Part shown: positions 1 through 33,925 of the stretch, one piece after another
Position numbering within the stretch: position 1 is the first letter of the stretch
Layout of the letters: each line of letters starts with the position of its first letter
Made by a program: the position numbers and the translations under genes
DNA from: Pseudomonadota bacterium
GTDB lineage: Bacteria > Myxococcota_A > Polyangia > Polyangiales > JAKSBK01
Reading direction: 5' to 3'
Assembly: GCA_022361155.1 (NCBI GenBank)
Contig: JAKSBK010000507.1
Span: forward strand, 1-33,925
DNA: 33,925 nt
The notes under the pieces: generated by a model
Seen by the model: the letters and a program-made list of their open reading frames with translations, nothing else
Database searches by the model: none
Told to the model about the DNA's origin: nothing

Positions 1-83
1 GCGCGTCAACGCACGTACTGGTCAAGAAAACGGTCGCAGCGCTGGATCATCTCGTCGCCATCGCCGTCGGCGAAGCCCGTTGA
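1..83 (+). CDS. C-terminal tail of an unidentified protein (cut by left edge)
   Basis: The third reading frame is open from the left edge and ends with TGA at 81-83. It encodes about 26 residues rich in Val, Ala and Leu (ending LDHLVAIAVGEAR) that look like a normal helical protein end. The other two forward frames give basic, low-quality peptides here. The gene would lie just upstream of the GH36 gene on the same strand, so the two may be cotranscribed. Too little is visible to name a family, and chance cannot be excluded for so short a piece. Confidence 0.4.
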   Translation, partial: ASTHVLVKKTVAALDHLVAIAVGEAR

Positions 84-121
84 GAAAGCTGCGCCCTTCG
101 GCTAGGTTGGGCGCTCCGCCA

Positions 122-2101
122 ATGGCGCCCCGTCTTTTTGACCCCAACCTCTACCGAGCTCGCGCCGACTACCGCATCAACGGGGTCAGGCGACGTCTGG
201 TCATCGATGTGGATCCCCCCGCGCGGGGCGAGGAGGTCCTTGAGCGAACGAACGACGACATCGGTGTCACGCTCAGGTTCCTGCACGAGCCACACGGATT
301 GCTGGTGCAGCCCCAGGTGGTGGCGCTGCGCCCGAATGTCGCCCTGGATCGCGTAGAACCGCTGGTGCTCGAGCAGCGCGGCACTCGAAAGCTGCGTTTC
401 TTCAGGCAGGGCTGGCAAACCTGGTCCGGTACGTCCAGCTTTGGCACGAACGTAGCCGAACCCCGGCCCCGAGGGCGCTGGTTGGGTGAGATCACACGCC
501 ATTGCGCTGCACCCAACGACGTAGCGATCGGCCACTTCAACTCCGAGCTCTGCACCTGCGCCTGCGATCTGGCCGAGCGGCGTTCGGTCGTCCTCGGCTA
601 CCTCACCACACGCTCGCAGTTCGGGGGCTTCGAGATCTTCGCCGAAGACCCGATGCGCACACGCATTGTCGCCAGGCTGCCTTTTGAGGGCGCCGCCATC
701 GAACCTCACCAGATACGCGCGTGTGAAACGCTGCTCGTCCTTTGGGGAGAAGACCCAGCGGAGTTGCTCGAGCTGTTCGCGAGCCGACTGGGGCGACGCA
801 TGTCGGCACGCGTGCCGCGAGCTCGCCCGGTCGCATGGTGCTCTGCTCACGCCTTCCCAAACATCGATGAGGAGCTCGCGCTGCAGTGTTTGGAGCGTGC
901 ATCCGCAGGCACCGAGGGAATCCCTCTTGAACAGTTCCGTCTGGCGCAGGGCTATCAGCTGGCGATCGGCGACTGGTTGCGCGCGAACGACGGTTTTTCA
1001 AGCGGCATGGCCCGCATGGCAGATGAGATCCGGCGCCGCAACATGACGCCTGGCATATGGCTCGCACCCTTCATAGCTCGCCCCGAAGCGTCGGTGGTAC
1101 GCGACCGGCCGGAGTGGTTCTTGAAAGGACCCAGGGGCGAGCTCCGGCGCGCGGTCTACAACCCAGCCTGGGGCAAGTTGAGCGCCGCAAAGGCGCTCGA
1201 CACCACGCATCCGGGCGCGCTGGCATGGGTGGCGCGTACGGTTCGCACGCTCGCTTTGGAGTGGGGATTTCACGTGCTCGAGCTCGATTTCTTGTTCGCT
1301 GCAACCTTGCCGGGGCGTCGGCACGACCCCTCGGCGACCGGCGCCCAGGCGCTACGCACAGGACTCGAGGTCATCCGCGAAGCGGTCGGGGATCAGGTGC
1401 ACCTGGTCGCCAGCGGTTGCCCGCTGGGTCCGGCCGTGGGTCTGGTCGACAGCATGCGCACGGGCCCCGACGTCGCACCCACCTGGAGCGACTGGCTCGT
1501 GCAGCGCTTGGGTGGCAACTACGAGCTGTTCCCGTCGACACGAAACGCTATTCGCAATGCGCTCGGCCGTACGTTCATGCACGGAAGACTGTGGCACAAC
1601 GACCCCGACAGCGTGCTGCCGGGAGACCAGGGCCTGGCATTGGGCGTCGAGGAAGCCCGAACACTGGCCACAGTGGGTGCGCTGACCGGAGGCTCGCTTG
1701 TGATCTCGCGAGATCTCGCCTCGGTTCCACAAGGCCGCATGGAGATCGTGCAACAGGTACTTGCTATCCAGGATACCCTGGCCGTCCCGACCTCAACCCG
1801 TTGCCTGGACCTTCTGGCACACGATTTTCCGCGACTGCTTTGGGCCGCGCGAAGCGATGGCGGCGGCTATCTAGCTGTCCTCAATCCACACGACGAAGCG
1901 CGGAAGATCGGACTGGCGCTCGATGCTTACCCATTGCTGGAGCAGCAGCTACGGGAAGGCGACGAGCTCCACGATGTGTGGACACACCGAAAGTACGCGG
2001 TGCGCAATCACGGACTCGACCTCGGCCTCCTACCCAAACACGCCGTCCGCCTGCTGCCCGTCGGCGGCGCCAACCCCCGCACGACGCCGCGCAAAACCTA
2101 G
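122..2101 (+). CDS. GH36-family alpha-galactosidase-like glycoside hydrolase
   Basis: Retaining glycoside hydrolase of the alpha-galactosidase (GH36/clan GH-D) type, expected to hydrolyse terminal alpha-galactosides. Positions below count from the upstream TTG at 80. An N-terminal beta-sandwich region precedes the barrel. The GIWLAPF strand is at 325-331, the likely nucleophile is Asp403 in HVLELDFLF, and the likely acid/base is Asp464 in SMRTGPDVAP. A WHNDPD motif (505-510) is typical of the family. ATG 122 is chosen because it starts cleanly before the conserved domain; TTG 80 would overlap the TGA of the upstream frame. Neither start has a good Shine-Dalgarno sequence. No signal peptide is visible, so it is probably cytoplasmic. 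The stop codon TAG lies in the CTAG that borders a short inverted-repeat element. Substrate specificity cannot be read from sequence. Confidence 0.85.
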   Translation: MAPRLFDPNLYRARADYRINGVRRRLVIDVDPPARGEEVLERTNDDIGVTLRFLHEPHGLLVQPQVVALRPNVALDRVEPLVLEQRGTRKLRFFRQGWQTWSGTSSFGTNVAEPRPRGRWLGEITRHCAAPNDVAIGHFNSELCTCACDLAERRSVVLGYLTTRSQFGGFEIFAEDPMRTRIVARLPFEGAAIEPHQIRACETLLVLWGEDPAELLELFASRLGRRMSARVPRARPVAWCSAHAFPNIDEELALQCLERASAGTEGIPLEQFRLAQGYQLAIGDWLRANDGFSSGMARMADEIRRRNMTPGIWLAPFIARPEASVVRDRPEWFLKGPRGELRRAVYNPAWGKLSAAKALDTTHPGALAWVARTVRTLALEWGFHVLELDFLFAATLPGRRHDPSATGAQALRTGLEVIREAVGDQVHLVASGCPLGPAVGLVDSMRTGPDVAPTWSDWLVQRLGGNYELFPSTRNAIRNALGRTFMHGRLWHNDPDSVLPGDQGLALGVEEARTLATVGALTGGSLVISRDLASVPQGRMEIVQQVLAIQDTLAVPTSTRCLDLLAHDFPRLLWAARSDGGGYLAVLNPHDEARKIGLALDAYPLLEQQLREGDELHDVWTHRKYAVRNHGLDLGLLPKHAVRLLPVGGANPRTTPRKT

Positions 2102-2281
2102 TACCGCTTGCCAGGGATTGTGATCGATTGGCGTCGAGGGCTGTCGGTCGCTGGCAAGGCGCACCAACGAAGACTGCGGTTCATTTCAATGCTGTGCAGC
2201 GCATATTCGAGGAGGTGCAACACTGCCAGCGGCCGTCAGAGCCGGCTGGAATCCACCATAATCCCTGGCAAGCGGTACTAG
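2098..2281. mobile_element. Miniature inverted-repeat element (MITE-like), CTAG-flanked
   Basis: Two inverted 21-bp ends, 2102-2122 (TACCGCTTGCCAGGGATT...) and 2257-2277, match at 20 of 21 positions when one is reverse-complemented. Each is bordered outside by CTAG (2098-2101 and 2278-2281), which could be a 4-bp target duplication or part of the repeat. The 176-bp element has no credible ORF, so it would be non-autonomous. It fills the space between the convergent GH36 and ligA stop codons almost exactly. Some IS5-family subgroups duplicate YTAR targets such as CTAG, so an IS5-like transposase could be the mobiliser; that is inference. There is only one copy in this window. Confidence 0.6.
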
Positions 2282-2288
2282 TGCTCGT

Positions 2289-4307
2289 TCATCCCAAACT
2301 GATGCCGCGATCGAAGAGCAGCTTGATCCACTCCTGCTCGGTCAAGACCACGAGCCCCAGCTGCTTTGCTCTGCTGTACTTTGTTCCTGGATCGGCTCCC
2401 GCAACCACGTAGTCCACGCCCTTGCTGACGGAACTGACGACGCGACCCCCATGCTGCCGGGTCAGCGCCTGGGCCTCACGACGCGACAGGCGCACGAGCG
2501 AACCCGTGAACACGAAACTGAGGTCGCGCAGCTGCTCGTGCTGCAAGCCGGGAGCGTCTTGCAGGATGACACGATCCAGCAGCGCATCTACCATGGCTGC
2601 GTTATTGGGATCCGAGAAGAAGGTGCAAATAGCTTCAGCCATGCGCGGTCCGAGCCCAGGCACTGACTGCAGGCCCTCGACGTCGGCTCGCCTCAAGGCG
2701 GACAGCGAATGGAAGTGGGCGGCCAGGCTGCGGGCCACGGTCACCCCTACCTCCGGAATGCCCAGCGCGTAAAGAAAACGCGCCAGATCCACGCGAGAAG
2801 CCCGGCGGATCGCCTCGAGCAAGTTGGTGGCCGACTTGTGAGCGAATCCCTCCAGGCAAAGCAGCGGAGCTTCGCGAAGCTCGAAAAGGTCGGGCAACCG
2901 CTTCACCAAACCGGCGTCGACCAGAAGTCGAGCCGTTTCCTCACCGAGACCCGCGATATCGAGCGCGTCTCGCGACGCGAAGTGCGTGAGGCGGCCTGCG
3001 CGCTGGGCCGGGCAGTCGAAGCTGCTGGTGCACACCGTGAACGGTCCACGATCCGCGAGCCGGCGTCCACAAGACGGACAGGCATCGGGCATGCGAAAGG
3101 CAGGGCCGCGCTGGACCCCCGGCTCGATGACCCGCTCCAGGATCTGCGGAATCACGTCGCCCGCGCGCTGCACCCGGACCATGTCACCGACGCGAACGTC
3201 CTTGCGCTCCACTTCCTCCCTGTTGTGCAGCGAGGCACGAGAGACCATAACCCCGGAAAGCTCCACCGGACGCAGGACAGCTACAGGCGTCACGACGCCC
3301 GTTCGGCCCACGCTGGCGATGATCTCCAAAACTCGGGTCTGCTCACGCCGAGGCAAAAACTTGTGCGCGTACGCCCAACGAGGATGGCGCGCAGTCGAAC
3401 CCACGCTGGACCGATGCTTCAGCGAATCCAGCTTGATCACGATACCGTCGATCTCGTAGTCGAGGCGATCGCGCTCACGCTGCATCGCCCCGTGGTAAGT
3501 CAGGATCTCGTCGACGCTGCGCGCGCGCTCGAGTCGGTCGCTGATCTTGAGACCCCACTGTCTTAGCGCATGATGAACCTGCCACTGTGTCTGCAGCTCG
3601 GGCCCGTCGCTCATGGCGAGCACGTCGTAGAAGACGATGTCGAGCGGCCTGCTCGCCGATATGCGTGGATCGAGCTGGCGCAGAGAGCCCGCCGCGGCGT
3701 TGCGCGGGTTGGCAAAAGGCGTCTTGCCTTGCTCTAGCAGCGACGCGTTCAGCTGCCCGAACGGGCCAAAGCGCATGATCACTTCGCCTCTGAGTGACAG
3801 GAACGCCGGGATGGCCAGCGAAACGCTACGCAAGCGTAGGGCCAAGCTCGCTATGGTGCGCACGTTCTGGGTGACCGCCTCACCCCGAACGCCGTCGCCC
3901 CGAGTCACTGCTCGCGCCAGAGAACCGCGTTCGTAAACCACCTCCACGGATGCGCCGTCGAGCTTGGGCTCCAGCACGTAGCACACGCGGTCCTCGTCCA
4001 GCAGCCTACGCAAGCGCTCATCGAAGCGCCTGAGCCCTGCCTCTTGCCTGTCAGAGTTGAGGCTCAGCATCGGTGCTGCGTGATCCCGCGTAGGAAAGGA
4101 ATCGAGCGGCGCGCCGGGGACCTTCTGGGAAGGCGAATCCGCAGCCACAAGCTGGGGGAAACGATGCTCGAGCTCGACGAGCTCCCTGAAAAGCTCGTCG
4201 TAGCGCTCGTCGGAGATCTCCGGACGATCGGTAACGTAGTACAGGTAGTCGTGCCGGCGGATCTCCGCCCGCAGCAGCTCCAGGCGCTCGCTGGCTTGTT
4301 CTTTCAT
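2289..4307 (-). CDS. ligA: NAD-dependent DNA ligase LigA
   Basis: Essential ligase that seals nicks using NAD+ as AMP donor in replication and repair. The protein is 672 residues, the usual LigA length. Adenylation Lys115 lies in EPKLDG, the same position as in E. coli. The order is Ia domain, nucleotidyltransferase domain, OB fold, a four-Cys zinc site (Cys410, 413, 426, 432), helix-hairpin-helix repeats (about 445-570) and a C-terminal BRCT domain (about 595-670, TGSLVRLSRREA). The frame stays open to 4670, but homology starts at MKEQASERLE, so ATG 4307 is chosen; the upstream part is low-quality out-of-phase sequence across the end of the folB-like gene. It lies 82 bp downstream of that gene on the same strand, so cotranscription is likely. 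Confidence 0.97.
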   Translation of the reverse strand: MKEQASERLELLRAEIRRHDYLYYVTDRPEISDERYDELFRELVELEHRFPQLVAADSPSQKVPGAPLDSFPTRDHAAPMLSLNSDRQEAGLRRFDERLRRLLDEDRVCYVLEPKLDGASVEVVYERGSLARAVTRGDGVRGEAVTQNVRTIASLALRLRSVSLAIPAFLSLRGEVIMRFGPFGQLNASLLEQGKTPFANPRNAAAGSLRQLDPRISASRPLDIVFYDVLAMSDGPELQTQWQVHHALRQWGLKISDRLERARSVDEILTYHGAMQRERDRLDYEIDGIVIKLDSLKHRSSVGSTARHPRWAYAHKFLPRREQTRVLEIIASVGRTGVVTPVAVLRPVELSGVMVSRASLHNREEVERKDVRVGDMVRVQRAGDVIPQILERVIEPGVQRGPAFRMPDACPSCGRRLADRGPFTVCTSSFDCPAQRAGRLTHFASRDALDIAGLGEETARLLVDAGLVKRLPDLFELREAPLLCLEGFAHKSATNLLEAIRRASRVDLARFLYALGIPEVGVTVARSLAAHFHSLSALRRADVEGLQSVPGLGPRMAEAICTFFSDPNNAAMVDALLDRVILQDAPGLQHEQLRDLSFVFTGSLVRLSRREAQALTRQHGGRVVSSVSKGVDYVVAGADPGTKYSRAKQLGLVVLTEQEWIKLLFDRGISLG

Positions 4308-4389
4308 GCGGCGTTCGTGCACGCTGCTCCCGGACGCGCCAGGCCAGCCCGCACCGTGTTCGCGGCCCGCGCCGGCGCCGGCTTGGCCA

Positions 4390-5139
4390 TCACTCGATCC
4401 ACACGTATTCGGGCTTGATCTCCCGCATGTCCGAGCGTTGCTGCGGCACGGGGATCTCATCCTCCTCGATGAAGCGCGGCGCATCCACACACAGGATCGT
4501 CTGATAGCGGTCGGTGGGGTTCTTGTAGCCGTGCGGCGCGCCAAGGGGCCAGCGATGAACGGCGCGCGGCGGTGCAGCCCGGCTCTGGCATACGAGCCCA
4601 TGGGTGAGCACCATCTCCACCTCCCGCATCCGGCGGTGCAAATGCAACGGGATCTCAGCCCCGGGGGCAACGTTCAAACGATAAACCCCGGCGCCCTTGG
4701 TTTCGTGTACCACATCGACGACACCGAACGGCCGCTGCTCCTGGCGCAAGCGCACCTCGGCGGCGCGACGCCGCAGGCTCAGCGACGGGGCGGCGCCACC
4801 GGGAAGGGCTCCCGGCTTGGTCAGCCTAATCCAGACTTCACTGATCGCCGAGCGCCGCTCCCCGAGCGAGGGGGGTGCCAGCAGGTAGCGCGCAAGTGTG
4901 TAGGCCGCCGTCTCCAGCATACGAAACCCACAGTAGCGTAATAGAAAAACTATCTCCTCGGAAATACATCTGTAGTCGATAGAGAATCGGAGGCGCTCGC
5001 GCAGCGCGGAAGGCTCCAAATCAAGGTGGCAATCCACGTCGACAACGACTCGCTGCGGAGCCGAGCGCTCCCGTGGGTACACCCCCACGACGCACTCCAC
5101 CTCGAGTCCCTGAATGCTGATGGTATCCGACCGGTTCAT
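4390..5139 (-). CDS. Dihydroneopterin aldolase (FolB) domain fused to a cupin domain
   Basis: Residues 1-115 are a FolB-type domain. Glu24 in GVYPRERSAPQ, Tyr56 in SIDYRCIS and Lys108 in RLTKPGALPG match the catalytic Glu, Tyr and Lys of dihydroneopterin aldolase, which cleaves dihydroneopterin to 6-hydroxymethyl-dihydropterin for folate synthesis. Residues about 135-225 form a cupin: first motif around His166, His168 and Glu175 (IPLHLHRRMREVEMVL), second around PLGAPHGYKN with His203. FolB alone is about 120 residues, so this 249-residue form is a fusion. The cupin is probably a metal-bound small-molecule or regulatory domain; its ligand is unknown. The gene is divergent from the YugP-like protease (66-bp gap) and upstream of ligA. 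The folate function is likely but the role of the cupin is open. Confidence 0.85.
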   Translation of the reverse strand: MNRSDTISIQGLEVECVVGVYPRERSAPQRVVVDVDCHLDLEPSALRERLRFSIDYRCISEEIVFLLRYCGFRMLETAAYTLARYLLAPPSLGERRSAISEVWIRLTKPGALPGGAAPSLSLRRRAAEVRLRQEQRPFGVVDVVHETKGAGVYRLNVAPGAEIPLHLHRRMREVEMVLTHGLVCQSRAAPPRAVHRWPLGAPHGYKNPTDRYQTILCVDAPRFIEEDEIPVPQQRSDMREIKPEYVWIE

Positions 5140-5205
5140 GCGCGTTCGTTGCTGTCAACCCTTGGACCCTTGCCAGGGGCCCGACACGACTTACCTTGCC
5201 GACAA

Positions 5206-5904
5206 ATGATGTACTTCGACCCCATCTACTTCGTGTTTCTGGTGCCTGGCCTGGCTCTGAGCTTCTGGGCCAACGCCAAGGTCAAGTCCACGTTCCGGCG
5301 CTACAGTCAGGTCAGGGCGCGCAGCGGAATGTCGGGGGCGGAGGCTGCGCGTGAGCTGATGCGGCGCAAGGGTATCACGAACGTGCGGGTGGAGCGCGTA
5401 TCGGGGTTTCTCGCGGATCACTACGATCCCTTCCAGCGGGTACTGAGGCTGTCGCCGGATGTCTACGACGGCCGCTCCCTGGCTTCGCTTGGGGTGGCCG
5501 CACACGAAGCCGGGCATGCGATCCAGCACGCCACCGGCTACGGACCTCTCAAGTTCAGGTCCCTCGTGGTCAAGCCGGCAACCATCGGCTCGAACCTGGG
5601 CTTCATCGTGGCCGGGCTCGGCTTCTTCATGCAAGCGTCGGGCCTCATCTGGGTCGGGATCGTCCTGTTCTGCGCCTTCGTGGTATTTACGCTGGTCACC
5701 CTGCCGGTGGAGTTCAACGCATCAAGCCGCGCCGTAGCCGTCTTGAAGGACACGGGCATGATCGCGGCGTCGGAGGTCGCGGGCACCAGCGCGGTGTTGA
5801 ACGCCGCGGCCATGACCTACGTCGCGGCCGCCATCAGCGCGATCCTGCAGTTACTGTATCTCCTGATGCGCGCCGGCGTGCTCGGAGGACGCAGCGACGA
5901 GTAG
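5206..5904 (+). CDS. YugP-family membrane zinc metallopeptidase
   Basis: Predicted integral membrane zinc protease of the YugP/Zn_peptidase_2 family, 232 residues, close to the B. subtilis YugP length (225). Counting from ATG 5206, an N-terminal membrane segment (YFVFLVPGLALSF) is followed by the HEAGH zinc motif at 100-104. A pair of hydrophobic segments follows (about 128-165). A conserved Glu169 in LPVEFNASSRA is the likely third ligand, and another membrane segment lies near the C-terminus. The frame is open upstream to 5026, but that extension runs antisense over the folB-like gene and has no family similarity, so one of the two tandem ATGs at 5206/5209 is the start. No clear Shine-Dalgarno is seen. 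Substrates of this family are not well known. Confidence 0.9.
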   Translation: MMYFDPIYFVFLVPGLALSFWANAKVKSTFRRYSQVRARSGMSGAEAARELMRRKGITNVRVERVSGFLADHYDPFQRVLRLSPDVYDGRSLASLGVAAHEAGHAIQHATGYGPLKFRSLVVKPATIGSNLGFIVAGLGFFMQASGLIWVGIVLFCAFVVFTLVTLPVEFNASSRAVAVLKDTGMIAASEVAGTSAVLNAAAMTYVAAAISAILQLLYLLMRAGVLGGRSDE

Positions 5905-5949
5905 GGCGACTCCCAACGGCGTCCCGTTCGGCATACAGCCGGCCCCGAT

Positions 5950-7782
5950 CTACACGGATGCGGTTGGATCGACCCCATCGGCCTCTGGACCGCGGTCTGG
6001 CTGGGTTGCTTGCTGCTGTTGGGGCAGCGTGATCGTGAACACCGTTTCGCCGGGCCGACTCTCCAGCTCGATCTCACCACCGTGATCCTCGACAACCTTT
6101 CGGACGATCGCCAGCCCAAGGCCGGTGCCACCGCTTGCTCCAAAGCTCGTGAACGACTCGAACATCCGATCGCGGATCTCTGGTGCCACGCCGGGGCCGT
6201 CGTCGCTGAACGTCAATACGAGCGCCCCGTCTTCGGGACGCCTGTCGACCCGAATCGTGAACTTGCCTCCGCCTGCTCCCAGCGCCTGAGCGGCGTTACG
6301 AGCCAGATTGTGCACGGCACGCTGAATCTTGTGCTGGTCGAAGCGCGCGACGCCACGGTAACGCAACTCGAGCGCCACTTCGACACCACGACCGTCAAGC
6401 TCGATCCGCAGCTGCTCAAGCAGCTCCTCGAAGTACTGCACCACGTACACCTTGCGCAGCCAGAGCTGACTGTCCCCGCTCGCGAACGCCAGGATCTCCC
6501 CAGTCATGGCGTTGATGATCTCGACCTGTCTGAGAATGGCCTCGCCGTACTTCTTGAGCTTGTCGGCGTCCGGCTCTTGCCCGACGAAGCGCGCATAGCC
6601 GGAGATCACGGTCATCGGGGTCTTGAGGTCGTGCAGCACGCTCGATAGGAGCTGCCCGATGGTGGACAGTCGCTCCTGCTGCTGACGACTACGGCGGGAA
6701 CGAGCCAGCTGGATTGCCGTCGACACGTGGCCTGCAACGGCCGTGGCCAACTTCAGATCGTCCGCGCTGAATCTGCCCTCGCCCTGGCTCTTGTTGAGCA
6801 GCTCGATCGCGCCTCCCTCGGGAAGCTGCAACGGAACGCACAGCACCGAGCGCGGGTGGTAACCCACTTCGTCGGCGATGGACCTGGAGTGGCGCTCTTC
6901 CTTGTCCACATCGTTGACCACCAGCGGGCTGCCATAGCGTGCTACCCAGCCCCCAATCCCTTCGCCGGCCGGGAGGCGCAGGCGCAGGACTCGCTCGGGA
7001 TCACCTCCCCTTGCATGGCTGAAGCGCATGTCGCCGGTTCGCGCGTCCACCAACATGATGGCGGCCGCCTCCGCATCCATCGCAGCGGTAGTGCGAGCCA
7101 GCACGCCGTCGAGCAGCTCGTCAAGCTCGGTGGCCGTGGCCGACAGCTGCGCCAGCTCGAACAGCAGCTCGAGCTCCTTCACCTTCCGCTCCAGCTGCTC
7201 CTGCGTCTCGAGCAGCTCGATGTTCTTGCCGACCACAGACACGAACAGCTTCGAGTTCTCTATGACCACCGCGGCAGGAGCGGCGAGCGCAGCGAGCATG
7301 GCCTCGTCTTCGACGCCGAAGTAGCCTTGGTGCTTGTTGATCACCTGCAGCACACCGATCACGCGGCCGTGGTGGTTGCGCATGGGCACGCCGAGCACCG
7401 AGCGAGGATCCAACTGAGCAACGGGATCCAGGTCCGTGCTGAAGCGAGGATCTCGCCGAGCGTCCTTGACGTTCAGGGCCCGTCCTTGTGCCGAGACCCA
7501 GCCGGCAAGGCCCGCGCCCGACTTCAAGCGCGACTCGCGCATGGCACCATCGTCGCCCACCTTGCACCAGAGCTCGCTGCCGTCGTCCTCGAGAACGTAC
7601 AAGAGCGCGCGCTCGCTATCCATCACACTCGCGACGCGGGCAAGCAGCACCCCGAGCAGCTGGTCCAAGTCCAGCGTCGAACCGAGCGCCAGTCCGATAT
7701 CACGCAACGCCCGCAGCTTGCCCTTTTCGCGCGCAAGCTGATCGCGCAGTTGACCCACGGCTGAATCGCCGACTTCGGACAT
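5950..7782 (-). CDS. GAF-GAF sensor histidine kinase
   Basis: Two-component sensor kinase, 610 residues, with no membrane segment or signal peptide, so probably a soluble sensor. The order is a GAF domain (about 37-180), a coiled-coil linker (185-215), a second GAF (about 216-360), a HisKA dimerisation helix with the phospho-acceptor His384 in SVLHDLKTP, and a HATPase domain. The HATPase shows an N box (HNLARNAAQAL, 491-501), a G1 box (DDGPG, 527-531) and a G2 box (GGTGLGLAIV, 551-560). GAF ligands cannot be read. The start MSEVGDSAV is preferred over the open frame to 7914 because GGGAGA lies about 12 nt upstream and the extension is low-complexity Arg-rich sequence. No response regulator is adjacent. 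It follows parA-parB on the same strand after a 158-bp gap. Confidence 0.93.
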   Translation of the reverse strand: MSEVGDSAVGQLRDQLAREKGKLRALRDIGLALGSTLDLDQLLGVLLARVASVMDSERALLYVLEDDGSELWCKVGDDGAMRESRLKSGAGLAGWVSAQGRALNVKDARRDPRFSTDLDPVAQLDPRSVLGVPMRNHHGRVIGVLQVINKHQGYFGVEDEAMLAALAAPAAVVIENSKLFVSVVGKNIELLETQEQLERKVKELELLFELAQLSATATELDELLDGVLARTTAAMDAEAAAIMLVDARTGDMRFSHARGGDPERVLRLRLPAGEGIGGWVARYGSPLVVNDVDKEERHSRSIADEVGYHPRSVLCVPLQLPEGGAIELLNKSQGEGRFSADDLKLATAVAGHVSTAIQLARSRRSRQQQERLSTIGQLLSSVLHDLKTPMTVISGYARFVGQEPDADKLKKYGEAILRQVEIINAMTGEILAFASGDSQLWLRKVYVVQYFEELLEQLRIELDGRGVEVALELRYRGVARFDQHKIQRAVHNLARNAAQALGAGGGKFTIRVDRRPEDGALVLTFSDDGPGVAPEIRDRMFESFTSFGASGGTGLGLAIVRKVVEDHGGEIELESRPGETVFTITLPQQQQATQPDRGPEADGVDPTASV

Positions 7783-7940
7783 ACTCGACTCGAGTCTCCC
7801 ACAAGGCGATGAACACCCGCAACGTGCTTGCCGTCTTCCGCCTCGGTCCCTATTTGCTGTCGTTGGCCGGCTCGGGCTGCGCCCACGATCCGTTGCTGTA
7901 TGGGTTCCATTCAAGGAGCAGGACGCGGCAGACGGTTGAA

Positions 7941-8792
7941 CTACTGGTCCATGAAACGGTCAAGCAACCTATCCAGCTCTTCGTAGCTTGAGAAACTGAC
8001 CTTCACGTGTCCGCGTCCGCGCCGATCCGAAATGACGGTTCTGGCGCCGAGGGAGCGCGAGAGTCGATCCTCCAGATCGCGTACATTGGCACTCTTGGCC
8101 GAGCCGCTCTTGGCGGGCGGCTCGGGCGTGCGTGCAGCAGCGCGAGCCTGACGCTCGGTTTCTCGCACGCTCCACCCCTTCTGTATCGCCTGGCGGGCCA
8201 AGCGCGAAACCAGCGCGCCTCTCCCGGCAAGCGTGAGCAAGGCGCGCCCGTGACCCTCGGACAAGTCGCCCTGCTCGATTCGGTCGAGCACGTCGAGGGG
8301 TAGCTTCAGCAGCCTCAACGAGTTGGCGACGGTCGATCGATCGCGACCGACCAGTTTCGCAATCGACTCCTGTGTCTGGCCGTGTTCGTCAATGAGCCGC
8401 TGAAAGGCGCGGGCGGTCTCCGTTGGATTGAGATCTTCGCGCTGCAGATTCTCCACCAGCGCGGCCTGGTAGGCATCGCCGCTCGACATCTCCCGAGCGA
8501 TCACCGGGACTTCGTGCAGGCCAGCCTTTTGGGCTGCCCTCCAGCGCCGTTCTCCGGCGACGATCTCGTACCCTCCAGCCGTCCGGCGCCGGACCAAGAT
8601 AGGCTCCAGCATGCCCACGCTCTGGATCGAATCGGCGAGTTCGCCCAGCGTCGCGTCATCGAAGCTGGTTCGCGGTTGGACCCGTGCCGGATGCAATCGC
8701 TCGATAGGGGCGTAGAAAGCGTCGATGTTGCTGCTATCAGGCTCGGCCGCGAACAGGGCGTCGAGGCCACGTCCTAACGGCTGTCGCTTCAT
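7941..8792 (-). CDS. parB: Chromosome partitioning protein ParB
   Basis: CTP-dependent DNA clamp that loads at parS sites and spreads to organise the origin region for segregation by ParA. It has 283 residues from ATG 8792 (an ATG three codons earlier at 8801 is possible). The N-terminus KRQPLGRGLDALF is the ParA-stimulating, Spo0J-type tail. The CTP-binding box GERRWRA is at 80-86 and ENLQRE at 114-119. A helix-turn-helix for parS (about 140-162, IAKLVGRDRSTVANSLRLL) follows, with an Ala/Pro/Lys linker and a C-terminal dimerisation segment (about 238-283). It lies 53 bp downstream of parA, forming the usual parAB operon. Confidence 0.96.
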   Translation of the reverse strand: MKRQPLGRGLDALFAAEPDSSNIDAFYAPIERLHPARVQPRTSFDDATLGELADSIQSVGMLEPILVRRRTAGGYEIVAGERRWRAAQKAGLHEVPVIAREMSSGDAYQAALVENLQREDLNPTETARAFQRLIDEHGQTQESIAKLVGRDRSTVANSLRLLKLPLDVLDRIEQGDLSEGHGRALLTLAGRGALVSRLARQAIQKGWSVRETERQARAAARTPEPPAKSGSAKSANVRDLEDRLSRSLGARTVISDRRGRGHVKVSFSSYEELDRLLDRFMDQ

Positions 8793-8845
8793 TGCAGGCA
8801 TAGAACACGTTGCGGCGGACTAGTGTCTTTTTCTGTTCCAGGACT

Positions 8846-9607
8846 CTAGGCCGCGACTTGATCGAGAATCTCTCGCGCAAGGCTCAGGTAGCCATGGGAG
8901 CCCTTGGAGGTCGCATCGTACAGGACGACGGGCTTGCCGTGGGATGGGGCCTCTGCCAGGCGCACGTTCCGTGGGATCACGGTATTGTAGACGTGAAAGT
9001 GCTTTCGCACTTCGGTTGCCACCTGATTCGACAGGTTGCTGCGGGGGTCGAACATCGTGAAGAGCACACCGTGCAGACGCAGGGACGGATTGAGGTTTCT
9101 CTGAATCCGCTCGATCGTGCCCACCAGACTCGATAGCCCCTCCATGGCATAGTACTCTGCCTGCATGGGCACCATGACGTGGTCTGCAGCAGCCAGGGCG
9201 TTGACGGTCAGTACGCCGAGCGAAGGCGGGCAGTCCACGATGACGAAGTCGTAGAGCGCTCGGATGGGGTTGAGCGCGCGCCTCAGGCGATGCGATCGGT
9301 CCCTCGCTTGAGCGAGCCCGATTTCTGCGGCCGCGAGGTCAAGGCTCGACGGCACCACCTGCAAGCATGGAAGGTCTGTTTCCAGGATAGCGTCCAGGAT
9401 GGACTCACCGTTGATTAGCACGGCATACAAGCCGCCGTCGGTGAGCTGCTCTGCGCGGCCGACACCTGTGGACGCGTTGCACTGCGGGTCGAGATCGACC
9501 AGCAGCACCCTCTGCTCGGCGATGGCCAAGCTGGCGGCAAGGTTGACCGCTGTGGTCGTCTTGCCGACGCCACCCTTTTGGTTCGCGATCGCCACCACCT
9601 GTCCCAT
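8846..9607 (-). CDS. parA: Chromosome partitioning ATPase ParA/Soj
   Basis: Deviant-Walker P-loop ATPase that forms the nucleoid-bound gradient driving ParB-parS segregation. The protein is 253 residues from ATG 9607; a GTG two codons earlier at 9613 is possible. The deviant Walker A KGGVGKTT is at residues 11-18, with the signature lysine early in the loop. [12 protein letters not shown] is the A' motif, and [11 protein letters not shown] is Walker B. The length is typical of small chromosomal ParA (Soj) proteins lacking an N-terminal DNA-binding domain. It is first in the parA-parB block and divergent from a 54-residue acidic protein gene. Confidence 0.96.
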
Positions 9608-9636
9608 GCGCACGCTGGAACTACAAGACCACTTTC

Positions 9637-9664
9637 TTGGATTCCCGACTAGGAGTGGTATTAT
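9637..9664 (+). promoter_or_regulatory. Possible sigma70-type promoter for the 54-residue protein gene
   Basis: TTGGAT at 9637-9642 and TATTAT at 9659-9664 are separated by 16 bp in the otherwise GC-rich gap between parA and the small plus-strand gene. They resemble -35 and -10 elements. A start near 9671 would give a leader of about 70 nt ending in the AGGAG at 9728-9732. This is a pattern match only. Confidence 0.35.
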
Positions 9665-9742
9665 GTCGGTGAATGTAGGGCAAGGTGGTTGATTTCCCCA
9701 TCACGAAGAAGGCTGGCCTTAAACATAAGGAGACTGTTCCCC

Positions 9743-9907
9743 ATGAGCCGCCCCAAGCGATACGGTACTTTCCAGGACTTCCAGCGCGAAGAGCTAGGCG
9801 CATTGAACAAGATCGGCTTCTGCGTCGACGATCTGGAATACGAGGCCGCATACAAGCCCCACACCGAGGAGGCCGACGATGAGCCCGACGAGCTCGATTT
9901 TGGTTAG
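9743..9907 (+). CDS. Small acidic protein of unknown function (54 aa)
   Basis: Starts at ATG 9743, preceded by AGGAG at 9728-9732 with a 10-nt spacer, a strong ribosome binding site for this window. The N-terminal half (RPKRYGTFQDFQREELG) is basic and amphipathic; the C-terminal third is strongly acidic (EEADDEPDELDFG). No signal peptide, Cys or membrane segment is present. The frame extends upstream to 9689, but the Shine-Dalgarno sequence decides the ATG at 9743. It is divergent from parA. I do not recognise a named family, though the clean composition and ribosome binding site argue for a real, probably conserved gene. Confidence 0.75.
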   Translation: MSRPKRYGTFQDFQREELGALNKIGFCVDDLEYEAAYKPHTEEADDEPDELDFG

Positions 9908-9930
9908 GGGTCTTCGTTCGCGGAGTGCAG

Positions 9931-10074
9931 TCAGCCCAGGAGGCCGCGGAGCTCGGAGAGCAGCACGATGAGCGCTATGGCGCCCGCCATGAAGACGAAG
10001 CCAAACGTAAAGAGTCGAGCTGGGGTCCAATACGCCTCTTCGCGGGCGATGCGTTCTTCATCGTACTGCGGCAC
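9931..10074 (-). CDS. Small single-span membrane protein (47 aa), unknown
   Basis: A minus-strand frame from GTG 10074 to TGA at 9931-9933. GGAGG stands 5 nt before the GTG, one of the best ribosome binding sites in the window. The N-terminal half is polar and charged (PQYDEERIAREEAYWTP); the second half is one hydrophobic helix (FTFGFVFMAGAIALIVLL) with a short polar tail (SELRGLLG). The pattern suggests an inner-membrane protein with its N-terminus in the cytoplasm. It is convergent with the 54-residue protein gene, 23 bp away. No family is recognised. It is too short for many gene finders. Confidence 0.6.
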   Translation of the reverse strand: MPQYDEERIAREEAYWTPARLFTFGFVFMAGAIALIVLLSELRGLLG

Positions 10075-10195
10075 GACGACCTCCGTCCGAGCAACGGTTA
10101 CTCGCCGGCCGCCTCCTTGTCAATCGTCGCGATCGAGCCGGCGCACAGGCCCCCATCGCCGGCTCCGGCGGCCACCCGACTGGCTGGGCTCGGTT

Positions 10196-10284
10196 CAGGT
10201 GGACAACGCGGTCAGGTGGACAAGGCAGGTCGGGTGGACAACGCGGTTCAGGTGGACAAGGCAGCTCGGGTGGCCATCGCGCGC
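10196..10284. repeat. 17-18 bp tandem repeat, five units
   Basis: The core CAGGTGGACAA or CGGGTGGACAA recurs at 10196, 10213, 10231 and 10249, with a degenerate fifth unit (CGGGTGGCCAT) at 10267. Spacing is 17, 18, 18 and 18 bp. The sequences between cores alternate (CGCGGT then GGCAGG/GGCAGC), giving a higher-order period of about 36 bp. The array lies in the gap upstream of the methionine aminopeptidase gene and ends about 50 bp before its ATG. Forward frames run through it but show no protein-like composition outside the repeat. Confidence 0.85.
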
Positions 10285-10332
10285 TGTTTGCAGTAGGTTG
10301 AAAGTCGGATTCAAGACGTGGTCATCGAAATC

Positions 10333-11220
10333 ATGAGCGCAAGCATGCTCGAAGGCATGCGCGCCGCGTGCCAGCTAGCTGCCGAGACGCTTGTGGCTGT
10401 GGGCGAGCGCGTACGTCCGGGTACGACGACCGACGAGATCAACCAGTTCGTGCACAACTACACGCTTGCGCGTGGGGGTTGGCCCTCGCCTTTGAACTAC
10501 AACGGGTTTCCGAAAAGCGTCTGCACCAGCATCAACGAGGTGGTGTGCCACGGCATACCTTCCAAACGGGTGCTGCGCGATGGCGATATCGTCAACGTTG
10601 ACGTGACCTCGTACCTACCAAGGAAAAACGGCTTTCACGGAGACACCAGCGCGATGTTCTACGTCGGCAACCCGTGCGGAGACGCCAAACGTGTGGTGGA
10701 AACCGCGCGTCGCTGCCTCGAGCTTGGCATCGCGCAAGTTCGGCACGGAGCACGGCTGGGCGACATCGGCGCCGCCATTCAGCAGTACGCCGAATCCGAG
10801 GGCTGCTCGGTCGTCCGAGACTACGTGGGCCACGGCATCGGCCGCGAGTTCCACACGGCACCGCAGGTGCCTCATTTCGGCCGGGCGGGGACGGGAAGGC
10901 GTTTGAAGGCAGGCATGGTGTTCACCATAGAGCCGATGATCAATCTGGGACACTACGCGTGTGAGGTGCTGGACGACGATTGGACGGTCGTTACCAAGGA
11001 TCGCTCGCTTTCGGCTCAGTTCGAGCACACCGTGTTGGTCACACGCATAGGTTGCGAGGTGTTGACCCGGCGCGGAGCAGTCTTACGGGGGAGCGAGGAC
11101 CTGGCGTGGTCGCGGGTCTGGCCGCTGTCGGCGCCTGCCGCGGTGGGCCGGCTGGACGCGGTTGGCCAGCAGGCGACAAGGACTCAATCGCAGGCCGTGG
11201 CGTCGGGCTCGAGCACATAA
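10333..11220 (+). CDS. map: Type I methionine aminopeptidase
   Basis: Removes the initiator Met from nascent proteins. Counting from ATG 10333, the metal ligands are Asp90 (VNVDVT), Asp104 (FHGDTS), His167 (YVGHGIG), Glu200 (FTIEPM) and Glu231 (FEHTVLV), with the substrate-binding His73 in VVCHGIP. There is a 3-residue insertion between the two Asp ligands relative to E. coli. The catalytic domain ends near residue 245; about 50 further Ala/Ser/Arg-rich residues follow, giving 295 in all against 264 in E. coli. That tail runs 37 bp into the convergent Rieske gene. GTG 10318 is an alternative start five codons upstream. Confidence 0.95.
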   Translation: MSASMLEGMRAACQLAAETLVAVGERVRPGTTTDEINQFVHNYTLARGGWPSPLNYNGFPKSVCTSINEVVCHGIPSKRVLRDGDIVNVDVTSYLPRKNGFHGDTSAMFYVGNPCGDAKRVVETARRCLELGIAQVRHGARLGDIGAAIQQYAESEGCSVVRDYVGHGIGREFHTAPQVPHFGRAGTGRRLKAGMVFTIEPMINLGHYACEVLDDDWTVVTKDRSLSAQFEHTVLVTRIGCEVLTRRGAVLRGSEDLAWSRVWPLSAPAAVGRLDAVGQQATRTQSQAVASGSST

Positions 11221-11570
11221 AGCTGCCCGCCTTCCACTTCGACCGCGAGCGAATCGAGGCTCTCTCCCTCGCACGGCCCATCGACACAGTAGCCATCCTC
11301 GAGCCGGTAGCGAGCTCCGTGGGTGCTGCAGAGCAAGTAGCGGCCCTCTTCGCTGAGGTAGTCGCCCGTGCCCCCGTCCAGCGGTATCGGCAGGTGCTTG
11401 CATGTGTTGAGGTACGCCCGCGGTTGGCCGTGCGAGTCGCGCACTACCAGCGCCTCCCGAAGCGGCTGATCAACGCCGGTGCCGGCAAGCACCACGAGCC
11501 GCACCCGGCCCGCGGCGAGCTCCTGTTCTCGCCCGGCGGGGTGGCGGCGCGTTCGGGCACGCACCTTCAC
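11184..11570 (-). CDS. Rieske [2Fe-2S] ferredoxin-like protein
   Basis: Small soluble Rieske protein, 128 residues, with cluster ligands Cys57 and His59 (TCKHL) and Cys81 and His84 (CSTHGA). The spacing CxH-x21-CxxH is a little longer than usual. It is probably a ferredoxin-type electron carrier or a small oxygenase component; the partner is unknown. There is no signal peptide. Start GTG 11570 overlaps the TGA of the upstream metallophosphoesterase (bases GTGA), which suggests translational coupling. The C-terminal end overlaps the map gene tail to tail. Confidence 0.85.
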   Translation of the reverse strand: MKVRARTRRHPAGREQELAAGRVRLVVLAGTGVDQPLREALVVRDSHGQPRAYLNTCKHLPIPLDGGTGDYLSEEGRYLLCSTHGARYRLEDGYCVDGPCEGESLDSLAVEVEGGQLYVLEPDATACD

Positions 11571-12253
11571 CCGGAACCGCTCCCTGCCGGCGCTGCCACC
11601 GGACAGTGGCGGCGCTGCGCCGGCACACTGACCAAACGACGATCGGGTAGCAGATAGGCTGTCAGCTTCCTTCCATACACGCAGCCCGTGTCAAGTCCGA
11701 TGGCATGGGGGTGCAGCTGCAGTCCCCGGCGGGCATCGTGGCCAAAAAACACCAGCTCGGGGCCCTGCCACAGGCTCGCCCACGGCCGGCCGTCGAGCTT
11801 GCTCGAACCGCTGCCGTCCGCCCGAATGCTGCGCAGGCGCAGCAGGTCGTCAGTCGCCTGCTGCTCGATGGCGACGCCGGGCATCAAGCCGGCGTGAACC
11901 ACGACAGCCCCGCGATGCGGAAGTCGCAGATAGCTCGGCAACGACGCCAGGTGTTCCCAATCGGCCGCGCTCAAGGACCTGGCCGCACGCTCGTGCTCGG
12001 GTCTCGGCGCGGGACGGTGTCCGGCCTCCGTGGCGAGCTTCCAGTTCAGCAAGTGCTGGTCGTGATTGCCACGCACGGCTTTGGCTCCCAGCGTCCGCAC
12101 GAGCCGTACCACCCCCGCGGAATCGGGGCCCTTGGCCACCAGGTCCCCGACCAGGACCAACTCGTCCTCGCTCGCCAGCTCACAGGCCTCGAGAAGGGCT
12201 TCAAGCTCGCGGCGACACCCGTGCACATCCCCGACGATGATCGTGCGCGCCAT
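11567..12253 (-). CDS. Metallophosphoesterase (ApaH/PrpA-like)
   Basis: Calcineurin-like phosphoesterase, 228 residues from ATG 12253. Metal and phosphate motifs appear in order: GDVHG (8-12), GDLVAKGPDS (36-45), GNHDQH (62-67), VVVHAG, FFGHDA and GLDTGCVYG. This set and length match diadenosine tetraphosphatase (ApaH) and PrpA-type protein phosphatases; the substrate cannot be settled. A TTG two codons upstream (12259) is a weaker alternative. The gene is followed with overlap by the Rieske gene, so the two form one unit. The C-terminal residues are Ala/Gly/Ser-rich and probably disordered. Confidence 0.88.
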   Translation of the reverse strand: MARTIIVGDVHGCRRELEALLEACELASEDELVLVGDLVAKGPDSAGVVRLVRTLGAKAVRGNHDQHLLNWKLATEAGHRPAPRPEHERAARSLSAADWEHLASLPSYLRLPHRGAVVVHAGLMPGVAIEQQATDDLLRLRSIRADGSGSSKLDGRPWASLWQGPELVFFGHDARRGLQLHPHAIGLDTGCVYGRKLTAYLLPDRRLVSVPAQRRHCPVAAPAGSGSG

Positions 12254-12263
12254 GCTCAAAGAT

Positions 12264-12356
12264 CCTGAAGGGTCCGTCCAGAGGCATGAGTATCCGCATG
12301 GCTCGGCACGACGCCAGCATAGCTGTGTACCGCGCCCTTCACCCTTACCCTTCAGG
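12264..12356. repeat. 10-bp perfect inverted repeat spanning an intergenic gap
   Basis: CCTGAAGGGT at 12264-12273 and its exact complement ACCCTTCAGG at 12347-12356 enclose the 98-bp gap between the metallophosphoesterase start and the stop of the upstream exported-protein gene. The right arm covers that gene's stop codon. The arms are 73 bp apart, too far for an ordinary terminator. It could be a relic element or chance. Confidence 0.4.
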
Positions 12357-13797
12357 GAACCAACAGTGTGACGGGGCCTCGCTTTGGAACGATGTGGAAG
12401 GCAGAGGTCACGAGCGTGCCCGCGGGGGCGTTGGCCATGAAGGATAGCGAAGCGCTGCGCGGCGGCCTGCCCACCTTGGCCGCCAGCGTCTCGAAGTCGA
12501 AGCGGCGTCTTCCGTCCACCCTAATGCGCTCGATTTGGATGCTCGTCTGCGCCTTGCGCAGAGAGAAGCGGCCCAGGCGCAGGCGAAGGCCCAGCGCGCT
12601 CTCGGGTAGCTCTTTGATCTCTTTGCCCCAGACGACGCGTACAGGGACGCCGGCCAGAGCGCCGTCCTTGGTGCGCCCCATCAGTCGTAGATCGGTGCCT
12701 CCGGCACGCCTGAGTGAAAGCAGGACTCTGGCCAGCACATGGGCCTTGAGCGATCCGACTACGCTGACGCCTACGGTCAACGTGCTCTCTGACAGACTTG
12801 GCCGCAATGCTCGTTCGACTTCGGCAATGGGACCGATCCAAGGCTTGAAATCGCGGGGCAGACGTACCACTCGGCGTGCGGGCAGCCGTGGTTGTCCAGG
12901 GGCACTAAACAGGATCGTGCCATCGTCGCCAAGGCGGGCGCTTGGTGCAAAACCGTAGCTCAGCTCCTTGGCCGACACTCGGACCAACACGTCGCCACGC
13001 ACCGGCTCGGTTCGACCGAACGCGGAAGCAGTCAGCGCTTCCGGGCTGGCGTTTATCGGAACTTCAAGACTTCGCAACCGAGCGCTGGCGTTTTCGATCT
13101 CCCGTGCCAGCGCCCTGCCGAGTGGGTCGCCTTGTGAGGTCGCACGCTTCACCCTGCGCAGTGCACGGTCAGCCTCCTGAAGGAAAGCCAGTGTGCGCCG
13201 TGACGGCGCGTCCAAGCCAGCGTACGGGGGTGCGCATGACCGCTGCTCCGGGCACGGGTCCGGAGCAGCGGACGCGAGCGACTGCAGCGTTGCGTCCTTT
13301 GTCACCACACTATGAGCCAGGAGCAAGTCGCGCCGCGGGCCGCGCGGGTGAAAGAACGCCGCCTCCTGGCCGGTGAGCAGGCTAAGCACGGGCCGAGCCT
13401 CCTGCACGGATACCCGGTAGACCCCCCGATCTACCTCGTCGAGCTCCTGCTGGAGCTTGGGCAGCAACTGCTGCGGCGAGACTGCAAACACAGCGGCGAG
13501 CTTCGCTTCGAGCTCACTATCCGAGCGGACGCGAGCCGCCACGAGCATGTCGATCGTAGCCACCGCGCGGATATAGCGCGCCTCCAGCAACGCTCGTTGC
13601 GGCGCATCGCCAACGAGGAATTCGCTGAGCTCCTGGAGCATGCCGACCGTGCGATCGCCCTGCAGATCGTAGCGAGCGAGACCCACACGGGCCCGCTCGA
13701 GCACCGGGCCATTCGCGCTGGCCACAGCGACGAGCAGCTGCGTCGCGAGCACCGCAAGCGCGCAGGGAACACAGCCTCGGCTCTGGATCGATGGCAT
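12352..13797 (-). CDS. Exported protein of unknown function
   Basis: 481 residues from ATG 13797. The N-terminus is a probable Sec signal peptide: a short n-region with Arg, a hydrophobic core (CALAVLATQLLVAVAS), then ASANG as a likely cleavage site. The next 130 residues are Leu/Ala/Arg-rich with a helical look, and the C-terminal half has beta-type alternation with regular RVRVVW, LRLRLG and IQIERIRVDG strands. A short Cys-containing stretch (PDPCPEQRSCAPP) is in the middle. The frame is open to 13962, but the upstream part is not protein-like and the signal peptide fixes the start. I recognise no family; a periplasmic or outer-membrane-associated role is inferred from export alone. Confidence 0.8.
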   Translation of the reverse strand: MPSIQSRGCVPCALAVLATQLLVAVASANGPVLERARVGLARYDLQGDRTVGMLQELSEFLVGDAPQRALLEARYIRAVATIDMLVAARVRSDSELEAKLAAVFAVSPQQLLPKLQQELDEVDRGVYRVSVQEARPVLSLLTGQEAAFFHPRGPRRDLLLAHSVVTKDATLQSLASAAPDPCPEQRSCAPPYAGLDAPSRRTLAFLQEADRALRRVKRATSQGDPLGRALAREIENASARLRSLEVPINASPEALTASAFGRTEPVRGDVLVRVSAKELSYGFAPSARLGDDGTILFSAPGQPRLPARRVVRLPRDFKPWIGPIAEVERALRPSLSESTLTVGVSVVGSLKAHVLARVLLSLRRAGGTDLRLMGRTKDGALAGVPVRVVWGKEIKELPESALGLRLRLGRFSLRKAQTSIQIERIRVDGRRRFDFETLAAKVGRPPRSASLSFMANAPAGTLVTSAFHIVPKRGPVTLLVP

Positions 13798-14241
13798 GGG
13801 TGACTGATCCGTATCCCCGATAGGGCAACGACACTGCGCCCGAGTAATGTAGTGCCACTGTGTGTCCGTCGGGACACGACCGAGGAGTGCACGACCCCCA
13901 CCAGAAACGACCCCCACGAGAAACGGGCGATCACCCCGCTTGTAGGCTCCCAACCGCCGCAACCGGCGTCTGACTGGTTTTTTCCGCTCGTGCTGTGCGA
14001 TCTGCGCTCTTTTTTTGGTACCCTCGGGAGGCTGCGGCTAATAGTGTCCTGTGTCTCTGATCCCGTACATGATTCGATGGCCCTTGATCGCGCCAGTATC
14101 GCTCGCCGACCGTTCAGCTACCCGCTTGCGTATTGATATTGATACAGAAGCTAGGCTAGCGGTATCGGACCGGCCGAAATTGCTGGTCCGCGGCTTTCTT
14201 GGGGCTAGCTGGTTACTCCGTCCTGAGAGGAAGGCCTCTCG
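13798..14241. other. Divergent intergenic region with short repeats, no supported gene
   Basis: This 444-bp gap separates the minus-strand exported-protein gene from scpA. It holds a perfect hairpin (GTGTCC, loop GTCG, GGACAC, 13862-13877), two adjacent 16-bp direct repeats differing at one base (13891-13906 and 13907-13922, ACGACCCCCACCAGAA), two T-runs near 13980 and 14012, and an AT-richer stretch near 14130-14145 (TATTGATATTGATA) that may hold the scpA promoter. ORFs in the region are short and lack coding character or ribosome binding sites. Confidence 0.6.
14225..14240 (+). promoter_or_regulatory. Hairpin covering the scpA ribosome binding site
   Basis: GAGAGG (14225-14230), loop AAGG and CCTCTC (14235-14240) form a perfect 6-bp stem with a 4-base loop ending 1 nt before the scpA ATG. 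The only purine-rich Shine-Dalgarno candidate (GAGAGGAAGG) lies in the stem and loop, so folding would hide part of it. A translational control role is inferred. Confidence 0.45.
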
Positions 14242-15054
14242 ATGCAGCCCCTGAGCTCGCTGGATGACCGCGCGTTGCGGATCGAGCTTCCTTCGTTCGA
14301 GGGCCCGCTCGATCTGCTGCTGCATCTGATCCGTAAACACGAGCTCGACATTCTGGACCTGCCGATCGCTTTCGTGACCGAGCGCTACCTCGATTACCTC
14401 GGGCTCATGCGCGAGCTCAATCTCGACGTGGCGAGCGAGTATCTGCTCATGGCGGCTACGCTCGCGCACATCAAGTCCAGGATGCTGCTGCCGGTGTCCC
14501 CCGCGGATCAGCAGGACGACGAGTCCCCGGACGACGAGCAGGACCCGCGCGCAGAGCTGATCCGGCGCCTGCTCGAATACCAGAAGTACAAGGCGGCGGC
14601 ACAGCAGCTGGGCTCAAGACCCATCAGCGGACGCGACGTGTTCGCCCGTTGCGATCGAGCTTCCGAATTCCGTGGTGCCGCCAGGCTGGCCGAGGTCGAT
14701 GTGTTTGTGCTTCTAGACGCCTTCGAGCGCGTGGCCAAACGTGCCAGCGGCAGGCTTGCCCTCGAGGTGACGCCGGAGCGCATCAGCCTTCAAGAGCGCA
14801 TGACGCAGCTGACCGACCTGATTCGGGAACGCGGTCGTTGCGAGTTCGACAAGCTTTTCGAAGGGATCGCCGGACGTTACGATATCGTGGTGTCGTTTCT
14901 TGCGGTCCTGGAAATGGTCCGCCTGCACCTGCTACGTGTCTACCAATCGGGGATTGGAGCGACCCTGTACGTGCAGAGCGCCCTGCTTGCCGGGATAGCT
15001 GAAGCCGAGGAGACCTCCGGTTCGGTGATCGACCTTGAAACCAACAGGGGTTGA
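14242..15054 (+). CDS. scpA: Condensin kleisin subunit ScpA
   Basis: Kleisin that bridges the two SMC heads and binds ScpB in the bacterial condensin, needed for chromosome organisation and segregation. It has 270 residues, the usual length. The N-terminal kleisin motif FEGPLDLLLHLIRKHELDI, with YLDYLGLMRELNLDVASEYL following, is diagnostic. An acidic linker (about 92-110) is followed by a C-terminal winged-helix region (from about 185, ERMTQLTDLIRERGRCEFDKLF). It is followed after 2 nt by scpB in the standard operon. The start is preceded by the purine-rich stretch that forms the hairpin noted separately. Confidence 0.95.
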   Translation: MQPLSSLDDRALRIELPSFEGPLDLLLHLIRKHELDILDLPIAFVTERYLDYLGLMRELNLDVASEYLLMAATLAHIKSRMLLPVSPADQQDDESPDDEQDPRAELIRRLLEYQKYKAAAQQLGSRPISGRDVFARCDRASEFRGAARLAEVDVFVLLDAFERVAKRASGRLALEVTPERISLQERMTQLTDLIRERGRCEFDKLFEGIAGRYDIVVSFLAVLEMVRLHLLRVYQSGIGATLYVQSALLAGIAEAEETSGSVIDLETNRG

Positions 15055-15056
15055 GC

Positions 15057-16037
15057 ATGGCACAGCAAGCACACCAAGGCCGGCGATCCACCGGACCCGA
15101 CATGCCGGCGGCAAGGACGCCAAGCGAACAGGAAGCCACACCGGATGGGTCAACGTCGCCGGGCGCCCCACCCGCACACGACCCGACGCTGGCCAGGATG
15201 CCTGACTCCCCACCAGACGCGGCGATTGAGCGAAAAAGCGAGGACGATCCGGGCGAGGCCGACGAGCCGCGGGTCGCAACGACGTCAGAAGTGGTGGAGC
15301 TCAAGCGAGGCAGATGTCTCCAGCGCGCTGGCGCTTCACCGGATGGCGACGATGCAGAGCCGAAGGGGGGGATGCGCTCGTCCGGCGTGTCGGCCTCGCA
15401 GGCACACGCCGAGCCCCGCGCGGCAGCAGGGGCCGAGCCAGGGACAGATCCGGCCGACGCCGCCCAGCAACATCTCAGGCGCGTGATCGAGAGCTTGCTT
15501 TTCGTGGCCGAGGGACCTGTCACACCACGCCAGCTGGCGCGGGCGACGCAGGCGAGCACAGCCGAGGTGAAGCAACAGCTGCAGCAGCTGGTCGCGGACT
15601 ACACGGATCGCGGCGTCGTGCTTGCCGAACTAGCTGGCGGCTACCAGTTCCGTACGGCGGCTGCGAGCGCGCCTTTTGTACGGGATTTCGTGGCGCTCAA
15701 GCCAGTCCGGCTCACGCGGGCTCAGCTCGAGACGCTGGCAATCGTGGCGTACCGCCAGCCTGTTACTCGTCCTGAGATCGAGGAGCTCAGAGGCGTCGAC
15801 TCGGGCTCGGCCCTCAAAGTGCTGCTGGAGCGCGGTCTGCTCAAGATGCTCGGCCGCAAGGACGAACCAGGCCGTCCCATGCTGTACGGCAACAGCCCGA
15901 GGTTCTTGGAGTTCTTCGGGCTGCGTAGCCTGAAGGATCTCCCCACGCTCAAGGAGTTCAGTGAGCTGACCGAGGACAGCCGAGCGCTTTACCATCGCAA
16001 GATGGGTGAGCCGGCCGACCCGGGCCCTCAGGCTTAG
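15057..16037 (+). CDS. scpB: Condensin winged-helix subunit ScpB
   Basis: Partner of ScpA in the SMC-ScpAB complex. The conserved tandem winged-helix core runs from about residue 138 (HLRRVIESLLFVAEGPVTP) to 300, including LETLAIVAYRQPVTRPEIEELRG split over the second domain. The first 135 residues are a low-complexity Pro/Ala/Glu/Asp/Ser-rich extension with no fold expected; typical ScpB has about 180-220 residues and this one 326. ATG 15057 is 2 nt after the scpA stop with AGGGG upstream; TTG 15051 is the alternative. The stop overlaps the convergent SNF2 gene by 4 bp. Confidence 0.93.
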   Translation: MAQQAHQGRRSTGPDMPAARTPSEQEATPDGSTSPGAPPAHDPTLARMPDSPPDAAIERKSEDDPGEADEPRVATTSEVVELKRGRCLQRAGASPDGDDAEPKGGMRSSGVSASQAHAEPRAAAGAEPGTDPADAAQQHLRRVIESLLFVAEGPVTPRQLARATQASTAEVKQQLQQLVADYTDRGVVLAELAGGYQFRTAAASAPFVRDFVALKPVRLTRAQLETLAIVAYRQPVTRPEIEELRGVDSGSALKVLLERGLLKMLGRKDEPGRPMLYGNSPRFLEFFGLRSLKDLPTLKEFSELTEDSRALYHRKMGEPADPGPQA

Positions 16038-18979
16038 GGCCCGTCCAGCAACGAAAGCAGATCCTCGCGCGTCAGGCCGCTGGCAGCTTGTGCGCCTCCG
16101 GTGGCCGCTGCTGCGAGGGCCCGCTTGCGGTCCTGAAGCTCGAGCATGCGCTCTTCAACCGTGTCTTGTGCAATCAACCGGTGCACGAACACGGGCTTGG
16201 TCTGCCCTATCCGGTGGGCCCGGTCGGCTGCCTGATCCTCGGCTGCGGGATTCCACCAGGGATCGAGCAAGAACACGTGGTCGGCGGCAGTCAGGTTCAG
16301 TCCGGTCCCGCCAGCCTTGAGCGAGGCGAGCAGCAGCGGTGGACCCGCATCCGCTTGAAACTGGTCGATCACCGCAGCGCGGTCGCGGGTGGAGCCATCG
16401 AGACGGCAGAAGCCCATCCGGACGGCGTGCAGCTGAGGCTCGACCAGGTCGAGCAAGGAAGTCCACTGCGAAAAGACCAGCGCCTTGTGGCCGCCTCCCA
16501 GTGCCGCCTCCAGGGTCTCCATCAGGAGGTCCATTTTCGCCGAGGAAGTCGCCTGCTGCCCGGGCAGCAGGGCGCTATGGCAAGCGCTCTGGCGCAAGCG
16601 CAACAGGGCCTCGAGGGCAGCCATCACGTTGCCGCCCGCTTGCAGCTGTTCGAGCACCTGAGCCCGCGTGGTAGCTGAGACCGCGTCGTACAGGCTTCGC
16701 TCCCGGTCGCTGAGCGAACAGCGCAGCACCAGGTCGGTGCGTGGTGGCAGCTCGCGTGCGACCTCTCGTTTGAGCCGGCGCATGAAGAACGGTGCGATGC
16801 GCGCTTGAAGCCTGCTGGTTGCCTGCGCAGCGCCCGCCAGAATGGGCCGGACGTAGGTGTCTTGAAAGTGCTGGCGTCCCCCCAACAGGCCCCGATTGAT
16901 GAAGTGAAACTGGCTCCAAAGCTCTTCGAGCCGGTTTTCGACGGGCGTGCCCGAGAGTGTGATTCGGAACCGTGAAGGTAGCTCGAACGCGGCCCGCGCC
17001 ACCTGGCTGTCCGGGTTCTTGATGTACTGCGCTTCATCGAGCACGACCGTGTCCCACTGAACGGTCTTGAGCTGCTCGCTGTCCAGCCTTAGCAGGGCAT
17101 AGGTCGTGAAAGTCAGATCGCGCTCGCCGTCGAGCTCGCGGTTGGGCCCATGGTAGGTATTGAGCGTGAGCGAGGGGCGGAAGCGGCGTGCTTCCTTGGC
17201 CCAGTTGTGGATCACGCTGGCGGGGCACACCACCAACGTGGGCCGGCGCACCACGCAAAGCGCCTGAAGCGTCTTGCCGAGCCCCATGTCGTCGGCCAGC
17301 ATCGCGCCGAGCTCGGCCCTCGACAGGAAGGCCAACCAGTCGACCCCGCGGCGCTGGTATTCACGGAGATTCGCTGTCAGGTCGTCAGGTAGGATGGCCC
17401 CGGGCAAGGAGGAAAAGCCCTCGAGCAAGCTCGCAAGGCCCGCGAAGTCGGGCGGTGCCGGGTGCTCCAGCGCCTCACAAAGCTCGAGGCAGTCCGCGAA
17501 CGCTGCTCGGGGTAGCTCGCCCTGCGTGTCCCGCGCCGCGAGCAGGTCGGCCACCAGATGCCCATATCGGGCGAGCCAGTCAGCAGGTAAGGGTGCCCAG
17601 CCCCCGTCCAGCAGTGGGACCAGTGGCTCCTGTGCCAGCCAGGCGCGCACGACTGCTTCGGGACTGGCAGCTCGGGAGATGCCATGCTCCTCGCTCACGA
17701 ACGACAGATCGAAGCCTTGCCCCGACGCGTCGAGCCTGGGTTCGAGCTTGGCGCCGACCCTGCAGCTTTCGAGGCCCCTGCCCGAGATCTCGCCGTCCTG
17801 CCAATTTCGCAGGCGCTCGCCAAACTGAACGGCTTGGTAGCCGCTCAGACGCAGCGTCTTGCCCAGCTGCAGATCGAGATCGCGTGCGAGCGAGCCTGCG
17901 AGGCGCTCCTCTTGCACCTCGTCCCGCAGCGGCAGCGGGCCGCCCAGGTAGTGCAGGCGGCCTGCATCGAGGCGCGCCGAGGGCGGATCACCGTAAACCA
18001 GTGTGGGCAGCACGCTCAGCGCACCATCCTCGAACTCGGCGTTCAACACGATGCGTGGAGGCATGGCCTTTGCTTTGGGAAGCACGCTGCTGCGCACGAC
18101 GACGGGTACTCGCTCCTTTAGCGCAGGCAGCACGCGCCCCACCAGGTCCGCCACCTGATCGTGGGCGAACTGGCGACCCGCGCGCAGCTGCTCGATATCG
18201 CTGCGCGATACTTCCGCTTCGCTGATCGCGGCCAGCTCATCGCCGCGCAGGACCGCGCCGTTATCGAAGATCTCGGTAATTGCGGGATCCTGCTCCGCCT
18301 TAACCAAGAACCCCGCTTGGCAATCGTCCACTGCTACCCGGAGCACCGGTTGCGGCTCGCAGATGCGAAGTGGGCGATCGTCAAGCAGCACGTCGCTGCA
18401 TTGCGCCAACGCTGCAAGCGTCCGCTGCATGCTGGGTCGCGGGACCGTCGCCGCAAGAGCCCCGCTCATGGCGAGCTCCACCTCGAAATCCGCCTGACAC
18501 GTCGCCACGGCATCGCCCCTGTCCTGCCTGCGCGCGGTGGTCAAGCGTGTGACGAGCGGTTTGAGACGCTCACCGCGGGCTACGAGGCGTTTGAGCAACA
18601 GCGCCCTGCCTTTTCGCTCGAGCCGGTAGGCCATCTTGGCAGCCGGGGCGGTCCAGGCCGTGGGGTCCTTGCCTTCGGTCAGCGCCTTGGCCAGCGCCAT
18701 GGCAGCCGCAGCAACGTGGACACACACGGGCTCGAGGCTCGGGCACTCGCAGGACCAGTCCTGGTGCTTCGGCGACAGCACGACCACGGGCGACATCATG
18801 CCGGCTCGCGTGGAGACCCGCAGCTCGAGCTCGTCGTTATGCGTGGTGCGGCCGCTCAGGCTGCCCGACCGGCTGACGCTGTGGGCCCGCTTCCATACCG
18901 CGGGCGTGCACTCGTGCTCGATGGCAGCGAGAAGCGCCTTCACGCGGCGTGCCTTAGGCCATGGTGGCCGTGCTGGCAA
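16034..18979 (-). CDS. SWIM zinc-finger SNF2-family DNA helicase/translocase
   Basis: Swi2/Snf2-type ATPase of 981 residues. An N-terminal SWIM zinc motif has Cys77, Cys79, Cys86 and His88 (WSCECPSLEPVCVH). A long middle region (about 100-530) typical of the bacterial SNF2 type leads to the helicase core: Walker A DDMGLGKT (563-570), DEAQ box (648-651), SGTPVENR (676-683), VFSQWTSLLD and DPWWNPAAEDQAADRAHRIG (motif VI). It probably acts as a double-stranded DNA translocase; the bacterial role is poorly defined. The start is an uncommon TTG at 18979; GTG 18943 is an alternative, and no ATG is near. A small unknown gene lies 15 bp upstream. Confidence 0.92.
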   Translation of the reverse strand: MPARPPWPKARRVKALLAAIEHECTPAVWKRAHSVSRSGSLSGRTTHNDELELRVSTRAGMMSPVVVLSPKHQDWSCECPSLEPVCVHVAAAAMALAKALTEGKDPTAWTAPAAKMAYRLERKGRALLLKRLVARGERLKPLVTRLTTARRQDRGDAVATCQADFEVELAMSGALAATVPRPSMQRTLAALAQCSDVLLDDRPLRICEPQPVLRVAVDDCQAGFLVKAEQDPAITEIFDNGAVLRGDELAAISEAEVSRSDIEQLRAGRQFAHDQVADLVGRVLPALKERVPVVVRSSVLPKAKAMPPRIVLNAEFEDGALSVLPTLVYGDPPSARLDAGRLHYLGGPLPLRDEVQEERLAGSLARDLDLQLGKTLRLSGYQAVQFGERLRNWQDGEISGRGLESCRVGAKLEPRLDASGQGFDLSFVSEEHGISRAASPEAVVRAWLAQEPLVPLLDGGWAPLPADWLARYGHLVADLLAARDTQGELPRAAFADCLELCEALEHPAPPDFAGLASLLEGFSSLPGAILPDDLTANLREYQRRGVDWLAFLSRAELGAMLADDMGLGKTLQALCVVRRPTLVVCPASVIHNWAKEARRFRPSLTLNTYHGPNRELDGERDLTFTTYALLRLDSEQLKTVQWDTVVLDEAQYIKNPDSQVARAAFELPSRFRITLSGTPVENRLEELWSQFHFINRGLLGGRQHFQDTYVRPILAGAAQATSRLQARIAPFFMRRLKREVARELPPRTDLVLRCSLSDRERSLYDAVSATTRAQVLEQLQAGGNVMAALEALLRLRQSACHSALLPGQQATSSAKMDLLMETLEAALGGGHKALVFSQWTSLLDLVEPQLHAVRMGFCRLDGSTRDRAAVIDQFQADAGPPLLLASLKAGGTGLNLTAADHVFLLDPWWNPAAEDQAADRAHRIGQTKPVFVHRLIAQDTVEERMLELQDRKRALAAAATGGAQAASGLTREDLLSLLDGP

Positions 18980-18994
18980 GGGCCGAAACCAGCC

Positions 18995-19450
18995 TCAGTT
19001 GGGCAACGAGCGCTTCTTGCTTGAACGCCCCCACACGGCATCCCAGTTCTGGCGATACAAGCCGCTCGTGACCATGGCCGGGCCGCTTCGGCTTCTCTCG
19101 GCGAGCCGGCCGCGATCCGGCATGCGACCTTCCAGCTCGCGATTGCGCACCGCCCGTCGATCCCGCGCTGGCCGCGGTTCAGCCGCAAGCTCGGCTGGCC
19201 GGCCAGGTTGCTGCGCCGGCTCACGGCTGGCCGCGGGAACCTCGACCTTCACGTCGCACAGCAGCGGAAACTCCTGCCGTGGCCGCAGGCTAATGACCTC
19301 ACCCGAGATCGCCTTGCCCTGGTTCAGCGGCCTTACCTGCCCGGCTTCCAAGGTGTTGTTGCGGCTCCTGAGCACCCGCAAGCCCTTGCCGTCCGGCGTG
19401 ACGCCGTGCACCAAGACGACGTCACGGTCCTGCTTTGGGGAATCCGTCAC
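18995..19450 (-). CDS. Hypothetical protein upstream of the SNF2 gene
   Basis: About 151 residues if GTG 19450 starts (TDSPKQDRDVVLVHGVTPDGK); the frame is open to a TTG at 19486. Residues 1-70 look like a compact beta domain (DVVLVHGV, LRVLRSR, ISGEVISLRPR, PLLCDVKVEV). An Arg/Ala/Pro-rich disordered stretch follows, then a short tail with the motif SGLYRQNWDAVWG and a basic end (RSSKKRSLPN). It is 15 bp from the SNF2 helicase on the same strand and probably cotranscribed. No family is recognised; basic regions would suit a nucleic-acid-associated role, but that is a guess. Confidence 0.65.
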   Translation of the reverse strand: MTDSPKQDRDVVLVHGVTPDGKGLRVLRSRNNTLEAGQVRPLNQGKAISGEVISLRPRQEFPLLCDVKVEVPAASREPAQQPGRPAELAAEPRPARDRRAVRNRELEGRMPDRGRLAERSRSGPAMVTSGLYRQNWDAVWGRSSKKRSLPN

Positions 19451-19520
19451 TATCTGGCACCATAGCCACTGGCGCCCCCTTGGCAACGGTGAGCCTGGCG
19501 GGCCTTGGAGCGCGCTCTCC

Positions 19521-20249
19521 CTAGGAGTAGCCGACGTCGGGATGCACCAGAGCCAGCACCGCGGCGAAGGCCGGACCCTGGATCAGGCTGAACAGCTTCC
19601 AGGCCACGAGCAGGCCCAGGAACTGTAGGGCCGTGTTTTGGCTGAGCTTTTCGTACAGCCGCCGAGCCGGTCCGGGCGCTAGCCCTTCCACCACGCCGGC
19701 CCCATCGAGCGGCGGCAGAGGCAGCAGATTGAACAGGCCCAGCATGACGTTCAGGTTGAGCATGATCGACAGCGCCATGCCAAGTGGCTGCAGGAGGCTG
19801 GGCGAATCTTGGGCAGTGCTCACGAGCCTGGCGAAACCCGCGGACGGCGGTGGAACGAACCATTCCAGCGCCAGCGCCAGCCTCAAGAGGCCGAGGGCCA
19901 GCACGGCGAGCACGAAGTTGGCGCCGGGACCGGCCAGCGACATGAGGGCTTGGCGTCTCGGATGGGCGCGGGCCCAGCGTGGATCGTAGGGCGCCGAGGC
20001 CCAGCCCATCATCCAGCCTGCCAGGAAGAAGCTGATCAGCGGCATCAGGACCATCCCGAACGGCTCTCGCCTGACATGAGGGATGGGGTCGAGGCTCACC
20101 TGGCCGCCGTGGTATGCGGTGCGGTCGCCTCCCATGTAGGCCACAAGCGCGTGGCCATACTCGTGGAAGGTCAGCGAAAACAGGAAGACAACGAACCAGA
20201 TGCCGAAGTTCGCGATCGTTGTCAGGACGTTGTCTCCCAGGGCGCTCAT
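19521..20249 (-). CDS. Site-2 protease family (M50) membrane metallopeptidase
   Basis: Integral membrane zinc protease, 242 residues. The HEYGH zinc motif (29-33) lies in the first membrane segment (WFVVFLFSLTFHEYGHALVA), and the third ligand is probably Asp182 in NLLPLPPLDG. Several further hydrophobic segments lie at about 62-82, 100-130 and 155-175. It matches the short M50 proteins without PDZ domains, whose substrates are generally unknown. Its ATG starts directly after the stop codon of the aldehyde dehydrogenase, with no gap, so the two are likely coupled in translation. Confidence 0.92.
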   Translation of the reverse strand: MSALGDNVLTTIANFGIWFVVFLFSLTFHEYGHALVAYMGGDRTAYHGGQVSLDPIPHVRREPFGMVLMPLISFFLAGWMMGWASAPYDPRWARAHPRRQALMSLAGPGANFVLAVLALGLLRLALALEWFVPPPSAGFARLVSTAQDSPSLLQPLGMALSIMLNLNVMLGLFNLLPLPPLDGAGVVEGLAPGPARRLYEKLSQNTALQFLGLLVAWKLFSLIQGPAFAAVLALVHPDVGYS

Positions 20250-21746
20250 CTAGCCAAACTCGATGCCCTGGGCCAGGGGCAGCTTGCTCGAGTAGTTGAT
20301 GGTATTCGTGCCCCTGCGCATATAGCTCTTCCAGGAGTCCGACCCCGCCTCGCGTCCACCCCCCGTGGCCTTCTCACCGCCAAAGGCGCCTCCGATTTCG
20401 GCGCCGCTCGGGCCGATGTTGACGTTCGCGATGCCGCAGTCGCTACCTTCGGCAGAGAGGAACAGCTCGGCTTCGCGTACGTCCCGCGTGAAGATGCACG
20501 ACGACAGGCCTTGACTCACTCCGTTATGCATCTCCATGGCCTCGTCCCATTCGCGGTAGGTCATGACGTAGAGAATGGGCGCGAAGGTCTCCTCTTTGAC
20601 GATCTCCGTCTGGGCTGGCATTTCCACCAGCGCTGGGCGCACGTAGTACGCATCCGGGAATCGGTCAGCCAGCACGCGCTCACCACCGCTGACCTTGCCG
20701 CCGTCGCGTCGAGCCAGGGCCAGTGCCTGCTGCATGGTGTGAAAGGCGCTGCCGTCGATGAGCGGGCCCACCAGCGTCTCCGTTTCCAGCGGTGAGCCCA
20801 CCACCGCGGAGGCGTAGGCGGTCTTGAGCCGCGCAACCAAATCCTCTTGCACGCTTTCGTGCACAATCAGCCTGCGCAGGCTCGTGCAGCGCTGGCCTGC
20901 GGTTCCCAGCGCGGAAAAGACGATCGCCCTCACCGCCAAGTCAAGGTCCGCCGAGGGCGCTGCGATCATGGCGTTATTGCCTCCAAGCTCCAGCAGGCAG
21001 CGGCCAAAACGCCGTGCGACTCGAGGCGCGACCGCCGCACCCATGCGACAGCTCCCCGTTGCGCTGACGAGTGGGATCGCCTCGTGGTCGACCAGGACTG
21101 CCCCGAGCTCCGCCGTGCCGATCAGAACCTGGGACAGATGGTCGGGTGCCAGCTCGAATCGCTGCAGCGCCTTACCGAAGATCTGCTGGCAGGCCAGCGC
21201 GCACAGCGGCGTCTTTTCCGAGGGCTTCCAGATAACCGGGTCGCCGCACACGATAGCAAGGGCAAAATTCCACGACCACACGGCCACCGGAAAGTTGAAA
21301 GCGCTGATGACCGCGACCGGCCCCAGGGGGTGCCAGGTCTCGAGCATCCGGTGTTCGGGACGTTCCGACGCCAGGGTGAGCCCGTAGAGCTGGCGCGAGA
21401 GGCCCACGGAGAAGTCGCAGATGTCGATCATCTCCTGCACTTCGCCGAGCCCCTCCTGTAGGATCTTGCCGGATTCGAGCGTCACGAGACGTCCCAGCAG
21501 CGGCTTTGCAGCGCGTAGCTCCTGTCCAAACAGCCGAACCAGCTCCCCACGGACGGGCGCGGGCACCCGTCGCCAGTCCCGGAACGCCTCCTGGGCTTGC
21601 TCGACGGCAGCATGAACCTCGGCGGGTCGCGAACTAGGCAGCGCGGCGAGCTGCCGGCCGTCCACTGGTGAACGGACGGACAGGTCGCCATTGCTTCGAG
21701 CTCCAGGGGGGATGCCCAGGGAGCCGACTAGTGCTTCAAGTTCCAT
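20250..21746 (-). CDS. ALDH7-type aldehyde dehydrogenase (probable aminoadipate-semialdehyde dehydrogenase)
   Basis: NAD(P)-dependent aldehyde dehydrogenase, 498 residues. Catalytic Cys287 is in GTAGQRCTSLRRL, general base Glu253 in LLELGGNNAM, and Asn151 in ISAFNFPVAVWSWN. The ending GGEKATGGGREAGSDSWK and MRRGTNTINYS is characteristic of the ALDH7A1/antiquitin and AmaB group, which oxidises alpha-aminoadipate semialdehyde in lysine catabolism; the exact substrate is inferred. The ATG at 21746 has GAGG about 9 nt upstream. A MITE-like element begins 15 nt upstream of the start, inside the 5' leader region. The gene is followed without gap by the M50 peptidase. Confidence 0.92.
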   Translation of the reverse strand: MELEALVGSLGIPPGARSNGDLSVRSPVDGRQLAALPSSRPAEVHAAVEQAQEAFRDWRRVPAPVRGELVRLFGQELRAAKPLLGRLVTLESGKILQEGLGEVQEMIDICDFSVGLSRQLYGLTLASERPEHRMLETWHPLGPVAVISAFNFPVAVWSWNFALAIVCGDPVIWKPSEKTPLCALACQQIFGKALQRFELAPDHLSQVLIGTAELGAVLVDHEAIPLVSATGSCRMGAAVAPRVARRFGRCLLELGGNNAMIAAPSADLDLAVRAIVFSALGTAGQRCTSLRRLIVHESVQEDLVARLKTAYASAVVGSPLETETLVGPLIDGSAFHTMQQALALARRDGGKVSGGERVLADRFPDAYYVRPALVEMPAQTEIVKEETFAPILYVMTYREWDEAMEMHNGVSQGLSSCIFTRDVREAELFLSAEGSDCGIANVNIGPSGAEIGGAFGGEKATGGGREAGSDSWKSYMRRGTNTINYSSKLPLAQGIEFG

Positions 21747-21761
21747 GTCGTTGGTCCTCTG

Positions 21762-21884
21762 TTAGGGCCCGCGGAAGAATACTCATCCATCTCACCGGTT
21801 CCGACCACCGCTGGCTATGTTGCGCCTTGCCAACGGTGCCCGGCCCTCGGCGATACAGACGAGTTATTCTTCCGCGGGCCCTTA
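21762..21884. mobile_element. MITE-like element, copy 1 (TTA target duplication)
   Basis: Inverted ends start GGGCCCGCGGAAGAAT at 21765 and end at 21881 with the complement; the right arm is 21 bp and the left arm lacks one A. TTA is directly repeated outside (21762-21764 and 21882-21884). The core is 117 bp. It matches copy 2 (24196-24350) along its length in the same orientation, except for a 37-bp segment missing after GGCTATGTT. No intact ORF remains. It lies between the promoter region and the ribosome binding site of the aldehyde dehydrogenase gene. Confidence 0.85.
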
Positions 21885-22521
21885 GGGGCTGGTCCGGAGA
21901 GTGCGGTCTTGCGGGAAGCGGGCCGCTTCCATGATCGCGTGGCTACATGGTCCTCCCGTGTGTGCAGCTCACGAGCTGCTCGCGCGCAGAATGCCCCAAT
22001 TGGGCCATGACGTCGACGCGGCAATCGCCGTTCTTTCCTTCCTGGCTCCGGGTTGGCCGTGTCTTTCCGACGCTGCCCGGCCAGATGTAGTTGGCTCCGT
22101 GAACAGCAGCAGTGCCCCAGCGTCCTTGCCGACCGAATGCCGAAAGCGACGCTCGCTGGTGCATCGACTGGCCGGGGTCCGCGAGGCCCTGCGCGTGGCC
22201 GTACGGGCCGATGGCGTATGTCTCGAGGTGCTTGTCGCTGCGGTGGACGCGCTCGAGCATACGCTCAGTCAGCTCGGACACTCGCGCGCGGAGGAGCTCA
22301 CAGAAGCGATGCGCCGCACCTGCCACCGTCTCGTGTATGCTCGAAGGAGCGAGATCGAGCCCCTCGTGAAGTCAATCGCCAGGCAATGCGACGGCTTGGA
22401 GCACCCCGGTAGACGGTGACGGTGCGCACGCCGGGCCGGCACGGGTCGTCGGGGTTGTCTTTCATCTGGGCTTCGTCTACTGAGGTCCAGGACGGGAGCA
22501 ACCGGACAGCTGGAGACCAAC
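21885..22521. other. Gene-poor interval, no confidently supported gene
   Basis: Overlapping frames exist on both strands, for example a plus-strand frame 21901-22419 (172 codons, helical C-terminal half with EALRVAVRADGVCLEVLV) and a minus-strand frame 21943-22326 (127 codons, KHLETYAIGPYGHAQGL). Neither has a ribosome binding site, recognisable domain or clearly better codon pattern. The segment may be a decayed gene or recently acquired noncoding DNA behind copy 1 of the MITE-like element. Confidence 0.45.
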
Positions 22522-22884
22522 GTGCTGTTTTTGCCCTACGTGAAGCCGGCGACCTGCGGCGGTCAGAGGGCGGGTCGCACGGCCCGGCCGGGACCGGTGC
22601 TCGCGTCCGCGGGCTCGTTGTTGGGAGGCGCCGCCCGGCTCTGCGGGTCCTTGGTGCTGGCTCTTGCTTCAGGCTGCGGTGCCACTGCCGGTCAACTCAA
22701 GTCCCATGCCGCAGTGGACCTGCACTGTCCCAAGAATCAGATCCAGGCAGCCGCCATTGACAGTCGCACGAGCGTCGCATGGGGATGTGGACGCAGGGGC
22801 ACCTACATCTCCCATTGCGGGGGCGGCTCTTCTTGCACCTGGATTCTCAATTCTGTCGATCGGTATTCTGACCCGACCCCTTAG
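22522..22884 (+). CDS. Small cysteine-rich lipoprotein, unknown
   Basis: 120 residues from GTG 22522, which has GGAG with a 6-nt spacer. A hydrophobic stretch ends in the lipobox LASG-Cys52 (GSLVLALASGC), so export and lipidation are predicted. The mature part of about 69 residues has four further Cys: Cys69 (DLHCP), Cys89 (WGCGRR), Cys99 (YISHC) and Cys105 (CTW), probably two disulfides. The layout DLxCP...GCGxRxxY...C...CxW resembles small lipoproteins I associate with myxobacteria, from memory only. The leader is long, and GTG 22597 would give a more usual signal of 26 residues. Its stop overlaps the convergent gene by a few bases. Confidence 0.6.
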   Translation: MLFLPYVKPATCGGQRAGRTARPGPVLASAGSLLGGAARLCGSLVLALASGCGATAGQLKSHAAVDLHCPKNQIQAAAIDSRTSVAWGCGRRGTYISHCGGGSSCTWILNSVDRYSDPTP

Positions 22885-23771
22885 AAGCTCAGCGTCATGG
22901 CGGCCGCGGCTCCACGTGGCGTCACGCCGACCCCGGCCTGAAGGCCTCGCCGGGGCTCGCTGTGTCCCTTGCCACGGCCGATCAAGTAGAGCACGACCCC
23001 CGTGCCGAGCGCCGGGATGCCGGGCTTCCAGACTACACGCTTGATCATCGCCACCGTCTTTGCGCGCCCACTGGAATCTGGTCTCTTTTCGGTGCCGTGC
23101 TCGGCGTCGTCGGCAACGCGCAGCGGTTCATGACCCTGTGCGACGTCCGCGACCGCCATGGCGTCCGCAACAGCCGCAGCGTCTCCGGCTCCCGCAACGT
23201 GGCGGACTGGCGGAGTACAGCTGACGCTACCGTGCTGCTTGGTGCATCGCTGACCCTGGCGTCGGGTCGAAATAGCATCAACGCTTCGATTTCGATCCAT
23301 CCCGTCCGGCGGTGTTGCACTGCTTTCGAATACAGGGACTATTCGCGCGACGGCGCGCCTTGCTGGCCGGGCGCCTCGAAGCCGACCTGGCGATGTTATT
23401 GTAGCCGCTACTTCCACCCCATGCCTTAGCCACGCACGCCTGTCTACATCGTCCGGCTTGCGTTCAGGGGCTGGGCTTCTCGGAGCGAGCGCGGCTCGCG
23501 CCGACGTCGGCTTCTCGTCAACACGCGTCGCTACTGGGTCTGGGGCTTTGGCACCCACGCGGCCGCCGGTGTCGGTCGATCGCTTCACTTCAGACGCAGG
23601 CGTCGGGGCACGGTGTGTCGCACCCTGGGCCTGACTCTCCTGCCCGGAGGCTTGCTCCGGGGCGCCGAACTGAACCGCCGGCACCAAGGCGGCCAAGACC
23701 CAAGAACGGAAGGCAGCGTTCTGCAGGCATCCAGGCTCATACGCTTCGACTACGCTTGCACCGAACGCCAT
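22881..23771 (-). CDS. Putative exported low-complexity protein
   Basis: About 296 residues from ATG 23771, which has GGAG 9 nt upstream. A signal-like segment (AFRSWVLAALVPAVQFGA) is followed by a long Ala/Pro/Arg/Glu-rich stretch with no recognisable fold. The C-terminus has a hydrophobic segment (IPALGTGVVLYLIGRG) and an ending (AGVGVTPRGAAAAMTLSF) like a membrane or outer-membrane strand. The frame continues open to 24152 but that part overlaps the tRNA and is not protein-like. The middle has weak coding character, so frame decay is possible. No family is recognised. Confidence 0.45.
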   Translation of the reverse strand: MAFGASVVEAYEPGCLQNAAFRSWVLAALVPAVQFGAPEQASGQESQAQGATHRAPTPASEVKRSTDTGGRVGAKAPDPVATRVDEKPTSARAALAPRSPAPERKPDDVDRRAWLRHGVEVAATITSPGRLRGARPARRAVARIVPVFESSATPPDGMDRNRSVDAISTRRQGQRCTKQHGSVSCTPPVRHVAGAGDAAAVADAMAVADVAQGHEPLRVADDAEHGTEKRPDSSGRAKTVAMIKRVVWKPGIPALGTGVVLYLIGRGKGHSEPRRGLQAGVGVTPRGAAAAMTLSF

Positions 23772-24120
23772 GCCTGCAAACTCCGCAGCACGATCATCGT
23801 AGCATGCTCCGGGCGCGCTCGCGACCGCACTCCGGCAACGCGCCCGGGCCGGAGCGGTTATTCGCGGAGCCTCCTTACAGGTATGGCGGATCGCCCGCTT
23901 CCCAATCCTCCACGCGGAGGCCTGCGATGGGTGTGAACTCGTCTTACGAGAAGCTCGTGAACAGGGCCAGCTTCCCAGGACACAGTCGAGGCACCGGACG
24001 CATAGTCCATGTCGAGGATGCCGAAACGAAGACGCGGCCGCCTGCGCGGGCGAATCGGCCGATCGAGCCGGAGGCTGGTGACCGACGCGAGCCAGCCTCG
24101 GGTTGAGCGTCCTGGGGGGG
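23772..24120. other. Gap between tRNA-Val and the exported-protein gene
   Basis: 349 bp with no supported gene. Frames on both strands run through it but lack ribosome binding sites and domain-like sequence. A run of seven or more G on the plus strand (C on the transcribed minus strand) lies next to the tRNA 3' end at 24114-24120. No T-tract hairpin terminator was found. Confidence 0.5.
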
Positions 24121-24192
24121 TGGGCGGGCGCGGGCTCGAACCGCGGACCCACGGCTTGTAAGGCCGTTGCTCTACCACTGAGCTACCCGCCC
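24121..24192 (-). tRNA. tRNA-Val (anticodon TAC)
   Basis: The minus strand folds into a full 72-nt cloverleaf. The acceptor stem GGGCGGG pairs with CCCGCCC, the D stem is GCTC/GAGC with loop AGTGGTA, and the anticodon stem ACGGC/GCCGT carries loop CTTACAA, reading anticodon TAC for valine GUA/GUG. A 5-nt variable loop and T stem CGCGG/CCGCG with loop TTCGAGC complete it. The discriminator base is A and the CCA end is not encoded. Its 5' end is 3 bases from a MITE-like element, so its native upstream promoter is displaced or absent. Confidence 0.96.
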
Positions 24193-24353
24193 TAAGGGCC
24201 CGCGGAAGAATAACTCATCCATTTCGCCGGTTCTGACCACCGCTGGCTATGTTGCTCCTCCTCGAAGTATCCCCAATACTCCTCGTCGTCGCGCCTCGCC
24301 AGCGGCGCCCAGTCCTCACCGAAACACACGAGTTATTCTTCCGCGGGCCCTAA
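24193..24353. mobile_element. MITE-like element, copy 2 (TAA target duplication)
   Basis: The core 24196-24350 is 155 bp, with perfect inverted ends of 21 bp starting GGGCCCGCGGAAGAAT. It is flanked by direct TAA repeats at 24193-24195 and 24351-24353. It carries 37 bp more than copy 1. On the minus strand a 45-codon frame (GTG 24329 to TAG 24192-24194) crosses most of it, with an acidic, Trp/Tyr-rich segment (DDEEYWGYFEEEQHSQRW). The left edge lies directly against the tRNA-Val 5' end. The target repeats TTA and TAA both fit a TNA pattern, reported for some IS5-family members. Confidence 0.88.
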
Positions 24354-24363
24354 GTGAGTCAAG

Positions 24364-24687
24364 TCAATGAGCGGAGCCAAGAGCGCCTGTAGCAGCAGCA
24401 TAGCTGACTGCACCGGCTTCCGGCCGAGGGCGCACGGATACCACGTCCCCACGGGGGCACGCCAGGTCGGCCCGTACGAGGTCGTAGTCCGACTCCATGA
24501 ACAGGTCGTGCCATTCCCATTCCGACAGAATAGGCGCCAGCGATTTGAGGATCGGAACGACGCGCGCGTCATCGTCCTTCAGGGGCCCGAGGAGTCGCCC
24601 GAGCAGTACGCACGACTGCGGTTGAAATCGGCTGGCCGGGGTCGAAATCGGCTGGCCGCGGTTGAAATCGGCCGCAGCAGGGCTCGT
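24364..24687 (-). pseudogene. Possible gene remnant downstream of lon, same frame as lon
   Basis: After the lon TAG the same minus frame stays open for 107 codons to TGA at 24364-24366. Its middle part looks like real protein (VLLGRLLGPLKDDDARVV, then KSLAPILSEWEWHDLFMES). No ATG, GTG or TTG precedes this segment in frame; the first ATG is inside it. The upstream part is made of a 20-bp tandem repeat (24621-24680), a length that shifts frame with each unit, so the original start may be lost. It could be a decayed small gene or a chance frame. No family is recognised. Confidence 0.3.
24621..24680. repeat. 20-bp tandem repeat, three units
   Basis: Units at 24621-24640, 24641-24660 and 24661-24680 begin GTTGAAATCGG, GTCGAAATCGG and GTTGAAATCGG. 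The first two continue CTGGCC and agree at all but two or three positions; the third diverges after GTTGAAATCGGC. The array lies 8 bp downstream of the lon stop codon. Confidence 0.85.
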
Positions 24688-27423
24688 CTACTGCCGGGCG
24701 CCCGGGGCGTCGACGGTAGGCGCAGGTACATCCCGGTCGCCATCGACCGCGTCGGGGGGCTTGTCTGCTACGAGCTTGCCGTTTCGATACTCCAGGGGCC
24801 GGACGCGTTGCCCGAACAGCTCATCCGGATTGCTCAGGCACAGCCCCTCGCACAAGACCTCGTCCATGTGCTCCACAAGCACGATTCGGGTGGCGCCGAG
24901 CACGCGTCTGGGTATCTCCCTCAGGTCCTTGCGGTTGTCCCGGGGGATGACGACCGTGGTGATGCCTGCACGGTGCGCGGCGAGCAGCTTTTCCTTCAAG
25001 CCGCCGATGGGCATGACTCGGCCTCGCAAGGTGATCTCGCCGGTCATCGCCAGATTTCGGTGCACCGGAATCCGCATCAGCGCGCTAGCGATGCTCGTCG
25101 CCATGGTGATGCCAGCGCTGGGGCCGTCTTTGGGCACGAACTCGGGGAAGTGCACGTGGAAGTCGTTCTGCTGATAGAAGTCTTCCTCCAGGCCCAACAG
25201 CTTCTGCCGTGAGCGGATATAGCTCATGGCCGCCTGGGCGGACTCCTGCATCCCTTTTTCGAGCAGGCCCGTGATGGCCAGCTTGCCCTTGCCCGGAACC
25301 ACGGCGACCTCGCATTCGAGGATCGCACCGCCAAAGTGCGTGTAGGCCAACCCGTTCGTCAGGCCCACCTCGTCCTTGTCGCTGGGCTTGTCAGGCCGGA
25401 ACTTGGGCACGCCCAGGTATTTGGGAATCGTCTTGGCGACGATCCGGTACCTGGGTCGCTCGGGCTTGTCGAGGCTGCCCTTGTCACCGCCACCTTGGTC
25501 GGGACCGCTCCGTTCGGCTTTGGCGTTATCGGTTGCGGCTCGATCCGAAGCGGGCTTGTCGGCCTTGGCCTTGTCGCGTTTGCCCTTGCCGGCATCGGGC
25601 TCTTCGGATCCACGCGGTCTATCGTGCCCGTTTCGCCGACTCGCTTCAGTGGATCCGCTTGAGCCGTCCGTGTCCGGCCGGGCGCTGGTTGAGCCCGGGC
25701 GTTTGCCGCCGTCCTTGAGCACTTCCCGCGCCACCTTGCGACAAATCGATCCGAGCTCGCGTTCCAGATTCCTTACGCCGCTCTCCTTGGTGTAGTGGTG
25801 GATCACCGTTCGAATGGCGTTTTCCGTGATTTCGAGGTCGACATCCTTCAGCCCGGCCGCCTCCTTCTGGCGCGGCACGAGATAGCGCACGGCGATGTTG
25901 AGCTTCTCGAATTCGGTGTAACCACTGAGATCGATGATCTCCATGCGATCCTGCAAGGGCAGCGGGATGCCTTGGAGCGTGTTCGCGGTGGTCACGAACA
26001 TCACATCGGACAGGTCGTAGTCGAGATCGAGATAGTGATCGTTGAAGCCATGGTTCTGTTCCGGATCCAGAACCTCGAGCAACGCCGATGCAGGATCACC
26101 TCGAAAATCAGACGACATCTTGTCGACTTCATCGAGTAGAAAAACAGGATTGTTATGGCCGGACTTGCGGAGCGACTGGATGATACGTCCCGGCAGGGCA
26201 CCTATGTACGTTCGACGGTGCCCCCGGATCTCGGCCTCGTCTCGGACTCCACCGAGCGACAGGCGCACGAAGTCTCTTCCGGTGGCACGCGCGATCGATC
26301 TGGCTAGCGAGGTCTTGCCCACGCCCGGCGGTCCCACCAGGCACAGCACGGGGCCGCGAACCTTCTTCACCAATGCGTGCACGGCCAGGTGCTCGAGGAT
26401 GCGCTCCTTGACCTTCTGCAATCCGTAGTGGTCCTCGTCGAGAATACAATCCGCCTTGTCGACGTCGTGGTTCTCTTCGCTCTTCTCGTACCAGGGCAAG
26501 GCCAGGATCCAGTCGATGTAATTGCGAACTACGGTCGCTTCAGCGCTCATCGGCTGCATCATCTTGAGCTTCTTCAGCTCCTTGGACACCTTGATCTCGG
26601 CTTCCTTGCTGAGCTTCTTCTTGGCGACCTTGTCCTCGAGCTCGTGCAGCTCGCTCTTGAACTCGTCGCGCTCGCCGAGCTTCTTCTGGATCGCCTGCAT
26701 CTGTTCGTTCAGGTAGTACTCTTTTTGACTGCGCTCCATCTGCTTCTTGACGCGCGTCCGGATCTTCCTTTCAACCTGGAGAATCTCGATCTCCGCAGTC
26801 ATGAGCTCGTAGAGACGACTGAGCCTTCGCGCCGGATCCACGGTTTCCAGGATGGCCTGCTTGTCTGCAAGCTTGATGGACGTCAGGTGCACCACGATGG
26901 TGTCGGCGAGGCGGGCCGGGTTATCGATAGCCTGCGCAGACACCAGCGTCTCAGGCGGAATGCGCTTGTTGAGCTTGACATAGGACTCGAAGGTGGTCTG
27001 CACTGAACGCGTCAGTGCCTGAAGCTCGAGGTTGCTGTCGAAACGTTCGACGATCGGGATCAGCTCACAGAGGAAGAAGTCGTCGTTGGGAATGAACCGC
27101 TCGATGCGCGCGCGCCTCTTGCCTTCGACCAGGACCTTCACGGTGCCATCGGGCAGGCGCAACAGTTGAATGATGGCTCCTACCGTGCCCATGTAGAAGA
27201 TGTCGTCGGGGGAAGGGTCGTTCGTCTTTGCCTTCTTCTGCGCGGCAAGGAGGATCTCCTTGTCGTGGCTCATGGCTTCTTCGAGCGCGTTGATGGAGCG
27301 TTCGCGTCCAACGAACAGCGGCACGACCATATGGGGGAAGACAATGATGTCTCGCAGCGGCAGCAGCGGCAGGATTCGCGTCGCCTGGCGGTCGCCGTAG
27401 TCGTCGTTGCGATTGAAGAACAT
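24688..27423 (-). CDS. lon: ATP-dependent protease Lon
   Basis: AAA+ serine protease for misfolded and regulatory proteins, 911 residues. Order: N-terminal substrate-binding LAN domain (about 15-215), coiled-coil helices (215-300), AAA+ module with Walker A GPPGVGKT (364-371) and Walker B FLLDEVDK (428-435), then the S16 protease domain with catalytic Ser769 (KDGPSAG) and Lys810 (GGLKEK). Between the AAA+ module and the protease domain (about 571-657) lies a Lys/Asp/Ser/Gly-rich insertion of some 85 residues absent from E. coli Lon (784 residues). A C-terminal Asp/Pro/Ala-rich tail follows 885. It is the last gene of tig-clpP-clpX-lon, 55 bp after clpX. Confidence 0.97.
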
Positions 27424-27478
27424 GGCCTATTGCTCGAAATCGGCGACGGGATTGGGCTCGAGGCGACTCATGCTTCCT

Positions 27479-28732
27479 TCACGCGAGCTCAGCCTCTTTC
27501 TCGTATCCGATGAGCGGTTTCTCGCCCTTGAGGATCACCTCCTCGTTGACGAGCACCTCCTTGATGCCCTTGTTGGATGGGACGTCGTACATGATGTCCA
27601 GCATCGCGGATTCGAGAATCGCGCGCAGGCCGCGCGCACCGGCGCGGCGCTTGAGGGCCTCGCTTGCGACCGCCCGAAGCGCTCCCTTCGCGAACTTGAG
27701 CTTCACGCCATCCATCTCGAGCAGCTTCTGGAATTGCTTCACAAGGGCGTTGCGTGGCTTGGTCAGAATATCGATTAGCGCGTCGTCGTTCAGCTCGTGC
27801 AGCGTCGCGATGACCGGCAAGCGACCGATGAACTCAGGAATCAGCCCGATGCGCAGCAGGTCTTCAGGCTGGACCTGCTCCAGCAGCTCGCCCACGCGCT
27901 TCTCCTTCCTGGAGGAGACCTCCGCGCCGAACCCCAGCGTTTTCTGGCCGATACGACGCTCGATCACCTGCTCCAAGCCGACGAAAGCTCCACCGCAGAT
28001 GAACAGGATGTTGGTCGTGTCGACCTGAAGAAAGTCCTGCTGGGGGTGCTTGCGGCCTCCCTTGGGAGGGACGTTGGCGATGGTACCTTCGATGATCTTC
28101 AGCAAGGCCTGCTGCACACCTTCGCCGCTGACGTCTCGCGTAATGGAGGGGTTGTCACCCTTGCGCGCGACCTTGTCGATTTCGTCGATGTAAACGATTC
28201 CTCGCTGGGCCCTCTCAACGTCGTGATCGGCGTTCTGTAGCAGCTGCACGATGATGTTCTCGACGTCCTCGCCCACGTAGCCGGCTTCGGTCAAAGTCGT
28301 CGCATCGGCGATTGCAAAGGGGACATTCAGAATGCGAGCCAGCGTCTGCGCCAGAAGGGTCTTGCCGGAACCGGTTGGGCCCAACAACAGGATGTTGGAC
28401 TTCTGCAGCTCGACGTCATCGGTGGCTATGCGGGAGTCGATCCGTTTGTAGTGGTTGTGCACCGCAACCGACAGGATCTTCTTGGCACGCTCTTGGCCGA
28501 TCACATACTCATCAAGGACCCCCTTGATCTCCGCCGGCTTCGGTAGGGGTCCTCCGCTCGACAGGGAGTCGTCGCGTTCGACTTCCTCGGCGATAATGTC
28601 GTTGCACAGGCCGATGCACTCGTCGCAGATGTAGACGGTGGGACCGGCTATCAGCTTCTTGACCTCCTTCTGCGACTTTCCGCAGAAGGAGCATTGAAGG
28701 TTCGTTGTCCCGTCATCTCGCCGCTTGTCCAC
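27479..28732 (-). CDS. clpX: ClpXP protease ATPase subunit ClpX
   Basis: AAA+ unfoldase that feeds substrates to ClpP, 417 residues. The N-terminal zinc-binding domain has Cys14, Cys17, Cys36 and Cys39. Walker A GPTGSGKT is at 118-125, Walker B is VYIDEIDK, and the IGF-type ClpP-binding loop appears as [11 protein letters not shown]. The start is GTG 28732, with AGG 6 nt upstream. It lies 133 bp downstream of clpP and 55 bp before lon, all on the minus strand. The gap between clpP and clpX shows no gene. Confidence 0.97.
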
Positions 28733-28865
28733 GTCGACCTGCTCACCACCTACATCTGCTTCGCCGGCATTCTATTCGCCGCCTCACCGATCAGGCTACC
28801 AAGTGCCCGGAGTCCCAGCAAGGAAACGCCAGGGTGTCCAAATATGTCTGGTATTCGCGTATCCC

Positions 28866-29495
<630 letters not shown>

Positions 29496-29496
29496 C

Positions 29497-30867
29497 TCAG
29501 CCTGCCTCCTTGCCTGAGTCGTCCGTTGACGGTTCAACGCCTGCTGCCTCCGTGTCTCGCGCCTCGCCGGGCTGACCCGTCTGCCCGGGGTCATGTCCGG
29601 GCTCGGCCTCCCTGATGGTAGCCCGCGACAGCAGATACTCAAGTAGCCTGTCTTCGAGGAGCTCGCTGCGCAGGGTGTCCCTGCGCTCACCCTGGTAGTC
29701 GGCCTTGACCTTGGCCACGTGCTTGCCCGTCTGTTCGGCGATCTGCTCGAGCTTCGTGTCCACCTCCGCCTCGGTCACGTCCAGGTTTTCACGTCGCGCG
29801 AGCTCCCCCAGCAGGATGGCCGCCCTCACCTTGCTTTCGGCGCGTGCGGCCAGCCCGTCGGGCAGCGGCTCGTCGGCCGCTCGCTGCTCGCCGAGGCTCT
29901 GGCGCAGCAACTTGAGCCGCCGCTGGATGGACTGCTGTTCCTGTTGCACCAAGGTGGGCGGGACAGGGATCGGGTTGCTCTGGACGAGGGCGTCCACGAC
30001 CTGCTCGCGTAAACCCGAGGCCGAACGAGATTCGGCCAGCAACTCCAGGCGCTTGCGGATGTCTGCCCGCAGCTCGGCCAGGGTCTCGAAGTCGCAATCG
30101 CGCGCGAACTCATCGTCGATGTCAGGCAGAACCCGCTCGTGCAGGGCCTTGGCGGTCACGTCGAAGCGAACCTCCTTGCCACGCAGCCGCGCGGCCGGAT
30201 CGTCGTGGGGAAAGGGGATCGTCAGTGTCCGGATGTCGCCAGGAACGAGTCCTATCAGTCCCGCGGTGAATTCGGGTCGCACCTGATCCGAGCCAACCTC
30301 GATCTGGCGGTCGCTTGCAGCCAGATCGGGTCGCTCCTGCCCATCGACCACAACGGTGTAATCGACCGTGACCAGGTCGCCCAACACGGCCGGCCGAGCC
30401 GGCTCGGGGACCACCAGGTCAGCCTGGTGGCGCTGAAGCTGCTTGATGCGCTCCTCGATCTGATCCTCGGAGACCGGTTCGACCTTTCGCTGAATCGTCA
30501 AGGATGACGTGTCGATGTCCTCGATTGTAGGCCGCACCTCCAGCTTCGCGCTGAACATCAGCGGATCGCCTTGACGAATGGTCGGGGTCTCGATCTCCGG
30601 CAAGGCCACGGGGTGCAGCTCGTGTTCGCGCACGGCAACCTCCAGCCCCTCCCGGACGAGGCTCGCCGTCACCTTGCGTTTGACCTGCTTGCCAAGCACG
30701 TTGCGCACGACGCTGCGAGGCGTCTTGCCTTGCCTGAAGCCCTTGATCCGGGCCGAGCGTTGCAGCTCCGAGAACGCACTGTCCAGATCGTGCCGTATCC
30801 GCTCCCAGGGGACCTCGATCTGGAGCTCCACCAACACCGGGCTGATACGGGTTGCTTCAGAGTGCAT
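29497..30867 (-). CDS. tig: Trigger factor chaperone
   Basis: Ribosome-associated chaperone and prolyl isomerase that meets nascent chains at the exit tunnel, 456 residues. The ribosome-binding signature GFRQGKTP is at 43-50. The FKBP-like PPIase domain starts near 163 ([15 protein letters not shown]), and a long helical C-terminal domain runs from about 250 to 425. The last 30 residues are a disordered acidic tail. It is followed by clpP, clpX and lon, the usual cluster order. A small lipoprotein gene lies 36 bp upstream. Confidence 0.96.
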
Positions 30868-30903
30868 ATACGGCTTTCTTCACGCTTGAGATTGCTACCT
30901 GCA

Positions 30904-31173
30904 CTACCATCGATCGCTGCGTCCCGCATCCCTCGCCACGCTGGCAAGGCAACGGGACCGAACCCGCCGCCCTACCGACGCGGAGCTTCGGTGCGGCGTG
31001 CTGCTTGCAGAGTGCGCGGCCTTGCGCCAGCCCGAAGAGACGGGCTCAGCGCGCAGGGGCGTAGCTGGGCGATGCGCAGGCCCCTGCGGGTCGCTGCCGC
31101 AAGCGATCGCGCACAGGCATGCCCACAGGACGAAGGGGCTGCAGGCGCCGCGAAGCTCGATCGGCGGTCTCAT
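30904..31173 (-). CDS. Small putative lipoprotein between RNase J and tig
   Basis: 89 residues from ATG 31173. The ATG overlaps the RNase J TGA in the sequence ATGA, a coupling arrangement. The N-terminus has an Arg-containing n-region, a hydrophobic core (PFVLWACLCAIA) and Cys25 followed by GSDP, like a lipobox with Ala at -3 rather than Leu. The mature part is Ser/Arg/Pro/Ala-rich without recognisable domain. The overlap and the signal are the main support; the sequence may be poorly conserved. No family is recognised. Confidence 0.5.
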   Translation of the reverse strand: MRPPIELRGACSPFVLWACLCAIACGSDPQGPAHRPATPLRAEPVSSGWRKAAHSASSTPHRSSASVGRRVRSRCLASVARDAGRSDRW

Positions 31174-32855
31174 CGGGAGATCAACGTGACCAGGGTTTCG
31201 GTCACGGGCGCCCAGCCCAGGCGCTGTCGCACAAGACGGGCGACCGCCTTGGAGACTGCCTGCTCGCACTGCTGGATCTCACGAGCGCCGTTTGCGCTTC
31301 CGAGACGCTTCAACGTCGCTCTGATGCACTTGAGCACCTCGTCCTGCAATGCCGCCCCCGAAGGCAGCTCTGGATGCGAAGACGGCTCTGAACGGCCGGG
31401 CTCGTCGAGTACCCCTCGCATGAGGATTCGGGGCTCCGCCAGCAAGCCGAGCTCGGGATCCAGCTTCAGCGCGATAACGAGCAGTCCGCGGCCGGCCAGC
31501 ATGCGCCGGGCGTGCAGAGCCGTCCGGTCGATGGCCACCCCCGCATGCCGGAATACCCGGCCGGCCTCCACGTTTCCGATGGCGCGCAGTCCAGTGGCGT
31601 CGAGCTCCACAACCGTGCCGTTTTCGACGACCTGCACCTGATCGACACCCTGACTGCGTGCAAGCTCTGCATGCCGCGACAGGTGATGGAAGGTACCGTG
31701 TACCGGCAGGAAGCAGCCCGGATCGATCAGCTGCAGGAGGCGGCGCTGCTCCTCGCGGCAGGCGTGGCCGCTCACGTGCAGCTCAGGATCGCAGCGGCGG
31801 TGCAACACGCGCACGCCCTGGCGTTCGAGATCGTCGACGATGCGATGCACTGCGCGTTCGTTGCCGGGAATGACCCGCGACGAAAGAAGAACGTCGTCGC
31901 CGGGCTCGAGCGTCAGCTGCGGATGGGTGCCGGCCGCGAGTCGCGCCAGCGCGGCCTGACCTTCGCCCTGGGAGCCGGTAACGATCGCCAACAGTCGGTT
32001 GGGGGCTGTGGAGGCCGCCGCTTGGGGAGTAATAAGCAAGGCCTCGCTACGGCGCCCGAGCAGGCCCAGCTCGCTCGCCACGCGCACGTGGTTGTGTAGC
32101 GAGCGTCCGAGCAGCAGCACGCCGCGCCCGGTCAGCTCCGCCGCCTCGAACAGCGCCTGGATGCGGTAGATGTTGGAAGCGAACAGCGAGGCGATCACCC
32201 GTCCCGTTGCCGCTCGCACGCGTTCGAGCAGTGCGCCAGCCACGGTAGCCTCGCTGCCGGTATGCCCGGCCTCGTCGACATTGGTCGAATCGCTCAGAAG
32301 CAGGTCCACGCCCTCACGGCCGAGCTCCCCCAAGCGCGCCGCGTCGAAGTGCTCGCCGTCGGGTGGTGTGGGATCGATCTTGAAATCGCCGCTATGAACG
32401 ACCAGCGCTTCGGGGGTGCGAATCGCCAGCGCATAAGCGTCGGGAATCGAGTGCGTCACACGAATCGGCTCGACCTCGAAGGGGCCCACCCGTATTCGGG
32501 AAGCCGCCTCCATGGGTATCAGCTTGGGCTCGTTGGGCAGCCTGGTTTGTTTCAAACGATCGCGCACCAGGCTCAAGGCGTATCGAGGTCCATACACCGG
32601 AACGTCGAAACTCTGCAGCAAGTAGGGTACCGCTCCAATGTGGTCTTCATGCCCGTGGGTGATCACCAATGCCTTGAATCGCGCGTTGCGATCGCGGACC
32701 GGCGCGAAGCTCGGGTGAACCACGTCCGCGCCCAGGGCGTCACCCGGAAAGGTGACTCCGCAGTCGATCATCATGCTCGAGCCCGAGTGCTCGAACACCA
32801 TGCAATTCATCCCTACTTCGCCGAGCCCGCCGAGTGCGAAGAGCCGAACGGCCAT
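31170..32855 (-). CDS. rnj: Ribonuclease J (metallo-beta-lactamase / beta-CASP)
   Basis: Endo- and 5'-exoribonuclease for mRNA decay and rRNA processing, 561 residues from ATG 32855 (GTG 32864 possible). The zinc motif HGHEDH is at 67-72, followed by VTHSIPDA and VVHSGDFKID as further metallo-beta-lactamase motifs. The beta-CASP region includes DLLLSDSTNVD and VTGSQGEGQAAL, then HVSGHA and PVHGTFHHL. A C-terminal domain ends the protein. It heads a minus-strand block leading to the small lipoprotein and tig-clpP-clpX-lon and is divergent from the exported gene at the right edge. Confidence 0.94.
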   Translation of the reverse strand: MAVRLFALGGLGEVGMNCMVFEHSGSSMMIDCGVTFPGDALGADVVHPSFAPVRDRNARFKALVITHGHEDHIGAVPYLLQSFDVPVYGPRYALSLVRDRLKQTRLPNEPKLIPMEAASRIRVGPFEVEPIRVTHSIPDAYALAIRTPEALVVHSGDFKIDPTPPDGEHFDAARLGELGREGVDLLLSDSTNVDEAGHTGSEATVAGALLERVRAATGRVIASLFASNIYRIQALFEAAELTGRGVLLLGRSLHNHVRVASELGLLGRRSEALLITPQAAASTAPNRLLAIVTGSQGEGQAALARLAAGTHPQLTLEPGDDVLLSSRVIPGNERAVHRIVDDLERQGVRVLHRRCDPELHVSGHACREEQRRLLQLIDPGCFLPVHGTFHHLSRHAELARSQGVDQVQVVENGTVVELDATGLRAIGNVEAGRVFRHAGVAIDRTALHARRMLAGRGLLVIALKLDPELGLLAEPRILMRGVLDEPGRSEPSSHPELPSGAALQDEVLKCIRATLKRLGSANGAREIQQCEQAVSKAVARLVRQRLGWAPVTETLVTLISR

Positions 32856-32983
32856 CGCGGTCACTTGCTACTGCCGCTGCGCTGAGTCAAGCCGGTTCGC
32901 CTACGGTTTGACCGCTCGAACGGCGCCATGCTACCCAGCCCGCGGCGCGGCTCCGGTTTCTGCGGCGCCGAAGGAGTCCATTC

Positions 32984-33925
32984 ATGCGTTTGGCGCCCGT
33001 TTCTGTGTTGTGTGCCGCATCGCTGCTATGCGCAGCCGGTCCCGTCGAGGCGCAGCACGCCGGGCAGGAGGACCAGGGTGACTCTGCGAACGCTGCCAAC
33101 ACGCGGTCCAGGACGTCGCGATCGGCACAAGGGTCTCTGCGTCCGTCCGGGGGGGCGTCGTTGTTGCAGGACGATGGCCCGCGGCTGCAGCCCCCACGGG
33201 TCGAGCTGCCCGTGCTGGACTCCGAGGCGGAGGCCGATGAGAGCTCACCAGCTGCTCCTCCTGCCCGGCGCGAGTCGCTGGCCGGGCCCGAGCCTCCAGG
33301 GACAGAGGCGCAGGCAGCCAGCCCGGCCGGCGCGTCCGAGCCGGCCGGGGTGCCTGCAACAACGCAGTGGACGGCTCCGCAAAGTGTGCTGACGCTGCAC
33401 GGCTACATGCGCGCTCGCGGGGAGGTGCTCAACACCCTGTGGCTGGGGCGCCATCCCACGCTTCCCGGGGTACCCGATCCGTTCACCCGCTTCAAGCCGC
33501 TCGAGCGGCTGCGAGGGCAGGGGCTCGTTGGCGCCGGCCTGTGCAAACCGGATAACAACATCCGCGAAGGCCCCGCCGAGTGCGACGCCGACACCCTGGG
33601 ATACGCGAACCTGCGGCTTCGTCTTGCCCCCGAGATCCATCTCAGCGAGGACGTTCGCGTCAAGATGATGGTGGACGTTCTGGATAACCTGGTGGCGGGC
33701 TCGACCCCCGGCAGCTTCTATGCAGGCCAGGAACCGGCGGTGCTGCCCGCGCTCCGGGATCCCTTTGTGTCCACGGCGCTGCCGCCCGGACCCGGCTTCA
33801 ACGTGGGTGAGGGTATCGTGGCGAGGCGGGCCTGGGCAGAGGTGCGAAACCGCGATCTTGGAGAGCTGCGCTTCGGGCGCATGCCCAATGCCTGGGGCCT
33901 CGGAATGGTGGCGCACGCCGGCAAC
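32984..33925 (+). CDS. Exported outer-membrane-type protein, TIGR04551-like (cut by right edge)
   Basis: ATG 32984 has AAGGAG 7 nt upstream. The first 314 residues are visible in an open frame to the end of the window. A Sec signal peptide (VLCAASLLCAAGPVEAQ) is followed by a disordered Pro/Ala/Glu/Ser-rich stretch to about 130. A domain with beta-strand alternation then begins (VLTLHGYMRARGEVLNTLWLG). Later pieces such as LRLRLAPEIHLSEDVRVKM, DVLDNLVAGSTPG and FGRMPNAWGLGMVAHAGN resemble the myxobacterial TIGR04551 family of predicted outer-membrane barrels, as far as I recall it. The function is unknown. Confidence 0.8.
   Translation, partial: MRLAPVSVLCAASLLCAAGPVEAQHAGQEDQGDSANAANTRSRTSRSAQGSLRPSGGASLLQDDGPRLQPPRVELPVLDSEAEADESSPAAPPARRESLAGPEPPGTEAQAASPAGASEPAGVPATTQWTAPQSVLTLHGYMRARGEVLNTLWLGRHPTLPGVPDPFTRFKPLERLRGQGLVGAGLCKPDNNIREGPAECDADTLGYANLRLRLAPEIHLSEDVRVKMMVDVLDNLVAGSTPGSFYAGQEPAVLPALRDPFVSTALPPGPGFNVGEGIVARRAWAEVRNRDLGELRFGRMPNAWGLGMVAHAGN

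Follow-up and report, generated by a model that had tools for sequence, protein, structure and literature searches.

The window (the whole stretch of DNA analyzed, 33,925 nucleotides) contains two copies of a short MITE, the first upstream of a minus-strand aldehyde dehydrogenase gene (20250-21746) whose start codon is 18 bp away, and the second separated by 3 bp from the 5′ boundary of a tRNA-Val gene (Table 1). The end sequence GGGCCCGCGGAAGAAT of both copies occurs exactly at 21765 and 24196 on the plus strand and at 21866 and 24335 on the minus strand, compared with a mean of 0.6 matches in shuffled controls even at three mismatches. The original prediction, that both copies have 21-bp inverted ends and that each has its own 3-bp direct flank, was correct for the flanks (TTA/TTA for copy 1, TAA/TAA for copy 2) and for the ends of copy 2, but the perfect terminal repeat of copy 1 is only 17 bp long, one base having gone just after it, near the left end. 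A further 37 bp were deleted between a pair of 9-bp repeats, GTTGCGCCT, and the two losses together shortened copy 1 from 155 to 117 bp. The insertion of copy 2 upstream of the tRNA-Val (24119-24195) must have cut the tRNA off from the promoter it originally had, and the outer end of the copy overlaps a sequence weakly resembling a promoter (TTGACT-16-AAGAAT). No tRNA was found near the MITE in any of 60 loci of the same genome, and a preference of the element for tRNA genes was rejected, copy 2 being a single case.

Table 1. MITE copies, target-site duplications, and hairpin cores in the window (R1, covariance model of the core)
Feature	Position	Strand	Remarks
TA duplication, left of second-family MITE	2099..2100	.	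matching TA at 2279-2280
Second-family MITE	2101..2278	+	178 bp; 19-bp perfect ends GTACCGCTTGCCAGGGATT; same core; TA/TA in CTAG
Hairpin core of second-family MITE	2139..2243	+	longer apical part; R1 31.6 bits, E 2e-5
TA duplication, right of second-family MITE	2279..2280	.
TTA target-site duplication, left of copy 1	21762..21764	.	same 3 bp at 21882-21884
MITE copy 1	21765..21881	- (core strand)	117 bp; second subfamily; 37-bp deletion and 1-bp loss
Hairpin core of copy 1	21797..21845	-	truncated, apical hairpin deleted; R1 28.4 bits
TTA target-site duplication, right of copy 1	21882..21884	.
Third core	23291..23380	-	older; motifs intact, terminal repeats decayed; R1 52.5 bits, E 2e-10
TAA target-site duplication, left of copy 2	24193..24195	.	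abutting 5′ end of tRNA-Val
MITE copy 2	24196..24350	- (core strand)	155 bp; canonical; terminal inverted repeats perfect over 21 bp
Hairpin core of copy 2	24229..24314	-	intact; CAAGGCGC-type and GCAAC motifs; tandem GA loops; R1 73.1 bits, E 3e-15 (search of the window)
TAA target-site duplication, right of copy 2	24351..24353	.

A search of the element's own genome (G000, a 5.4-Mb draft in 608 contigs) for the 21-bp end, allowing up to two mismatches, recovered 103 forward and 105 reverse ends, 208 in all, whereas the reversed control gave 2 + 2. Further copies therefore exist, and we put their number at roughly 100. Both ends were recovered for 50 copies, and of 51 sequences with paired ends, 40 measure exactly 155 bp. 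Identical 3-bp flanks were present in 30 of the 48 copies for which both ends and both flanks were available (TAA in 16, TTA in 12, TAT and TGA in one each), and a flank match over four or more bases in none. The duplication is preceded by C in 23 of the 30 and followed by G in 25, resulting in a CTWAG context. No flanks are shared between copies (best identity over 40 bp, 52%), and homology beyond the 3-bp repeats was absent among the 48. These many independent insertions with unrelated flanks and a 3-bp TNA duplication show that the copies arose by transposition, as originally proposed, and not by segmental duplication. The copies differ from the consensus by a median of 3.9%, and many are therefore not recent. 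The element has the attributes of a MITE, being short, lacking a transposase, and having terminal inverted repeats, a target duplication, and many copies. At one locus (L005, 27-243) one MITE is nested inside a truncated second MITE.

The same ends were then sought in related Myxococcota, as had been suggested with the original prediction, and in Acidobacteria, where they were found on many-copy elements of 70 to 185 bp in scattered genomes of both phyla. Each such genome has its own version of the element, and GGGCCC-type ends are absent from most of the 379 genomes of the window's phylum. In one acidobacterial genome (G058; L131, 1504-1573) there is a 70-bp minimal version with its ends nearly back to back and flanks of TAA and TTA. 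Another genome (G034; L087, 919-1245) contains two consecutive copies of a distinct fold-back element, which is 162 bp long, ends in GATGTGC(T/G)CGGCGGAAGT, and has a similar central hairpin.

The TNA duplications and the GG start of the MITE would also suit the IS1031 group of the IS5 family. The original prediction had made this IS5-family link and had expected a related transposase elsewhere in the genome, in which case the element would be an ordinary internal-deletion derivative of a TNA-duplicating IS5-family element. Neither expectation was supported in the own genome: profile searches for IS5-type genes gave no match to PF13340 or PF13359, none of four PF01609 matches has MITE-like ends, and no IS5-type transposase with these ends was found; the ISAzo13 transposase model PF07592 likewise gave 0 matches in the 608-contig draft. 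The search for a full-length insertion sequence (IS) led to two relatives, where intact ISAzo13 elements carry similar ends or the same end layout. In G268, a 1.9-kb element encoding an ISAzo13-family transposase (L198, 85-1984) has a left end, GGGCCCGCGCAACAATAA, identical to the MITE end at 16 of 18 positions and a right end, GGACCCGCGCAGAAATAACTC, identical at 17 of 21, and its flanks differ, being TAA at one end and TTA at the opposite end. A second ISAzo13 element, in G034 (L199), has the ends GGCACCGCCGCAAAATAA and is flanked by TTA/TTA within CTTAG. An open reading frame in the upstream part of the G268 element (152-1045) has no Pfam match and apparently encodes either an N-terminal portion of the transposase that has become separated or an additional gene.

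Because its ends and its 3-bp duplication (30 of 48 copies) match those of the ISAzo13 elements in relatives (L198 and L199), the MITE is best read as ISAzo13-mobilized. It is probably moved by ISAzo13-type transposases, and from the transposases of these relatives we infer movement in trans. Three-base-pair target duplications have been reported for the ISAzo13 family, as for its eukaryotic kin Zator (PMC10045372). The ISAzo13 gene of G000 may have been lost or may be absent from the fragmented assembly; a MITE can outlive its partner, and the absence of the transposase therefore weakens ISAzo13 mobilization without excluding it. Descent from an IS5-family element, against which stand the missing PF13340 and PF13359 genes, the ISAzo13 elements that have both the ends and the TTA-in-CTTAG target, and an interior that is a conserved fold and not an IS remnant (see below), appears very unlikely. 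A transposase remnant with a GGGCCC end beside it in G095 (L201) was not counted as evidence for an ISAzo13 partner, since this end is that of an adjacent MITE with its own core inside. L087 and L190, candidates for autonomous copies, were rejected because no transposase was found in them.

On one strand, copy 2 folds end to end, with a free energy of −102.6 kcal/mol and a z score of −13.5 as RNA, and a z score of −10.9 as DNA. The consensus structure of seven representatives (RNAalifold) contains isolated base pairs between 2x2 loops, two of them with exchanges of G-C to C-G. The seven were used to build a covariance model, R1, which at E ≤ 1e-4 found the core in 110 of the 379 phylum genomes and, in an Acidobacteria-centered sample, in 57 of 297; the genomes without a match, about two thirds or more, serve as a natural negative control. 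In an alignment of 72 cores (A3), which is biased toward the structure since R1 was seeded and aligned with structure in mind, 94.5% of the pairs are standard, both partners vary in 24 of the 26 pairs, and covariation is strong, scoring 0.560, compared with 0.153 ± 0.009 after shuffling and 0.05-0.07 when partners were slid. Because this alignment was fitted to the structure, we also registered the cores by the motifs only: the outer helix was 85% complementary, compared with 14-27% when slid, and the inner positions +0, +1, +4, and +7 were paired in 100, 96, 86, and 86%, respectively. The two strands of the internal loop, CAAGGCGC and GCAACGC(A/C)G, are invariant in all or nearly all 72 cores, the pairs C21-G89 and G24-C85 are invariant in 71 of 71 distinct rows, and the 2x2 internal loops recur with a period of three and are mostly GA/GA. 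The interior of the element is a conserved folded hairpin and not leftover IS sequence.

MITEs often fold back, and this one is palindromic over its whole length, with arms outside the core that lack a clear strand preference for G-U pairs; the likeness of the cores could then reflect common ancestry and the fold could be without function. Plain decay would erode helices and loop motifs alike, and this counts against such an origin, as the helices covary far above shuffles while the two internal-loop motifs stay invariant, and the isolated single pairs between 2x2 loops covary too. We therefore regard a functionless fold as unlikely. The core might instead work as double-stranded DNA, with CAAGGCGC and GCGTTGC, a fixed distance apart, as two binding sites of a protein such as a transposase or a nucleoid protein. 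Both motifs are invariant, their spacing is near-constant, and the length of the element is nearly constant, all of which would fit; this explanation is nevertheless improbable, leaving as it does the covariation of the flanking helices and of the isolated pairs unaccounted for. It is most unlikely of all that the element encodes a small peptide. A frame on the core strand (...DWAPLARRDDEEYWGYFEEEQHSQRWSEP...) is open in canonical own-genome copies, but in the G058 and G277 families the corresponding frame, in sequences read by eye, contains stops, indels differ between families, and conservation tracks pairing rather than codons.

The preferred reading is that the core acts as a folded single strand, probably in association with a factor of host or transposon origin. 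Within the core, the core-strand helices contain 88 G-T and 27 A-C mismatches (the two fixed pairs excluded), an excess to which R1 itself contributes a bias by favoring G-T-rich core-strand sequences. More G-T than A-C in the core strand fits folding of that strand as RNA or single-stranded DNA. Outside the core the counts are 145 G-T and 101 A-C (35 members versus 23), a weak strand difference, and strand bias, present in the core and weak outside it, was rejected as proof of RNA. In our estimate the chances are about even that the core functions as an RNA hairpin formed after read-through transcription, and action as an extruded or single-stranded DNA hairpin in transposition or replication is possible, if rather doubtful; we would slightly prefer RNA.

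In Rfam 15 no match to the element was detected at E ≤ 1 in 12 loci, and within the window only the tRNA was identified. No match to the core sequence was found in plasmids by DNA similarity, and literature searches with sequence strings returned unrelated matches only; the hairpin core is thus undescribed in Rfam and in the searched literature. Similar CAAGGCG...AACGC repeats appear to occur in other proteobacteria, which provides a lead. Integron attC sites have terminal RYYYAAC/GTTRRRY boxes and no target duplication, and this identity was rejected for an element with GGGCCC ends and TWA duplications. Identity with REP/RAYT elements was likewise rejected: the ends and size are wrong, and target duplications are present. 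A contig classed as viral (IMGVR_UViG_3300022695_000189; L297, 3155-3350) carries two cores in opposite orientation.

The core is not confined to elements with GGGCCC ends. The window itself contains a second-family MITE (Table 1) whose core arms share 76-80% DNA identity with the core arms of the GGGCCC family and which, with its TA duplication and terminal repeats (GTACCGCTTGCCAGGG), has features of an IS630-type MITE. It follows immediately on the gene at 80-2101, after the stop codon. A full second-family copy flanked by TA/TA is found elsewhere (L054, 1675-1852), 19 bp from a GGGCCC copy, and a partial copy in L076. The third core of the window lies between the two reported copies, with AATARCATC visible on both sides, and no clear terminal inverted repeat was found around it. 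Many R1 matches sit in MITEs with ends other than GGGCCC, for example GCAGCCCGTGG, GGAGCCTGACCCAAG, or GTGTCC(C/T)G, each directly following CTA. Automatic calling identified 14 core-bearing MITEs with 3-bp TNA duplications and 22 with 2-bp TA duplications, and lengths of 155-163 bp are found in both classes. An IS630 element with the CTA-GTGTCC(C/T)G ends (L290, 896-2055) was detected in one searched genome, and similar ends, on L289 and L291, include a case in another genome. A tree of the cores, which is poorly resolved and in which the end-type labels of imperfect cases are judgment calls, has at least three changes of end type if firm branches alone are counted; the best tree has 13.

Taken together, we consider it likely that these are ISAzo13-mobilized MITEs with a separate conserved folded core whose ends have been exchanged over time. 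An ISAzo13-family transposase acting in trans would recognize the GGGCCCGCGGAAGAATAAC ends of a noncoding MITE of ~155-160 bp, excise it, and insert it at CTWAG with duplication of TWA; copy number and flanks show that such insertion has taken place ~100 times in the own genome. The core module consists of the outer helix, the invariant internal loop, the single pairs between 2x2 loops, and the apical hairpin. Related MITEs of Myxococcota and Acidobacteria keep this module and the length of ~160 bp while carrying other ends, some ISAzo13-like with TNA duplications and others IS630-like with TA duplications. Most likely, what has lasted of one old MITE lineage is this module, the ends having been swapped several times to suit the available transposases, and the module probably acts through a folded single strand to which a host or transposon factor binds. 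A broader proposal, which we make tentatively and rate as somewhat short of probable, is that of a core-defined transposon satellite that swaps ends across at least ISAzo13 and IS630, in two phyla, probably with a binding partner of its own.

MITEs are usually viewed as decayed ISs whose middle is without meaning. In the present elements conservation lies in the middle, which shows strong base-pair covariation as in structured RNAs, and the ends are exchangeable; if this is true, bacterial intergenic repeats of a very common type have a directly testable function. MITEs as a kind and ISAzo13 as a family are known, and what is new is a MITE lineage recognized by its conserved folded core. The finding also links ISAzo13 to MITEs, a connection not drawn by the single paper in the literature searched that names both. 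With the ISAzo13 family (PF07592, NF033519; kin of the eukaryotic Zator) the MITE has in common the end layout GG....GC.G.AAAATAA and a 3-bp TWA duplication in CTWAG, perfect on L199 and present also on L198; unlike ISAzo13 elements, it lacks both a transposase and an interior made of IS sequence. IS630/Tc1-mariner elements resemble the sister MITEs with the same core, which have TA duplications and in some cases the CTA-GTGTCC(C/T)G ends, whereas the GGGCCC family has 3-bp duplications. The ERIC and Correia (NEMIS) MITEs, which have TA duplications, are by description likewise short, many-copy, and fold-back, and we know of no link between them and a core common to different ends. Their hairpins act in transcripts through RNase cleavage (PMC10969869), which shows that a role at the RNA level is possible for MITE hairpins. 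The REP/BIME repeats with RAYT transposases are likewise many-copy palindromes, with roles in transcripts (PMC3733652). REPs, however, are 20-40 bp long and carry GTAG or CGTC tags, whereas the MITE described here is ~155 bp long and has terminal repeats and target duplications.
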